The notes under the pieces: model-generated
Seen by the model: the letters and a program-made list of their open reading frames with translations, nothing else
What the model was told of the DNA's origin: nothing
The model's database searches: none
Assembly: GCF_020532725.1 (NCBI RefSeq)
Contig: NZ_JAJAVC010000006.1
Span: 496,001-560,000, forward strand
Length of the DNA: 64,000 nt
Direction: 5' to 3'
Origin: Methylobacillus arboreus
Lineage (GTDB): Bacteria; Pseudomonadota; Gammaproteobacteria; Burkholderiales; Methylophilaceae
In this document: positions 1 through 64,000 of the stretch, piece after piece
Layout of the letters: every line of letters starts with the position of its first letter
Position numbering within the stretch: position 1 is the first letter of the stretch
Made by a program: the position numbers and the translations under genes

Positions 1-267
1 GACGGCGGACTGGGAAATCCCTGGCTCTACTTCGATGGCAAGGATGGCAGCCCGGCCGGCTCAGTCATTCCCGGCACCGGCAGCGCTGGGGACATCTTCA
101 TGCAAGCGCAATTCCCGCTGCATTCGGGCCGCATTCTCGGGTTGCCGGGCCGCATCATGATTTCTGTCATGGGCGCCGTGGTGGCAATGCTCAGCATTAC
201 CGGCATCGTCATTTGGCTGCGCAAGCGCAGATCGCGCAGCACTGCTCAGAAGGTGAAAAACGCTTAA
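1..267 (+). CDS. PepSY-associated membrane protein, C-terminal fragment
   Basis: Frame 1 is open from the first base to TAA at 265-267, giving the last 88 residues of a protein that starts outside the window. A membrane segment (about residues 54-74, ending ITGIVIWLRKRR) follows the phrase FPLHSGRILGLPGR, which is typical of the end of PepSY-associated transmembrane proteins (PiuB/DUF3526-like iron-regulated family). These inner-membrane proteins often sit next to TonB siderophore receptors and are thought to help with ferric-siderophore reduction or release. The neighbour that would confirm this lies outside the window. The family call is good; the substrate is unknown. Confidence 0.75.
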   Translation, partial: DGGLGNPWLYFDGKDGSPAGSVIPGTGSAGDIFMQAQFPLHSGRILGLPGRIMISVMGAVVAMLSITGIVIWLRKRRSRSTAQKVKNA

Positions 268-320
268 GGAGGAACCTTGCTTCAACTACCCTGCCGGGAC
301 AACGTATCCCATGAAAAGAT

Positions 321-336
321 GGTGAACAGGCTCTTA
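321..336 (-). repeat. Gene-end motif, copy 1 (mutY)
   Basis: On the minus strand it reads TAAGAGCCTGTTCACC, starting with the mutY stop codon. It matches the end of waaA (17673-17688) and, in the core GCCTGTTCAC, the end of the HlyD-like gene (55821-55832). Confidence 0.6.
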
Positions 337-1434
337 GACCAGGGCCAGCTGGCGCTGTTTTGCACTGGCAGCGCCATGCTGCTGCGCGGCCAGGGCCTGC
401 AGGATTTTGCGCACCGGCACCGGCAGGGCTGCATCAATCGCCACGTCAAGCGGCATCCAATGCCAGCCAGGTTCCTGCGCCTGCAAGGGCAAAGCAGCCA
501 CCGGCATATGGTTGGCGGTAATATGCAGCTTGAAGTGGGTGAACACATGGGTCAGCCGCATCAAGGATGCGGGCGCATGCCCATCCAGGCCCATTGTCTG
601 CTTCCCCCAAGCCTGGCTATCCTGGCCCAACTCCAGCTCGGGCAGGCTCCATAAGCCGCCCCAAATACCGCTATCAGGCCGCTTTTGCAGCAAGACACGG
701 TTGCCATGCGTCATCACCAGCATTTGCACGGTTTTTTCCGGGATGGTTTTTCTGGGCTTGGAGGCAGGCAATTCGCTGACGCGGTCCATGGACAGTGCGC
801 CGCAATCTTCCTGCAATGGGCAATTGGCACAACGGGGGCGGCTACGCACGCACACCGTGGCCCCCAGGTCCATCAGGGCTTGCGCGTAAGTGCCCATTGC
901 AGTCTGGGGCTGCATCCGCTCCGCTATCTGCCAGAGTTTTTTCTCGACACTGGGTTGGCCGGGCCAGCCATCGACCAGGAAATAACGCGCAAACACGCGC
1001 TTTACGTTGCCGTCCAATATCGGTTGCGGCAGGCCGAAGGCGAATGAGGAAATGGCTGCTGCGGTAGAGCGGCCTATGCCGGGCAAGGCTTGTATCGCCT
1101 CGAAATCTCGTGGAAAAACACCCTGGTGTTCGGCCATCATGATCTGCGCTGCCTTATGCAGGTTGCGCGCCCGCGAGTAATACCCCAGGCCGCTCCAGTG
1201 CTGCATCACGTCTTCCTGGCTGGCTGCAGCCAAGCTGGCAATGGTCGGGAAGCGCTGCATGAATTTCTGGTAATAGCCGATCACGGCAGCCACCTGCGTC
1301 TGCTGCAACATGATTTCTGAAACCCAGATCGCATACGGGTCCGTCGTATTCTGCCAGGGCAGGTCATGACGGCCATGCTGTTTTTGCCAGGCAATCAACC
1401 GTTCTGCAATAGGTGGAAAATGTGACAAATCCAT
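334..1434 (-). CDS. mutY: A/G-specific adenine DNA glycosylase MutY
   Basis: Removes adenine mispaired with 8-oxoguanine or guanine in base excision repair. The 366-residue protein has the full family layout: the SEIMLQQTQV segment with catalytic Glu40, the helix-hairpin-helix LPGIGRSTA at about 117-125, the catalytic Asp141 in ILDGNVKRV, and the [4Fe-4S] ligands Cys195, Cys202, Cys205 and Cys211 (spacing C-X6-C-X2-C-X5-C). The C-terminal third is the NUDIX-like domain that reads 8-oxoG. Length is close to the usual 350. The start codon lies directly after the stop of the asmA-like gene, so the two are probably co-transcribed. A short recurring motif (TAAGAGCCTGTTCACC on the coding strand) begins at the stop codon. 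Confidence 0.96.
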   Translation of the reverse strand: MDLSHFPPIAERLIAWQKQHGRHDLPWQNTTDPYAIWVSEIMLQQTQVAAVIGYYQKFMQRFPTIASLAAASQEDVMQHWSGLGYYSRARNLHKAAQIMMAEHQGVFPRDFEAIQALPGIGRSTAAAISSFAFGLPQPILDGNVKRVFARYFLVDGWPGQPSVEKKLWQIAERMQPQTAMGTYAQALMDLGATVCVRSRPRCANCPLQEDCGALSMDRVSELPASKPRKTIPEKTVQMLVMTHGNRVLLQKRPDSGIWGGLWSLPELELGQDSQAWGKQTMGLDGHAPASLMRLTHVFTHFKLHITANHMPVAALPLQAQEPGWHWMPLDVAIDAALPVPVRKILQALAAQQHGAASAKQRQLALV

Positions 1435-4098
1435 TTATCTGCCAAATAAGTTCTGCAGCTTCTGCTTGACCTTGTCTTCAGACGAGGCAGCCGGCTCATC
1501 GCTGCCTTCCTTGGAGCTTTGATTATTCTTGTTCAGCAGGGATTTAACCGCTTCCTCGCGATTGCCTTCCAGCAGATTCTTCACGGCCTCGCCTTTCGCA
1601 CCGCCGGCGCCTTCCAGTAATTTGTTGCGGGCAACTGCGCTGGCAAGCCCGGCAAAGTCAATGGCATACGCAGGCTTGGCAAAGGTGCCGCTCAGCTTGA
1701 TGGGCACAGTCAAGCCATTGAGCTCTTGCAGGTCTGCCCCGCCCTGTCCTTTAAGGGAAGCCACTACGGTAGGCTTAGCAAGATAATCCAAGGTTTCATT
1801 GGCAATATCGACAGTGCCATTGCCTGCAATACGGAACAAGGGCGCCTTCATGTTCAGGTCGTCGTTATGCGCAACGCCATTCTTGATATTGAAGCTTGCG
1901 GACATTTCGCTGAAATCCGTCTGCTTGCTTTTGTCATCCGCCACACTGGTATTGCCCTTAAGCACATTGAGCTTGTCCTTGGCGCCGCGCAACGTGCCGG
2001 CAATGTCGATGCCCTTGACTGCGCCATTTTGAAGATTGAGCGCCGCCTTGCCGTTCAGCCCTTTCTTGAGCGCATTCACAGTCTCGCCGCTGGTCGTGAT
2101 ATCCAGATTGAGACTGCCCTTGCCGCTCAGCATGTCATTGTTGATGGCATCAGAGAGTAAGGGGCCTATCGCGATGCTTTTCATGTCCTGCTTGATGGCG
2201 ATATTGGGCGTGCTGCGGGCGTCCACGGTCAGGGCGCCATTCATTGAGCCCTCGTAGAGATTAGCGGAAAAAGGGGATAATTCGGCCACCCCCGAGTCCG
2301 CTTTTAACTTGATGCGCACATTCGTGCTTTTGACATTGGCAACCTTGAGCGACCCGATACGCAGCTCACCATCCGCGTTCAACTGGCGCAATGCGCTCAG
2401 GTCAATCGGGGCATCCTCTTTCGGCTTGCTGGCAGGCGCTGGAGCAGGTTTGGCCTCGGAATCCGTGATATAGCGGTCTGCATCCAGATCATCGATATCC
2501 ACATCGAAATGGTAAATCGGCCGTTCAAAGCGGCTGATGCCAAACCTGCCCTTGATGGAAGTTTCATCCAGCTTGACGTTGAACGGGCTAACATTCAGCG
2601 TTTTGCCATCTGCCTTGATCCCCAGCCTGAGTCCGGCCAGATGGAATTTCTCATACACAATGCTCCCGATATTGACGTTGCCCTGCAACAACAAGTCCTT
2701 CAACGCTGAAAGATCCTGCGCCCCTGCTTCTGAGGGCTTGCTCGCAGCCTTCTGTGCCGGTTTTGCATTGGTGGAATTTGTACCCAGCAGCTTGTTGAGA
2801 TCAAGCTTGTCACCATTAAGGTTGAAGCGGATATCCGGCTTGGCGAAACCCACCACGGCAACATCACCCTTAAGCTTGGTATCTTCGACATCCAGGCTGA
2901 AATCGCTGTTCACTTTCTCCTGCTTGGCATCTGCGAACAGCTTGAAAGCAAATTCGCCCTGGGCAGCACCCTTGGGTAGCGCCTTGTCCTTGATGTCTAT
3001 CCTGCCGGCCAGCTTGGGCAGTTCGAACACCAAATCTTCCAGATTGCCCTGGAACGGCGAGGAGAACCTGCTTTCCACGCTGCGGTCCGGCTGCTTGAGG
3101 CTGAATTCTCCATTGATGCCACTGCTTTGCAGTTGCCTTGGCGAACCCTTGATGTCTGCCAGCACCAGTTTGGCCTTGATGATTTCCCCTGCTTTCTCCT
3201 GGCTGAAGGCAAGCTCTGCCTTGTCTCCCGACACTTCATCCTTCTGCACCACCAGCTTGGGCGCTACTAGGTCGGCAGTCAGCTTCGCATCCGCCAGCTT
3301 GCCGGTAGCAGCAAGCTTGAGGCCATTGACCAGCAACTCCATGCTATCGGGGTGTACATCCACATCGCCGCTGAGACGAATGTCCGCATCCTCCACATCT
3401 GCAATATTGCCCTTGACCACGGCATCCAGCTTGCTTACGGCAAAATGCTTGTTCTCGGGGTCGGCCATGAAGTTGCCTTGCAGCTTGACCTTGGCCTCGA
3501 CCTTGGGCGCACTGGTGCTCAACTCGAAATCGCTGGCAAGGTCGAATGGCGTGCCAAGCGCAACACGCCCGGTTTTCAGGCTGAACTGCTTGATGGCATA
3601 AGTGCTGTCGGCAGCTTCGTCATGAAAGCTCACTGCCGAATTGCTGACATTGATGCTGGAAATATCGAACGCGATTTCCTGGGAAGGCTCATCATTGCTT
3701 TCGCTCAGCAAGTCGTCGAAGTTGGTGCTGCCGTCCTGGTAACGGACGATATTGGCCCGTGCGCCATCGACATAAACCGCATCGACCACTAGCTCTTTCC
3801 GCAGCAACGGCAGCAAGGCCACTGATACCTTGAGACCGTCCACTGCAGCGAACTCCTTGTCGCTGTTGTGCTCGGAAAGTGAAATCTTGCCCAGGTCGGC
3901 CCCAAGCTTGGGCCAGAAGGCCAGCTTGATGTCGCCTTCTATATTGAGCGTGCGCTGTTTCTTGTCCTTGACCAGTTGCACGATCATGGGCTTGTAGTCA
4001 TTCGGGTTGAAGGTCGCGGCAAACACCGCCACGATGATGACCAGCACCAGGACAATTCCGCCGAGGCCAAACAAGGAATACTTAAGGATTTTATTCAT
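1435..4098 (-). CDS. AsmA family protein
   Basis: An 887-residue protein with one N-terminal membrane anchor (about residues 8-30, LFGLGGIVLVLVIIVAVFAA) followed by a long periplasmic region. It shows the AsmA signature: a FNPNDYKP segment after the anchor, repeated beta-strand units of the type LDLNKLLG and ISSINVSNSAVSFHDEA, and a conserved C-terminal portion with GKGSLNLDITTSGETVNALKKGLNGKAALNLQNGAVKGIDI-like phrasing. AsmA relatives are large beta-rich inner-membrane-anchored proteins linked to phospholipid transport and outer-membrane integrity. It is longer than E. coli AsmA (about 617) because of low-complexity Ala/Lys/Pro linkers near residues 440-460 and 550-570. It lies between uppP and mutY. 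The precise role is not known. Confidence 0.88.
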   Translation of the reverse strand: MNKILKYSLFGLGGIVLVLVIIVAVFAATFNPNDYKPMIVQLVKDKKQRTLNIEGDIKLAFWPKLGADLGKISLSEHNSDKEFAAVDGLKVSVALLPLLRKELVVDAVYVDGARANIVRYQDGSTNFDDLLSESNDEPSQEIAFDISSINVSNSAVSFHDEAADSTYAIKQFSLKTGRVALGTPFDLASDFELSTSAPKVEAKVKLQGNFMADPENKHFAVSKLDAVVKGNIADVEDADIRLSGDVDVHPDSMELLVNGLKLAATGKLADAKLTADLVAPKLVVQKDEVSGDKAELAFSQEKAGEIIKAKLVLADIKGSPRQLQSSGINGEFSLKQPDRSVESRFSSPFQGNLEDLVFELPKLAGRIDIKDKALPKGAAQGEFAFKLFADAKQEKVNSDFSLDVEDTKLKGDVAVVGFAKPDIRFNLNGDKLDLNKLLGTNSTNAKPAQKAASKPSEAGAQDLSALKDLLLQGNVNIGSIVYEKFHLAGLRLGIKADGKTLNVSPFNVKLDETSIKGRFGISRFERPIYHFDVDIDDLDADRYITDSEAKPAPAPASKPKEDAPIDLSALRQLNADGELRIGSLKVANVKSTNVRIKLKADSGVAELSPFSANLYEGSMNGALTVDARSTPNIAIKQDMKSIAIGPLLSDAINNDMLSGKGSLNLDITTSGETVNALKKGLNGKAALNLQNGAVKGIDIAGTLRGAKDKLNVLKGNTSVADDKSKQTDFSEMSASFNIKNGVAHNDDLNMKAPLFRIAGNGTVDIANETLDYLAKPTVVASLKGQGGADLQELNGLTVPIKLSGTFAKPAYAIDFAGLASAVARNKLLEGAGGAKGEAVKNLLEGNREEAVKSLLNKNNQSSKEGSDEPAASSEDKVKQKLQNLFGR

Positions 4099-4137
4099 TA
4101 ACCTATCCTGTTTTGATTGCGCGCGAAGAAAACGAGT

Positions 4138-4170
4138 GTATCACTGCCTAGGTTTGACCGGCAGTGATAC
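4138..4170 (-). terminator. Hairpin between uppP and the asmA-like gene
   Basis: The arms GTATCACTGCC (4138-4148) and GGCAGTGATAC (4160-4170) are perfectly complementary over 11 bp with an 11-nt loop. It lies just after the uppP stop and before the asmA-like start. The T-run after it on the minus strand is weak (cgttttc), so termination may be partial. Confidence 0.6.
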
Positions 4171-4181
4171 CGGATAGCGGC

Positions 4182-4991
4182 TTACCAATAATAAGCCAGC
4201 ACAATGATACCAAGCACGATGCGATAGTAGGCAAAACCCTTGAAATCATGGTTGGCTACATAGCGGATCAGGGTCTTGATCGCCACCAGCGCGGCGAGGA
4301 AAGCCGTGACAAAACCGATGACAAACATTGCCAGGTCTTCCACCACGAACAGCTCGAAGTTCTTGTAAACATCATAAACCGTGGCTGCAAACATCACAGG
4401 AATTGCCAGGAAGAAGGAGAATTCAGTTGCCGTCTTGCGGTTGAGGCCGAAAATCATGCCGCCGAGAATGGTGGCACCCGAGCGCGACACGCCAGGCATG
4501 ATCGCCAGCGACTGCGCGCAACCGACCTTGAGCGCCTGCCATGGCGTAATCTCGTTGAGATTGGAAGTCTTGGCGACAGGCGCCTTGTCGTGGGAATAGA
4601 TATTCTCCACCAGCAGGATGACAAAACCGCCAACAATCAGGGCGCCCGCCACGGTAATCGAGGAGAACAGGTGCTCCTTGATAAACCCGTGCAACGTCAG
4701 GCCCAGAATTGCCGCTGGCAGGAATGCAATAAACAGGTTGAGGACAAAACGCTGCGATGTGCCGGTATGCAAAGTGGTCGCCACCGATGTCAGCCGAGTG
4801 CGGTACTCCCAGCACACGGCAAGGATTGCACCCAGCTGGATCACGATTTCAAACACCTTGCCCTTGTCATCGTTGAAGTCGAGCAAATCACCAATGATGA
4901 TCAAGTGGCCCGTGCTGCTGATGGGGAGAAATTCAGTGGCACCTTCAACGATGCCGAGGAGAAAAGCCTTGAGTAATAATAAGAGATCCAT
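4182..4991 (-). CDS. uppP: Undecaprenyl-diphosphatase UppP (BacA)
   Basis: Dephosphorylates undecaprenyl pyrophosphate so that the lipid carrier can be reused in peptidoglycan and O-antigen synthesis; overexpression gives bacitracin resistance. The 269-residue polytopic protein carries both family motifs: [14 protein letters not shown] at residues 16-29, with the Glu pair and the Ser/Thr/His cluster, and the second site [10 protein letters not shown] near residue 165-175 with the catalytic Arg. Roughly eight hydrophobic segments are visible. Length matches the family (about 273). It appears monocistronic, with a strong hairpin downstream at 4138-4170. Confidence 0.96.
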
Positions 4992-5087
4992 GTCTTGCCA
5001 TCTTTGTTGTTGATATGGGCGGCATCAAAATACCGCATTCATGTGATCCTGCGATGAACCGCCCCCGACGGTTCTCACAGGCTGCGC

Positions 5088-5480
5088 CTACTTAAGCAAG
5101 GAAAATGCCCGTGCCATCAGCTCTGCCTGGCTGCCAGGCAGCTTGCCGTCCGGACTCAGTTTGTCGATTGCCTGCGGCAGGTACTCGGCAAGCTTGCTGC
5201 CGAATTCATCCACGGGCAGGGAAAACTGCCCCGCCATCGACTTGATCAGCTCAGTCCCAAACACCTGCAATACCTGTTGCAAGGTCAACGGCAGATTGCT
5301 GCCGGAGCCCAGCCATGATTCGACCTCGGCACCCAGGCCATTGGCACGCAGCTTGTCGAGCACACCTTGCGGCCCGCCGGACTTGTTCATGAGTTCCAGC
5401 CCGGCCTGCACCATCGGGTTGCCACTGTTTCCAGCAAGTTTGCCCATGACCGAACCTGCAATACTGTCAAACAATCCCAT
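5088..5480 (-). CDS. YidB-like DUF937 family protein
   Basis: A 130-residue soluble protein starting MGLFDSIAGSVMGKLAGN, which is the usual opening of YidB/DUF937 proteins. A middle region of the type LRANGLGAEVESWLGSGSN and a C-terminal segment FGSKLAEYLPQAIDKLSPDGKLP also match the family. The biochemical function is unknown; the fold is a small helical domain. It lies 19 bp downstream of the pseudouridine synthase gene on the same strand and is probably co-transcribed with it. The family call is firm; no role is proposed. Confidence 0.85.
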   Translation of the reverse strand: MGLFDSIAGSVMGKLAGNSGNPMVQAGLELMNKSGGPQGVLDKLRANGLGAEVESWLGSGSNLPLTLQQVLQVFGTELIKSMAGQFSLPVDEFGSKLAEYLPQAIDKLSPDGKLPGSQAELMARAFSLLK

Positions 5481-5499
5481 GATATTCCTTTAAATTTTC

Positions 5500-6654
5500 C
5501 TAGAAACGCTCGCCCGGACGCAGATAACGCCAAGTACCCACAGGCAATTTACCCAAGGTCACGCTGCCTATACGCACGCGCTTGAGTCCGACCACGGTCA
5601 GCCCGACCAGTTCGCACATGCGGCGTATCTGGCGCTTGCGCCCTTCGCGCAAGACAAAGCGCAACTGGTCTTCATTCTGCCAGGAAACCTTGGCAGGCTT
5701 GAGTGTGACGCCATCCAGGCTCAGGCCATGGTTGAGCTTCTTCAACCCGTCTGCACTGAGCGTTCCCGTCACACGCACCAGGTATTCCTTCTCCACACTG
5801 GAATCCTCGCCGATGAGATGGCGCGCAATACGGCCATCCTGTGTCAGGATGAGCAATCCAGTGGAATCAATATCGAGACGCCCTGCCGGCGCAAGGCCGC
5901 GCAGGTGCCCGCGCTGAAATATTATCTGGCTGGGGTCTTCATCCCAGTGATTATCAGGGTGCACCAACACAATGGCGGGCTCATAACCGTCTTCCGCCTG
6001 GCCAGACACATAACCTACCGGCTTATGCAGCAAGATAGTGACCGTTTCTGCCTGGTGCTTGTGTGCCTCTTTGCTCACCTTGATTTCCGCATCAGGCGAT
6101 ACGCGCGTTCCGAGCACATCCACCACCTTGCCATCCACCGTCACCCAACCATTGGCAATAAACTCGTCCGCCTCGCGGCGTGAGCAAAGGCCAAGCTCGG
6201 CCATGCGCTTGGAAAGCCGGGGCAGCTCGGGATTGCCGGGGGTTGGCTTAGGCGAGAACTTGGGGTTGGTACTTCTATCCTGATTGAATACGCCCGGCTC
6301 AAAACCATCACGCTGCTTGCCCCCACGGCGAGGCGTGTCACGATCGGTAAATTGGCGCGGCTGGGCATCTTTTTGGCCATGCGGTTTCCTGGCAGATGCC
6401 GGTTTGTGATCTGCCGGCTTTCTGGAAGGTTTTTCTAAAGCGATTCGTGCAGACTCTGGCCTGGCCCTGCGTTCTTTTACAGGAGCAGCCTTTTCTGAAC
6501 TCCGTATTTCCTCGCTCTCACCCTGCGAGGCCTTCACCGCATAATCTGGTGCTGTCGTACGCGACCGCTTGGCAGGATCCGCCCTGCGTACCGGTGGCTT
6601 GCCAATGGTCTTGGATGAAGTTGCTGCACCGGGTTTCAGTTTAAGCGTGGTCAT
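5500..6654 (-). CDS. Pseudouridine synthase, RsuA/RluB/RluF family, with a basic N-terminal tail
   Basis: Isomerises a uridine in rRNA, most likely 23S helix 80-93 as for RluB or RluF. The first 140 or so residues are disordered and rich in Lys, Arg, Pro and Ala. An S4 RNA-binding domain follows ([20 protein letters not shown] to about residue 195), then the catalytic domain with the signature [17 protein letters not shown] containing the nucleophilic Asp, and a late motif [18 protein letters not shown]. The total of 384 residues is much longer than E. coli RluF (290), all of it due to the tail. I cannot decide between RluB and RluF from sequence alone. The tail probably adds RNA affinity; this is inference. 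Confidence 0.9.
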
Positions 6655-6753
6655 GACGTGATTTTAGCATAGCAGCCATCCGCACCCATCATTCCGCGTC
6701 CTGCTTCACAACCTCAAACAACCGATTGCTTATCAAGGTAGTGACCTGTCACA

Positions 6754-6796
6754 TTGGAATGCCTGACAAAATTATGTATTATAACTATCGTTATAA
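6754..6796 (+). promoter_or_regulatory. Promoter and palindromic operator of the AbrB/Doc-type pair
   Basis: TTATAAC (6779-6785) and GTTATAA (6790-6796) form a perfect inverted repeat with a 4-nt spacer. It overlaps a likely -10 (TATTAT, 6777-6782) spaced 17 bp from TTGGAA (6754-6759). The antitoxin start is at 6821, with GAGG at 6809-6812. Binding of an AbrB/MazE-type antitoxin here for autoregulation is inferred from position and symmetry. Confidence 0.65.
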
Positions 6797-6820
6797 CATT
6801 GACCCATTGAGGTAAGCCCT

Positions 6821-7045
6821 ATGTCCACACTCAAATTGACGCAAATTGGCAACTCGCTGGGCGTGATTCTGCCCAAGGAATACCTGAACAAGCTCAAGCT
6901 GAAAAAGGGCGATGAGGTTTTTGTCACAGAAAGCCCAACCGGTATTACGCTGAGCGCCTATGACCCTAATTTCGAGGAGCAGTTGGAAATGGGACGTGAA
7001 TTCATGAAAGAGTATCGCGACACTTTCAAGGCGCTGGCTAAATAA
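6821..7045 (+). CDS. AbrB/MazE/SpoVT-type antitoxin
   Basis: A 74-residue protein whose first 50 residues are a swapped-hairpin AbrB domain (KLTQIGNSLGVILPKEYLNKLKL, then KKGDEVFVTE). The C-terminal tail, EEQLEMGREFMKEYRDTFKALAK, is the amphipathic segment that would wrap the toxin. The stop codon is followed directly by the ATG of the Doc-like gene (taaATG), the standard type II toxin-antitoxin arrangement. GAGG at 6809-6812 provides a ribosome site 8 nt before the ATG. The pair probably autoregulates through the palindrome at 6779-6796. Confidence 0.9.
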   Translation: MSTLKLTQIGNSLGVILPKEYLNKLKLKKGDEVFVTESPTGITLSAYDPNFEEQLEMGREFMKEYRDTFKALAK

Positions 7046-7432
7046 ATGTCCTGGCGCTGGCTAGACAAGCAGCTACTGCTGGTGCTGCACGATGAAAGCC
7101 TGGCAGAACATGGCGGGGATTCAGGCATGCGCGATGAAGGATTGCTGGATTCCGCGCTTGCAAGGCCAATCAATCTTGCCAACTACGAGTCGCCTGACTA
7201 TGCCGACCTGGCGGCCGCATACTGTTACGGTATCGCCAAGAACCATCCCTTCATCGACGGCAACAAACGCGCCGCCTTGCTGGCGGCTGGTTTGTTCTTG
7301 CTGCTGAATGGCAGAAAGTTGACCGCATCGCAGGCAGATGCCACGCTCACGATTGAGAACATGGCTGCAGGCGGTATCAGCGAACTGGAACTTGCCGATT
7401 GGCTGAGACGTAACAATCAGCCGAAAAAATAG
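7046..7432 (+). CDS. Death-on-curing (Doc/Fic) family toxin
   Basis: Fic-fold toxin of the Doc type; Doc of phage P1 phosphorylates EF-Tu and stops translation. The 128-residue protein carries the Fic signature as HPFIDGNKR at residues 67-75: catalytic His67, Phe69, Asp71 and the Asn73-Lys74-Arg75 anion-binding end. The Gly at position 72 is as in many chromosomal Doc relatives (HxFxxxNKR). Length matches Doc (126). It directly abuts the antitoxin and ends in a hairpin shared with the convergent thiC. The motif looks intact, so the toxin is probably functional. Confidence 0.92.
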   Translation: MSWRWLDKQLLLVLHDESLAEHGGDSGMRDEGLLDSALARPINLANYESPDYADLAAAYCYGIAKNHPFIDGNKRAALLAAGLFLLLNGRKLTASQADATLTIENMAAGGISELELADWLRRNNQPKK

Positions 7433-7460
7433 CAACGGCCAGTGCAACTGGCTATTGCTA
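7430..7460. terminator. Bidirectional hairpin between doc-like toxin and thiC
   Basis: The outer arms TAGCAA (7430-7435) and TTGCTA (7455-7460) enclose the inner arms GCCAGT and ACTGGC around a gca loop. It sits in the 48-bp gap between the convergent toxin and thiC genes, so it can end transcription from both sides. A6 before it on the plus strand gives a U-run for thiC. Confidence 0.65.
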
Positions 7461-7480
7461 TCAAGCGCATCAAAGCTCAT

Positions 7481-9367
<1,887 letters not shown>

Positions 9368-9451
9368 TCAGTGCTCCAGAAAAATGCAGGGAGCGATGAA
9401 AGCTTCATGGACGCTGGAAAGAAACCAGGCAGGGGAACCCATTGAAACCTA

Positions 9452-9530
9452 CAGCCGCTTCCCTACGGTGGGATAATCCACGTCAGGTTCAAAGGGTAAC
9501 TCTCACTGCAACTCCCAGCCCCAACATCAA
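9452..9530 (-). promoter_or_regulatory. TPP riboswitch (THI element) upstream of thiC
   Basis: Read on the minus strand, the leader contains the conserved core GTGAGAGTTACCCTTTGAA, then CCTGA, a GGATTATCCCACC arm and CGTAGGGAAGC. These match the THI-box consensus (CTGAGA, ACCCTTTGAACCTGAT, CGTAGGGAA) at nearly every invariant position. It begins about 90 nt before the thiC start. TPP binding is expected to block translation or elongation; the exact ends of P1 are approximate. Confidence 0.95.
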
Positions 9531-9720
9531 TTGAGACAGGAAAAGCAGACCCCTAGCGATAGGTGGAATCTACGTTAAATCCCTGGTGGAATCAAGTGTA
9601 ATAAAAACATTGAATCAGAAATAAGCCATTGAAAAACCGTGTTAATCTCCCGTATAGCGACAAAGCCGGCACTCATAATCTTTTCATCTCAACAATCAAA
9701 ATCCCTTACAAAAGCGGGAT
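9531..9720. other. Intergenic stretch between the thiC leader and the methyltransferase promoter
   Basis: About 190 bp of relatively A/T-rich sequence with no supported gene. It must contain the thiC promoter on the minus strand; I could not pick a convincing -35/-10 pair. Confidence 0.4.
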
Positions 9721-9724
9721 TAGC

Positions 9725-9752
9725 TTGAATCTCCATCAGCGAACGCTATAAT
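9725..9752 (+). promoter_or_regulatory. Sigma-70 type promoter of the PCMT-like gene
   Basis: TTGAAT (9725-9730) and a consensus TATAAT (9747-9752) are 16 bp apart. Transcription should start near 9759, giving a leader of only about 15-27 nt before the candidate start codons. Confidence 0.65.
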
Positions 9753-9785
9753 CGGCAAACCGATACCCATGTGATGGATAATGTT

Positions 9786-10442
9786 ATGCACCACGATGTA
9801 GAACAAGCCCGCTTCAACATGATAGAGCAGCAAATCCGCCCCTGGGAGGTACTAGACGGCACTGTGCTGGATCTGTTGAGCCGAGTTCCTCGCGAAGCTT
9901 TTGTCCCCAAGCAATACCAAGGCCTGGCATTTGCTGATATCGAAATTCCCATCGGCTCAGGCCAGACCATGCTTTCCCCCAAGATGGAAGGCCGCATCCT
10001 GCAGACATTGGGAATCAAACCCGCGGACAAGGTACTGGAAATAGGTACCGGCAGTGGTTATCTCACCGCCTTGCTCGCTTCCCTGGCTCGCGAGGTGCAC
10101 AGCATTGAAATCAATGCAGAACTGAGCCGTCAAGCCCATGAGAGACTGATACAACAACACATTCACAATGTCACCCTGTATGTCGGTGATGGCGCCCAAG
10201 GCTGGCCCGACAATGCGCCGTATGACGTCATCGTGTTCACAGGGTCACTTGCGCTTCCGCCCCTGGCAGCACAACAACTGAATGTCGGCGGCAGGCTGTT
10301 TGCCGTGATAGGTGAAGCGCCTGTGATGGAAGCCACTATCGTGCGCCGCATCAGCGAGGAAAGCTTCCGTCAGGATGTGATTTTCGAGACCTGCCTGCCC
10401 CAGCTCGAAAATGCACCGCAGCCGCAAAAATTCAACTTCTGA
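9786..10442 (+). CDS. Protein-L-isoaspartate O-methyltransferase family protein
   Basis: SAM-dependent methyltransferase of the PCMT family, which repairs isoaspartyl residues in aged proteins. The protein (218 residues from the chosen ATG) opens with DVEQARFNMIEQQIRPWEVL, has the substrate-side motif GSGQTMLSPKMEGRILQTL, and the SAM-binding loop VLEIGTGSGYLTALLA. It ends without the extra C-terminal helix of E. coli Pcm and resembles the shorter relatives often found upstream of tolC or rhodanese genes. Possible earlier starts are GTG 9771 and ATG 9774; 9786 is favoured because related proteins begin close to the VEQARFNMIEQQ segment. True isoaspartyl activity is not certain for this branch. 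Confidence 0.85.
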   Translation: MHHDVEQARFNMIEQQIRPWEVLDGTVLDLLSRVPREAFVPKQYQGLAFADIEIPIGSGQTMLSPKMEGRILQTLGIKPADKVLEIGTGSGYLTALLASLAREVHSIEINAELSRQAHERLIQQHIHNVTLYVGDGAQGWPDNAPYDVIVFTGSLALPPLAAQQLNVGGRLFAVIGEAPVMEATIVRRISEESFRQDVIFETCLPQLENAPQPQKFNF

Positions 10443-10449
10443 ATAAAAG

Positions 10450-10474
10450 AACGGGAGCCAGAAGCTTCCGTTTT
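10450..10474 (+). terminator. Terminator after the PCMT-like gene
   Basis: ACGGGAGC (10451-10458) and GCTTCCGT (10464-10471) pair with one mismatch around a short loop, followed by TTTT. It lies eight bases after the stop codon. Confidence 0.6.
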
Positions 10475-10587
10475 CGTATCGCCTTTCTTTAAGTTACTGC
10501 ATCCCTGCGCCCGCGGGAAAACTCGCCTAGCAGGCTTAGTTTTCCCAGCAGAAAGCAAAGGCAGCCTGCTCAGCAATCCCAGTTAAA

Positions 10588-10616
10588 TTGACACTGTTAA
10601 CTTAACAGTGTTTAAT
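10588..10616 (+). promoter_or_regulatory. Promoter with embedded 21-bp operator of the TetR-RND operon
   Basis: TTGACA (10588-10593) and TTTAAT (10611-10616) are separated by 17 bp. Between and over them lies a perfect palindrome: ACACTGTTAA (10591-10600), a central C, then TTAACAGTGT (10602-10611). A repressor bound here would block RNA polymerase directly. The first gene downstream encodes a TetR regulator, so autoregulation is the obvious reading. Confidence 0.8.
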
Positions 10617-10647
10617 TTAAAGATATTATTTATTTGATATCCAGTGT

Positions 10648-11292
10648 ATGCCTCGCAGAGTCAAAACCCCGGAACAACGCCAACACCTGAAAATGCTGAT
10701 ACTGGATGCGGCACGCCAGTTGTTTGTGGAGCGCGGTATTGAGGCTGTTTCCATGCGCGAGATTGCCAAGCGCACAGCCTACTCTCCCACGACAATCTAC
10801 CTGCACTTTGTTGACAAGAACGACTTGCTGCAAACCCTGTGCGATCACGATTTCAGGATTCTCTCCAAGGATCTGCAAAGCATTCACACCGATGCCAGCC
10901 AGGATGCGGTCGAGCAACTTCAGGCACTATGCCGCGCTTACTCCCGCTATGCGCTGACCTACCCCAACCATTACCGTTTCATGTTCATGACGCCAAAGCC
11001 TGTTACCAGCAAGGACAAATCCAAGGTTCACCATGGCAATGTCGAGCAGGATGCCTATGCACTACTGCGCTTCATGGTCAAACAGGCATTCGAGCAACAG
11101 GTATTCCGCCCTGAACTACACAATATAGAGCTGATTGCCCAGACGCTCTGGGCCGGGATTCATGGGGTATGCGCATTGCAAATCAGCATGGCTGACGACG
11201 ACTGGGTGGACTGGCAGCCGATAGAACAACGCGTCACCCTCATGCAAGACACCATGATTCAAGGCCTGACCAGGCCTCATCCTGCCCACTAG
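10648..11292 (+). CDS. TetR/AcrR family repressor of the RND efflux operon
   Basis: A 214-residue regulator. The N-terminal helix-turn-helix is canonical (LILDAARQLFVERGIEAVSMREIAKRTAYSPTTIYLHFVDKNDLL, about residues 17-60). The C-terminal half is the variable ligand-sensing domain. It is the first gene of an operon with a membrane-fusion lipoprotein, an RND pump and a TolC-type channel, so it very likely represses these until a drug or solvent-like ligand binds. The palindrome at 10591-10611 inside the promoter is its probable operator. The start codon has little Shine-Dalgarno sequence in front of it. Confidence 0.92.
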   Translation: MPRRVKTPEQRQHLKMLILDAARQLFVERGIEAVSMREIAKRTAYSPTTIYLHFVDKNDLLQTLCDHDFRILSKDLQSIHTDASQDAVEQLQALCRAYSRYALTYPNHYRFMFMTPKPVTSKDKSKVHHGNVEQDAYALLRFMVKQAFEQQVFRPELHNIELIAQTLWAGIHGVCALQISMADDDWVDWQPIEQRVTLMQDTMIQGLTRPHPAH

Positions 11293-11300
11293 GTATAGAT

Positions 11301-12452
11301 ATGCCCCAAAAGCCCGCCCTGCACATGCCATCTTCGCCAGCAAGCCCCAACTTTATAGGTAACAACAGGTATTTCAGGCTGCCCTGTACCATGTGGCTGC
11401 TCAGCCTGACCCTGTCTCTACTTGCCGCTTGCCAGAAACCCGCCCCGGAAGCACCCCCACCGCGGCCTGCACTGGTAATGAAAGTAGAAGCCGCCGATGA
11501 CATCAACCATGGCCAGTGGCTGACGGGCGAGGTACGCCCGCGCTATGAGTCGGCGCAAGGTTTCCGCATCGCCGGCAAGATTGTCCAGCGTTATGCGGAA
11601 GTAGGTGATCACGTCAAAAAAGGACAAGTACTTGCCAGGCTGGACGCAGAGGACAACAACCTCTCCCTTGCTGCAGCCCAGGCTGCCCTGCATGCCGCAG
11701 AGGCCGAACTGGCCCTGGCCGAGGCGGATAGCAAGCGCCAGCGCCAGCTCTTTGAGCAGCGCTTTATTTCCGCCGCTGCGCTGGACTCGGTGGAAACACG
11801 CCTGAAATCCACCAATGCCCAGGTGCAGCAGGCCAGGGCCCAGGCCAGGGTAGCAAGCAACCAGGCGCAATACACCACACTGACGGCAGAGCGCGATGGG
11901 GTGATCACCGCGATCAATGCAGAGCCTGGCCAGGTGGTCAGTGCCGGGCAGACCATCGCGCGTGTTGCGGTGCCGGGCATACTGGAGGTGCAGGTTGCCA
12001 TCCCTGAATCCCGCATGCAGAACCGGCATGCAGGAGATAGCGCTGTCATCCGCCTTTGGTCGCACCGTGAGCAGGCTTATCAGGGCCGCATCAGGGAAAT
12101 AGCACCCGCCGCTGATCCATCCACCCGCACCTTCCAGACCCAGGTATCGTTGCTGGATCCCGATGAGAACGTACAGATCGGCATGACGGCGGGAGTCAGG
12201 CTGGACGACCACCAGCATGGCTTTGTGCTACCCAGCACCGCTGTCTCCCAGCAAAACGGCCAGGCGGAAGTCTGGGTTGTTGACGCCGACAACCAGGTAC
12301 GTCCGCAGGCTGTCAGCATAGGCAGCTATAGCGAGCAAGGGGTCAGCATTCTTTCCGGCCTCAACGGCGGCGAAACTATCGTGGTCACCGGCGTGCACAC
12401 CCTCACTGACGGGCAGGTCGTCACCCCGGTCAATACCGAGGTTGACCAATGA
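11301..12452 (+). CDS. RND efflux membrane-fusion lipoprotein
   Basis: Periplasmic adaptor of a tripartite pump. The 383-residue product has a lipobox LLAAC at about residues 41-45, after a hydrophobic stretch MWLLSLTLSL, so mature acylation on Cys is expected. It continues with the barrel-sandwich half GKIVQRYAEVGDHVKKGQVLARLD, a coiled-coil hairpin of about 90 residues (AAQAALHAAEAELALAEADSKRQ onward), the second lipoyl half GVITAINAEPGQVVSAGQTI, and a C-terminal beta-barrel. A start at ATG 11391 would give a more ordinary signal peptide, but AGGT at 11291-11294 supports 11301. The stop overlaps the pump start by four bases. Confidence 0.92.
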   Translation: MPQKPALHMPSSPASPNFIGNNRYFRLPCTMWLLSLTLSLLAACQKPAPEAPPPRPALVMKVEAADDINHGQWLTGEVRPRYESAQGFRIAGKIVQRYAEVGDHVKKGQVLARLDAEDNNLSLAAAQAALHAAEAELALAEADSKRQRQLFEQRFISAAALDSVETRLKSTNAQVQQARAQARVASNQAQYTTLTAERDGVITAINAEPGQVVSAGQTIARVAVPGILEVQVAIPESRMQNRHAGDSAVIRLWSHREQAYQGRIREIAPAADPSTRTFQTQVSLLDPDENVQIGMTAGVRLDDHQHGFVLPSTAVSQQNGQAEVWVVDADNQVRPQAVSIGSYSEQGVSILSGLNGGETIVVTGVHTLTDGQVVTPVNTEVDQ

Positions 12453-15400
12453 GCGAACAACGCGGTCATTTCAACCTTTCCGACTGGGCCCTGCACCATC
12501 GCAGCCTGGTGCTTTACTTCATGCTGGCACTCACCATTGCCGGCATGCTCGCCTACACCAAGCTCGGGCAGTCTGAAGACCCGCCCTTCACCTTTAAGGT
12601 CATGGTGGTGCGTACCTTGTGGGCCGGCGCCAGTGCCCATGAAGTGGAACAACAGGTAACGGACAAGCTGGAAAAGAAACTGCAGGAACTGCCTCACCTG
12701 GATATCCTGCGCAGCTATTCCCGCCCGGGCGAATCGCTGATTTTCATCCTCGCCAGGGACGATACGCCACCCAAAGCCGTGCCTGATGTCTGGTACCAAG
12801 CCAGAAAAAAGATAGGCGACATCCGCAACACTTTGCCCGACGGGGTGCAGGGGCCATGGTTCAACGACGAGTTCGGCGATGTCTATGGCAACCTCTATGC
12901 CCTGCATGGCGATGGCTACGACTATGCCGAACTGAAGAACCAGGCCGAATCCATCCGCAGCGAATTGCTCAGGATCAAGGATGTCGCCAAGGTCGAGTTT
13001 TTTGGCGAGCAGCCGCAGCGCATCTATATCGAACTGGCCAATGCCAAGCTGGCAACCCTGGGTATCAGCACCGGCACCCTGCTGGATACGCTGAAACAGC
13101 AGAATCAAGTTAACAGCGCTGGGGCTTACGACAGCGGGCCGGAACATATCCGCATTGCCGTCAGCGGGCGCTTTGACCGGTTGGACAACTTGCGCGAGCT
13201 GAAACTGCGGGCCAATGGCAATGAGTTCCGCCTGGGTGATATTGCGAAAATCTACCGTGGGTTTGAAGATCCGCCTACCTCGCGCGTACGCTTCATGGGC
13301 AAGGAAACCCTGCTGCTGGGCGTAGCCATGAACCATGGCGGCGATATCATTCAACTGGGCCGCGCACTGGATAATGCCACCACCCGCATCAGCGTCCAGT
13401 TGCCCGTGGGCTTGAACCTGGATACCGTGTCTTCACAACCTAGGGCCGTCGTCAGGTCCGTCAATGATTTTGTGCATTCACTGATAGAAGCGCTGGTGAT
13501 TGTGCTGGGCGTCAGCCTGCTGTCACTGGGTCTGCGTACGGGCATTGTCGTCGCCATTGTCATCCCGGTAGTGCTGGCCATTACCTTCCTGCTGATGGAA
13601 ATATTCGGCGTGGGCCTGCACAAGATTTCGCTGGGCGCATTAATCCTGGCGCTGGGCCTGCTGGTGGACGATGCCATTATTGCCGTGGAAATGATGGCAT
13701 CGAAAATGGAACAGGGCTGGGAGCGCATGAAAGCCGCCTCGTTTGCCTTCACCTCCACGGCCATCCCCATGCTGACCGGCACGCTGGTCACCGTGGCAGG
13801 GTTCCTGCCGATTGCCATCGCCGAATCCGCCACCGGTGAATACACCCGCTCCATCTTCCAGGTTTCGGCCATTGCCCTGCTGGTTTCCTGGATTGCGGCA
13901 GTGATCCTTGTGCCCTACCTCGGCTATTACCTGCTGCCTGACTATCGGCAGCAAGCAGCCAAGCCGCCTTCACGCGCGGCCCGTTGGCTGCAACGCATCG
14001 CTCCTGGCCTGAACCGATACCTGGCAGCACGCAAGCAGCAACACCTGCAACATATAGGGGCCGGCGAACATGCCAACATTTACGACTCGCGGTTCTATCA
14101 ACGCCTGCGCCGCCTGATCACGCAGTGCGTACGCCACCGTTGGATCGTCATCACGACCACATTGGCACTGTTCATCGCCTCGGTGGTTGGCTTTGGCCTG
14201 GTGCAGCAACAGTTTTTCCCTGATTCCACTCGGCCCGAATTGATTGTCGACCTGCGCCTGGCGGAAGGCTCCTCGTATGCCGCCACCGATGCGGAGGTCA
14301 AAAAGCTGGAGCAATGGCTGCAGCAACAGTCCGGCATAGAAAACTATGTGGCCTATATTGGCAGCGGCAGCCCGCGTTTCTACCTGCCGCTGGACCAGCA
14401 ATTGTCACAACGCAGCTTTGCCCAGTTCGTCATCCTGACGGCAGGCGATGCGCAACGCGAGGCCCTGCGCAGCAAGCTGCTGCACTTGTTCGACACTGAC
14501 TTCCCTGCCCTGAGGGCCTCGGTGTTGCGCCTGGAGAACGGGCCGCCGGTCGGTTTTCCGGTGCAATTCCGCGTTTCCGGCCCTGAAGTGGAGAAAATCC
14601 GCGACATCAGCCACCAGGTGGCAGATATCATGCGCAGCAACGCCAACCTCACCAATGTGCAACTGGATTGGGAAGAGCCAAGCAAGGTCATGAAGGTGGA
14701 AGTGGATCAATCCAAGGCCAGGCTGTTGGGCGTCAGTTCCACTGATATTGCCAACCTGCTCAATGCCGCAATGCGCGGGCTGTATGTCACCGAGTACCGT
14801 GACGGCATAGAGCGCATAGACCTCGTGCTCCGCGGTGATACATTGGAGCGCACCCACCTCTCGCACCTGTCCGAACTGATGGTGCCCACCAGCGCCGGCA
14901 CCAGTGTTCCGCTCTCGCAACTGGCCACCATCACCCCTGGCTTTGAAGATGCCGTGATCTGGCGCCGCAACCGCGTCCCCACCATCACCGTTCGAGCAAA
15001 CCTGATCGGCCACTTGCAAGCCCCAGTTGTTTCCGAGCAGGTGGAAAAGAAACTGGCCGATATCCGCCAGCACCTGCCAGTGGGATATGACCTGCAAACC
15101 GGCGGCGCGGTCGAGGAGTCAGCCAAGGGCGGCCAATCGGTAGCAGCCGGGCTGCCACTGTTTATTTTTGCCATGCTGACCATTCTCATGCTGCAACTGC
15201 AGAGTTTCTCGCGCACCATGCTGGTGTTATTGACCGCGCCGCTGGGCCTGATCGGCGTCACCATCGCCCTGCTGATATTCGACAAGCCATTCGGTTTTGT
15301 CGCCATGTTGGGCACCATTGCGCTATCGGGCATGATCATGCGTAATTCCGTGATCCTGGTAGATCAGATCGAACAGGACAAGCGTGCCGGCAAGCCGGAA

Positions 15401-15637
15401 TGGGAAGCGATTGTCGAATCCGCCGTGCGCCGCTTCCGTCCCATCATGCTCACAGCGGCAGCCGCCATCCTGGCGATGATCCCGCTCACCAGGAACACAT
15501 TTTTCGGCCCCATGGCCGTCGCCATCATGGGAGGCTTGACCGTGGCCACCGTGCTGACGATATTGTCCCTGCCCGCGCTATATGCCGCCTGGTATCGGGT
15601 TAGAATGCCGGACAATCAATCCCTGACACGGTATTAA
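12449..15637 (+). CDS. RND efflux pump inner-membrane transporter
   Basis: Proton-driven exporter of the AcrB/HAE type, 1062 residues. It has the twelve-helix, two-large-loop plan: TM1 near residues 18-35, the first periplasmic loop, a central TM block (LIEALVIVLGVSLLSLGL, then LALGLLVDDAIIAVEMM with the paired Asp of TM4), a second loop, and the C-terminal TM block (LFIFAMLTILMLQLQSFSR, then IALSGMIMRNSVILVDQIEQD). The DD pair in TM4 marks it as a drug-type rather than metal-type RND protein. The ATG overlaps the adaptor stop (ATGA), so the two are translationally coupled. The substrate is not predictable from sequence. Confidence 0.95.
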   Translation: MSEQRGHFNLSDWALHHRSLVLYFMLALTIAGMLAYTKLGQSEDPPFTFKVMVVRTLWAGASAHEVEQQVTDKLEKKLQELPHLDILRSYSRPGESLIFILARDDTPPKAVPDVWYQARKKIGDIRNTLPDGVQGPWFNDEFGDVYGNLYALHGDGYDYAELKNQAESIRSELLRIKDVAKVEFFGEQPQRIYIELANAKLATLGISTGTLLDTLKQQNQVNSAGAYDSGPEHIRIAVSGRFDRLDNLRELKLRANGNEFRLGDIAKIYRGFEDPPTSRVRFMGKETLLLGVAMNHGGDIIQLGRALDNATTRISVQLPVGLNLDTVSSQPRAVVRSVNDFVHSLIEALVIVLGVSLLSLGLRTGIVVAIVIPVVLAITFLLMEIFGVGLHKISLGALILALGLLVDDAIIAVEMMASKMEQGWERMKAASFAFTSTAIPMLTGTLVTVAGFLPIAIAESATGEYTRSIFQVSAIALLVSWIAAVILVPYLGYYLLPDYRQQAAKPPSRAARWLQRIAPGLNRYLAARKQQHLQHIGAGEHANIYDSRFYQRLRRLITQCVRHRWIVITTTLALFIASVVGFGLVQQQFFPDSTRPELIVDLRLAEGSSYAATDAEVKKLEQWLQQQSGIENYVAYIGSGSPRFYLPLDQQLSQRSFAQFVILTAGDAQREALRSKLLHLFDTDFPALRASVLRLENGPPVGFPVQFRVSGPEVEKIRDISHQVADIMRSNANLTNVQLDWEEPSKVMKVEVDQSKARLLGVSSTDIANLLNAAMRGLYVTEYRDGIERIDLVLRGDTLERTHLSHLSELMVPTSAGTSVPLSQLATITPGFEDAVIWRRNRVPTITVRANLIGHLQAPVVSEQVEKKLADIRQHLPVGYDLQTGGAVEESAKGGQSVAAGLPLFIFAMLTILMLQLQSFSRTMLVLLTAPLGLIGVTIALLIFDKPFGFVAMLGTIALSGMIMRNSVILVDQIEQDKRAGKPEWEAIVESAVRRFRPIMLTAAAAILAMIPLTRNTFFGPMAVAIMGGLTVATVLTILSLPALYAAWYRVRMPDNQSLTRY

Positions 15638-15660
15638 CAGACTTTCCAGAGATCAATACC

Positions 15661-17034
15661 ATGAGAGTTACTCACATCCATACCCGCCTGTTCATCCTCG
15701 CAATGGCTGGCCTGATCTCATGTCAGGCGCAGGCTGAAAACGGACAGAACCTGCTTGATATCTACGAAATTGCACTATCCAGTGATCCCACGCTCGCGGC
15801 AGCGCGCAGCGGTAACCTGGCGGCACAGGAAAAGATCGAACAGGGCAAGGCCTTGTACCGGCCCACAGTCAACTTCACGACTGAGGCCAGCCATTCCGAG
15901 ACCGACATCCGCTACCTGGGCGACAACGCCATTTTCCGCAACGCCGGGCGTGAATCCTTTGAAGTATTCGGCTTTGGCGTTAACTTCACCCAGCCTATCC
16001 TGCGCAAGGAAAACTGGGTGCAATACAAGCAGGCGCAAACCCAGGTTTCGCAGGCGGACAAGCAGTTGATGCTGTCACAGCAAGACCTGATGCTACGCAG
16101 TGCGCAAGCCTATTTTGACGTGTTGATGGCACAGGACCAGATCGACCTCATCAACAGCCAGAAAGCTGCCATTGCCGAGCAATTGGAACAAGCCAAGGCC
16201 AATTTTGAAGTAGGCACTGCCACTATCACGGATGTGAATGAAGCACAGGCAAGGTTCGACCTGCTCAAAGCGCAGGAAATCACCGTGCACAATGATTACG
16301 AGGTGCGCAAGCGCGCGGTGCAGGCCATCATTGGCCGCCTGCCGGAACGCCTCGCCACGGTACGGCAAGACCTGCAAACGCGGCCACCGCAGCCTCTTGA
16401 TATGGAACAATGGGTAACCCTTGCGGCACAGAACAATCTGGAACTCAGCATTCAACAGGAGGCCTTGCAGCTTGCCAGCCAGGAAGTCGAGCGCATGAAC
16501 GCAGGCCACTGGCCCACACTGGATATGGTGGGCAGCTATGCAGATACCCGCTCAGGCGGCAGCCCGAATGGTTTCGGCACTGATTTGCAGAATGCCACCA
16601 TCGGCCTCAGGCTGAATATCCCGCTCTACCAGGGCGGCGCCATCAGTTCGCGTGTGCGCGAAGCCATTTCCAACCAACAAAAAGCTATGGATGAAGTCGA
16701 GGCCGCGCGCAGAAAATCGGAGTTGGATACGCGCCAGGCCTATCTCAGCCTGACCGGCAGCGTGGCACAGGTGCAAGCCTATGAACAGGCACTCAATTCA
16801 AGCCAGAGCCAGCTTGATTCCACCAACCTGGGATATGAAGTCGGCGTGCGCAACAGCGTGGATGTGCTCAATGCCCAGCAGCAACTCTTCACCGCCAAGC
16901 GCGACCTGCTGCAATCGCGCTATGGCTATCTCATGAATGTGCTCAGGCTCAAGTATGCCATCGGGCTCCTGAACGAGGCCGACCTTGCCGAAGTCAACGA
17001 GCGCCTGGTCGTCACCAGCAGCCTGTCGCAATAA
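15661..17034 (+). CDS. TolC family outer-membrane channel
   Basis: Outer-membrane exit duct of the pump, 457 residues. It starts with a cleavable signal peptide (about residues 1-25, ending SCQAQA). Two TolC repeats follow, each with long helices, for example QAQTQVSQADKQLMLSQQDLMLRSAQAYFDVLMAQDQI and the matching second-half segment IPLYQGGAISSRVREAISNQQKAMDEVEAARR. The phrases DVNEAQARFDLLKAQEI and DVLNAQQQLFTAKRDLLQSRY are TolC hallmarks. It lies 23 bp after the pump gene and completes the operon. It looks like TolC itself (no lipobox) rather than the NodT lipoprotein class. Confidence 0.93.
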   Translation: MRVTHIHTRLFILAMAGLISCQAQAENGQNLLDIYEIALSSDPTLAAARSGNLAAQEKIEQGKALYRPTVNFTTEASHSETDIRYLGDNAIFRNAGRESFEVFGFGVNFTQPILRKENWVQYKQAQTQVSQADKQLMLSQQDLMLRSAQAYFDVLMAQDQIDLINSQKAAIAEQLEQAKANFEVGTATITDVNEAQARFDLLKAQEITVHNDYEVRKRAVQAIIGRLPERLATVRQDLQTRPPQPLDMEQWVTLAAQNNLELSIQQEALQLASQEVERMNAGHWPTLDMVGSYADTRSGGSPNGFGTDLQNATIGLRLNIPLYQGGAISSRVREAISNQQKAMDEVEAARRKSELDTRQAYLSLTGSVAQVQAYEQALNSSQSQLDSTNLGYEVGVRNSVDVLNAQQQLFTAKRDLLQSRYGYLMNVLRLKYAIGLLNEADLAEVNERLVVTSSLSQ

Positions 17035-17046
17035 CAGGAGCCACTC

Positions 17047-17604
17047 ATGCCCATTGCCCATCTCGCCATACGTGAGCAAAGCCAGCTGGTCATCGTCGAT
17101 GTGCAGGAAAAACTCGCAGCCGCCATGGCGGAAGACGCCATCGCCTCCCTTGCCCGCAACTGCGGCATCCTGCTGCAGGCCGCCGGTTTGCTGGAAATCC
17201 CGGTGATATACACCGAGCAGTATCCAAAGGGCCTTGGCTCCACGCTCGCGGAGTTCTCCCCGTGGCTGGAAAAGGCCGCCCGGGTGGAGAAAACCGCGTT
17301 CTCCTGCCATGCCGTGCCCGCCTTCCGCAGCCAGCTCACGCGCGACCGGCCGCAACTTGTGCTCGCGGGCATGGAGGCGCATATCTGCGTATTGCAAACC
17401 GCGCTGCAATTACAGCAGCACGGTCACCAGGTGATCGTGGCGGAAGACGCAGTGCTCTCGCGCCATCCGGCCAACAAGGCCAATGCCCTGCAACGCCTGC
17501 AGCAGGCCGGTGTTGTCGTGAGCAATACCGAATCCATCGTATTCGAGTGGTTGGAAAAAGCAGAAGGAGATGCCTTCAAGGCAATCTCGCGGCTTGTGAA
17601 ATAA
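17047..17604 (+). CDS. Isochorismatase-family cysteine hydrolase
   Basis: A 185-residue alpha/beta hydrolase. The family triad can be placed: Asp in LVIVDVQEKL (about 19), Lys in RVEKTAFSC (about 82), and the nucleophilic Cys in LAGMEAHICVLQTAL (about 117). The cis-peptide motif before the Cys (GMEAHIC) is of the YcaC/ISOC1-like type. It begins 12 bp after the tolC-like gene with a good AGGAG (17036-17040), so it may be read through from the efflux operon. It is one of three isochorismatase-fold proteins in this window. The substrate is unknown; nicotinamidase-like amide hydrolysis is possible. Confidence 0.85.
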   Translation: MPIAHLAIREQSQLVIVDVQEKLAAAMAEDAIASLARNCGILLQAAGLLEIPVIYTEQYPKGLGSTLAEFSPWLEKAARVEKTAFSCHAVPAFRSQLTRDRPQLVLAGMEAHICVLQTALQLQQHGHQVIVAEDAVLSRHPANKANALQRLQQAGVVVSNTESIVFEWLEKAEGDAFKAISRLVK

Positions 17605-17672
17605 AACATCGAAATGGGCAATGGCAGACGCAAGTCCCCAACGATGTCACTATCTCACTCTATGTTTAAGAG

Positions 17673-17688
17673 GGTGAACAGGCTCTAA
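17673..17688 (-). repeat. Gene-end motif, copy 2 (waaA)
   Basis: On the minus strand it reads TTAGAGCCTGTTCACC and contains the waaA TAG stop. It shares AGAGCCTGTTCACC-n-TCTT with copy 1. No second arm to form a hairpin was seen here. Confidence 0.6.
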
Positions 17689-18956
17689 GGCAAATACCGC
17701 GCCGCCATATCGGCAATGCGTCGGGTAGCGCCGCCCGCGCTGGTGCTGAACGCCAATGCCTTCCATCCCATGGACTGCCGCAGCTCCGGGTCACCAAACA
17801 GTCGCTGCAATGCGCGCGCAAGATCAGCCACATCTTGCACGCGCCAGGCAGCCTTGGCGTCGATAGCAAGCTCGGTGGCAGCTGCAAAATTGAACGTATG
17901 CGGGCCTATCAGCACCGGCTTCCCCATCGCGCTCGCCTCAATCAGGTTCTGCCCACCCAGCGGTTGCAGGCTGCCACCGATAAACGCCGCATCGCAGGCT
18001 GCATAGTAGGCAAACATTTCCCCCATGCTGTCGCCCAGCACCACCTGCACGCTTGCAGGCACAGCCGAATCCAGCCGGGAACGCCTCAGGAAATGGATGC
18101 CGCGTTTTGTCAGCAGGTTGGCGGCTTCGTCAAACCGTTGCGGATGGCGCGGCACGATCACCGTCAATAACTGCGGAATATTAGCCGCAGCCACCGCATC
18201 GAGGATAATGGCCTCCTCGCCATCGCGCGTGCTCGCAGCAAGAAATACCGGCCGCGCATTGCCGAAATAGCCGCGCAAGGTAGCGCCCAGTTCCGCGGCT
18301 GCCGCGGGCGGCGTGACGTCGAATTTGAGGTTGCCGGTCACCTCAACCGGCAGCTCTCCGTCACGGTCACTCGCCAATGCCTGCAAGCGTTCGGCATCCT
18401 GCACGGTCTGCGCGGCAATTGCCGTCAATTGCCGCAAGCCGTCGCCAGCCAAGCGTCCCAAACGCGCATAACCCTGCGCCGATTTTGCGGAAAGCCGCGC
18501 ATTGACCAGCAGGATGGGAATGTTGCGCGCCTTGCAGCCCGCAATCAGGTTGAACCACAACTCAGTTTCCATGAGCATGCCCAGCTTGGGCTGGAAATGC
18601 TTGAGGAAGCGCGCCACCGCGCCTGGCGTGTCATAAGGCAGGTAGCAGCGCAGCACGCCGTCGCCGAACAACTGCTGCCCGGCCTCGCGCCCGGTGGGCG
18701 TCGCATGGGTGATCAGAATCTGGTATTGCGGATAGCGCTGCTGCAATTCCTTGATGAGCGGCGCGGCGCCCCGGGTTTCACCCACCGATACGCAGTGCAT
18801 CCAGATAACGGGGCTCGTCACCGGTACCCGGAAAAACCCGAAGCGCTCCGCCCAATGCCGCAAATATTCCTGCTGGCGCAGGCCTCGCCAGAGCAAGCGC
18901 AATGGTGCAAAAGGCAATAAAAGGTAAATAAGCAGGGTATAAAGTGAACGCGGCAT
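17685..18956 (-). CDS. waaA: 3-deoxy-D-manno-octulosonic acid (Kdo) transferase WaaA
   Basis: Adds Kdo from CMP-Kdo to lipid A precursor, the first step of the lipopolysaccharide core. The 423-residue GT30 enzyme has an N-terminal membrane anchor (YTLLIYLLLPFAPLRLLWRG), then the conserved WAERFGFF and WMHCVSVGETRGAAPLIKELQ region with the catalytic Glu, MLMETELWFNLI, and the CMP-Kdo-binding C-terminal half (GSLQPLGGQNLIEASAMGKPVLIGPHTFNF). Length matches E. coli WaaA (425). It is convergent with the isochorismatase gene. Its TAG stop begins the short motif shared with the mutY and HlyD-like gene ends. Confidence 0.97.
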   Translation of the reverse strand: MPRSLYTLLIYLLLPFAPLRLLWRGLRQQEYLRHWAERFGFFRVPVTSPVIWMHCVSVGETRGAAPLIKELQQRYPQYQILITHATPTGREAGQQLFGDGVLRCYLPYDTPGAVARFLKHFQPKLGMLMETELWFNLIAGCKARNIPILLVNARLSAKSAQGYARLGRLAGDGLRQLTAIAAQTVQDAERLQALASDRDGELPVEVTGNLKFDVTPPAAAAELGATLRGYFGNARPVFLAASTRDGEEAIILDAVAAANIPQLLTVIVPRHPQRFDEAANLLTKRGIHFLRRSRLDSAVPASVQVVLGDSMGEMFAYYAACDAAFIGGSLQPLGGQNLIEASAMGKPVLIGPHTFNFAAATELAIDAKAAWRVQDVADLARALQRLFGDPELRQSMGWKALAFSTSAGGATRRIADMAARYLP

Positions 18957-19112
18957 GGCGCAATTTTCTCATGATTGCCGCCGACTTGTATAACATCTGG
19001 CCAGAAGGAAAGCATAATCACATAATCTGGGCACTAGCATGCTGCTTAAGTGAATGGCAAACATTCATCCATTGATGGCGACAACAGCACCCGACTCAAA
19101 AGAGGAGAGATC

Positions 19113-19703
19113 ATGATCACGACATTGCGAGACTTGAACGGGCTTGGCCAGACACCCGCATTATTGAAAGACTCGGCCCTGATTCTGATTGACTGCCAGA
19201 ACACCTACCGCGAAGGCCTCATGAAACTGGAAGGGGTGGAGCCTGCACTGGAAGAGGCCAAACGCTTGTTGGGGAAAGCACGCGAACTCAAGGTGCCCGT
19301 GATTCATATCCAGCATGATTCAGGCGAAGGAACACTATATGACATTCGCGCCCATATCGGCCAGATCGTGGATGTGGTCGCTCCCATTAAAAACGAAGTG
19401 GTCATTACCAAGCATTATCCCAACTCTTTTGTGGGAACGAACCTGGATGAAGTCTTGCAGGCCAACGGTATTAAAAGCATTGTGCTGGCGGGCTTTATGA
19501 CGCACATGTGCATCAATTCCACGGCGCATGGTGGCTTCAATCTTGGATATGCACCTACTATTGTCGCCAGTGCAACCGCAACCCGGGCGCTTCCCGGTGC
19601 GGATGGCACCATTATCCCAGCAGCCGAGGTACAGAAGGGGGCACTGGCCTCCACGCGGGATTTGTATGCCGGGATTGCCAATTCAGTGGATGAAGTAATT
19701 TAG
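19113..19703 (+). CDS. Isochorismatase-family cysteine hydrolase (second copy)
   Basis: A 196-residue member of the cysteine hydrolase family. The Asp is in ALILIDCQNTY, the Lys in VVITKHYPNSF, and the nucleophile in LAGFMTHMCINSTAHGG. The start at 19113 is chosen because AGAGGAGA lies 3-11 bases before it; an ATG-equivalent start 63 bp upstream has no ribosome site. This subgroup (GFMTHMCINSTA) is typical of StyA/PncA-like proteins found alone in Proteobacteria. It is not closely similar to the product at 17047-17604, so it is not a recent duplicate. The substrate is unknown. Confidence 0.87.
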   Translation: MITTLRDLNGLGQTPALLKDSALILIDCQNTYREGLMKLEGVEPALEEAKRLLGKARELKVPVIHIQHDSGEGTLYDIRAHIGQIVDVVAPIKNEVVITKHYPNSFVGTNLDEVLQANGIKSIVLAGFMTHMCINSTAHGGFNLGYAPTIVASATATRALPGADGTIIPAAEVQKGALASTRDLYAGIANSVDEVI

Positions 19704-19954
19704 GCGTAAAACAGCATGGAGGTTGAATGGGTTGCGACCACCTAGCCCCAACTCATCGCTCATGCCTGCTCACCTGTAATCTGAGTTGGTTGACACAGCC
19801 CATAACCCCCAGCAAACGATTTTCCACCATCAAAACAAAACGAAGCAAGGACTCACCCTGCTCCAAAGCATTGCACGCAAAAGGCATACGCCCAGCATGC
19901 CCTTTTTCGATGCATGACCGCCATCCTCATGCACCAAAAAACACGCTTGACCAA
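19704..19954. other. Non-coding stretch before nrdJa
   Basis: About 250 bp without a supportable gene between the hydrolase and the NrdR-like sites. I looked for a cobalamin riboswitch because the downstream enzyme uses B12 and found no B12 box. The short open frames here have no ribosome sites and no recognisable protein features. Confidence 0.5.
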
Positions 19955-19999
19955 CACAATAAAATGACATAACTTTGCATTCAATCACTACATGTTGTG
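19955..19999 (+). promoter_or_regulatory. Tandem NrdR-box-like sites upstream of nrdJa
   Basis: CACTACATGTTGTG (19986-19999) agrees with the NrdR-box pattern CACwAtATaTwGTG at 12 of 14 positions and is nearly palindromic. A weaker match, CACAATAAAATGAC (19955-19968), starts exactly 31 bp upstream, about three helical turns, as in known tandem NrdR boxes. NrdR represses ribonucleotide reductase genes when dATP is high. The second box is degenerate. Confidence 0.65.
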
Positions 20000-20077
20000 G
20001 TCAAACCGTGATCTGCAACAAAAGCCTGTGTATCCAGAAACGGCGCATCTAGCCACAAAAACTAAAGAGGAAATTCC

Positions 20078-22234
20078 ATGCTCAAGGCCGTGAAATCTGC
20101 CAAACTAGCCGATCAGGAATCAGCAGTGCAAGAGGTGACGATGCAGTCAGTTTCTTTGGACATCTGGGACAAGAAATACCGCCTGAAAACCAAGCAAGGC
20201 AGTTTCATCGACCAGGACATAGACGATACCTACAAGCGTGTGGCGCGCGCCTTGGCAGATGTGGAAACCGAGGAAAAGCGCGGCCTGTGGTTCGACAAGT
20301 TCCTCTGGGCGTTGCGCCGCGGGGCGATCCCGGCTGGCCGTATCACCTCCAACGCTGGCGCATTGGAGCACAAGCCCGCCACCAGCACCATCAACTGCAC
20401 CGTCTCCGGCATTGTCGAAGACAGCATGGACGGCATCCTGGAGAAAGTGCATGAAGCCGGCCTGACCTTGAAGGCAGGCTGCGGCATCGGCTATGAATTC
20501 TCCACCCTGCGCCCCAAGGGCGCTTTCGTCGCCGGCGCGGGCGCTTACACCAGCGGCCCGCTCTCGTTCATGGATATCTACGACAAGATGTGCTTCACCG
20601 TCTCCTCCGCCGGCGGCCGCCGCGGCGCGCAGATGGCGACCTTCGACATCTCGCATCCCGACGTGACCGATTTCATCAAGGCCAAGCGCGAAGCTGGACG
20701 CCTGCGCCAGTTCAACCTGTCCACCCTGATCACCAGGGAATTCATGGAAGCCGTGAAGGCAGATGCAGAATGGAAACTCGCATTTCCAGTCACTGAAAAG
20801 GAAGCGATCGCAGACGATCTGGACCTCAGCAATCCCGAGCAAGTGGTCTGGCGCGAATGGCCAGTGAAAGGCAGGTACCTCACCCGTAAATCCGACGGCA
20901 AGGTGGCCTGCCGCGTCTACAAGACCATCAAGGCGCAGCGCCTGTGGGACGTGATCATGTCCTCCACCTACGATTTCGCCGAGCCAGGCTTCATCCTCAT
21001 CGACCGCGTCAACGAGATGAACAACAATTGGTACTGCGAGAACATCCGCGCCACCAACCCCTGCGGCGAACAGCCCCTGCCGCCTTACGGCGCCTGCCTG
21101 CTCGGCTCGGTCAACCTGACCAAGTTCGTGCGCCAGCCGTTTACCGAGAACGCTTATTTCGACTGGAACGAATACCGCGAAGTCGTCGCCATCTTCACCC
21201 GCATGCTCGACAACGTCGTCGAAATCAACGGCCTGCCGTTGCAACAGCAGCGTGACGAAATCGCCCGTAAGCGCCGTCATGGCATGGGCTACCTGGGCCT
21301 GGGCTCCACGCTCACCATGCTCAAGATGAAATATGGCGATCCCGACTCTCTCACTTTTACCGAAGAAGTCACCAAGGTCATGGCCGAGGTCGGCTGGGAA
21401 GTTGGCGTGGAACTCTCGGAGGAAAAAGGCCCTGCACCGATCATGGAGGAAGAATTCGAGATCACCGCCGACCTGTTGTCCAAGCGCCCGGAAATGGCGA
21501 AAGACGGCATCAAGCTCGGCGACAAGGTCAAGGGCAAGGTGCTCATGAGCCTTTACAGCCGCTACATGCAGCAATTCCCGGAAAAGCTGCGCAAGCAGAT
21601 CGCCAAGACCGGCTCGCGCTTCAGCCACCACAGCTCGATCGCGCCGACCGGCACCATCTCGCTCAGCCTGGCCAACAACGCCAGCAATGGCATCGAGCCG
21701 TCGTTCGCGCACCACTACAGCCGCAACGTCATCCGCGAAGGCAAGAAATCCAAGGAAAAGGTCGACGTGTTCTCCTACGAACTGCTCGCCTACCGCGAAC
21801 TGGTCAACCCGAACGCGATGCCATTCTCCGACAAGGCAGAAGAGCAATTGCCGGAATACTTCCTGGATTCCTCCACCATAGCAGCGAAGGCCCATGTAGA
21901 CATCCAGGCCGCTGCGCAGAAATGGATCGACAGTTCCATTTCCAAGACCATCAACGTGCCGACCGATTACGATTTCAACGACTTCAAGGACATCTACCTC
22001 TACGCCTACGAGAGGGGCCTGAAAGGCTGCACCACCTTCCGCTTCAACCCCGAAGCTTTCCAGGGCGTGCTGGTGACAGAGAAGGACCTCGAGAACACCA
22101 CCTACAAGTTCACCCTGGACGACGGCACCGTGATCGAGGCCAAGGGCAACGAGGAAATCGAGTACGACGGCGAAATCCACAGCGCCGCCAATCTCTACGA
22201 CGCCCTCAAGGAAGGGTATTACGGCAAGTTCTAA
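20078..22234 (+). CDS. nrdJa: Adenosylcobalamin-dependent (class II) ribonucleotide reductase, catalytic subunit
   Basis: Reduces ribonucleotides to deoxyribonucleotides with coenzyme B12 as radical source, with or without oxygen. The 718-residue protein has the ten-stranded barrel motifs: TSTINCTVSG with the first redox Cys, then SFMDIYDKMCFTVSSAGGRRGAQM-like substrate loop, and the active-site triad motif NPCGEQ at residues 327-332 (Asn327, Cys329 thiyl, Glu331). The late motif IAPTGTISLSLANNASNGIEPSF is also diagnostic. It lacks the C-terminal Cys tail, which is on the next gene, as in the split NrdJa/NrdJb of Pseudomonas. A good AGAGGAAA ribosome site precedes ATG 20078. Confidence 0.95.
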   Translation: MLKAVKSAKLADQESAVQEVTMQSVSLDIWDKKYRLKTKQGSFIDQDIDDTYKRVARALADVETEEKRGLWFDKFLWALRRGAIPAGRITSNAGALEHKPATSTINCTVSGIVEDSMDGILEKVHEAGLTLKAGCGIGYEFSTLRPKGAFVAGAGAYTSGPLSFMDIYDKMCFTVSSAGGRRGAQMATFDISHPDVTDFIKAKREAGRLRQFNLSTLITREFMEAVKADAEWKLAFPVTEKEAIADDLDLSNPEQVVWREWPVKGRYLTRKSDGKVACRVYKTIKAQRLWDVIMSSTYDFAEPGFILIDRVNEMNNNWYCENIRATNPCGEQPLPPYGACLLGSVNLTKFVRQPFTENAYFDWNEYREVVAIFTRMLDNVVEINGLPLQQQRDEIARKRRHGMGYLGLGSTLTMLKMKYGDPDSLTFTEEVTKVMAEVGWEVGVELSEEKGPAPIMEEEFEITADLLSKRPEMAKDGIKLGDKVKGKVLMSLYSRYMQQFPEKLRKQIAKTGSRFSHHSSIAPTGTISLSLANNASNGIEPSFAHHYSRNVIREGKKSKEKVDVFSYELLAYRELVNPNAMPFSDKAEEQLPEYFLDSSTIAAKAHVDIQAAAQKWIDSSISKTINVPTDYDFNDFKDIYLYAYERGLKGCTTFRFNPEAFQGVLVTEKDLENTTYKFTLDDGTVIEAKGNEEIEYDGEIHSAANLYDALKEGYYGKF

Positions 22235-22306
22235 AACACATCGCAAGCAAGCGGACTCTTACATCCGCTTGCTTGTCCCAGTGGCGCAAGCGCACAGGAG
22301 ACGAAC

Positions 22307-23020
22307 ATGGCAATCAAGATAGACAAAAAAATCACCGGTTACAACGTGGTTACCGAAGAAGACCGGGTCAAGGCCGAACAAGCCGTGGCCGAGAAACAGG
22401 CGCATGAACAGAAACTCGCCGAAATCGTGCAGCTGGGCGAACCACTGAGCCGCCCGGACATGCTGGTAGGCAACACCTACAAGATCAAGACCCCTGTCAC
22501 CGAACATGCGCTCTACATCACCATCAACGATGTCGTCATGAATGAAGGCACACCGCAGGAACACCGCCGCCCGTTCGAGATATTCATCAACTCCAAGAAC
22601 ATGGAACACTTCCAGTGGATAGTGGCGCTCACCCGCGTGATGTCCGCCACCTTCCGCAAGGGCGGCGACATCACCTTCCTGGTGGAAGAGCTCAAGAGCG
22701 TGTTCGAGCCCAGCGGCGGCTACTTCAAGAAGGGCGGGAAGTACATCCCCAGCCTGGTTGCCGAGATCGGCGAAGTGCTGGAACAGCACCTCTACCAGAT
22801 CGGCATGTTGAAAAAATCTGGCCCCGACGAGCACCAGCAAAAACTCATCAACGAAAAGCGCACCGAATACATGGAAAAACACGCCAAGCCAAGCGCTGAA
22901 ACCAATGCCGAAGGCTTCCCGCCCGGCGCGCAGCTTTGCAACAAGTGCCAAACCAAGGCCGCCATTGTGATGGACGGGTGCCTCACTTGCCTCAATTGCG
23001 GCGATAGTAAATGTAGTTGA
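22307..23020 (+). CDS. nrdJb: Class II ribonucleotide reductase small partner NrdJb (TSCPD domain)
   Basis: A 237-residue partner of the preceding catalytic subunit. The TSCPD domain occupies about residues 60-150 (VTEHALYITINDVVMNEG, then EIFINSKNMEHFQWIVALTRVMSATFRKGGD). The C-terminus ends in a cysteine cluster, CNKCQTKAAIVMDGCLTCLNCGDSKC, which would supply the thiol pairs that re-reduce the active site and may bind zinc. It lies 72 bp after nrdJa with AGGAG before the ATG and is followed by a strong terminator. A 57-bp piece of this gene is present again, decayed, at 27754-27810. Confidence 0.92.
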   Translation: MAIKIDKKITGYNVVTEEDRVKAEQAVAEKQAHEQKLAEIVQLGEPLSRPDMLVGNTYKIKTPVTEHALYITINDVVMNEGTPQEHRRPFEIFINSKNMEHFQWIVALTRVMSATFRKGGDITFLVEELKSVFEPSGGYFKKGGKYIPSLVAEIGEVLEQHLYQIGMLKKSGPDEHQQKLINEKRTEYMEKHAKPSAETNAEGFPPGAQLCNKCQTKAAIVMDGCLTCLNCGDSKCS

Positions 23021-23052
23021 GAAAAAAGCCGCTCAAGAGAGCGGCTTTTTTC
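23021..23052. terminator. Strong bidirectional terminator after nrdJb
   Basis: GCCGCTC (23028-23034), loop AAGA, GAGCGGC (23039-23045), then T7. The upstream A-run (23022-23027) makes it usable on the minus strand too, where the TonB receptor gene ends at 23085. Confidence 0.92.
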
Positions 23053-23084
23053 TACAACTTAGTTAATTATTTAACTATCCATCC

Positions 23085-25553
23085 TCAAAAAGCGTACTTA
23101 AAGGTCAGCATGGCATTTCTTGGCTCACCGTAATAGCCTGAATTATAGAAACCTATATTGGTGTAATACTTTTTGTCGAAGACGTTATTCACATTCAAGT
23201 TTGCCGATAATTGCTTGCTGATTTGGTACCTGGCCATCAGATCAACTACCCCATAAGCTGACTGTGAAAACTCCTCGGTACGGCCGAGCACTCGGTTGTT
23301 AATCATCTGCCAGCCCTTGCTTTGCCAACGTCCACCGCCGCCTATGGTCAACTGATCCAGCCTGCCCTTGAACTTGTAGCTACTGAAAATCGTGAACTGG
23401 TCTTCCGGTTCCCAGGTTGAAACCTTGTCACCATGTTCGTCCCTGATAATCTTGTGGGTGAAACCAGCTTGCACTTGCCAACCTGGTGCCAACTGACCGG
23501 AGATTTCAGCCTCAAAGCCCCTGGTCTTGGCATTAATCGCCTTGTAGGCATCACTGATGGCAGGGTTAGTAGGGTTGCTGTTGTAGAGTCGGTCCGATTC
23601 TGGCCGGTTGTCCTGATGCACCTCGAAGTAGGCGAGGCTGGCATTCAGGGCACCATTGAAGAACTCTCCCTTAAGGCCCGCTTCATAATTCTGGCCCTCG
23701 TTCGGCTCAAGCAGTTTGTTGCTGCTGCTGCGGTAATAGGTTTGCGGCATGAAAATATCGGTATAGCTCGCGTAGAGCGAATAATTCTGGTTGAGCTTAT
23801 ACACAGTGCCTATATAGGGCACGAGCCTGCCAGATTCCCGTGACTCTTCATCCGGATTAGCCAGGTGATAGTTAGCCACGCGAGTGCCTAGCAACAGCGA
23901 CCAATCGTCTGCCAGATTGAACCTGGCAGTGACATAGCCGCCAGTTTGTTTGACTACTTCATCTTGTCGGGAGCTGACCGGCCCCCAATCAGGTTCCGTA
24001 ATATTGCCATTCCACTGGGAAAAATCTGGAACCGTATTATTGATATAGGTCAGGTCCCAGTAATCCTTGCCAGTCCAGTGCGAGCGGGAGGCTGAAGCAC
24101 CCACCACCAGCTCGTGGGTGCGGCCAAACCATTCAAATGGGCCACTAGCGTACGCATCTAGAGCATTACTCTTAGTTTCGCCGGTGTACTTGTTGGCGTA
24201 GATTGATGCTGTGCCGTCGGCCCTGGGGTAATTGCCCTGAATCGAACCCAGAGGCGCGTCATAGCCATTGGTCTGGTGGTTGAATTGCAGCTTGCCTACC
24301 CAACCACCATCGAATTTGTGTTCCAGAGTAGAAAACACTGTGCGCGTATCCTGCTCCCAGCGGCTCCATTTGGCGCCATTATTGAATGAGCGTGAGATGG
24401 AGTTACGGCCGCCACTGCTATTGAATAATGGGAAGCTACCCGACCATCCCGAGCCCTTGGGGTCGTTATTCTGATAGTCGGCACCCACCGTCAGCAGCGT
24501 CTGTGGGCCGAGGTCGAATTCCAGAATACCGTAAAACACGCCAGTCTTGCGCTCGTAATGATCCATGAAGGATTGCCTGTCCTGGTAGGCAATCACGGTT
24601 CTGCCACGCACATTGCCACTCTCGGTCAAAGGGCCGCTTACATCCAGTTGCGTGCGGTAGTTATCCCATGAACCTGCCCCCAGCGTGAACTCACCACGAA
24701 GCTCGCTGGTAGGTTTCTTGCGCACCAGGTTGATGGTCGCACCTATGGAGCCAGCCCCAGTCAGCAAACCTGTCGCGCCTTTCAATACCTCGACGCGATC
24801 ATAGATCGCCATATCACTGAGGGTTTGACCTGCCGAATACGCCGCGTTGCGTAGTGAGGGAATACCATCGTACTGGAAGTTCTCGACAGCAAAACCACGC
24901 GCCCAGTAATTGGTACGTTCGCTGTCGTAGTGCGAGACTGTGATGCCTGGGGTATGCCGCATCACATCATCAATGGAGTTTAGATTAAAATCGTCGATGT
25001 GCTGCCTGGTTACAACGGTAATCGATTGCGGGGTTTCACTGGGCTTCAGCACTAGGCGGGTGGCAGTGGCAATGGTACCTGGCGTGTAAGAACCGGTATC
25101 TTCGGTGATGGAGCCCAGCTGATTGCTGACCACTTTGACTTCAGGCAATACTGCCAAATCCTTATCCGGCGACTGGCCGATTTTTGCCAGAGGCTTCAAG
25201 CTGTAGCTACCATCCAACTGCCTCATGGCTTGCAGGCTAGTCCCTTGCAAAAGATGCGCCAGACCTTCCTCCACCGTGTAATCCCCCTTTAATCCCGCGC
25301 TGCTGAGCTTGGCGGTAGTGGAGCTTGGATATGAAAGCAGGATGCCTGCCTCCTTGCCGAATTCGGTAAGGGCAGATTCCAGCGAACCTGCAGGAATATC
25401 AAAAGCCTTACGGGAAGATACCGCCTGCAGGGTTTCGGCGGCCATGACCTGGCCATAGGTCATGCTGCTGAAAGCAGTCATCGTAAACAGGCTGGCGACA
25501 GCGACTGAAACAACCTTTGACCTGGCTGAGTTTTGAGACAAGTGTGTAAACAT
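23085..25553 (-). CDS. TonB-dependent siderophore receptor with N-terminal signalling (STN) domain
   Basis: Outer-membrane ferric-siderophore transporter of the FpvA/FecA transducer class, 822 residues. A signal peptide (to about residue 38) is followed by the STN domain (AFDIPAGSLESALTEFGKEAGILLSY to about residue 115), a TonB-box-like VLPEVKVVSN, the plug with PSETPQSITVVTRQHIDDFNLNSIDDVMRHTPGI, and a 22-strand barrel ending in the aromatic NAMLTFKYAF. The STN domain fits the fecR and fecI genes just upstream: loaded receptor signals through FecR to release FecI. Expression should be iron-repressed via the Fur box at 27324-27342. Another metal chelate as ligand cannot be excluded. Confidence 0.94.
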   Translation of the reverse strand: MFTHLSQNSARSKVVSVAVASLFTMTAFSSMTYGQVMAAETLQAVSSRKAFDIPAGSLESALTEFGKEAGILLSYPSSTTAKLSSAGLKGDYTVEEGLAHLLQGTSLQAMRQLDGSYSLKPLAKIGQSPDKDLAVLPEVKVVSNQLGSITEDTGSYTPGTIATATRLVLKPSETPQSITVVTRQHIDDFNLNSIDDVMRHTPGITVSHYDSERTNYWARGFAVENFQYDGIPSLRNAAYSAGQTLSDMAIYDRVEVLKGATGLLTGAGSIGATINLVRKKPTSELRGEFTLGAGSWDNYRTQLDVSGPLTESGNVRGRTVIAYQDRQSFMDHYERKTGVFYGILEFDLGPQTLLTVGADYQNNDPKGSGWSGSFPLFNSSGGRNSISRSFNNGAKWSRWEQDTRTVFSTLEHKFDGGWVGKLQFNHQTNGYDAPLGSIQGNYPRADGTASIYANKYTGETKSNALDAYASGPFEWFGRTHELVVGASASRSHWTGKDYWDLTYINNTVPDFSQWNGNITEPDWGPVSSRQDEVVKQTGGYVTARFNLADDWSLLLGTRVANYHLANPDEESRESGRLVPYIGTVYKLNQNYSLYASYTDIFMPQTYYRSSSNKLLEPNEGQNYEAGLKGEFFNGALNASLAYFEVHQDNRPESDRLYNSNPTNPAISDAYKAINAKTRGFEAEISGQLAPGWQVQAGFTHKIIRDEHGDKVSTWEPEDQFTIFSSYKFKGRLDQLTIGGGGRWQSKGWQMINNRVLGRTEEFSQSAYGVVDLMARYQISKQLSANLNVNNVFDKKYYTNIGFYNSGYYGEPRNAMLTFKYAF

Positions 25554-25611
25554 GCAGATTTCCTGAGCAATGAATGATAGTTTTCATCATCCATGTCTCT
25601 TGAGAATAGAA

Positions 25612-25654
25612 ATCAGCCCACTTTAATTACAATATTTTTGCCTGTTGGGCTGAT
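25612..25654 (-). terminator. Hairpin between fecR-like gene and the receptor gene
   Basis: ATCAGCCCA (25612-25620) and TGGGCTGAT (25646-25654) are perfectly complementary with a 25-nt A/T-rich loop. It lies in the 204-bp gap upstream of the receptor on the minus strand, so it can separate the two transcripts or attenuate read-through. The receptor probably has its own FecI-dependent promoter downstream of it. Confidence 0.5.
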
Positions 25655-25757
25655 TTTCTTTAATACCGGGCTGAAACAATCTGTTAGCAGGCAGCAAACC
25701 TTGCTGATTGGAACATATTCTGGATTGGACTTGCCGCGAAACAGGCTAAGCTGGCCC

Positions 25758-26783
25758 TCAAACAGGCATCAGATTGACCCAGTAGCGCGTGATGTACTGA
25801 ATCTTCAATGGCAGGATACTGGCAAGATTCTTTAGTATCAGTTCGGTATCGGCCAGAGGGAATGAACCTGAAATCCTCAGATCAGCCAGTGCCGGGTCGC
25901 AGCGCACAATGCCACGGCGATGGCGTCCCAGCTCCCGCAGGAAATCCTCCAGCCGCATCTGGCTGACCACCAGCATCCCATCTACCCAGGCCACGCTGCG
26001 CTCGCTCCAGGGCAGGCGCTCACCCAGGCCATGCACACTGAACATGACCAGCTCGCCAGGCATGACAATGATCTCCTGCTGCGGCAGCCCTGCCGCACTC
26101 AAAGCTACTTTGCCTTCCAGCACTGCCAGCTGACTGAAATCCTGATCCAGCCTGACATTGAAGCGCGTACCCAGTGGCTGCATCAGCCCATGGTGTGTGG
26201 CAACCTGCATTGGACGCTGTTGCGCATCCTTGGCAGTTGCCACCATGATTTCACCCCTGAGCAAGTCGATTTTTCTGTGCTGGGCCGTGTAGCGGACGTT
26301 CACCGCACTATTGGAATTCAGCATCAGCTGCGTGCCATCAGCCAGGCGCAATGTCTTGTATTCGCCTGTGCCGGTGTACTCATCCGCTTGCCAGTCAGTC
26401 CAGCTATCACTTTGCGTCAGCACCCACCCACTGCCAGTGGCAAATATCAGCATGGATAACATCTTGATGGAACGGCGGCGGCCAGCAGACTGGGGCGCAG
26501 CCATGGCCGCCTGTGCCATGGCACTGCCCAAGGCAGTTGAAGCTCCACTGAGGTTGGCATTCACTTCAGCGATACGCTGCCAGGCACGCAGGTGATCGGG
26601 ATCCTGGCTCAACCAGTCGGCTAACTGCTGATGCAGCTTGGCATCGTCAGAACCCTTGATTTCAACCAACCATTCCACGGCTTTTTGCGCCACGCGCGCG
26701 GGGATGGATTTCGGGTCTATCCTGGCGCCTGCATTGGAATCCTGCTTGAGGCCGGTCAAAGTATCGTGACCCACGGGAGTCAA
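25758..26783 (-). CDS. FecR-type anti-sigma regulator
   Basis: Inner-membrane protein that relays receptor occupancy to the ECF sigma factor. The 341-residue product has the cytoplasmic DUF4880 domain (AQKAVEWLVEIKGSDDAKLHQQLADWLSQDPDHLRAW, about 31-70), one membrane segment (IKMLSMLIFATGSGWVL, about 106-122), and the periplasmic FecR domain (YTGTGEYKTLRLADGTQLMLNSNSAVNVRY, about 135-170, continuing to LGTRFNVR and LEGKVALS). The C-terminal region (SGSFPLADTELILKNLASILPLKI) is the STN-like part that contacts the receptor. Its start overlaps the sigma gene stop by four bases (ATGA), so they are coupled. Confidence 0.93.
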   Translation of the reverse strand: MTPVGHDTLTGLKQDSNAGARIDPKSIPARVAQKAVEWLVEIKGSDDAKLHQQLADWLSQDPDHLRAWQRIAEVNANLSGASTALGSAMAQAAMAAPQSAGRRRSIKMLSMLIFATGSGWVLTQSDSWTDWQADEYTGTGEYKTLRLADGTQLMLNSNSAVNVRYTAQHRKIDLLRGEIMVATAKDAQQRPMQVATHHGLMQPLGTRFNVRLDQDFSQLAVLEGKVALSAAGLPQQEIIVMPGELVMFSVHGLGERLPWSERSVAWVDGMLVVSQMRLEDFLRELGRHRRGIVRCDPALADLRISGSFPLADTELILKNLASILPLKIQYITRYWVNLMPV

Positions 26784-27295
26784 TCTGGACTACTGGCGAA
26801 ATAGCACTGGGTGCCCGCACGCACCAAGTAGCGCTTGACCGTGGTGATCGACACCCCGAGCAGTTCGCCTATCTGTGCATGACCCAGGCCATCCAGCTGC
26901 GAATAAAGAAAAGCCCGCTTGACGGCCAAGGGAAGGCCATCCAGCAATTGATCTATGGTCAGCAAAGTCTCAATCAGGATGGCGCGCTCTTCAGGAGAAG
27001 GCGCGGTGGCTTCGGGAATTTGCAACAACGTCAGTTCATATGCGCGTTCAATCTTTTCCCGGCGCCAGTAATTACTTAAAACCCTTTGCGCGACAGTCAG
27101 CAAAAATGCCCTGGGTTCCTGCATCACCACCAGCTCCTGCTTGACTAACAAGCGCAGGAAGGTGTCATGGGAAAGATCAGCCGCCAAGTGCGTACAACCA
27201 AGCTTTTTTCTCAGCCAAGCATGCAGCCAACCGTGGTGGGCCCCATACAGATCGGCCAGTTGATTCTGCGAGGGATGCTTTCCTGTCGCTTGCAA
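26780..27295 (-). CDS. FecI-type ECF sigma factor
   Basis: Iron-starvation sigma factor, 171 residues. Region 2 is visible as LYGAHHGWLHAWLRKKLGCTHLAADLSHDTFLRLLV (about 15-52) and region 4 as LPLAVKRAFLYSQLDGLGHAQIGELLGVSITTVKRYL (about 120-160), with the family HTH. It is the first gene of a fecI-fecR-receptor set. A Fur box lies 28 bp before its start codon, so iron repression is expected at this gene. The whole arrangement matches FecIRA and PupIR/FpvI systems. Confidence 0.93.
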   Translation of the reverse strand: MQATGKHPSQNQLADLYGAHHGWLHAWLRKKLGCTHLAADLSHDTFLRLLVKQELVVMQEPRAFLLTVAQRVLSNYWRREKIERAYELTLLQIPEATAPSPEERAILIETLLTIDQLLDGLPLAVKRAFLYSQLDGLGHAQIGELLGVSITTVKRYLVRAGTQCYFASSPD

Positions 27296-27323
27296 TTCGT
27301 ATCCCTCAAGACTGTTTATAAAT

Positions 27324-27342
27324 AATAACGATTATCATTGTA
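27324..27342 (-). promoter_or_regulatory. Fur box upstream of the FecI-type gene
   Basis: On the minus strand the site reads TACAATGATAATCGTTATT and agrees with the 19-bp Fur consensus GATAATGATAATCATTATC at 15 positions, including the whole central ATGATAATC. It is placed 28 bp before the sigma-factor start, where binding would block transcription. Confidence 0.85.
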
Positions 27343-27560
27343 TCGATTGTCTTGAGGAAACTCAATTGGGGACTTTTGCCATTTCTAGCTTTGGGCACGG
27401 ATAGGCGCCTGAAGGTCGGTCTTAATGGGCAAGTAGCTTGCTTATAAGCTTCAATGCCTGCGCCACTAGCTGAGAATACTCAAATATTTAATACCTTAAC
27501 TCTTATTTTCCAAGGCATTGATTTTATTTATTTCAAGCACTCACTTGATGCGTGACGCAT
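27343..27560. other. A/T-rich non-coding stretch
   Basis: About 220 bp without a supportable gene between the Fur box and the gene-fragment region. No ribosome site plus open frame and no strong inverted repeat was seen. Confidence 0.45.
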
Positions 27561-27570
27561 CGTTATTTAC

Positions 27571-27753
27571 CTTAGATTTGATAGGGTATCCGGCAAACCC
27601 CATAGAGATATTGGTGGCAACAGTTTCCAGTGTGCCGCCGATAGAAATCGGGCCATATCCCTGCGCAGCCACATTGAGCGTCTTCTGCTGATCCTTGGGT
27701 AGAGCTTTAGGCAGGATGACTTGAAGTACCTGGTTGCTTGGCGGTAGTGGGAC
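27571..27753 (-). pseudogene. Decayed internal fragment of a DUF3299 gene
   Basis: This stretch aligns with the 3' part of the intact DUF3299 gene at 32841-33047 on the same strand. Shared blocks include tatccggcaaaccccat, cagtttccagtgtgccg and aggatgac followed by acctggttgcttggcgg. Compared with the intact gene it has lost about 24 bp near the C-terminal end, carries scattered substitutions and has no start. The frame is broken. It looks like a remnant of a duplicated copy, now non-functional. The right end joins directly to a piece of nrdJb. Confidence 0.85.
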
Positions 27754-27810
27754 AATACATGGAAAAACACGCCAAACCAGGCGCTAAAACCAATGCCGAA
27801 GTTTTCCCGC
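27754..27810 (+). pseudogene. 57-bp fragment copied from nrdJb
   Basis: Positions 27754-27810 match nrdJb 22866-22922 with 52 of 57 bases identical, in the same orientation, covering codons for NTMEKHAKPSAETNAEGFP-like sequence. It has neither the start nor the end of the gene. It is fused to the DUF3299 fragment on its left. The similarity is far above chance and marks a past duplication and deletion event. Confidence 0.88.
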
Positions 27811-27846
27811 TTACACCAAGACTCCAGCTTAATCTTTAAAGCTCAT

Positions 27847-27877
27847 AAAAAAACCCCTTCTTGAGCAAAAGAAGGGG
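27847..27877 (-). terminator. Terminator of xoxF
   Basis: On the minus strand the stem CCCCTTCTT / AAGAAGGGG surrounds a short loop and is followed by T7 (27853-27847). It lies 64 bp after the xoxF stop codon. This is a textbook Rho-independent terminator. Confidence 0.92.
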
Positions 27878-27940
27878 GAAGTGATAAAACCCTCAATAGA
27901 GGAGATTTATCAATGGAGGCTAAGAAATAAGAATTGCCAT

Positions 27941-29818
27941 TTACAGGCTAAATACATTGAGGGCGCCACCACCAGGAGCCGCATTCCACTGCTTCAGCTC
28001 CTTGTAACCACCCGCGGCACCGAGCGCATCATTGTCATTTTCAAGACCCATATTCATCGCTACGCCAGCCCAACCACCAATACCGGAGAGCACGCCAACG
28101 TATTGCTTGCCTTTGTGAGTGTATGTGAAAGCATTACCAATCACACCGGAACCCACCTGGAATTTCCAGAGCTCCTTACCACTTTGCGCATCAACAGCCT
28201 TGAACCAACGGTCCAGAGTACCGTAGAACACCAGGTCAGAAGCCGTAGTCAGAACACCACCCCAGGCAGAGAACTTCTCCTTGTTGTACCACTTGCTCTT
28301 GTTGGTCATTGGGTCATAAGCGGCAAAGCCGCCCATGACCCCATCCGGACCGGCGAACATGGTCAAGGTCGCGCCCACCCATGGCTGGCCAGCAACGTAT
28401 TTGGACTCAACCGGCTCATAGGTCATACAAACGTGGTTGAGTGGGGAATACATAAGACCGGTACGCGGAGAATAAGCAGCAGGCTGTTGGTCCTTGGTAC
28501 CCAGCGCGGCAGGGCAGATACCCTTGGTGTTGTAGTCCTGATGGGTGGAATATTTGGCATCCTTGTGCGGAATGCCAGTCTTCAAGTCGATGTGAGTCGC
28601 CCAGTTGACAAATGGGTGAACCTTTTCAGCGGAAACCAGAGTACCGGTACCAGCTTCCCATGTGTACGCAAAACCATTGCGGTCATGGTGCCAAGCATAG
28701 GTCTTGCCCTTGTTCTCAAACAAGATGACTTCATTAATACCATCGTAATCCCACTCGTCATGAGGCGTCATCTGATATCCCCAACGGGCCAAGCCGGTAT
28801 CGACATCCCGGGCAAAGATGGTCATGGACCACTTGTTGTCGCCAGGGCGCACGTCCGGGTTCCAAACGGATGGGTTTGCAGTTCCGTAGTAAACCAGGTT
28901 CGTCTTGGGATCATATGGGAACCAACCCCAAACCGAGGCACCGCCATGCTGCCAGCCATCCTTCACAGCCTGCGGCTTGAGCCAGGTCTTCAAGCCCAAA
29001 TCTGTTTCGGGAAACTTCAGTTTTTCCTTAGGCAGCGCCTTGAAGGAGCCGCCTTCCTTGTTGCCGCCGTTGATATCCTCATAAACGGACAAGGCGCTGT
29101 AATGCGGATTCTCTTTATTGAAGTCCTTGCCGATCAGGACATCGGAATCAGGGCCGGTATGGTAGGCCCGCCAAGCGAGAGACCCATCCTTGATGTTGTA
29201 GGCGGAGAAATGACAACGGACACCATACTCGGCACCAGAGCAACCGGTGAGCACCTTGTCCTTAATCACATGCGGCGCATTGGTAGTGGTTTCCCCTACC
29301 TTGGGATCGGCTACTTTAGCATCCCAGACTTTTTGACCGGTCTTGGCGTCAAGGGCTACCAGCGTGCCATCGTTCTGCCCCAGGAATATCTTGCCATCAC
29401 CATAGCCCAAACCGCGGTTAACGACGTCGCAGCACATCACGGCCTGAACAGAGGGGTCCTGCTTCGGAAAGTAAGCCCACACGATCTTCTGGTTATTGTT
29501 CAGGTCGAGGGCGTATACGTTGTTGGGGAATGCTGTATGTACATATAGCATGTTCCCAACTACAACAGGGGAGCCTTCGTGACCACGGTTCACCCCGGTA
29601 GCGAACTGCCACGCTGCCTTGACATTCTTGACATTGCTCTTATTGATTTGGTTAAGAGTGCTGTACCCCTGATTATCATATTGTCCTCGGGGGTGTACCC
29701 AATTATTGGCATCTTTCATGGCAGCTTCCATATCGGCTGCAGCATATAATGACAACGGTGCCGATGCCGCCATGCCCAAGGCAAGGCTCACAACCAGATT
29801 AACCTTTTTGATTTTCAT
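27941..29818 (-). CDS. xoxF: Lanthanide-dependent methanol dehydrogenase XoxF (PQQ quinoprotein)
   Basis: Periplasmic PQQ enzyme oxidising methanol to formaldehyde or formate and passing electrons to cytochrome c. The 625-residue precursor has a signal peptide to about residue 27, eight-blade propeller repeats, and the vicinal disulfide pair Cys129-Cys130. Metal and active-site residues are Glu197 (GCSGAEYG), Asn315 (YGTANPSVWNP), catalytic Asp357 and Asp359 in DEWDYDG. The second Asp of WDYD is the lanthanide mark; MxaF has Ala there. The Glu-to-Asn distance is 118 residues, against 84 in well-studied enzymes, so an insertion of about 34 residues (near 236-270) is present. No cytochrome or XoxJ gene is adjacent. 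GGAGAAGG provides the ribosome site. Confidence 0.96.
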   Translation of the reverse strand: MKIKKVNLVVSLALGMAASAPLSLYAAADMEAAMKDANNWVHPRGQYDNQGYSTLNQINKSNVKNVKAAWQFATGVNRGHEGSPVVVGNMLYVHTAFPNNVYALDLNNNQKIVWAYFPKQDPSVQAVMCCDVVNRGLGYGDGKIFLGQNDGTLVALDAKTGQKVWDAKVADPKVGETTTNAPHVIKDKVLTGCSGAEYGVRCHFSAYNIKDGSLAWRAYHTGPDSDVLIGKDFNKENPHYSALSVYEDINGGNKEGGSFKALPKEKLKFPETDLGLKTWLKPQAVKDGWQHGGASVWGWFPYDPKTNLVYYGTANPSVWNPDVRPGDNKWSMTIFARDVDTGLARWGYQMTPHDEWDYDGINEVILFENKGKTYAWHHDRNGFAYTWEAGTGTLVSAEKVHPFVNWATHIDLKTGIPHKDAKYSTHQDYNTKGICPAALGTKDQQPAAYSPRTGLMYSPLNHVCMTYEPVESKYVAGQPWVGATLTMFAGPDGVMGGFAAYDPMTNKSKWYNKEKFSAWGGVLTTASDLVFYGTLDRWFKAVDAQSGKELWKFQVGSGVIGNAFTYTHKGKQYVGVLSGIGGWAGVAMNMGLENDNDALGAAGGYKELKQWNAAPGGGALNVFSL

Positions 29819-29935
29819 GTTGCCTTCTCCATAGTAATGATTGCAATTCCAGAGCCTGATTCAGAACCAAACACTTGAATGCAGCGGCTTGGTCCCAACC
29901 CAGCCCTGTATTTATCAAATCCCATCAAGACGGAA

Positions 29936-29973
29936 CTCCTCCCGTGATTGGAGATTTGCCTGGCTTATGCCAG
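29936..29973 (-). other. Two hairpins in the xoxF leader
   Basis: Read on the minus strand, CTGGC-ATAA-GCCAG (29973-29960) is followed by CTCC-aatcacg-GGAG (29953-29939). Both fall in the predicted untranslated leader of about 155 nt between the xoxF promoter and its start codon. They could stabilise the mRNA or serve a regulatory purpose; no known riboswitch motif is recognised. Confidence 0.45.
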
Positions 29974-29980
29974 TGGAGGT

Positions 29981-30009
29981 ACTATAGACAGACCTGTCTG
30001 ACTTTGCAA
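29981..30009 (-). promoter_or_regulatory. xoxF promoter with embedded TetR-type operator
   Basis: On the minus strand TTGCAA (30009-30004) and TATAGT (29986-29981) are exactly 17 bp apart. Lying over that spacer is a perfect inverted repeat, AGACAG-GT-CTGTCT (29999-29986), whose last base overlaps the -10. This is the form of operator used by many TetR regulators, and a tetR gene lies nearby (30847-31416). Repression of xoxF by that protein is an inference from layout. Confidence 0.72.
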
Positions 30010-30020
30010 CTGTTATCTAT

Positions 30021-30049
30021 TTCAGTCGTAAGAATCGGACAGTTATAAT
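30021..30049 (+). promoter_or_regulatory. Promoter of the unknown membrane-protein gene
   Basis: TATAAT (30044-30049) is a consensus -10. The -35 at 17-bp spacing is TTCAGT (30021-30026), a weak match. Transcription would start near 30056, 33 bases before the start codon. The xoxF operator lies about 22 bp upstream of this -35, so both directions could be affected by one bound protein. Confidence 0.55.
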
Positions 30050-30088
30050 GCCTTCGCGGGCTACATGAATTCGAGAATGTAGAAATTT

Positions 30089-30844
30089 ATGATCACTCAA
30101 AATGCAAAAAGCATTTTTGCTGCCAACCAGTTGGCAGAAGCGATGCGTGCCCAAGGAAAAAAGCCGGTAAAAAGGTTGGGCGGTTTGGCAATGGCCTTGT
30201 CTTTATTGGGTAGCCAGGCCTCTGACAAAGAGCTCTTCCGACAAGGGATTGAAAAAATCCAAACAGACGACCTGGAGTTATTGCGGCAACTAATCACGCC
30301 CGAGGTAAACAAAGCTGGCGTGCCGCAGTCAGACTCGATTGCAGAACAGATATTGATGGTGCTTGTCGGCACTCTGCAAATGGAGGCGAGAAAAGACGCT
30401 TCTGTCTCCTGGCCTATCGCAGTCAGCGCAATTGAAGCATTGTTACAGAATTCCAAGCGGTCGCTCGTACTCCGATATGCGGCACCTATAGTGGGAGCAT
30501 TATTCTTTGCTACAACAGGATTGATCAGCTATCAGTTTTTCTTCCTGCCCAAGGTGACCAGCAAACCTATCCCGGTAGAGCTGCTGGCTATCGTCCCGGA
30601 AGACCCCAAAGTACCCAATCCTTATGTACCCAGCCATTTCTACACCATGCGGCAGAACATGGAAAAAATGAAATGCCAGTTTCCCCAGGCCGCCATGCTT
30701 CCTGAAGAACAGCGTTCAGCCTTCCTTAACTTCATCAATACGGGGGAAATAGCGCTCACAGAACTTACCAGCCTGCAATTGGCTTTATCCAAGGTGCACT
30801 GCACCTATCCTTCCTTAACAGGTCGGCAAGAACATTTGAGATAA
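30089..30844 (+). CDS. Uncharacterised protein with one membrane segment
   Basis: I do not recognise this 251-residue protein. The first 125 residues look cytoplasmic and helical (IFAANQLAEAMRAQGKKPVKRLGGLAMALSLLG, then QIQTDDLELLRQLITPEVNKAG-like sequence). One membrane helix follows at about 129-152 (YAAPIVGALFFATTGLISYQFFF), then about 95 residues probably in the periplasm, with two Cys (KMKCQFPQ and KVHCTYPS) that could form a disulfide. It is divergent from xoxF, shares its regulatory region, and is convergent with the tetR gene (2 bp apart). Position suggests a link to methanol oxidation control, but this is only inference. Confidence 0.7.
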   Translation: MITQNAKSIFAANQLAEAMRAQGKKPVKRLGGLAMALSLLGSQASDKELFRQGIEKIQTDDLELLRQLITPEVNKAGVPQSDSIAEQILMVLVGTLQMEARKDASVSWPIAVSAIEALLQNSKRSLVLRYAAPIVGALFFATTGLISYQFFFLPKVTSKPIPVELLAIVPEDPKVPNPYVPSHFYTMRQNMEKMKCQFPQAAMLPEEQRSAFLNFINTGEIALTELTSLQLALSKVHCTYPSLTGRQEHLR

Positions 30845-30846
30845 CC

Positions 30847-31416
30847 TCAACGGCCAAGAGAGGACCGAATCAGGAGAATGGCGGCTTGTTTTGCCCTTGC
30901 AGTGGCTCCCCGGCCGGGACTTAGGCGTTCAACCAACGAGGCACCCTCAAATAGCATGATGATTTGCTGACTGATGGATTCGGGTTCTACCATCCCCGCC
31001 TCTTTTGCCAAGTCAACAATATAGGCCTGCAGCTCGTTCGATAGCCTCACAGAGTACTGATGCACTGGGTGTTTTGGATCCGGAAACTCGACCGATGCCA
31101 AATGGAAGGGTAAGCCCTTCGAACGCTGGGTCAGGATGTGCTGCTCCAGCAAACTGCACAATTGGACCAGCTTATCAGCCGGTTCAGCCGGTTTCTCCTT
31201 GAGTCCTTGGCTGAGCCGGTCAATAAAACTATCTGCGTTTCTTTTCAAAAACGCGATGACCAGAAGGTCCTTGCTAGGGAAATGTTTGTACAACGTCGCT
31301 TTAGCCACTCCAGCCTCTGCAATGATCGTATCCACCCCTGAAGCATGAATCCCCCTGGACTCAAACAGGTTGCTTGCAACATTTAGGATTTTTGTCCTTA
31401 TGTCTTCAAGAGTCAT
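30847..31416 (-). CDS. TetR/AcrR family regulator near xoxF
   Basis: A 189-residue regulator with a clear N-terminal HTH (TKILNVASNLFESRGIHASGVDTIIAEAGVAKATLYKHFPSKDLLVIAFL, about 8-57). The C-terminal domain resembles the TetR_C class seen in regulators of small oxidoreductases. AGGAGGGG precedes the start. It is convergent with the unknown membrane-protein gene and only 1.0 kb from the xoxF operator. The AGACAG-CTGTCT repeat at 29986-29999 is the best operator candidate in the neighbourhood; I saw no copy in front of tetR itself, so autoregulation is not evident. Confidence 0.9.
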   Translation of the reverse strand: MTLEDIRTKILNVASNLFESRGIHASGVDTIIAEAGVAKATLYKHFPSKDLLVIAFLKRNADSFIDRLSQGLKEKPAEPADKLVQLCSLLEQHILTQRSKGLPFHLASVEFPDPKHPVHQYSVRLSNELQAYIVDLAKEAGMVEPESISQQIIMLFEGASLVERLSPGRGATARAKQAAILLIRSSLGR

Positions 31417-31776
31417 AGCCCCTCCTGAAATGAATATGTTGTACTGCTATATAAAATGACTTTAATAGATTCACAAAACAACCGCCTAGTTCGGAGTCTA
31501 AATGACAAGTGAGTGACTGCTTCATTGTCAACTTTAAGCCAATTGTATCCTATTCCTTTGATATCAATGCCGTATTCGTTGATCTCGGTTTTCATACTGC
31601 AGAGCAGCCCACACATTGATCAGTAACTTAGAAGACCTGCCCATACGCTTTACCTGCATGTTCACAAGAACAAACCGTTGGCGGCTGTAGTGGATGAAGC
31701 CTAAATCCTTGCCCATGCCTTCGGTTTACTCAATGGCTGTTCGGTATGTCTTCATTAAGATCGGAAAACAATTTAG
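31417..31776. other. Intergenic stretch upstream of tetR
   Basis: About 360 bp with no recognisable gene. A 50-codon open frame on the minus strand (about 31718-31568, beginning MGKDLGFIHYSRQRF) has no ribosome site and no identifiable family; it might be a remnant. The tetR promoter must lie near 31430-31470 on the minus strand, where tttatatagc is a possible -10. Confidence 0.4.
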
Positions 31777-31828
31777 CGGCTGAACCTAGTGCAGTGTGCA
31801 CCATTGCACACATCAGGTTTCAGCCGCA
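31777..31828 (-). terminator. Long hairpin at the 3' end of the FGE-like gene
   Basis: GCGGCTGAACCT (31777-31788) pairs with AGGTTTCAGCCGC (31816-31828) with one bulge. Inside it GTGTGCA (31795-31801) and TGCACAC (31806-31812) form a second perfect stem. The structure overlaps the last five codons of the FGE-like gene and has only a weak T-run after it. Confidence 0.6.
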
Positions 31829-32784
31829 ATTCGCTTCACGCACCTGAAACCGACATGGCTGGTCGTCGTATCGATCGAATGGGGATGGCGCGCGGCAGGC
31901 CTGTACCGGCGGCAATAGTTGTCTGCGCACAAATGCGAGCCGCCTTTCAATACCTTGCGGGGGAAATGGCTGTCAGCCTGGTTGATGCTTTCCTCGCGCG
32001 TGCCGCCGCGCGGATTGGATGGAATGCAGCAGCTTTTCACATTCCCCCGGGGCTGGGAATACCAGTCGGCGGTCAGTTCCCATACGTTGCCGATCATGTC
32101 ATACAGGCCGTATCCATTGGGCGGAAAGCTGCCTACCGGCGATGTCCTCTCCCAGCCATCGAGCAAGGTGTTGGCATGCGGAAACTCGCCTTGCCAGTAA
32201 TTGGCGAGCATTTTGCCTTCGGGCGCCAGTTCGTCACCCCAGGCAAACTCTTTGCCTTCCAGGCCGCCTCTTGCGGCAAATTCCCACTCCGCCTCAGTCG
32301 GCAATGATTTTCCGGCCCATGCTGCGTAGGCCTCGGCATCACTCCAGGCAATATGCACAACCGGGTGATGTTCCAGGCCCTCGGTCGAGCTTCCCGGCCC
32401 CAGGGGCTCGCGCCAATTCGCGCCGATACCAAATTCCCACCACTGCACCACCCGCAAATCGACCTTTGCGGGTGGTGGCATAAATACCAATGAGCCTGCA
32501 TACGCCAGTTCAGGCTGCATGCCGGGATAGTCTTTTGGGTCCGGCGCGGTTTCAGCGAATGTCACATGACCAGTCGCCGCGACGAAGCTGGCGAATTCGG
32601 CATTGGTGACCGGGGTGATGTCGATCCAGAAAGGGTCGACGCGAACGTTACGCACCGGCGCTTCTTCGGGGTAATAGCGCTCGGAACCCATGGCAAAGGC
32701 TCCCCCTGGTATATAAATCATTCCCGCTGGGGCGCTGGGCACACTGTTTATGTTCTCGTCTGTCATGCTGTTTAGATATCGCAC
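31813..32784 (-). CDS. Formylglycine-generating enzyme (SUMF1) family protein
   Basis: Copper-dependent oxidase fold that converts a Cys in sulfatase-type targets to formylglycine. The 323-residue protein matches true FGE: opening MIYIPGGAFAMGSERYYPEEAPVRNVRVDPFWID, the middle NWREPLGPGSS, then HIAWSDAEAYAAWAGKSLPTEAEWEFAARGG, DMIGNVWELTADWY and the active-site segment KGGSHLCADNYCRRYRPAARH with Cys286 and Cys291, spaced five apart as in human FGE. Many SUMF1 homologues lack this Cys pair. There is no signal peptide. No sulfatase gene is in the window. The start is GTG 32784 or ATG 32766; neither has a clear ribosome site. Confidence 0.9.
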   Translation of the reverse strand: MRYLNSMTDENINSVPSAPAGMIYIPGGAFAMGSERYYPEEAPVRNVRVDPFWIDITPVTNAEFASFVAATGHVTFAETAPDPKDYPGMQPELAYAGSLVFMPPPAKVDLRVVQWWEFGIGANWREPLGPGSSTEGLEHHPVVHIAWSDAEAYAAWAGKSLPTEAEWEFAARGGLEGKEFAWGDELAPEGKMLANYWQGEFPHANTLLDGWERTSPVGSFPPNGYGLYDMIGNVWELTADWYSQPRGNVKSCCIPSNPRGGTREESINQADSHFPRKVLKGGSHLCADNYCRRYRPAARHPHSIDTTTSHVGFRCVKRIAAET

Positions 32785-32828
32785 ATTCTGTATAGGAACA
32801 AGTATTTTATCGGACCATGGCCTTTTTA

Positions 32829-33446
32829 TTATCTGCCTTTGATTTGATAGGGCGCAAAACGGTCCGCCTTGATACGGTATCCGGCAAACCCCATGGAAGT
32901 ATTGCTGGCGACAGTTTCCAGTGTGCCGCTGACAGAAACCGGGCCATATTCCTGCGCAGCCGCATCGATTGTCTTTTGCTGGTCCTTGGGCAATATTTTA
33001 GGCAGGATGACGTGAATCACCTGGTTGCTTGGCGGCGGTGGAACATGGATGCATGCGCCAAAGTACGGAACCAGCAAGAACTCGCGAATCTTCGTGCCAT
33101 TCATATCCAGAGGCACCACGAAGCCGGGAATCTGGACGCGTTGACTGTTCAGTCCCGGCACGACAGGGGCATCGTTCCAGGCGCTGCGCATCTGTTCCAG
33201 CGCCTCGATCGCACGAGGGTCGGCATCGTCCAGCTTATCCAAGTCCAAGCCCTTGATCGCCTGCATGGGGTCCCAGTCGGCCGGGATCATGTCATCCCAG
33301 TCCAGCACGCGGTAGCTAGCATTTGCCTTTGGCGCCGCTTTGGTATTGCCGACACGCTCGCCAACTTGATAATCGGCTGCAATGCTGTGCGGGCAGTTGG
33401 CTATTGCAAGCAGGATCAGGCCCAGCATGCATTGAACAGTCTTCAT
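32829..33446 (-). CDS. DUF3299 family periplasmic protein
   Basis: A 205-residue exported protein with a signal peptide (MKTVQCMLGLILLAIANCPHSIA, cleavage near 23). The central phrase VQIPGFVVPLDMNGTKIREFLLVPYFGACIHVPPPPSNQVIHV is the DUF3299 core, with a conserved Cys-Ile-His that could bind a metal. It lies 17 bp after an FtsX-like permease gene and belongs to a cluster with an ATPase, a DUF2796 protein and a ZIP transporter. Vibrio zinc-uptake (Zrg-type) clusters pair DUF2796 with ABC genes, so a zinc role is likely for the set. A broken second copy of part of this gene lies at 27571-27753. Confidence 0.85.
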   Translation of the reverse strand: MKTVQCMLGLILLAIANCPHSIAADYQVGERVGNTKAAPKANASYRVLDWDDMIPADWDPMQAIKGLDLDKLDDADPRAIEALEQMRSAWNDAPVVPGLNSQRVQIPGFVVPLDMNGTKIREFLLVPYFGACIHVPPPPSNQVIHVILPKILPKDQQKTIDAAAQEYGPVSVSGTLETVASNTSMGFAGYRIKADRFAPYQIKGR

Positions 33447-33463
33447 TTACATTCCAATCACGA

Positions 33464-34732
33464 TTACACCCTGGGTGTCAGTCCATCAGCCAGGGAAAGC
33501 CGGTAGGCCCTGTAAGCAGGCAACAAGCTGGCCAGGAGCCCGATCAGCATGACTGCCCCCATGAGCTTGAATTCTCCAATACTGGGCAAGCTCATTGTCA
33601 TTGCGACGCCAAATTTCTCTTGCATGATTGGCGCAGCACCGATGGTAACCCCGCTCAGCAGGGCCAGGCCGATGACGATACCAGCCAATGTGACAAATAC
33701 GCCCTCATAGGTAAGCAGCATTAATATTTCCCGTGGCTGCGCCCCCACCGAGCGCAAGATGGCAAGCTCCCGCCTGCGCTCATTCAACCCTGCCATGATG
33801 ACGGCCACCAGGCCACTCAGGCTTACCACCACGACTATCACTGACACTGCCAGTAGGCTTTTCTCGGCGACGCCAACCACCTGCCACAATTGCTCCAATG
33901 CAACGCCCGGCATCACGGCAAGCAATGCCTCATCTTTGTTTTCATTCACCGCCCGTTGAACGCGGAATACCGCAGCACGGCTTTTAAGACCAATCAGCGC
34001 GGCGGTAATTTCCTTGGGCTGCAGGTCAAATTTGCGCACATATTCCTGCGGGATATGAAAGCCTGGCGGCTGTATCCCGCCCGCCCAATCAAGGTGGATT
34101 GCACTGATGGCTTCAAGGCTGACATGGACGGTACGATCAACCGGCGTCCCAGTTGGCTTAAGAATCCCCGTTACGACAAATGGCTTGTCCTTATGCTCTG
34201 GCAGGCCGCCAAGTCCCATTCCATGGCTCAAGGTAATACGGCTGCCTAGCTTGTAGCCCAGCCGCTCAGCAACCTCAGCGCCCAACACGGTATCGAATGT
34301 CGATGAAAACGGCCGCCCTGCGGCAAATCGCAATGCCAGGTTGTCTCCATAGTGATAGTGCTTGAAATAATCCTGGTTGGTGCCAAGCACCGGAAACCCA
34401 TGATGCGAATCGCCCAGTGAAATAGGCACGCTCCATGCAACCAGTGGCTGTTGCGCCAGCTTCTCGTAGCTGGACCAGCTGATGTTGTTGGTTGCCTCTC
34501 CTACGCGGAACACGGCATATAGCATGAGCTGTACCGGACTGGTACGCGCGCCCACAATCAGGTCTGTGCCAGACACCGATAGGCTAAAACCCTTATGTGC
34601 CTGCTCACGCAGACGTTCAACGCCCAGCAGCAGAGTGACACTTAAGGCGACTGCCATCACGGTCAAACCGAGGGTCAATTTACGATTCCACGCGCTACGG
34701 GCTGCCAGGACCAATAAATACTTCATGCTCAT
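33464..34732 (-). CDS. FtsX-like ABC transporter permease
   Basis: Inner-membrane permease of the MacB/LolC type, 422 residues. It has one N-terminal membrane helix (KLTLGLTVMAVALSVTLLLGVERL, about 18-41), a large periplasmic MacB-PCD-like domain to about residue 290, and a C-terminal FtsX domain with three helices (LLAVSVIVVVVSLSGLVAVIMAGLNERRREL, VFVTLAGIVIGLALLSGVTIG, LMGAVMLIGLLASLLPAYRAYRLSLADGL). Its start overlaps the ATPase stop by four bases. Such permeases often act as mechanotransmitters rather than classic importers, so a direct metal-transport role is uncertain. Confidence 0.9.
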   Translation of the reverse strand: MSMKYLLVLAARSAWNRKLTLGLTVMAVALSVTLLLGVERLREQAHKGFSLSVSGTDLIVGARTSPVQLMLYAVFRVGEATNNISWSSYEKLAQQPLVAWSVPISLGDSHHGFPVLGTNQDYFKHYHYGDNLALRFAAGRPFSSTFDTVLGAEVAERLGYKLGSRITLSHGMGLGGLPEHKDKPFVVTGILKPTGTPVDRTVHVSLEAISAIHLDWAGGIQPPGFHIPQEYVRKFDLQPKEITAALIGLKSRAAVFRVQRAVNENKDEALLAVMPGVALEQLWQVVGVAEKSLLAVSVIVVVVSLSGLVAVIMAGLNERRRELAILRSVGAQPREILMLLTYEGVFVTLAGIVIGLALLSGVTIGAAPIMQEKFGVAMTMSLPSIGEFKLMGAVMLIGLLASLLPAYRAYRLSLADGLTPRV

Positions 34733-35424
34733 GTCTGCCGGGAAACACGGTTGATTTCGTCAAGCGCAACCTTGCGGTCAAAGCTGGCAGCCAGCCTTTG
34801 GTCGTGGCTCACAAACATCAAGGTGGCACTTGCCGTCGCGCATTCCTGCATCAGCAGATCAAGAAATGCCCGCTGACGCTGCGCGTCCAGCGAGGATGTC
34901 GGTTCATCGGCAATAATGATTTCAGGCTTGCCAATCAATGCCCTTGCAGCGGCGACCCGCTGTTGCTGCCCCACACTCAAGGCAGTGACTGGCCGCAACC
35001 AGAGATCAGCATGAATATCCAGCGCCTTAAGCAGGCGATGGGCCTCTTGCGCCATATCGCCCTTGATATTGTTGCGCCGGTATTGGGAAAAACGGCAAGG
35101 CAGCAATACATTTTCCAATACGGAAAGATAGGGAATCAGGTTGAATTGCTGAAACAAAAAGCCGATATGGTCAGCACGGAAGCGGTCCCTTGCCGTCCCT
35201 TTCAATAAATTGAGCTGTTGCCCAAGTATCGTGACGGCGCCAGTTTGCGGGATATGCACCCCGCCGAGAATCCCCAGCAAAGTGCTTTTACCGCTTCCAC
35301 TCGGCCCATGCAGAAAAACATGCTCTCCCGGCATGACAACAAGCGAGTCGATATCCAGGCAATCCTGCTGCGCCAGGGGCCAGCGAAACTGGAAATTCTC
35401 AAGCTGGATGACAGGAGACACCAT
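34729..35424 (-). CDS. ABC transporter ATP-binding protein
   Basis: ATPase partner of the adjacent FtsX-like permease, 231 residues. The Walker A loop is GPSGSGKST (about 39-47), the Q-loop follows at FLFQQFNLIPYLSVLENVLLP, the signature is LSVGQQQRVAAARAL, and Walker B is IIIADEPTSSLD. The signature reads LSVGQ rather than LSGGQ, as in several LolD/MacB-type ATPases. It is translationally coupled with the permease (ATGA) and lies just after the DUF2796 gene. Confidence 0.93.
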   Translation of the reverse strand: MVSPVIQLENFQFRWPLAQQDCLDIDSLVVMPGEHVFLHGPSGSGKSTLLGILGGVHIPQTGAVTILGQQLNLLKGTARDRFRADHIGFLFQQFNLIPYLSVLENVLLPCRFSQYRRNNIKGDMAQEAHRLLKALDIHADLWLRPVTALSVGQQQRVAAARALIGKPEIIIADEPTSSLDAQRQRAFLDLLMQECATASATLMFVSHDQRLAASFDRKVALDEINRVSRQT

Positions 35425-35426
35425 GC

Positions 35427-35960
35427 TTACCAGGCGACCCTGTTTTGTTTTACGGTCAACTTTGCCGCTTTTTGCCCCCGATCTGTCACGATTTGTACGT
35501 TAATTTCGTGCAGATTCGGAAACAGCTTGAATAGCTGTATGGTTACTTCCGTCAATTGACCCGGCTGCCGGCATTCGTATAAAAACTCGGCATCAACATC
35601 AGCATGCTCACTGTCATCGCTGGCGGGTTGATCATTGAAAACTGGAGAATCCAGCGTGGTGCCGGTACTCCTGCATTCTGCCTTTGACGGCAATGCAAAC
35701 AATTGAGCAGGCGCTGACAACTGCTTTTTCAGCAACACTACAGCGGTCTTTTCCTGTTCATTGCGAGGCGCATGTTCAAACCCCAAGAAGCTCTGCAAGG
35801 GGCTTTCCAGGGCCAGGGTCAATGTCTTGCCATCCACGGCAATATTCAATTTGGCAACCCCATGCACATGGGCATGGGGCTGATGTGCAAATGCCTGGGC
35901 TTGAGCCAATATCATGCCGGCGCCCACTGCATACACTGTTAACTTAAACAATACATTCAT
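35427..35960 (-). CDS. DUF2796 (ZrgA-like) periplasmic metal-binding protein
   Basis: A 177-residue exported protein with a signal peptide to about residue 25. The mature N-terminus is His-rich (HQPHAHVHGVAKLNIAVDG), typical of DUF2796. The family includes ZrgA, a zinc-uptake protein of Vibrio. Conserved phrases such as LESPLQSFLGFEHAPRNEQEK and LFKLFPNLHEINVQ are present. The start at ATG 35960 is chosen because AAGGAG lies 5-10 bases upstream; a GTG two codons earlier is possible. It heads the ABC-DUF3299 run and is preceded by the ZIP gene on the same strand. A role as zinc scavenger for the cluster is inferred. Confidence 0.87.
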   Translation of the reverse strand: MNVLFKLTVYAVGAGMILAQAQAFAHQPHAHVHGVAKLNIAVDGKTLTLALESPLQSFLGFEHAPRNEQEKTAVVLLKKQLSAPAQLFALPSKAECRSTGTTLDSPVFNDQPASDDSEHADVDAEFLYECRQPGQLTEVTIQLFKLFPNLHEINVQIVTDRGQKAAKLTVKQNRVAW

Positions 35961-36004
35961 ACCCACTCCTTTTATCTTACCTATCCAACGTCTCCATCAG
36001 TGGA

Positions 36005-36778
36005 TTAATGATGAAGATGCTGGGCCAGCAACGACGTCGCAATGCCGGAAAGTATCAATCCAAGCTGGATTGCCCCATCTTTCAGTGATCTCTTGCGGTG
36101 CAACTCCGGTACCAGGTCGGCGACAGCAATGTAGATAAAGCTCGACCCCGCAATCACCAGAATCACGGGAATGGCAGCCTGTGCCGACTCCAATGCAAGC
36201 CATCCCAACACTCCGCCCAGCACCATGGCGGCTCCGGACAAGGCATTGAGGAACAAGGCCCGGCGCTTGGACAAACCTGAATCCAGCAACACCATGAAGT
36301 CAGAGATTTCCTGTGGAATCTCATGCGCCATCACCGTAACGGCGGCAGCCCAACCCAATGCCGGATCGGTTAAAAATGCGGCGGCAATCAGAATGCCATC
36401 GACAAAATTGTGCAGTCCGTCGCCAATCACGATCATGGACACTTTGTGATGTGGCAATATTTCATGATGCCCATGCCGCCACAATGCCATCTTCTCCAAC
36501 AAAAAGAAGGCAATGATGCCGGCCAGTAATATCCAACCTGCATCATGTAGCGGCAACCCCTGCTCAACAGCTTCCGGCAACATGTCTGTCAACGCAAATG
36601 TCAGCAAGACGCCAACGGCAAAAGCCACCATTTTGTCGGCGAATTTGGTCAATATCGTCAGTGACACCATGGATGCCAACAACACAGAGACAACACCACC
36701 CACTAGCGTAGCAACGAGAATGGACAACAGGATCATGACAATTTGCTTTGGATATTTACTTCGAAGAGTTGAGGACAA
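36005..36778 (-). CDS. ZIP family metal transporter
   Basis: Inner-membrane permease for divalent metals, most likely zinc, 257 residues. The two metal-binding helices are clear: HNFVDGILIAAAF (TM4) and HEIPQEISDFMVLL (TM5), with the usual His/Asn/Asp and His/Glu ligands. Other helices are visible at about residues 14-40, 48-66, 80-95, 180-200, 203-220 and 235-252. A short His-containing loop (WRHGHHEILPHH) lies before TM4. It is probably the first gene of the DUF2796-ABC-DUF3299 operon. A perfect 15-bp palindrome lies 42 bp upstream of its start. Confidence 0.93.
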   Translation of the reverse strand: MSSTLRSKYPKQIVMILLSILVATLVGGVVSVLLASMVSLTILTKFADKMVAFAVGVLLTFALTDMLPEAVEQGLPLHDAGWILLAGIIAFFLLEKMALWRHGHHEILPHHKVSMIVIGDGLHNFVDGILIAAAFLTDPALGWAAAVTVMAHEIPQEISDFMVLLDSGLSKRRALFLNALSGAAMVLGGVLGWLALESAQAAIPVILVIAGSSFIYIAVADLVPELHRKRSLKDGAIQLGLILSGIATSLLAQHLHH

Positions 36779-36819
36779 TCACTTGTGAGTCATCATTGTA
36801 ATCATGCGCTTCCAATTAA

Positions 36820-36834
36820 TGCAACAATGTTGCA
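36820..36834. promoter_or_regulatory. Perfect palindrome upstream of the ZIP gene
   Basis: TGCAACAATGTTGCA is a perfect inverted repeat around one central base. It is 42 bp before the ZIP start codon on the minus strand, in a good place for an operator. A zinc-responsive repressor (Zur) is the natural candidate given the gene cluster, but the sequence is not the E. coli Zur consensus. Confidence 0.5.
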
Positions 36835-36981
36835 AATTTTACTGAGCAACCATATCATCTGATCCGTATTTATTTCACCATCCTGAATCTGTTTCAGTTC
36901 AAGGTTTCTACAGATAATACCTGTCGCCACCTCCTGTTGATAAAGGAATTGGCAACCCCTTGAACCCGCGGAATCTCAGGC

Positions 36982-41635
<4,654 letters not shown>

Positions 41636-41639
41636 GTTC

Positions 41640-42935
41640 TTACTCCCTGCCGTGATGCGCGGCAAACAATGATGCCCCTTGCGGGCCAAGAATGGATTCC
41701 ACATCCGCCACCGCGCGCTGCACCTCGCCAAGTGCGCGGATATACTGCCCGCGTGCCAGGAACAGGGTGCGCTGGGCATCCAGCACATCAAGAAAATCAA
41801 ACTTGCCGAGCTCGAATCCGCGCGTCGTGGCATCCAGTGCGCTTTGCGCCCCGGGCAGGATGTCGCTGCGAATAAGCGAGACTTCCTGTATCGCCGCCGC
41901 CAGCCGTTGATGCGCCTGCGAGAGGTCACTGCGCAACCGTACATCGGTGGAAAGCCGCTCGTCACGCGCCTTGTCGGCACGCATCCTGGCTTCGAGAATA
42001 TTGCCCTGATTGCGGTCGAAGATCGGGATGGAGAGTGCCAGGCCGACGACATTCACGGTCTCGCCGACAGATTCCCGGCGCTGTACGCCGCCGCGCAGTA
42101 TCAGGTCCGGGTAGCGCCGGCTTTCCTCCAGCTTCAGCATGGCCTCGCGCCGGCTGACTTCCTGCTCGGCACGCACGGTTTCTGGCGCCTGGGCAACAAG
42201 GTCGGTCAACTGCCCAAGCTCAGGCAGATCAGGCAGAATTTCCAGCGCACCGGCAGCCTCGGTAAAACACGGATCAGGATTGCCCCATAATGCCGCCAGC
42301 CGCCTTCTGGCATTGACCATCTCGGCATTGGCCTGGGTCAGTTCAATCCGCGCCGCCGACGCTGCAACGCGCGCACGGGTTTCTTCCACCGGTGACACCT
42401 TGCCTGCCGTCACACGCCGCGAGGCAACATCAAGGCCGCGGTTCGCCAGTTCCATCGAGCTTTGTGCAAGCCGGTAACGCTCCTGCGCGGCCAGTACTTC
42501 ATAGAAGCGCTGCATCACGGCAGCCCTGATGACGGCAAAACGTATTTGCAACTCGGCATCGGCCACATCACGCGCGCGCTCGGCGCTCTCGATGCGTGCG
42601 CCACGCTTGCCACCCAGCTCGAACGGTTGCCCCAGCCAATAAGTGGTCTGCCGGCTTGACGCGCGCGTATCCTCCATTTCCACGGATACTTCCGGGTTGC
42701 GGAACACGGCCGCCTGCACGCGGGCAGCGGCCACCGCATCAAGCTCCCGCCTGGCAATGGCGAGTTCGGGATTGGCCGAAACCGCCAGTTGCAAGGCCTG
42801 CTCAAGCGTCAGGCTGGCAGCACTTTCCTCTTGCGTTGCTTGAGGCAGAACAGCATCGCCACGCATGGTTTGCGCCTGGGAAATACAGGTATACAACACG
42901 GCCGCCAGACACAACGGCCAGATGATGGCTTTCAT
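41640..42935 (-). CDS. czcC: CzcC-like outer-membrane efflux protein
   Basis: Outer-membrane channel of the heavy-metal pump, 431 residues. A signal peptide (MKAIIWPLCLAAVLYTCISQAQ) starts the protein. Two OEP repeats follow: LEQALQLAVSANPELAIARRELDAVAAARVQAA and the second LKLEESRRYPDLILRGGVQRRESVGETVNVVGLALSIPIFDRNQG. The ending FLDVLDAQRTLFLARGQYIRALGEVQRAVADVESILG is typical of CzcC. It is the first gene of the czcCBA run and is preceded 101 bp upstream by a His-rich CzcI-like gene. Confidence 0.93.
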   Translation of the reverse strand: MKAIIWPLCLAAVLYTCISQAQTMRGDAVLPQATQEESAASLTLEQALQLAVSANPELAIARRELDAVAAARVQAAVFRNPEVSVEMEDTRASSRQTTYWLGQPFELGGKRGARIESAERARDVADAELQIRFAVIRAAVMQRFYEVLAAQERYRLAQSSMELANRGLDVASRRVTAGKVSPVEETRARVAASAARIELTQANAEMVNARRRLAALWGNPDPCFTEAAGALEILPDLPELGQLTDLVAQAPETVRAEQEVSRREAMLKLEESRRYPDLILRGGVQRRESVGETVNVVGLALSIPIFDRNQGNILEARMRADKARDERLSTDVRLRSDLSQAHQRLAAAIQEVSLIRSDILPGAQSALDATTRGFELGKFDFLDVLDAQRTLFLARGQYIRALGEVQRAVADVESILGPQGASLFAAHHGRE

Positions 42936-43035
42936 CGAATTCTCTCCAACAATGACGGAAATGAATTCGGCGAGCGAAGGGGCTATTGGATTAACAGTGG
43001 TAAATCAGGAATCAGATAGGCTATCACTCGCCGCA

Positions 43036-43377
43036 TCAAGCAGCGGGATGCCATTTGGGGCGCTCTGGGCGCTCCAGAAGGGAGTCTGGCAATAGCGATA
43101 AAGTCGGCGAGAACAGATGATGAACTTCAGTAAACAAAGTGGTTACCAGGCTGACACTGGGCAGCCACTGCGGCGTGGATTGCTGATGATAGCCACAGTC
43201 GCGGTCAACCCCAGCGGAAGACAGGTCGGCCTCGTCGCCATGGTGCTCGTGGTCATGATGCCCAAAGTGCTGTGCCGCCGTCCCATGCTCATGCGCGCAA
43301 TACGCGCCAGCTACCGCCCAGGACATCTGGAGCGGCAGTGCCAATAACATGCAGAAAAAGACGATGCGGCGAAACAT
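43036..43377 (-). CDS. His-rich exported protein, CzcI-like
   Basis: A 113-residue secreted protein with a signal peptide (MFRRIVFFCMLLALPLQMSWA). The mature part has HEHGTAAQHFGHHDHEHHGDEAD near residues 33-56, ten or so His that would bind divalent metal, and a Cys in GAYC and another in DRDCGYH. Small proteins of this kind (CzcI family) sit upstream of czcCBA and modulate resistance. It is on the same strand as the pump operon, just upstream. Its role in periplasmic metal sensing or buffering is inferred from context. Confidence 0.82.
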   Translation of the reverse strand: MFRRIVFFCMLLALPLQMSWAVAGAYCAHEHGTAAQHFGHHDHEHHGDEADLSSAGVDRDCGYHQQSTPQWLPSVSLVTTLFTEVHHLFSPTLSLLPDSLLERPERPKWHPAA

Positions 43378-43460
43378 GAGGTGATTATAAGGCGTTCCAA
43401 AGCAAGGTGTAAAACCTGAATACCGCCAGCCTGCCCCTTGCCGTGGAATAACCAGCCTCT

Positions 43461-44084
43461 TTATTTGGCAGTCAGGGTGTTGAATGCAGTGATGAGATTG
43501 CGGTAATCCGGGATATGGTTGGAGAACAACGCACCCAGGCCCTCGATATCCCGGCGCCAGTCACGGTGCAGCTCGCAGGCCGCGCCAAACCAGGTCAGCA
43601 GTTGCGCGCCCGCAGCCGTCATGCGTTCCCAGGCCGCGTCGCGCGTCATGGCATTAAAGGTGCCGGAAGCATCGGTGATCACGAACACCTCATATCCTTC
43701 CTCCAGCGCAGACAGGGCCGGGAATGCCACGCAGACTTCCGTCACTACGCCAGCAATAATCAGTTGCTTCTTGCCGGTAGCCTTGATTGCCTTGACGAAA
43801 TCCTCGTTATCCCAGGCGTTGATCTGACCGGGACGCGCGATATACGGCGCATCCGGGAACAATTCCTTCAATTCCGGCACCAACGGGCCATTGGGACCGG
43901 TCTCGAAGCTGGTGGTGAGGATGGTAGGCAGGTTGAAATACCTGGCGGCATCTGCCAGCGCCAGCACATTGTTCTTGAACTTGTCCGGGTCGATATCACG
44001 CACCAGGGACAATAATCCGGCCTGGTGGTCCACCAGCAATACAGCCGCGTTATCGCGGTCAAGGCGTACATAGGGCTTAGTCAT
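43461..44084 (-). CDS. YcaC-like isochorismatase-family hydrolase
   Basis: A 207-residue member of the YcaC subgroup. The Asp lies in AVLLVDHQAGLLSLVRD, a conserved phrase ARPGQINAWDNEDF follows, and the nucleophile Cys is in IAGVVTEVCVAFPALSALEEGYEVFV. The start at ATG 44084 is chosen because AAAGGAGAAACCC lies directly before it; an open frame extends 48 bp further but reads into the structured repeat. E. coli YcaC is an octamer of unknown substrate. It is on the same strand as the pirin gene, which is 168 bp upstream, separated from it by the folded repeat at 44119-44232. Confidence 0.9.
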   Translation of the reverse strand: MTKPYVRLDRDNAAVLLVDHQAGLLSLVRDIDPDKFKNNVLALADAARYFNLPTILTTSFETGPNGPLVPELKELFPDAPYIARPGQINAWDNEDFVKAIKATGKKQLIIAGVVTEVCVAFPALSALEEGYEVFVITDASGTFNAMTRDAAWERMTAAGAQLLTWFGAACELHRDWRRDIEGLGALFSNHIPDYRNLITAFNTLTAK

Positions 44085-44118
44085 GGGTTTCTCCTTTTCA
44101 AATCGGTTGATATTTATA

Positions 44119-44232
44119 AGAGCGGCTAACAAAACTCAGCAAAGCGATCCTGGCTAGGCGCTTTGCCGCAGGCAGTACAAGTAGTACGACAAGGCAAAGC
44201 AACAACGCCAGGAGAGTTTTGTTTGCCGCTCT
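44119..44232. repeat. Folded repeat element, copy 1
   Basis: A 114-bp element with terminal arms AGAGCGGC and GCCGCTCT. It can fold into three stems: the outer AACAAAACTC/GAGTTTTGTT, the middle CCTGGC/GCCAGG and the inner GCTTTGCC/GGCAAAGC, capped by a GTAC/GTAC hairpin. A second copy lies at 47177-47279. It falls between the YcaC-like and pirin genes. Confidence 0.88.
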
Positions 44233-44252
44233 AAGTTGATGCATGGTGCAAG

Positions 44253-45122
44253 TTATCCAACTACGGCAGCTGCAAAACGGCCATTGTTGTAGTCATCAAT
44301 CGCCTGCTCAATTTCCTCCCAGCTATTCATGACAAAGGGGCCATGGCCGACCACGGGTTCATGCAGTGGCGCCCCGTTCAACAGCAACAAGACCGTGTCC
44401 TGCTGCGCTTCCAACACCAGTTCATTGCCTTCACGTTGCATCACGGCCAGTTCGGCCGGGCGAATCGTGTGTGTATCGCCGACACCCACTGCACCATGCA
44501 GCACGAATACGGCAGTGGTATGGCCTTCAGGCAAGGTGAGCCTGGTGGTGCTGCCCGCATTGAGCCGCACGTCCCAGACATTCATCGGGCTGAACGTACG
44601 CGCAGGCCCGTGGTTGCCTTGATACTCGCCAGCAATCACGCGAACCTTTCCCGCATCACCAGGCAATGCCACTTCAGGGATCTGCTCCTGCGTAATGCCC
44701 TGGTAGCCAGGCTTCGCCATCTTGTCCTTCGCGGGCAGGTTGATCCAAAGCTGGATCATCTCGAACTCGCCCCCGGTCCGGGCATAATCATCGCCGTGAT
44801 ATTCCTCGTGCACGATGCCGGAACCTGCCGTCATCCACTGCACATCGCCGGGGCCTATGGTGCCGCCCGCATCCGTGGAATCATGGTGCGATACCTGGCC
44901 GTCATAGACGATGGTCACCGTCTCGAAACCGCGGTGCGGGTGCTGGCCCACGCCACGGCGCTTTTCCGTAGGCTCGAAGCGGGCAGGCCCGGCGTAGTCC
45001 ATGAGCAGGAATGGGGACATTTCCTCGTGAATATCACGGTAAGAAAAAATGCTCTGCACCGGGAAACCGTCGCCAACCCAGTGACGGCCATTGCTGCGCT
45101 TGATGAATGCAAGTTTTTTCAT
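44253..45122 (-). CDS. Pirin family protein
   Basis: A 289-residue bicupin of the pirin family. The N-terminal cupin has the metal-ligand set in GVGQHPHRGFETVTIVYDGQVSHHDS (two His) and GDVQWMTAGSGIVHEE (His, Glu). The second cupin begins near residue 175 (FSPMNVWDVRLNAGSTTRLTLPEGHTTAVFVLHGAVGVGD). Some pirins have quercetin 2,3-dioxygenase activity; others bind transcription factors or pyruvate dehydrogenase. It is divergent from a lysR gene, which probably regulates it, as is common for pirin-lysR pairs. Confidence 0.94.
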   Translation of the reverse strand: MKKLAFIKRSNGRHWVGDGFPVQSIFSYRDIHEEMSPFLLMDYAGPARFEPTEKRRGVGQHPHRGFETVTIVYDGQVSHHDSTDAGGTIGPGDVQWMTAGSGIVHEEYHGDDYARTGGEFEMIQLWINLPAKDKMAKPGYQGITQEQIPEVALPGDAGKVRVIAGEYQGNHGPARTFSPMNVWDVRLNAGSTTRLTLPEGHTTAVFVLHGAVGVGDTHTIRPAELAVMQREGNELVLEAQQDTVLLLLNGAPLHEPVVGHGPFVMNSWEEIEQAIDDYNNGRFAAAVVG

Positions 45123-45226
45123 GCTGCTCTCCTGCGTCGAATGTTGATGTTTCCCACTATAAAGACAAGACTTTTATGGGACTAGATGGTTAAATATGAA
45201 ATTACTTTTCATTTAATTGAACAATC

Positions 45227-46123
45227 ATGGATTTCAACGAAGCTGCAGTGTTTGTAAAGGTAGTGCAGGCAGGCAGCTTCAGTGCCGCCGCCAGGCAACT
45301 GCAATTACCTACCTCCACGGTCAGCACCCGCGTTGCCAGGCTGGAACAGCGGCTGGGAGTGACACTATTGCAGAGAACCACGCGCCGCCTACACCTGACC
45401 GAAGCCGGCAATGCCTATTTTGAGCATGCTGCACTGGGCCTGGGTCATATGCTGGAAGCCGAAGCAGCCATCGATGCTGCACGACAAGAGCCGCAAGGCA
45501 AGCTCAAGATCACCGCGCCAGCCGACCTGGGCGACAGCATGCTGTCTGGATTGGTGCAGCAAGTACAAACACAGTACCCGGCACTGGAAGTTGAACTGGT
45601 ACTGACGGAACGCTATGTGGACCTGGTGGCAGAAGGCGTGGATGCCGCCATCCGCACAGGCCAGTTGCGCGACTCCAGCCTGATCGCCAGGCCGCTCGGC
45701 ATTGCATGCTGGGCCGCATTCGCCAGCCACGATTACCTTGCACAGGCCCCGGCATTGCGCGAGCCGCAAGACCTCAATCATCACCATTGCCTGCAATTCA
45801 GCCCCATGGGCCGCGATGCCTGGACATTCCGGCGCGGCCCGAGCAGCATCACCGTGCCACTTAAGGGCAACACCATGGCCAACAGCATCGGGATTGTGCG
45901 CAACATGGCATTGAGCGGACAAGGCGTGGCATTATTGCCGACCTATATATGCAAGCCCGGGCTCGTAATGGGCGATCTGGAACGTGTATTGCCGGAATGG
46001 CAGGCACAGGCGGACCCGGTCCATCTGGTCTATCCACGCCAACGCTTCATGCCGCCCAAGCTGCGCGTGTTTCTTGATATTGCACAGGCTGAGTTGCGTC
46101 CATGGTTCAGTGACAACGCATGA
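45227..46123 (+). CDS. LysR-type transcriptional regulator
   Basis: A 298-residue regulator. The N-terminal winged HTH is canonical (MDFNEAAVFVKVVQAGSFSAAARQLQLPTSTVSTRVARLEQRLGVTLLQRTTRRLHLTEAG, residues 1-60). A substrate-binding domain of the CrgA/AaeR-like type follows (GKLKITAPADLGDSMLSGLVQQ, then YVDLVAEGVDAAIRTGQLRDSSLIARPLG). It is divergent from the pirin gene; the 104-bp gap would hold its binding site, though I did not find a clear T-N11-A pair. The eamA-type exporter follows on the same strand about 100 bp later. Confidence 0.94.
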   Translation: MDFNEAAVFVKVVQAGSFSAAARQLQLPTSTVSTRVARLEQRLGVTLLQRTTRRLHLTEAGNAYFEHAALGLGHMLEAEAAIDAARQEPQGKLKITAPADLGDSMLSGLVQQVQTQYPALEVELVLTERYVDLVAEGVDAAIRTGQLRDSSLIARPLGIACWAAFASHDYLAQAPALREPQDLNHHHCLQFSPMGRDAWTFRRGPSSITVPLKGNTMANSIGIVRNMALSGQGVALLPTYICKPGLVMGDLERVLPEWQAQADPVHLVYPRQRFMPPKLRVFLDIAQAELRPWFSDNA

Positions 46124-46226
46124 GCAGGTAAGCAATTATTGACAACACTATGCATCGCCGTATTCCAGCCTTGATCCAGCATCCCGCCGCAGAACCCACC
46201 CCAAGCTGGCTTATACTGTGCCTCTC

Positions 46227-47126
46227 ATGAAAAAACCTGCAGCCTCCTCGCTCGCCCTATACCTGATTCTTTCCCTGCCGCCGCTGTTCTGGGCTGGCAA
46301 TTTTGTCGTCGGCCGCGCGATTCATGCCGAGATACCGCCATTTACGCTGTCACTGGGCCGCTGGGTGATCGCCTTCTTCTGCATCCTGCCCTTTGCCTTG
46401 CCTGCCATGCGGCGTGACTGGCGGCTCTACTGGCAATACCGCTGGCGCCTGCTCGCGGTTTCACTAGTCGGTGTTGCCGCATTCAATACTCTGGTCTATA
46501 GCGGACTGCACTACACCACGGCCACCAATGGCATCCTGCTCAACTCCTGCATTCCTATCCTGATCCTGCTGTTTGGCGGATTGTTCTACCGACTGAGACT
46601 GCACCTGTTGCAATTGGCAGGACTGGCCTTGTCATTTGCGGGCGTGCTCACCATCATCCTGCACGGCGAATGGTCACGGCTGGCTAAACTGGATTTTTCC
46701 GGCGGGGACCTGGTGATTTTCTCCGCGATGGTCTGCTGGGCGCTCTATACCCTGTGGCTGCGAGACATCCCGGCCAGCATCAACCGGATCGGGCTGATGG
46801 GCCTGCAGATATTCATTGCCATTGTCCTGCTGTTGCCGCTATATGCCTGGGAATATCATGTTGGCGCTCCACCGGTCTGGAGCCATGAAACCTGGCTGGC
46901 GCTCGCCTACGTCGGCATTTTTCCATCGGTGATTGCTTACACGCTGTATACCATCGGCGTCGCCAGGGCAGGCGCTGCCCGTGCCGGCCTGTTCATCCAC
47001 CTGATGCCGGTGTTCGGCAGCCTGCTTTCCGTGTTGTTCCTGGGTGAGCAACTACACATCTTTCACGCCATCGGCATCGCCGCGATCCTGGGCGGGCTGG
47101 CGCTATCCAGCCGCAACCAAGGCTAA
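46227..47126 (+). CDS. EamA/DMT family transporter
   Basis: A 299-residue inner-membrane protein with ten predicted helices in two EamA repeats. The first repeat opens SLALYLILSLPPLFWAGNFVVGRAIHAEIPPFTLSLGRWVIAFFCI. The second opens GGDLVIFSAMVCWALYTLWLRDIPASINRIGLMGLQIF. The conserved ending AARAGLFIHLMPVFGSLLSVLFLGEQLHIFHAIGIAAILGGLAL is diagnostic. These exporters move amino acids or other metabolites. The start is ATG 46227, with GTG 46218 as alternative; the ribosome site is poor. It follows lysR on the same strand and is bounded downstream by the second folded repeat. Confidence 0.92.
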   Translation: MKKPAASSLALYLILSLPPLFWAGNFVVGRAIHAEIPPFTLSLGRWVIAFFCILPFALPAMRRDWRLYWQYRWRLLAVSLVGVAAFNTLVYSGLHYTTATNGILLNSCIPILILLFGGLFYRLRLHLLQLAGLALSFAGVLTIILHGEWSRLAKLDFSGGDLVIFSAMVCWALYTLWLRDIPASINRIGLMGLQIFIAIVLLLPLYAWEYHVGAPPVWSHETWLALAYVGIFPSVIAYTLYTIGVARAGAARAGLFIHLMPVFGSLLSVLFLGEQLHIFHAIGIAAILGGLALSSRNQG

Positions 47127-47176
47127 CGCACGGTAAGGCGATCCAGCGCGGTTATATGCAAGCAAAGCCGTAATCT

Positions 47177-47279
47177 AGAGCGGCTAACACAGCGCTTCTG
47201 GCTAGGCGCGCTGCCGCAGGCAGTAAGGTAGTACGGCAAGGCAGCGCAACAACGCCAGAAGCGCTGTGTTGGCCGCTCT
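47177..47279. repeat. Folded repeat element, copy 2
   Basis: A 103-bp element with the same terminal arms AGAGCGGC and GCCGCTCT and the same unpaired blocks (CTGGCTAGGCG, GCAGGCAGTA, CAACAACGCCAG) as copy 1. Its outer stem is ACACAGCGCTTC/GAAGCGCTGTGT and its inner stem GCGCTGCC/GGCAGCGC, different from copy 1 but again self-complementary. Its last base is the first base of the stop codon of the flavoprotein gene. Confidence 0.88.
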
Positions 47280-48538
47280 CAGCCCAGCACGTCGTGCCAG
47301 ATATTGACTGCCCATGAACGCGCCTCCCGCGCCTCGCCGGCAGACCTTGCGTGTGAAACGCCGCCTCCTTGCGCCGGCTTCATTTCACGGCTTTTTTCGT
47401 CATAGCGGTATACATTCGCCACATGCATGGCCTCATCCGCACTGACATAGCTATAGCAGGTATTGGCAAATACCGGCGCCGGGTCGGGTGGCTCGTCTGC
47501 CAGCATGGCGATGATCGCGCTCGCGCATACCTTGGCTTCGGAAGTGGCGATATGGGCTGACTTGGGCAGCCCTGAATCAAGCGCATCGCCGAGGATATGC
47601 ACATGCTGCGCCTGCGTGGATTCATAGGTGACGTAATCCACATCGCACCATCTCCCTTCGGCATTGGCCAGGCCGTTGTCCAGCGCAAGCCTGCCAGCAG
47701 TCTGGGGAGGTATCAGGTTCAACACATCGAACTTGTGCCGATCAAACGTGGTTGCGAGCATGCGCTTGCCTGGGTCGATATACCCGAGCTCGCTGCCTGG
47801 CTGGTATTCGATCAATCCCGGATAAAGCTCGGCCCAGGCTTTTTCAAACAAAGCCCGCTTGGAGGTGATCGCCGGATTGGCATCCAGCACCAATACCTTG
47901 GAACGCGGCTTGTGCCGCTGGAGGTAATAGGCCACCTGGCAGGCCCGCTCATAGGGGCCAGGCGGGCACCGATAAGGCAGGGCAGGCACCGTGATGGCAA
48001 ACACGCCGCCATCCGGCATGGCCTGCAACTGCTGCTGTAAGGCGCTGGTTTGCGCTCCAGCCTTCCAGGCATGCAGGAAATGTTGCTGCAACTCCGTTCC
48101 TGCCAAGGCGTTCAGATGGCTGTAGTCGAAACTTATCCCCGGTGCCAGCACCAGTTTGTCGTAATGCAAATTACTGCCATCGTCCAGGCTGACTTTGCGC
48201 TTGTTCACATCAATCCCTGTCACACTGGCATGCCGCATTTGAATGCCCTGGTGTTGCACCAGGGCGTGATAAGAGTGGGTAATGTCCTGGATTGACCTGT
48301 TGCCGCCCAGCACCAGGTTGCTCACCGGGCAGGAGACGAACTCCCGTCCTGGCTCTACCAGGATAACTTCAATGCTGCCCTTGCTCCATATCCGCAAGTA
48401 TTTGGCAACCGTAGCGCCGGCGAACCCGGCCCCGACCACCAGCACGCGCGGTGCGCTTGCTGCGCGGGCGATGCTGCGCCAGGCGCCGGGGAGGATGAGG
48501 CTGGCCAGGGCCAGTTGGTTGAAACGGCGCCGCTTCAT
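47279..48538 (-). CDS. Flavocytochrome c sulfide dehydrogenase-type flavoprotein (FccB/SoxF-like)
   Basis: FAD protein that oxidises sulfide or a related sulfur compound and passes electrons to a cytochrome c. The 419-residue precursor starts with a Tat-type leader (MKRRRFNQLALASLILPGAWRSIARA). The FAD-binding segment VLVVGAGFAGATVAKYLR follows at about 38-55, then FVSCPVSNLVLGG with the redox Cys that forms a flavin adduct in FccB, and a second Cys segment YRCPPGPYERACQVAY. The C-terminus has the FCSD flavin domain (ANTCYSYVSADEAMHVANVYRY). ATG 48538 overlaps the cytochrome stop (ATGA), which fixes the start. Confidence 0.92.
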   Translation of the reverse strand: MKRRRFNQLALASLILPGAWRSIARAASAPRVLVVGAGFAGATVAKYLRIWSKGSIEVILVEPGREFVSCPVSNLVLGGNRSIQDITHSYHALVQHQGIQMRHASVTGIDVNKRKVSLDDGSNLHYDKLVLAPGISFDYSHLNALAGTELQQHFLHAWKAGAQTSALQQQLQAMPDGGVFAITVPALPYRCPPGPYERACQVAYYLQRHKPRSKVLVLDANPAITSKRALFEKAWAELYPGLIEYQPGSELGYIDPGKRMLATTFDRHKFDVLNLIPPQTAGRLALDNGLANAEGRWCDVDYVTYESTQAQHVHILGDALDSGLPKSAHIATSEAKVCASAIIAMLADEPPDPAPVFANTCYSYVSADEAMHVANVYRYDEKSREMKPAQGGGVSHARSAGEAREARSWAVNIWHDVLG

Positions 48539-48888
48539 TGGCCATCCGTTTTCTGGCAGCATTCCCGGCCACCTGCAGCGGCAGGTGCAATAGCGGCAAA
48601 ATAATCAGCAAGCGCCACAATTTCTTCCCAGGTCAGCCCTTTGGCATGCTGGTTCATCACGCTGCCATCATCAGGCATGTCGCGATAGTGCTTCATCTTG
48701 CCAAGGAAATTTGCTGTGGTGGAACCCGCCAGGCTGGGAATCTCCCCTCGGCTTTGCCCCTCATGGCCATGACATGCCGCGCAGGAAGCCGCCAGCGTGC
48801 GGGCATGGCTATCCGTCTTGCCTGCCCATGCCAATACCGGGAGCAGGCATGCAACACTGAGGATGGCTGCCCGCAGCATATGCATCAT
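48535..48888 (-). CDS. Small class I c-type cytochrome (FccA-like)
   Basis: A 117-residue exported cytochrome. A signal peptide (LRAAILSVACLLPVLAWA) is followed by the haem motif CAACH (Cys36, Cys39, His40). The axial Met is probably in DDGSVMNQHAKGLTWEEIVALADYF, which is typical of cytochrome c553 and FccA halves. The frame is open further upstream, but that part overlaps the SoxYZ-like gene out of frame. It is coupled to the flavoprotein gene and would be its electron acceptor. The start has no strong ribosome site and may depend on translation of the gene before it. Confidence 0.9.
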   Translation of the reverse strand: MMHMLRAAILSVACLLPVLAWAGKTDSHARTLAASCAACHGHEGQSRGEIPSLAGSTTANFLGKMKHYRDMPDDGSVMNQHAKGLTWEEIVALADYFAAIAPAAAGGRECCQKTDGQ

Positions 48889-48916
48889 GATGCCGCCATC
48901 ATTGGCTGCACTGACT

Positions 48917-49711
48917 TTAAAGCTTGACCGCAAGGCTCTGGCTGAACTCGTTGTCTTCATTGTCATGGATGGTGACGGTGAGCGTGCCATCCTGCTTGGC
49001 AATGAAGGGGAAACGGATATTCGGATCCTCGCTGATGCCGATATAGGTATCAGCCTGTAATACCGGCTCGCCGTTGTACCGCACATCAATCTTGCTGATA
49101 TAGAAAGCCGGGCGGAAGCCCTGGGATACCAGGTCGCGCTGCAGGCCGGTAAACATCGGGTGCTTGATCTGCAGTTTGACATTACGTACATCGCCTTCAC
49201 CCGCTTCGCTGTCCAATGCCAGGCGCATCTTGCCTGCATTGCGCTTGGCCTCGTCCTCATCGCCCTCCACCGTGCCGCCACAGCCGCCGCTGGCCCGCAC
49301 GGGCACGGCGTTGACATGCAATTTCCCGTCGCTGGTTTCAGCCACCACATGGACCAATGAGTCGGTTTCCAGGCGAATCCGCGTTGCAATTTCTGCCTTG
49401 CCGCTGTGCGGATTGAAATGAAATACTGCTGCCAGCGGCACCGGGTTGGCATCCACGATCACGGTGACAGCCTTCACATACTGGCTTTCCGTCATCGGGT
49501 AATCCACCACGAAAGAAAACGGCACCTGCGCGCCGCTTTCTGCACGTCTAGGCGCAGCAATCTTGATAAAATCCCCTTGCAGGAGCGATTTCCCCGGAAA
49601 GAAATCACGCTGCATGCTTTGCCATTTCTGGTCATTGACTTCTGCACTGGCAGGCAGTGACAACATCACTCCTAACATGACCAGACCATTCACGAACAAA
49701 CGCATCATCAT
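48917..49711 (-). CDS. SoxYZ-like fused sulfur carrier (quinoprotein-associated type)
   Basis: A 264-residue exported protein that fuses a SoxY-like domain (about 27-145) with a SoxZ-like domain (about 165-264). The SoxY part ends in RASGGCGG, where Cys144 sits in the GGCGG motif that carries sulfur intermediates in Sox systems. In true SoxY this motif is at the C-terminus; here it is internal, followed by an acidic linker (VEGDEDEAKRN) and then SoxZ. This fused type is known from methylotrophs next to PQQ dehydrogenases. It is the first gene of the run with the cytochrome and flavoprotein. Three consecutive ATG codons are possible starts. Confidence 0.9.
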   Translation of the reverse strand: MMMRLFVNGLVMLGVMLSLPASAEVNDQKWQSMQRDFFPGKSLLQGDFIKIAAPRRAESGAQVPFSFVVDYPMTESQYVKAVTVIVDANPVPLAAVFHFNPHSGKAEIATRIRLETDSLVHVVAETSDGKLHVNAVPVRASGGCGGTVEGDEDEAKRNAGKMRLALDSEAGEGDVRNVKLQIKHPMFTGLQRDLVSQGFRPAFYISKIDVRYNGEPVLQADTYIGISEDPNIRFPFIAKQDGTLTVTIHDNEDNEFSQSLAVKL

Positions 49712-49737
49712 TTGATCAATCCATTTTATTGTATAGA

Positions 49738-49755
49738 ATACCGACTAGTTGGTAT
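49738..49755. promoter_or_regulatory. Near-palindrome between SoxYZ-like and tetR genes
   Basis: ATACCGACTAGTTGGTAT is palindromic at 16 of 18 positions. It lies 27 bp before the SoxYZ-like start and 80 bp before the divergent tetR start, so one bound TetR dimer pair could control both. This spacing and symmetry is common for TetR regulators. Confidence 0.68.
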
Positions 49756-49835
49756 GTTATGACAGTATACAGATTTGTCAATAGTATCCTTCCCAGCCAT
49801 CACTAACGCAGAATGGAAAGTATCACAGGAAGCTT

Positions 49836-50438
49836 ATGTCCAGCCAGCCTATCCCATCAACACGAGACCGCATCCTGCAGATTGCCAGAGACCTGATCCT
49901 GTCTCGTGGCTTTTCCGCGATGACCATCGACATGGTCTGTATACAAGCCAATATCACCAAGGGTGGATTCTTCCACCATTTCCCAAACAAGGAAGTATTG
50001 GGCGAGGCGGTGCTGCAGCAGTTCTGGCAGGATGCGCATGACCGCCAGCAGCATATAGATGAAACACCGCATACTAGCCGGCTGGAACGACTCACTGCCT
50101 ATGTGGACCATGCCATCATCGCCTATCAGGATCCGCAGCTCAGCCAGGGCTGCATGCTTGCCATCTTCACCATGGGACTTGAGGAAACCAATCCCAGGCT
50201 TTTCCAGGTTTCGCAGGATTATTTCCAGCAATGGCGCAGCGAATTGATCGGCATGTTCGATCAAGTGAAGGCGGAACAGAAACTTGCCGCATTCGATGCC
50301 GTGGCCTGGGCAGAACTCTACATTGCCACACTGGAAGGCGCTTTATTGCTGGCAAAATCAACCGACGACACGCAAGTGATCGCCCGCACACTATCGCTAT
50401 ACAAACAACAATTACTACTGGTAGCAACCAGGAAATAG
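49836..50438 (+). CDS. TetR/AcrR family regulator divergent from the SoxYZ-like operon
   Basis: A 200-residue regulator. The HTH is clear at about residues 10-56 (RDRILQIARDLILSRGFSAMTIDMVCIQANITKGGFFHHFPNKEVLGEAVL). The C-terminal domain (GCMLAIFTMGLEETNPRLF, then LYIATLEGALLLAKSTDDTQVIARTL) is like that of NemR/DhaR-type regulators, where a conserved Cys senses electrophiles; here a Cys is present in SQGCMLA. It is transcribed away from the SoxYZ-FccAB genes across a near-palindrome. Regulation of that operon is inferred. Confidence 0.9.
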   Translation: MSSQPIPSTRDRILQIARDLILSRGFSAMTIDMVCIQANITKGGFFHHFPNKEVLGEAVLQQFWQDAHDRQQHIDETPHTSRLERLTAYVDHAIIAYQDPQLSQGCMLAIFTMGLEETNPRLFQVSQDYFQQWRSELIGMFDQVKAEQKLAAFDAVAWAELYIATLEGALLLAKSTDDTQVIARTLSLYKQQLLLVATRK

Positions 50439-50473
50439 ACCTAGCGGCACAAAACCCATAAAATTTTTATGGA

Positions 50474-50520
50474 AATAGCCATTCAGGCTATTGACACTCC
50501 ATACGGCCCCTAACTATCAT
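50474..50520 (+). promoter_or_regulatory. Promoter and inverted repeat of the MarR efflux operon
   Basis: AATAGCC (50474-50480) and GGCTATT (50486-50492) form a perfect inverted repeat with 5-nt spacer. It runs into TTGACA (50491-50496), which is 18 bp from TATCAT (50515-50520). Transcription would start around 50527, just before the marR ATG at 50531. MarR binding here is inferred. Confidence 0.68.
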
Positions 50521-50530
50521 AAGTCGTACT

Positions 50531-51034
50531 ATGCTATTGATTAAAGAATTACCGACCTCAGAGTCGCTAAAAAAATTTGCAGGCCATTATCCAGCAGCCG
50601 ATATCGTCGCCATCTGGGAGTTCGTCAACATCCTGCGCGCCGCATCCGACATGTCGGATGCATTGGACAAGATGCTGGCGCGGCACGGCCTGCTGCAAGG
50701 CCGCTGGTGGGTACTGGTGCTGCTGTTGCGGGAAGATAACCTGAGTTCATCGCCTTCCGAGCTCGCTGAAAAGGCTGGCGTCACCAAGGCCACGATGACC
50801 GGATTTATCGACGGCCTGGAAAACGAAGGGCTGGTAAGCCGCCTCACCGACCGCAAGGACAGGCGCAAGCTCAAGATCAAGCTCACTGCCGCCGGCCGCA
50901 AGAAACTCGATGAGGTCATGCCGGTGTACTACACCAACGTCGCCGCCCTGATGTCCACGCTTTCGCTGCAACACCGCCAGGACGTGGTACGCCACATGCA
51001 GACACTGGGCGCGAATGTTGAAGTCATGAAGTAA
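50531..51034 (+). CDS. MarR family regulator
   Basis: A 167-residue winged-helix regulator. The DNA-binding part is clear: LSSSPSELAEKAGVTKATMTGFIDGLENEGLVSRLTDRKDRRKLKIKLTAAGRKKLDEVMP (about 75-137). The N-terminal 40 residues are a dimerisation arm. It is the first gene of an efflux operon with NodT, FUSC, DUF1656 and HlyD-like proteins, so it probably represses the set until an aromatic acid or phenolic ligand binds. The predicted transcript begins only about four bases before the ATG and there is no Shine-Dalgarno, which suggests a leaderless mRNA. Confidence 0.92.
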   Translation: MLLIKELPTSESLKKFAGHYPAADIVAIWEFVNILRAASDMSDALDKMLARHGLLQGRWWVLVLLLREDNLSSSPSELAEKAGVTKATMTGFIDGLENEGLVSRLTDRKDRRKLKIKLTAAGRKKLDEVMPVYYTNVAALMSTLSLQHRQDVVRHMQTLGANVEVMK

Positions 51035-51089
51035 TACACCAGCAAGCCGTACCTTTTCTCACATTTTATTTCCTGGGCGGGAGTCCATC

Positions 51090-52550
51090 ATGTATCGCAA
51101 TATCCTCAAGGCTTTCAGCACTGCTGTCATCGCGGTGCTGCCTGGATGTGTGAGCATGTCTGGTATTTCCACCACCGCCCAGCCAAGGGATGCCAATAGC
51201 CTGCAAGCCGGGCAGGACATTGCCCATGCGCGGCACGACCTGCCCTGGCCGAAGGAAGACTGGTGGCGCGCCTACCAGGATCCGGCACTCAATGCCTTGG
51301 TTGAACGCAGCCTTGCCGACCATCCCGATATCCACGCTGCCCGCGCCAGGGTAGCCATGGCAGAAGCGCAGGCACAGACCGTGGCAGCAGCCCGCGCACC
51401 CCAAGCAAGCCTGAATGGTTCATTGATACGCGAACGTTTCACGGACTTGCAATTCATCCCGCCGCCGTGGAACGGACATACGGAATGGAACAACAAGGCA
51501 ACCGCCAACCTCAGCTATGACCTGGATTTATGGGGACGGCGCGAACAGCAATGGAAAGGTGCGCTCGACAGCGCTTCCGCCGCCGCAGTTGAAGCACAGC
51601 AGGTCAAGCTCAGCCTGGCAACCGCCGTGGTCCGGCATTATGTGGATTTGTCGCGCGAATATGCCTTGCATCACATTATCGAAACCCGGATCGAGATTGC
51701 CGGAAAAAAACGGGATATTACGCAACGCGCGCTTGCTGCCGGGCTCAGCACTGAAATCGCCGTGACCGAAGTGGAAACCGCCATTCCCGTCCTGCGCTCG
51801 CAACTTGAAGCCAGCGCTGAACGCATCACGCTATTGAAACAACAGCTGGCCGTACTTTCCGGGCAAGGACCGGGCGCCACCGAAGCACTTGAGCGTCCCA
51901 CATTAGCCTTGCACGTTGATATTGGCCTGCCGGACAATGTACCCGCCAGCCTGGTCGGCCGCCGCCCCGACCTGGTAGCCGCACGCTGGCGCATAGAAGC
52001 TGCCAGCCATGATGTTGCAAGCGCCAAAGCCGCTTTTTATCCCGACATCAACCTGTTGAGTTTTGCCGGCTTGCAGGCCATGGGCTTCAGCCACCTGCTC
52101 AGCAATGCCGCCGGGGTTGCCGGGGTCGGGCCTGCACTCTCACTCCCGTTATTCGATGGTGGACGCCGACGCGGCAATCTTGCCGCACAAGGCGCTGCCT
52201 ATGATATTGCCGTCGAACAGTACAACAGCATTCTGCTCCAGGCATTGCAAGACGTCAGCGGCCAGCTGGTCGTGCTGCACTCCAATGCAGGCCAGCATGA
52301 AGAAATACATACCGCGCTTGCACTGGCGGAAAAAAGCCGCAAGCTTGCCAGCGTGCGCAACCAGGCCGGGCTTGCCAATTACCTGCAAGTGCTGGAAGCA
52401 GAAAACCAGGTATTGAACCAGCAGGCAACATTGATCGAACTGGATGCCGTCAGGCTCAGCACTTATGCCGGCCTGATGCAGGCGCTGGGTGGCGGCGTGA
52501 TTGCAACGGACACATCCCCGGCCAACACTATGGCCGCCCGCGTGCATTGA
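51090..52550 (+). CDS. NodT-family outer-membrane efflux lipoprotein
   Basis: Outer-membrane channel of the RND/FUSC lipoprotein class, 486 residues. The lipobox is LPGC (about 17-20). The family phrases are present: WWRAYQDPALNALVERSLADHPDIHAARARVAMAEAQAQ, the YDLDLWGRREQQWKGALDSASAAAVEAQQ segment, VGRRPDLVAARWRIEAASHDVASAKAAFYPDINLLSF and LFDGGRRRGNLAAQGAAYDIAVEQYNSILLQALQDV. The second gene of the MarR operon. GGGCGGGAG lies before the start. Its stop overlaps the FUSC start (TGATG). Confidence 0.94.
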   Translation: MYRNILKAFSTAVIAVLPGCVSMSGISTTAQPRDANSLQAGQDIAHARHDLPWPKEDWWRAYQDPALNALVERSLADHPDIHAARARVAMAEAQAQTVAAARAPQASLNGSLIRERFTDLQFIPPPWNGHTEWNNKATANLSYDLDLWGRREQQWKGALDSASAAAVEAQQVKLSLATAVVRHYVDLSREYALHHIIETRIEIAGKKRDITQRALAAGLSTEIAVTEVETAIPVLRSQLEASAERITLLKQQLAVLSGQGPGATEALERPTLALHVDIGLPDNVPASLVGRRPDLVAARWRIEAASHDVASAKAAFYPDINLLSFAGLQAMGFSHLLSNAAGVAGVGPALSLPLFDGGRRRGNLAAQGAAYDIAVEQYNSILLQALQDVSGQLVVLHSNAGQHEEIHTALALAEKSRKLASVRNQAGLANYLQVLEAENQVLNQQATLIELDAVRLSTYAGLMQALGGGVIATDTSPANTMAARVH

Positions 52551-54733
52551 TGGCGGCTGCGCTTTTCATGCGTAACCGGCGCTGGCGCTATACGCTCCTT
52601 GGTGTCTGGCGCGACTGGCTGCGGGATGACGGCCAAACCCTGATATATGTGGTCAAGGTCTTGCTCGCTTGCCTGCTCGCCATGTGGATATCCCTGCGCT
52701 TTGAGCTTGAGCAGCCGCGCACAGCACTGCTTACCGTCATGATCGTAATGCAGGCGCGGACCAGCATGGTGCTTGCCAAGAGCTACTACCGGTTCTGGGG
52801 CACAATCGTCGGCATCCTCGCCTCGCTGGTGCTGGTCGGTCTGTTTGCCCAGGAACGCATATTGTTCCTGGGCTACCTCGCAGTATGGATAGGGCTGTGC
52901 ACCGCAGGCTCCATGGTATTCCGCCACCACCAGTCCTACGCCTTTGTGCTAGCAGGCTACACCATCTGCATCGTCGGCTTGCCTGCCACGCTCAACCCGG
53001 GCCAGACCTTCGACATTGCCATGACACGGTTTTCCGAGATCATGGTCGGCCTTGCATCGGCCAGCTTGGTCAGTGCCATTGTGTTTCCGCAAGGGGTCGG
53101 CGACCTGTTGCGCAATGCGGTGCGCAAGCGTTACCGCGACTTTTCCGGCTTGCTGCGCAGCCTCAACCGCGAAAAACTTGCCGGGCCAGCCACCCAGGCC
53201 GCCACGCTGCGCATGGTCGGGGACGTTTTTGAGCTGGAGAGCTTCCATGCCTCCTCGGGCATGGAAAGCGACTACTCGCGCGCCTACCGGCAGCGGCTCA
53301 ACCTGCTCAATGCGGAGTTTATGGCGGCGACCACCAGCTTTCACGCCCTTGAACAACTGCTGCGGCGCCTGTACATGGGCGGCCACCCACATGTCGTTGA
53401 CGCATTGCTGGTCCTGTTTTCCCCGATTCAGTCCGCTGTCGTGCTCCACCAGCGGGAAATCCGCAATGAACAGGAAGCTCGCCATGCAGCACTAACTATC
53501 AAGGCGTTGCGTGACCGCTGGCCCTTGCATGTCAATGAAGTGCAGTCCAGCCTGCCAGAGAGCCTGACGGCAACCGAACAGCTGGACTTTGCTACCGGTG
53601 CCGAACTGGTCCAGCGCGTGCTGGAAGAGCTGCATGCCTACACCAATACCTATGCCGGATTAAATGAACCGGGCGCACGCCTGCCCAGTACCAGCATACA
53701 GACGCCTAGGCTGGGCATGCATTTCGACCCGCTGGCGGCATTGCTTGCAGGCATTCGCGGCGCCTTGGTATTGACTGTCATGGCCGGCATCTGGATTTTA
53801 TTCGACTGGCGTTCGGGGATAGAAGCCATCACGATAGGCATGATCACCAGCACCTTGTTTGCAAGCACGCCATCGCCGAGCAAGACCGTGCGCCATTTCA
53901 TCATTGGCGCCTTGATCGGCACCGCGCTGCTTTATATCTGCAATTTCCAGCTCCTGCCGCAGGCGCAAGGCTTCCTCATGCTGGCGCTTGCCGTCACGCC
54001 TGCCATTGCGCTGGCCGCCTGGCTCACTACCTATCCATCGGTTGCGGTAGTCGGCACCGGCATTTTCCTGATTTTTCTCTCGCACATTGGCTTTAACCAG
54101 GTTTTCAGCGCCAACCCAGTGACCTTTCTTAATGACGCCATGGCCGATTTGATGGCAATCATGATTGCCGGTTTGTTCTACAACCTTATCGACCTGACGA
54201 ATAGCCACTGGTCGCGCACGCGCGTGGCCCGCGCCATGCGCGAACTGGTCCAGGATGCCTGTCTGCAGGCACTCCCCTTGCAACGCGCTCACCTGGAAAC
54301 CCAGGCGCGTGAACTGTTGCTGCGCATGGGCGCTGCGCGCCGGGCAGCGGATGCCAAGGATAAGGAAGTCGTGGACTGGTTGTTGTCCACGCTGGAAATC
54401 GGCCATGCCGTGCTGGTACTGCGCGCGCAGCTTGCCACGGTTGACGACACCGCCTTGCGTGGCCGCATAGAGCAAAGCCTGTCACATATCGCCAGGCTGT
54501 TCGGCAAGCCAAGCTCGCGCCTGCGCCATGCCGCCATCCAGTCCATCACCCGCAGCATCGACCAGTTGCAGGCCAGCGAGGCCCAGGCGCAACTGCCGCA
54601 GTCCAGCTATCGCGAACTGCTGACCATGCTGCATTTCATCCGTGGCGCACTGCTGGATAGTGACTCGGTGCTGTCCTTGAGCGCGCCACTCAGCCAGCCG
54701 CCTTTAACTACCCAGGAGCTGAGCCATGCCTAG
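52550..54733 (+). CDS. FUSC family transporter (AaeB/YccC-like)
   Basis: Inner-membrane protein of the aromatic-acid exporter family, 727 residues from ATG 52550. It has two blocks of six helices, each followed by a cytoplasmic domain: block one from LIYVVKVLLACLLAMWISLRFELEQPRTALLTVMIVMQ to about residue 185, and block two from about residue 395 (LLAGIRGALVLTVMAGIWILFDWRSGIEAITIGMITSTLF) to about 545. The final 180 residues are helical (MRELVQDACLQALPLQRAHLETQARELLLRMG). Members such as AaeB export p-hydroxybenzoate-like acids. A TTG one codon earlier is possible. The stop overlaps the DUF1656 start by eight bases. Confidence 0.93.
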   Translation: MAAALFMRNRRWRYTLLGVWRDWLRDDGQTLIYVVKVLLACLLAMWISLRFELEQPRTALLTVMIVMQARTSMVLAKSYYRFWGTIVGILASLVLVGLFAQERILFLGYLAVWIGLCTAGSMVFRHHQSYAFVLAGYTICIVGLPATLNPGQTFDIAMTRFSEIMVGLASASLVSAIVFPQGVGDLLRNAVRKRYRDFSGLLRSLNREKLAGPATQAATLRMVGDVFELESFHASSGMESDYSRAYRQRLNLLNAEFMAATTSFHALEQLLRRLYMGGHPHVVDALLVLFSPIQSAVVLHQREIRNEQEARHAALTIKALRDRWPLHVNEVQSSLPESLTATEQLDFATGAELVQRVLEELHAYTNTYAGLNEPGARLPSTSIQTPRLGMHFDPLAALLAGIRGALVLTVMAGIWILFDWRSGIEAITIGMITSTLFASTPSPSKTVRHFIIGALIGTALLYICNFQLLPQAQGFLMLALAVTPAIALAAWLTTYPSVAVVGTGIFLIFLSHIGFNQVFSANPVTFLNDAMADLMAIMIAGLFYNLIDLTNSHWSRTRVARAMRELVQDACLQALPLQRAHLETQARELLLRMGAARRAADAKDKEVVDWLLSTLEIGHAVLVLRAQLATVDDTALRGRIEQSLSHIARLFGKPSSRLRHAAIQSITRSIDQLQASEAQAQLPQSSYRELLTMLHFIRGALLDSDSVLSLSAPLSQPPLTTQELSHA

Positions 54734-54923
54734 GGAACTTGCGCTGCTGGATGCGCTGGTGCCAGCCCTGATTCTCGCCTTTGCAGGAGGCCTGGCATTG
54801 TCCTGGCTTCTGGACCAGGTGTTCACCATTTCCGGGCTATACCGCCATATCTGGTACCGCGCGTTATTCCGTCTCGGCCTCTTTATCTGCCTGGTTTGCA
54901 GCCTGGGCCTCATGATCTACTGA
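54726..54923 (+). CDS. DUF1656 family small membrane protein (AaeX-like)
   Basis: A 65-residue protein with two membrane helices (LVPALILAFAGGLALSWLLDQVF and LFRLGLFICLVCSLGLMIY). The opening PRELALLDALVPALILAF matches DUF1656, whose E. coli member AaeX is encoded with aaeA and aaeB. It lies between the FUSC and HlyD-like genes, overlapping the first. Its role in the pump is not known; it may help assemble it. Confidence 0.9.
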   Translation: MPRELALLDALVPALILAFAGGLALSWLLDQVFTISGLYRHIWYRALFRLGLFICLVCSLGLMIY

Positions 54924-54936
54924 CAAGGCAACTCCC

Positions 54937-55821
54937 ATGAAAGAAATGCACAAGCAAATCCTGCGCGTCTCCATCACCCTGCTGATTGTCGGGCTGGCGG
55001 TCCTGCTCGGGCATATGCTCTGGGTGCGTTACATGGACTCCCCGTGGACGCGCGATGGCCGGGTACGCGCTGACGTGGTCAATGTCGCCAGTGACATCCC
55101 CGGCCTGGTCACCGAGGTGGCAGTACGCGACAACCAGTATGTGAAAAAAGGCGACCTTTTGTTCCGCATTGATACCGAGCGTTACCATCACACGCTGACG
55201 GAGACAGGGGCCAGGCTGGAGCAACGCAAGATCACGCTGGCGCTCAAGCGCGGCCAATCCACGCGACGCGCCATGCTGGATGACCAGGTCATCTCGCGCG
55301 AGGACCGTGAAGATGCCGACCTCATCACACTGGCGGCCAAGGCAGACCTGGACCAGGCCGTCGCCGAACATGAGCATGCCCGGCTCGACCTGAAACGCAC
55401 TGAAGTGCGTGCCCCTGTGGATGGATGGATATCCAACCTGCTGGTGCGGCCAGGCGATTATGCCCAGGCAGGGGAAGCCAAGCTGGCACTGATCGACCAG
55501 AAATCCTACTGGATCTATGGCTACTTCGAGGAACACAAGCTCGCCCTCATCCATGTCAACGACCCCGCGGAAATTCGCATGCTGGGCACCGACTTCGTCC
55601 TGCGCGGCCATGTCGAGAGTATTGCGCGCGGCATTACCGACCGCGACAATCCTACCGATGTCAGGCTGCTCGCCAACGTCAACCCGAGCTTCAACTGGGT
55701 ACGCCTCGCTCAACGCGTGCCGGTGCGCATCCATATCGACGAGATTCCCGAGGGTGTCGTGCTGGTGGCCGGCATGACCTGTTCAGTCATCATCCACCCC
55801 GCCTCAAGTAGCAAATCCTAG
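54937..55821 (+). CDS. HlyD-like membrane-fusion protein (AaeA-like)
   Basis: Periplasmic adaptor of the FUSC pump, 294 residues. One N-terminal membrane helix (LRVSITLLIVGLAVLLGHMLWVRYM) is followed by the lipoyl half SPWTRDGRVRADVVNVASDIPGLVTEVAVRDNQYVKKGDLLFRID, a short hairpin of about 80 residues, the second lipoyl half VRAPVDGWISNLLVRPGDYAQAGEAKLALID and a beta-barrel (YWIYGYFEEHKLALIHVNDPAEIRML). The phrase SPWTRDGRVRADVV is typical of AaeA. It is the last gene of the operon. The TAG stop begins an inverted repeat. Confidence 0.93.
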   Translation: MKEMHKQILRVSITLLIVGLAVLLGHMLWVRYMDSPWTRDGRVRADVVNVASDIPGLVTEVAVRDNQYVKKGDLLFRIDTERYHHTLTETGARLEQRKITLALKRGQSTRRAMLDDQVISREDREDADLITLAAKADLDQAVAEHEHARLDLKRTEVRAPVDGWISNLLVRPGDYAQAGEAKLALIDQKSYWIYGYFEEHKLALIHVNDPAEIRMLGTDFVLRGHVESIARGITDRDNPTDVRLLANVNPSFNWVRLAQRVPVRIHIDEIPEGVVLVAGMTCSVIIHPASSSKS

Positions 55822-55860
55822 CGCCTGTTCACAACCGTTCCTAAGGTGGTGAACAAGCGC
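55821..55860 (+). terminator. Hairpin at the end of the FUSC efflux operon
   Basis: GCGCCTGTTCAC (55821-55832) pairs with GTGAACAAGCGC (55849-55860) at 11 of 12 positions around a 16-nt loop. It starts at the last base of the HlyD-like stop codon. No T-run follows, so it may serve as an mRNA end-protecting structure. The left arm shares GCCTGTTCAC with the gene ends at 321-336 and 17673-17688. Confidence 0.6.
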
Positions 55861-55966
55861 TTAAGTTTTTCTGACATCAAAAAACGTCTTGCGCCGACAT
55901 TCAGCCTAAAGCAGCTTTGCCACACTGGAACCCAAGTTTCTCGTGAATCAATATAAGGAGCAAACA

Positions 55967-56158
55967 ATGCCTGCAAAATCCAAAGCACAGCAAATGGCTG
56001 CCGGTGCGGCTCTCTCCGCCAAACGTGGTGAAACGAAGAAAAGCAAGCTAAAGGGCGCATCACGCAGCATGGTAGACAGCATGAGCGAAAAAGAACTGGA
56101 AAAACTCGCTGCTACCAAGCACAAAGACAAACCTTACAAAGTGGAAAAACAACCTTGA
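55967..56158 (+). CDS. DUF3008 family small basic protein
   Basis: A 63-residue Lys-rich protein starting MPAKSKAQQMAAGAALSAKRGE, the exact opening style of DUF3008. A second conserved phrase, SMVDSMSEKELEKLAATKHK, follows. AAGGAG lies 7-12 bases before ATG 55967, which decides the start; an ATG-less extension of eight codons upstream is not needed. The function is unknown; members are common and small in Proteobacteria and may be stress-related. It appears monocistronic. Confidence 0.87.
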   Translation: MPAKSKAQQMAAGAALSAKRGETKKSKLKGASRSMVDSMSEKELEKLAATKHKDKPYKVEKQP

Positions 56159-56307
56159 ACGGGAACCTTGGCTTTCTGTAAGACAAGTCCTACAAAACGT
56201 ACGAATTCCCGCGTAATTGAGCAAATTTCTCCCTATTTTTAACGATATTGCCCGCTCTTATCGGCACTTCCTCATAAAGATTACGCTAAACTAGCCCATC
56301 CATAAAT

Positions 56308-59300
56308 GTGCAGGGATCCCTCATGTCCGGGCAAGCTAGTATCGAGCAGGCCAGCTTCAAGCGCATCCTGCGCCGCAATATCCTCCTACCTCTAGCAGTA
56401 GGTATCGTCAGCGCTACTTTATTTGTCGGGCTGATCCTCAACCTCTTGTCCACACTCAGTTTGGTAGAGCATACCGAACGTGTGATTGGCAAAGCCCAGG
56501 AAATTTCAAAACTGGCCGTTGACCTCGAAAGCGGCATGCGCGGCTACCTGATCAGCAATGACGAAAGCTTTTTAGCGCCATACCAACTTGGCAAACCCAG
56601 ACTACAGGCCGAGATTTCCAGTCTGATCGTGCTGGTGAACGACAACCCCACCCAGGTTGAACGCCTGAAACGCATCCAGGCCCAGGAAGATCAATGGAGC
56701 CAATATGCCAATAATATGATTGAAATGCGCCGCAACGGGGGAGACTTTGCCAGTGTGGTACGGTCTGGCCGCGGTAAGCTGGAGTTCGACGAGATCCGCA
56801 GGGAACTGGAAAAATTCATCGAGCAGGAGCAACGGCTACTGAAAGAAAGAAACGACAGCGCGCGCAACACCATCAATTTCTCGCTCGTGTCTTATCTTGT
56901 ATTTATGCTCGCGCTCACAGGGTTGTTAGGCTATTTCGGCCGCCGCGAACTGCTCCTGCTTTCTGACAATTATGAAGATGTACTGCAGGAGCAGCAGCAA
57001 CACGCCGAAACGCTTCAGCAACAAGCCTGGCTACGTACCGGCCAGTCATCGCTGGCCGAACTGGGAATCGGTCAGCTTGCCCTGCCGCAACTGGGGCGCA
57101 CCGCACTTGATTTCCTTGCACGCTATATCGGCATTCACTTAGGCGCACTATACATACTCGAGGATGACGGCAGCCTGCGACGCGTTGCCACGTATGGCTT
57201 CAGCCCGGAGCATCAACAACGTCCCTCCGTGTTACATGCCCACGATAGCCTTGTCGGCCAGGCAATGACGGAAGGTCGCCTGATTACACTGGACAACCTG
57301 CCCAACGACTACATCAAGGTCAACTCTACCCTTGGCGATGCCCTGCCGCGCCAGCTCGTCATTGCACCTATCCGCAATGATGGTCGTATCAATGGCGTGA
57401 TAGAAGTTGCCTTTTTGCATCCGCCTGAAGCGCGTGTACAAGAATTTCTCTCCTTGATTACCAGCAACCTGGGGATTGCAATTGAGGTGGCACTTTCACG
57501 CCAACGCTTGCAGGACGTGCTCTCCGAGACGCAACAACTCAATGAGGAACTGCAGGTACAACAGGAAGAATTACGCACTAGCAATGAAGAGCTTGAGCAA
57601 CAATCCCGCGTACTGGAAGAATCCCAGGTAACCCTGGAAAACCAGAAAGCCGAGCTGGAGCAGACCAACGACAAACTGGCTGAACAGGCACTGAGGCTGG
57701 ATGAGAAAAACAGCGCGCTGCAAGAAGCACAGACACAATTGCAGGAGCGGGCAGAAGACCTCGAACGCGCCAGCCAGTACAAATCCGAGTTTCTGGCCAA
57801 TATGTCCCACGAGCTGCGTACGCCACTCAACAGCTCGCTGATCCTGGCCAAGTTACTGGCCGACAACCGCGAAGGCAATCTCAGCGAGGAACAGATCAAG
57901 TTCGCCCAGACCATTTATTCCGCAGGTAACGATCTGCTCAATTTGATCAACGATATTCTTGATATTTCCAAGGTAGAGGCCGGCAAGCTCGAACTGAAAC
58001 CACAGGAGCTCGCACTCAACCACTTGGCCAATTCCCTGCAGGCCGTGTTTGAGCCCATGGCGCGGCAAAAGAAGCTGGACTTCAAGATCGACATTGCCCC
58101 CGACGCCCCGAAGTCGCTTTACACCGACCGTCAGCGCTTGGAACAAATACTGAAGAACCTGCTCTCAAATGCCATCAAGTTCACCGACCATGGCAGTGTC
58201 TCGCTTAATATCGCCGCATCCGAGGATGGCCAGCTTCGCTTTACGGTGCAGGATTCCGGTATTGGCATAGATGCCAACCTGCACGAAGCTATTTTTGCCC
58301 CGTTCCGTCAGGTAGACGGCACCTCCAGCAGGCGCTATGGCGGTACAGGGCTGGGGCTTTCCATCTCACGCAACCTGGCCTCCTTGCTGGGCGGCTCAAT
58401 TTCAGTGGAAAGCACGCGCGGACAGGGAAGCAGCTTCACCCTGCTGCTCCCCCAACAGTGGCAGCCGGCGCCGATATTGCTGCACCCAGCGGAAAGTCTG
58501 GCAAAACCAGAACCAGTCCAACCCGCGGCCGAACCAACACCGGCCGCGGAAAAACCGGCCAAGACCTTTACTGGCCCGGCCTTCCCGGATGACCGCGAGC
58601 AGGCGCAGGAATCAAAACGCCTGGTGCTGGTTGTGGAAGATGAAACAGCATTTGCCAGAATACTCTTCGATCTCGCCCACGAAATGGGCTACCAGTGCCT
58701 GGTGGCCCATTCTGCAGACGAAGGCCTGCATCTGGCAGCGCACTACCAACCACAAGCCATCCTGCTGGACATACGCCTGCCTGACCAGTCGGGTTTAAGT
58801 GTGTTGCAGACACTCAAGGAGAACACCCGCACCCGTCATATCCCGGTGCATGTCATTTCCAGCGAGGATCACAGCGAAGCAGCCCTGCATCTTGGCGCAG
58901 TGGGTTACGCGCTCAAGCCGACGACACTGGAAGAACTCAAACTGGTTTTCGCCCGGCTGGAAGAAAAACTGACACAGAAGATAAAACGCGTGCTGCTGGT
59001 TGAAGATGATGCACGCCAGCGCGAAAGCGTGCATCAGCTGATTGCCGACGACGATGTTGAAATCGTGGCGGTGGAATTTGGCGCAGACGCCCTAGAACAG
59101 TTACGCAGCAATATCTTTGACTGCATGATCATTGACCTCAAACTGCCGGACATGCAGGGCAGCGAGTTATTGCATCGCATGTCCACCGAGGATATTTGTG
59201 CCTTCCCGCCTGTTATCGTCTATACCGGGCGCAACCTCACACTCGATGAAGAGGCCGACCTGCTCAAGTACTCCCATTCCATCATCATCAAGGGCGCGCG

Positions 59301-59805
59301 CTCTCCGGAACGCCTGCTTGATGAAGTGACCCTGTTCCTGCACAAGGTGGAATCCGAGTTGTCCAGCGAACGCCAGCACATGCTGCAGACCCTGCGCAGC
59401 CGCGAACGCATTTTTGATGGACGCCGCATCCTGCTGGTGGATGATGACGTACGCAATGTGTTCGCGCTGACCAGCGCACTGGAACAGAGGGGCATGGCAG
59501 TCGAAGTAGCCCGCAATGGCATAGAAGCCATCAGCAAGCTCAACCAGGTGCCCGACATCGATTTGGTGCTGATGGATGTCATGATGCCGGAAATGGACGG
59601 GCTGGAAGCTACGCGCCGTATCCGTGCCGATGGACGTTTCGAGCGCCTGCCTATTATTGCGATTACCGCCAAGGCAATGAAGGATGACCAGGAGCAATGC
59701 ATCAAGGCGGGCATGAATGACTACCTTGCCAAACCGATCGACCTGTCGCGCCTGCATTCATTGCTCAGGGTTTGGCTGCCTGCCGACATCAACCGCACAG
59801 AATAA
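56308..59805 (+). CDS. Hybrid sensor histidine kinase: CHASE3-GAF-HisKA-HATPase-REC-REC-REC
   Basis: A 1165-residue multi-domain kinase. Order: TM1 (about 22-48), a CHASE3-type periplasmic sensor (EISKLAVDLESGMRGYLISNDESFLAPY), TM2 (about 192-213), a GAF domain (about 245-395), a long coiled coil, HisKA with the phospho-acceptor His501 in MSHELRTPLN, HATPase with GTGLGLSISRNLASLLGG, then three receiver domains with acceptor Asp821 (LLDIRLPDQSG), Asp943 (IIDLKLPDMQG) and Asp1090 (LMDVMMPEMDG). It heads a four-gene run with CheR, CheB and a second hybrid kinase. Three receivers allow branching or phosphate buffering. The signal is unknown. Confidence 0.95.
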   Translation: MQGSLMSGQASIEQASFKRILRRNILLPLAVGIVSATLFVGLILNLLSTLSLVEHTERVIGKAQEISKLAVDLESGMRGYLISNDESFLAPYQLGKPRLQAEISSLIVLVNDNPTQVERLKRIQAQEDQWSQYANNMIEMRRNGGDFASVVRSGRGKLEFDEIRRELEKFIEQEQRLLKERNDSARNTINFSLVSYLVFMLALTGLLGYFGRRELLLLSDNYEDVLQEQQQHAETLQQQAWLRTGQSSLAELGIGQLALPQLGRTALDFLARYIGIHLGALYILEDDGSLRRVATYGFSPEHQQRPSVLHAHDSLVGQAMTEGRLITLDNLPNDYIKVNSTLGDALPRQLVIAPIRNDGRINGVIEVAFLHPPEARVQEFLSLITSNLGIAIEVALSRQRLQDVLSETQQLNEELQVQQEELRTSNEELEQQSRVLEESQVTLENQKAELEQTNDKLAEQALRLDEKNSALQEAQTQLQERAEDLERASQYKSEFLANMSHELRTPLNSSLILAKLLADNREGNLSEEQIKFAQTIYSAGNDLLNLINDILDISKVEAGKLELKPQELALNHLANSLQAVFEPMARQKKLDFKIDIAPDAPKSLYTDRQRLEQILKNLLSNAIKFTDHGSVSLNIAASEDGQLRFTVQDSGIGIDANLHEAIFAPFRQVDGTSSRRYGGTGLGLSISRNLASLLGGSISVESTRGQGSSFTLLLPQQWQPAPILLHPAESLAKPEPVQPAAEPTPAAEKPAKTFTGPAFPDDREQAQESKRLVLVVEDETAFARILFDLAHEMGYQCLVAHSADEGLHLAAHYQPQAILLDIRLPDQSGLSVLQTLKENTRTRHIPVHVISSEDHSEAALHLGAVGYALKPTTLEELKLVFARLEEKLTQKIKRVLLVEDDARQRESVHQLIADDDVEIVAVEFGADALEQLRSNIFDCMIIDLKLPDMQGSELLHRMSTEDICAFPPVIVYTGRNLTLDEEADLLKYSHSIIIKGARSPERLLDEVTLFLHKVESELSSERQHMLQTLRSRERIFDGRRILLVDDDVRNVFALTSALEQRGMAVEVARNGIEAISKLNQVPDIDLVLMDVMMPEMDGLEATRRIRADGRFERLPIIAITAKAMKDDQEQCIKAGMNDYLAKPIDLSRLHSLLRVWLPADINRTE

Positions 59806-59810
59806 TCACC

Positions 59811-60665
59811 ATGCGACAGAACGGGCACAATCCAGAACATTCCCAGGCTCGCATGAGCACACTGGACATTGAGCTGCGCCTGCTCATGGAGGCGATATAC
59901 CTGCGCTACAACTATGATTTCCGTGACTATACCGGCGCCTCACAAAAACGGCGGGTCGTGCAGGCAGTGCGCGCGCTCAACTGCGAGTCCGTCTCGGAAT
60001 TGCAATCGCGCGTCCTGCATGACACAGACCTGTTCACCCAGTTATTGCAGTTCCTCACCATCCCGGTGAGCGAGATGTTCCGCGATCCCAGTTACTATGC
60101 CTGCCTGCGCACGGAAGTGCTGCCCGTGCTCAAAACTTATCCCTCGCTCAAGATCTGGGTGGCGGGGTGCAGTACCGGGGAAGAGGTATATTCACTCGCC
60201 ATCCTGCTGCGCGAAGAAGGGCTGCTGGAACGTACCATCATCTATGCCACGGACATAAACCCCGTATCCCTGGACAAGGCGCGCAAGGGCGTTTTCCCAC
60301 TCTCACGCATGCAGCTTTACACCAAGAACTATCAGGAAGCAGGCGGCAAGCAAGCGTTCTCCGATTACTACACCGCGGCTTACAGTGCCGCGTTGTTCGA
60401 CCGCTCATTGTGCGAGAACATCACGTTTGCCGACCACAGCCTGTCTACCGACAGCGTGTTCTCGGAAACGCACCTGATCTCTTGCCGCAATGTACTGATC
60501 TACTTCAACCGCAAATTGCAGGATCGCGCACTGGGACTGTTCCACGAATCCTTATGCCACCGCGGTTTTCTTGGATTGGGCAGCAAGGAGAGTATCGACT
60601 TCTCTGATTACAACCGGCGCTTTGAGGCTGTGGACAAGCGTGAACGCATCTTCCGCAAACTATGA
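59811..60665 (+). CDS. CheR-type protein-glutamate methyltransferase
   Basis: SAM-dependent methyltransferase of the CheR family, 284 residues. The N-terminal helical part (LRLLMEAIYLRYNYDFRDYTGASQKRRVVQAV) is followed by FLTIPVSEMFRDPSYYACLR, the SAM loop IWVAGCSTGEEVYSLAILL, and the NVLIYFNRKLQDRALGLFHESL motif. No chemoreceptor or flagellar gene is near, so it probably works with the adjacent kinases rather than in swimming. ATG 59811 is five bases after the kinase stop; ATG 59853 is another option. The next ATG overlaps its stop by four bases. Confidence 0.93.
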   Translation: MRQNGHNPEHSQARMSTLDIELRLLMEAIYLRYNYDFRDYTGASQKRRVVQAVRALNCESVSELQSRVLHDTDLFTQLLQFLTIPVSEMFRDPSYYACLRTEVLPVLKTYPSLKIWVAGCSTGEEVYSLAILLREEGLLERTIIYATDINPVSLDKARKGVFPLSRMQLYTKNYQEAGGKQAFSDYYTAAYSAALFDRSLCENITFADHSLSTDSVFSETHLISCRNVLIYFNRKLQDRALGLFHESLCHRGFLGLGSKESIDFSDYNRRFEAVDKRERIFRKL

Positions 60666-61279
60666 CGACGCTCCAGCCAGCCACGCTCGAAATTCTTGCC
60701 AATCGCACTATGGAAGCGATCGTCGTGGGTGCCTCTGCGGGCGGTGTGGATGCCATGCTGCATATTTTCAAGGGCCTGCCGCAGCATTACCCGCTACCGA
60801 TCATCGCGCTCCTGCATATGCAGGAAACACGTGAAAGCAAGCTGGCAGAACTGTTCCAGCACCACCTTAACCTGCAAGTGAAAGAAGCCACAGACAAGGA
60901 ATCGATTGCGCCTGGTACCCTGTACTTTGCCCCGGCCAGTTACCATTTATCGATCGAGCATAACCTGCAGTTTTCGCTCAGTTGCGAGGCGCCATTGCAT
61001 TTCTCACGGCCTTCCATCGACATTCTCATGGAATCAGCCGCTGATGCTTATGGAGAAGCGCTGGTCGGTATCCTGCTGACCGGTGCAAACCCGGATGGCG
61101 CCGCGGGCATGCGTGCCATCAAGCAGGCAGGCGGACTTGCCATCGTGCAGGACCCGGATGAGGCTGAGGTAGACTATATGCCCCGGGCAGCCATCCAGCT
61201 TCAAACACCTGATATGATTCTGCGCCTTGGAAGAATTAATCAACTATTGATCACATTGGGAGAACAGCATGTCCACTAG
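60662..61279 (+). CDS. CheB-type methylesterase domain protein
   Basis: Stand-alone CheB catalytic domain, 205 residues, with no receiver domain. The catalytic triad can be seen: Ser25 in VVGASAGGVDA, His52 in ALLHMQ, and Asp in LLTGANPDGAAGM. The phrase IAPGTLYFAPASYHLSIEHN is typical. It overlaps CheR by four bases and the next kinase by eleven. A CheR-CheB pair without chemoreceptors suggests reversible methylation of the local kinases or an accessory domain; this is inference. Confidence 0.93.
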   Translation: MTTLQPATLEILANRTMEAIVVGASAGGVDAMLHIFKGLPQHYPLPIIALLHMQETRESKLAELFQHHLNLQVKEATDKESIAPGTLYFAPASYHLSIEHNLQFSLSCEAPLHFSRPSIDILMESAADAYGEALVGILLTGANPDGAAGMRAIKQAGGLAIVQDPDEAEVDYMPRAAIQLQTPDMILRLGRINQLLITLGEQHVH

Positions 61280-62498
61280 CGCAGAACTGCTACCCAGCAA
61301 GTTGCTGATTGTGGATGACCTGGCAGAAAACCTGCAAGCGCTTGCCGCCATCATCCGTGGTGAAGATCGCATCATTTATCAGGCACGTTCAGGAGAGGAA
61401 GCCCTCACCCTCATGCTGGAACACGAGTTCGCACTCGCCATCCTCGATGTGCAAATGCCGGGCATGGATGGCTTTGAACTGGCAAAACTCATGCGCGGCA
61501 CTGCCAAGACACGCGATATCCCGATTGTATTTGTCACGGCTGCCGGCAGCGAATCCAACTTCGATTTCCGCGGCTACGAAACCGGCGCAGTGGATTTTCT
61601 CCGCAAACCGCTGGATATCAGCGCCGTCCAGAGCAAGGTCAATGTCTTTGTCGCCCTGCACCAGCAGCGCCTGGAGACACAGCGCCAGATCGCGGCGCTG
61701 GAGCTCAGCCGGAAGAAACAGGAAACCCTGCTGGCAGAACTGCAACGCACACAGGCCGAGCTGGAAAAATCGATCTCCATCCGTGACAACTTCATCTCCA
61801 TGGTCGCCCACGAACTGCGTACCCCGCTCAATACCCTGTTCCTTGACGTACAGGTACGCACCCTGCAACTGGAACGCGGCAACCTTGCCGCATTCGGCCA
61901 GGAAGAACTCAAGAAAATGACTGAACGCGACCGGCGGCAGATGAAGAACATGATCCGCCTGATTGACGATATGCTAGACCTTACCCGCATATCCAGCGGC
62001 AAGCTGTCCGTGCGTCCTGTGAGCACCAACCTTAGCGAACTGCTGGAACGCCTAGTGCATGACATCACGCCGCAGGCGCAAGCATCGGGTTACACCATCA
62101 GCCTTGAGATTCAAGACAATATCCGTGGGGACTGGGATGCCTTCCGTCTCGAACAGATCATTGTCAACCTGCTGACCAATGCCATGCGCTATGGCAACAC
62201 CAAACCCATCAGCATCTCGTTGCAACAGCAGGAAAACCAGGCTGTGATTACTGTACGCGACCAAGGACAAGGTATTTCACCTGAAGACCAGGAACGTATC
62301 TTCCTCGCTTTCGAACGTTGCCAGGGCAACCAAGTCAGTGCAGGCCTGGGGCTGGGGCTGTATATCGCCCAGCAACTCGCAACGGCACACCACGGGAAAA
62401 TACTGGTGGAAAGCACGTTGGGCCAAGGCTCGGCCTTTACCCTGCAACTGCCATTGCAGGCGCAATATGCAGATGCTGCAGGTGTGCCTGATAGCTAA
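61269..62498 (+). CDS. REC-HisKA-HATPase hybrid histidine kinase
   Basis: A 409-residue soluble kinase. The N-terminal receiver domain has acceptor Asp60 (AILDVQMPGMDGFELAKLM) and the acidic pair in LLIVDDLAENLQAL. A coiled-coil linker (about 135-170) leads to HisKA with His181 in MVAHELRTPLN, and a HATPase domain ending GLGLGLYIAQQLATAHHGKILVES. It has no membrane segment, so its input is probably phosphate from the upstream hybrid kinase. Last gene of the run. Translation is coupled to cheB by an 11-base overlap. Confidence 0.94.
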   Translation: MSTSAELLPSKLLIVDDLAENLQALAAIIRGEDRIIYQARSGEEALTLMLEHEFALAILDVQMPGMDGFELAKLMRGTAKTRDIPIVFVTAAGSESNFDFRGYETGAVDFLRKPLDISAVQSKVNVFVALHQQRLETQRQIAALELSRKKQETLLAELQRTQAELEKSISIRDNFISMVAHELRTPLNTLFLDVQVRTLQLERGNLAAFGQEELKKMTERDRRQMKNMIRLIDDMLDLTRISSGKLSVRPVSTNLSELLERLVHDITPQAQASGYTISLEIQDNIRGDWDAFRLEQIIVNLLTNAMRYGNTKPISISLQQQENQAVITVRDQGQGISPEDQERIFLAFERCQGNQVSAGLGLGLYIAQQLATAHHGKILVESTLGQGSAFTLQLPLQAQYADAAGVPDS

Positions 62499-62501
62499 AA
62501 A

Positions 62502-62546
62502 AGTAATGCTCAAGGCAGCTATTATTGCACTACCTTGAGCATCATT
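62502..62546. terminator. Bidirectional hairpin between the kinase operon and katG
   Basis: ATGCTCAAGG (62506-62515) and CCTTGAGCAT (62533-62542) are perfectly complementary with a 17-nt loop. It lies between the convergent kinase and katG stops. An A6 stretch lies just before it on the plus strand (62497-62502), giving U's for katG. Confidence 0.72.
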
Positions 62547-62562
62547 TACTCAACGGGACTGA

Positions 62563-64000
62563 TTAGAACCGGTCCAGCTCCATCACCTTGCCCCATGCAT
62601 TCACGAAGTCATGCACGAACTTCTCCTTGGCATCATCGAATGCATAGACCTCGGCGACGGCACGCAACTCCGAATTGGAGCCAAACACCAGGTCTACCGG
62701 GGTTGCCGTCCACTTGACCTTGTCAGTGGCGCGATCGCGTCCTTCATAGATGCCCTGGCTTGAAGATGCCTGAGACCACTTGGTCGACATGCTGAGCAAA
62801 TTAACGAAAAAATCATTGCTCAAGGTACCGGGACGGTCAGTGAACACGCCATTCTTCGAGCCTCCGGCATTGGCATCCAGTGCGCGCAGACCGCCCACCA
62901 GCACCGTCATTTCTGGCACGGTCAAGGTTAGCAGGTTTGCACGGTCGATCAGCGTTTCCGCAGGGGAGCGGCGATTGTCCGCGCTATAGTAGTTGCGGAA
63001 CCCGTCTGCCTTGGGCTCAAGCGCCGCGAACGCTTTCACGTCGGTTTGCTCCTGCGATGCATCGGTGCGGCCAGGCGTGAACGGCACGGTGACGGCATAG
63101 CCTGCATCCTTCGCCGCCTTTTCCACCGCAGCGGCGCCACCCAGCACGATCAGGTCGGCCAATGACACTTTCTTGCCATCGCCCTGGACACTGTTGAAGC
63201 CTTTCTGAATACCTTCCAAGCGCTTGAGCACCTTGCCCAGCTCAGCAGGATTGTTCACTGCCCAGTCCTTCTGCGGTGCGAGACGCAGTCGGCCGCCATT
63301 GGCGCCGCCGCGCATATCCGTGCCGCGGAAGGAGGCGGCCGAGGCCCAGGCAGCCCTCACCAACTCAGGCACAGTCAGGCCGGAGGCCAATATCTTGCCT
63401 TTCAAGTCTGCAATGTCATTGCTATCGACCAGGGGATGATCTGCCTCTGGAACCGGGTCTTGCCAGAGCAGCACTTCTGCGGGAACCTCGCTGCCGAGAT
63501 AGCGTGCGCGCGGCCCCAGGTCGCGATGCGTGAGCTTGAACCATGCCTTGGCAAACGCCAGCTCGAACTCCTTGGGATTATCCAGGAAGCGTTTTGAAAT
63601 CTTCTGGTACTCAGGGTCCACCTTCAAGGAGAGGTCAGTAGTGAACATGATAGGAGCATGGCGCTTATCAGGAATATGCGCATCAGGCACCAGGCTGGCG
63701 CCCTGTCCGCCCTTGGGTACCCATTGAATCGCACCTGCGGGGCTCTTGGTCTTTTCCCAGTCGAAGGTATAAAGCCAGGTCAGGTATTCATGCGTCCAGC
63801 GTGTGGGATTGGTTGACCATGCGCCTTCCAGCCCGCTGGTAATGGTGTCTTCCGCATTGCCCTTGCCGCACTTGTTTTTCCAGCCGAATCCCTGCTCCTC
63901 GATACCGGCAGCCGCAGGCTCCGCACCCACGCACTTTTCAGGATTGGCTGCGCCGTGCGCCTTGCCGAAGGTATGCCCGCCGGCGATCAGGGCCACGGTT
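62563..64000 (-). CDS. katG: Catalase-peroxidase KatG, C-terminal part (runs off the window)
   Basis: Bifunctional haem enzyme that removes hydrogen peroxide. The window holds the last 479 or so residues; the start and the distal active-site His lie beyond base 64000. The visible part begins [16 protein letters not shown] with the proximal haem His. It continues with the KatG phrases [26 protein letters not shown] and [25 protein letters not shown], and the C-terminal non-haem domain ending [15 protein letters not shown]. The frame is intact. It is convergent with the kinase operon. Confidence 0.97.

Follow-up and report, generated by a model that had tools for sequence, protein, structure and literature searches.

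We analyzed a window of 64,000 nucleotides from the genome of Methylobacillus arboreus (G000; the window is G000:C14:496001-560000), in which one copy of xoxF lies next to a gene for an uncharacterized membrane protein and a tetR gene. The features of this locus are as follows.

27941-29818, minus strand: xoxF, encoding a methanol dehydrogenase of the PQQ and lanthanide type; the genome has four close copies, of which this is one.
29980-30016, minus strand: block of 37 bp with the same letters before the orthologous xoxF of Methylobacillus caricis, holding operator, -35 and -10.
29981-30009, minus strand: putative xoxF promoter TTGCAA-17-TATAGT (-35 at 30009-30004, -10 at 29986-29981), a consensus match only.
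29986-29999, minus-strand reading: predicted operator, a perfect 6-2-6 inverted repeat AGACAG-GT-CTGTCT (AGACAGGTCTGTCT).
29988-30000: CAGACAGGTCTGT, the core common to TetR1 regulon sites by sequence comparison.
30089-30844, plus strand: gene of the uncharacterized membrane protein (TetR-like effector domain at about residues 13-120, membrane helix at about 131-150, C-terminal domain with C196 and C238).
30847-31416, minus strand: tetR (TetR1), with an HTH at residues 10-55 and a nine-helix TetR fold, the nearest solved fold being SCO4454 (3g7r).

The xoxF product scored 632.8 bits against TIGR03075 in a profile search (cut-off 480), which places it in the PQQ methanol/ethanol dehydrogenase family, and its translation contains WDYDG, a D-Y-D motif; a D-x-D with the extra Asp is characteristic of lanthanide-type enzymes. 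Directly adjoining xoxF, at 23085-27295 of the window, we noted a TonB siderophore-type receptor gene (TIGR01783) and then fecR- and sigma-factor-like genes (by eye), a cluster that could serve metal or lanthanide uptake. We use TetR1 for the tetR product and its orthologs at 50% identity or more, and TetR2 for a paralog. TetR1 has the TetR_N HTH at its N terminus (PF00440, 55.8 bits, cut-off 24, residues 10-55), and its AF2 model (pLDDT 91) has the nine helices of the TetR/AcrR fold, with a TM of 0.89 to 3g7r. Three of its residues, C87, H105, and H116, are invariant among 13 aligned members and absent from the intact TetR2 rows (the row from L088, in a wrong reading frame, was left out of this comparison); they could be part of a ligand site. 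A single in-frame TAG lies inside the TetR1 ortholog match at G011:C1:2386350-2386910, and a single in-frame TGA inside the third MoxR-cluster VWA match of M. arboreus (G000:C11:262267-263244); these stops may reflect over-run of the match, sequencing error, or decay.

A preliminary description of this DNA had placed a perfect inverted repeat in the 17-bp spacer of the best xoxF promoter, touching the -10, with a tetR gene about 1 kb away. Both statements hold: The repeat occupies most of the spacer and has one base in common with the -10, and the distance from the repeat to tetR is 0.85 kb at the near end of the gene and 1.4 kb at its start codon. An operator inside the promoter spacer is the textbook position for a repressor. 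The promoter is the sole sigma70-like match within 29800-31800, a match that is weak by itself because shuffled sequence yields 2.6 on average over the same stretch. As for the repeat, the perfect copy in the window is also the one found in the whole genome, and copies with up to two mismatches number 78, barely above the 66 of a control. A perfect palindrome with 6-base arms occurred in 34% of simulated intergenic regions of equal size when spacers of 0-6 were allowed, and in 7% when the spacer had to be exactly 2. With such counts near chance, the repeat alone is not significant; its conservation is, given 37 identical bases in M. caricis. A palindrome of purely accidental origin, which the simulated 34% would allow, is rejected on that conservation, and with the association with TetR1 given below (30/30 vs. 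7/90), we hold it to be extremely improbable.

The comparison with M. caricis VKM B-3158, of the same genus (G002, also L079 and L238), is informative because the order of genes has changed: xoxF(+), the uncharacterized gene (+), and tetR(-) there, against xoxF(-), the uncharacterized gene (+), and tetR(-) in the window. Despite this inversion of xoxF, ATAACAGTTGCAAAGTCAGACAGGTCTGTCTATAGTA stands unchanged before it in both genomes, while in the rest of the xoxF upstream region 147 of 218 aligned columns agree (counted outside a 30-bp core, so that the 218 include 7 of the 37). The uncharacterized gene of M. caricis lies on the far side of xoxF from the operator, and the two genes are in tandem there, whereas in the window they are divergent. 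Because the 37 bp were kept before xoxF despite the inversion, we conclude that the site belongs with this xoxF copy and not with the uncharacterized gene. No such operator was found upstream of the other three xoxF copies of M. arboreus.

This arrangement bears on a reading in which the repeat is the operator of the uncharacterized gene, serving autoregulation of that gene and tetR, with xoxF merely on the other side. In the window the operator ends 90 bp before the ATG of the uncharacterized gene, which the preliminary description had described as sharing the regulatory region, and the moxR-linked clade described below does have a site in the promoter of this gene pair. The M. caricis arrangement largely refutes such a reading, and the window site itself sits inside the xoxF -35/-10, well upstream of the TATAAT at 30044-30049 (by eye), the -10-like hexamer nearest the uncharacterized gene. 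We saw no comparable site before the gene pair in M. caricis, and therefore autoregulation is not general. We consider this reading improbable, and a site that belongs only to the uncharacterized gene was rejected on the M. caricis arrangement; dual control of xoxF and the uncharacterized gene by one site is possible.

We then searched 187 genomes of the family for the xoxF-linked module with the uncharacterized protein of the window as the query, at an E-value cut of 1e-28 picked to exclude the moxR-linked copies (the best of which reached 3.8e-27). The module was present in four genomes (M. arboreus; M. caricis; Methylotenera versatilis 7, G076; and Methylophilus rhizosphaerae, G133), with xoxF adjacent in all four; the last two have the tandem order uncharacterized gene-tetR-xoxF. 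Trees grouped the four uncharacterized proteins with a support of 97/87 and the four TetRs with 93/50, a TetR grouping that is not firm. These trees were built without duplicate loci (L079, L161, L106, L119-L151), TetR2 rows and rows of the second paralog beyond L097, and rows of odd length, and one cyanobacterial TetR (L277) was kept on account of its label. The operator at xoxF is exact in the two Methylobacillus genomes, and M. versatilis 7 has two imperfect ones, with a matrix score of 12.7 (background 95%, 8.1; 99%, 14.4). M. rhizosphaerae, which carries the module, has no recognizable operator before xoxF (score 1.4) and shows a different imperfect palindrome there; since its XoxF branches in another part of the XoxF tree, gene and regulator have not simply traveled together. 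Across 24 other xoxF upstream regions (leaving out those of the four module genomes and L106, a duplicate of G076), a single one exceeded the 99% background: G003, a genome without TetR1, has an imperfect site before a xoxF that scores 18.9. Co-conservation of operator, tetR, and the uncharacterized gene beside xoxF, which the preliminary description had proposed as a check, was found, with the operator kept at xoxF of M. caricis despite the inversion.

The same check, extended to the regulator wherever it occurs, gave a strong association. The exact 12-mer AGACAGGTCTGT is present in 37 of 120 Methylophilaceae genomes and TetR1 in 30 of them; all 30 genomes with TetR1 have the 12-mer, compared with seven of the 90 without (Fisher p 6e-22, counting genomes as independent despite kinship). 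The next-best TetR, at 48% identity in G022, was counted as absence of TetR1, and that genome is without the 12-mer. The seven genomes with a 12-mer and without TetR1 are G001, G003, G009, G013, G024, G025, and G030, and in four of the seven the 12-mer lies inside a called ORF. We also drew 36 loci with TetR1 and/or the uncharacterized gene from the best 80 of 335 loci. AGACAGGTCTG occurs somewhere in 33 of these; of the remaining three, L251 and L257 have a near copy before the uncharacterized gene, and in L255 this gene was not recognized. Among the same best 80 of 335, both tetR and the uncharacterized gene were recognized at 33 loci, and at 31 of these no more than 120 bp separates them.

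Besides the site in the window, the 30 TetR1 genomes hold 58 exact sites, of which 26 belong to MoxR together with the uncharacterized gene, one to MoxR, one to the uncharacterized gene, 16 to a small membrane protein, six to a molybdopterin oxidoreductase, one to xoxF, and seven to other genes. These last, classified by eye, comprise two sites before ferredoxin-like and small-membrane-protein genes of G076, three before an ORF that, at 628-650 aa, matches in size the thiC identified in L156, one within an ORF (G023), and the second site of M. arboreus. The small membrane protein (∼130-136 aa; L155:7386-7796, L159:6104-6499, L011:1843-2253, and relatives), repeatedly found under TetR1-type operators, has conserved H-x-D-[FY]...GFY and G-x-x-x-NP motifs and had a Pfam match in none of three cases tested; in Methylococcales (L273-L275, L279), its genes also occur in divergent arrangement with TetR genes. 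The molybdopterin oxidoreductase resembles DMSO reductase and formate dehydrogenase (L157:7105-9249, L170:4403-6625, and relatives), and an exact TetR1-type operator lies ∼40-95 bp before its called start in G011, G023, G098, G110, G122, and G128.

In most genomes with TetR1, the operator lies between two divergent units, a MoxR-DUF58-VWA-TPR-VWA operon on one side and the pair of the uncharacterized gene and tetR1 on the other (examples are Methylophilus methylotrophus DSM 46235, Methylophilaceae bacterium 11, and the second copy of M. versatilis 7). Methylovorus sp. MM2 (G020) differs in having the pair downstream of the operon; its two transcripts are not divergent, and each has one site of its own. 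At L080 the operon reads AAA_3/bpMoxR, DUF58, a protein without a match, VWA_2, TPR (below cut-off), and VWA_2; with a MoxR ATPase, DUF58, and VWA proteins in order, it is of the mxaRSACKL type. Accessory clusters of this type are described in Methylophilaceae at two to four copies per genome in the part of PMC4109929 available to us. The TetR1-linked operon is of that kind and differs in not being the copy that adjoins mxaF. We rejected it as the true mxa cluster, the copy beside mxaF being ∼30% identical to it in the VWA protein MxaC (G000, G006), and more than one MxaC-like match was found in 11 of 12 genomes searched. The sequence comparisons make the TetR1-linked operon and the cluster beside mxaF paralogs of each other. 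The claim that a TetR controls xoxF thus gains support from co-conservation at the sequence level and has to be narrowed: xoxF is a minority target (the module in 4/187 genomes, the exact site in two), the commoner target of TetR1 would be the MoxR/VWA operon, and one of the four xoxF copies of the genome is involved.

The paralog TetR2 raises the question of which regulator owns which site. Its recognition helix differs from that of TetR1 (TKMTLYKYF vs. AKATLYKHF), and tetR2 promoters carry TATACAGAyyTGTATA-like repeats in L092 and L093, more degenerate in L086, L087, and L091. A sister palindrome of the TATACAGATCTGTATA type occurs in M. arboreus at C3:34918, C3:255500, and C11:266155 (L011, L218, L233), where it precedes two MoxR/VWA operons and one ferredoxin-like/small-membrane-protein operon. 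The motif also stands before MoxR in G001, G004, and G005, all without TetR1; none was seen before MoxR in the stretches examined of G002, G015, and G022, and the one in G003 is degenerate. Since the same type precedes tetR2 in some relatives, TetR2 is the likely owner of these sites, and TetR1 and TetR2 may divide such operons through sister operators. Might another TetR, such as TetR2, bind the xoxF site instead? TetR2 has a similar partner arrangement, its apparent sites in the genus Methylobacillus, before its own gene and MoxR operons, are sisters of the TetR1 motif, and an exact site in G013 lies next to a TetR2-like gene. The difference in recognition helices speaks against it, as does the rarity of the 12-mer without TetR1 (five of 55 genomes with a distant TetR of 36%-48% identity, within the seven of 90 overall), and we regard binding by another TetR as quite improbable.

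The uncharacterized protein had no Pfam or NCBIfam match, and its nature emerged from profile and structure comparisons. A comparison with TetR by hhalign gave a probability of 97.8 for the effector domain (E 1.1e-12, 118 columns; 58 and 65 sequences, four rows having been left out of the TetR set), with the alignment keeping the register of the TetR C-terminal domain; the TetR HTH alone gave a probability of 0. Other profile comparisons with TetR gave 76 (29 and 30 sequences) and 13 (a narrower TetR set). None of 68 control families scored above 23, compared with 88.5 for TetR, and the eight best had probabilities of at most 1.5. A first TetR2 set (probability up to 99.7) was discarded because it contained proteins without an HTH. 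The AF2 model (pLDDT 77, pTM 0.53) has a helical, well-modeled N-terminal half with a long helix at 107-148, a poor linker at ∼150-190, helices between 181 and 235 modeled with moderate to good confidence, and a tail that is again poor. Foldseek against the PDB returned TetR proteins first (EthR2, FadR, and SCO4454 among them) with probabilities up to 1.0 and E-values of 0.06-0.4, none at 0.001; sigma factors, matched at lower probability, were set aside. Of 58 members, 50 have a 19-residue stretch with a mean hydropathy above 1.6; the window's own protein is borderline in this respect, at residue 134. On the combined evidence of profiles, AF2/Foldseek, and hydropathy, the protein is a relative of the TetR effector/dimerization domain without the HTH, which by definition is not a TetR regulator; it is probably anchored in the membrane, with its C-terminal domain probably outside. 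The gene at the regulatory region, which encodes this TetR-like protein, is no bystander.

When 274 genomes of the class were searched for the protein, only M. arboreus matched and no other family member was among the matches listed, so the protein appears to be limited to Methylophilaceae. Within this genome, we recognized three paralogous pairs of a TetR and an HTH-less partner. Around the paralog near TetR2 lie redoxin, UPF0093, and pfkB-like genes, and we recognized no methanol dehydrogenase gene at this locus. In the third pair (L118:7755-9099, G000:C15:17755-19099), the relative overlaps the start of another TetR gene and is 25% identical to the second paralog. This repeated pairing with TetR genes speaks for a functional couple.

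The uncharacterized protein could instead be a methanol dehydrogenase factor, acting in the envelope or in enzyme maturation, that is co-regulated only and has no role in control. Its gene adjoins MoxR/VWA accessory genes and xoxF, and conservation is highest in its cysteine-bearing C-terminal domain (C196 and C238 are invariant in 29 aligned members), not in the TetR-like part. Its homology to the TetR effector domain points the other way, and its paralogs beside TetR2 and a third TetR suggest that its partner is a TetR, not the enzyme. A maturation factor is a serious possibility, to which we give appreciably less than an even chance.

What the DNA and its translations show is the operator and how it is conserved, the fact that it co-occurs with TetR1, a branch linked to xoxF, and the homology of the partner to TetR; these lead to the following model. 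Control of one xoxF copy by a TetR through the operator is, in our judgment, very probable. It is likely, with somewhat less assurance, that TetR1 is the repressor: It would bind CAGACAGGTCTGTC and, sitting between the -35 and -10 of xoxF, would shut out RNA polymerase, and its release would turn this xoxF copy on. The main targets of the TetR1 clade would be a MoxR/VWA (mxaRSACKL-like) operon and the operon of the regulator itself, both served by the same operator in a divergent promoter; a sister branch would be tied to xoxF. We suggest tentatively, at a little under an even chance, that the membrane-tethered TetR-like partner sets the state of TetR1, at least in part. It would most likely pair with TetR1 via the TetR dimer face, or bind the same ligand, and so couple TetR1 to a membrane or periplasmic signal; the signal relieving repression would reach TetR1 through, or together with, this partner. 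Lanthanide, formaldehyde, or PQQ/dehydrogenase as that signal is speculation, and so is the metal or small-molecule ligand of the preliminary description. A fuller version, which we think rather unlikely, is a transmembrane TetR system: The HTH-less membrane relative would sense the periplasm with its outer domain (cysteine redox, a metal, or methanol dehydrogenase/PQQ assembly) and change the soluble TetR by heterodimerizing with it; in the xoxF-linked branch, one xoxF copy would thereby be switched by the lanthanide or dehydrogenase state.

In the open-licence PMC literature, the titles and abstracts listed by our searches describe no TetR at xoxF, mxaRSACKL, or methanol dehydrogenase and no HTH-less or membrane-bound TetR partner. 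Expression of xoxF copies varies within and between Methylophilaceae, according to the available parts of PMC3728764 and PMC6028718. For the choice that these bacteria make among several methanol dehydrogenases, our analysis offers a concrete candidate regulator, operator, and partner for one xoxF copy, along with a wider candidate regulon around the MoxR/VWA accessory operon. If true, the pairing of a TetR with an HTH-less, membrane-bound TetR domain would amount to a new signaling design in which a signal is carried across the membrane, and a family of one-component repressors would gain two-component-like sensing across it.

With one-component TetR/AcrR repressors (QacR, NemR, FasR, and, nearest in fold, SCO4454, 3g7r), TetR1 shares the PF00440 HTH, the nine-helix fold, a short palindromic operator in the promoter, and a gene that adjoins its targets. 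It differs in its predicted target, a lanthanide-type methanol dehydrogenase gene, and in being paired with a membrane protein that bears a TetR effector domain without the HTH. TetR regulators set by a protein partner are known in AmtR-GlnK and DhaS-DhaQ; there, as proposed here, a second protein and not a small ligand alone sets the regulator, whereas the partner proposed here is related to the TetR effector domain and anchored in the membrane. The lanthanide switches named in the available part of a review are two-component systems (PMC11845868), and the same source reports that in M. flagellatus the protein levels of two such systems were unchanged with La. Compared with the two-component control of xoxF and mxaF described there (MxbDM, MxcQE, MxaY/MxaB, PedS2/PedR2), the proposed system has a like gene as its target and may likewise link a periplasmic signal to transcription, but in place of a kinase and a response regulator it would use a TetR and a TetR-like membrane partner.
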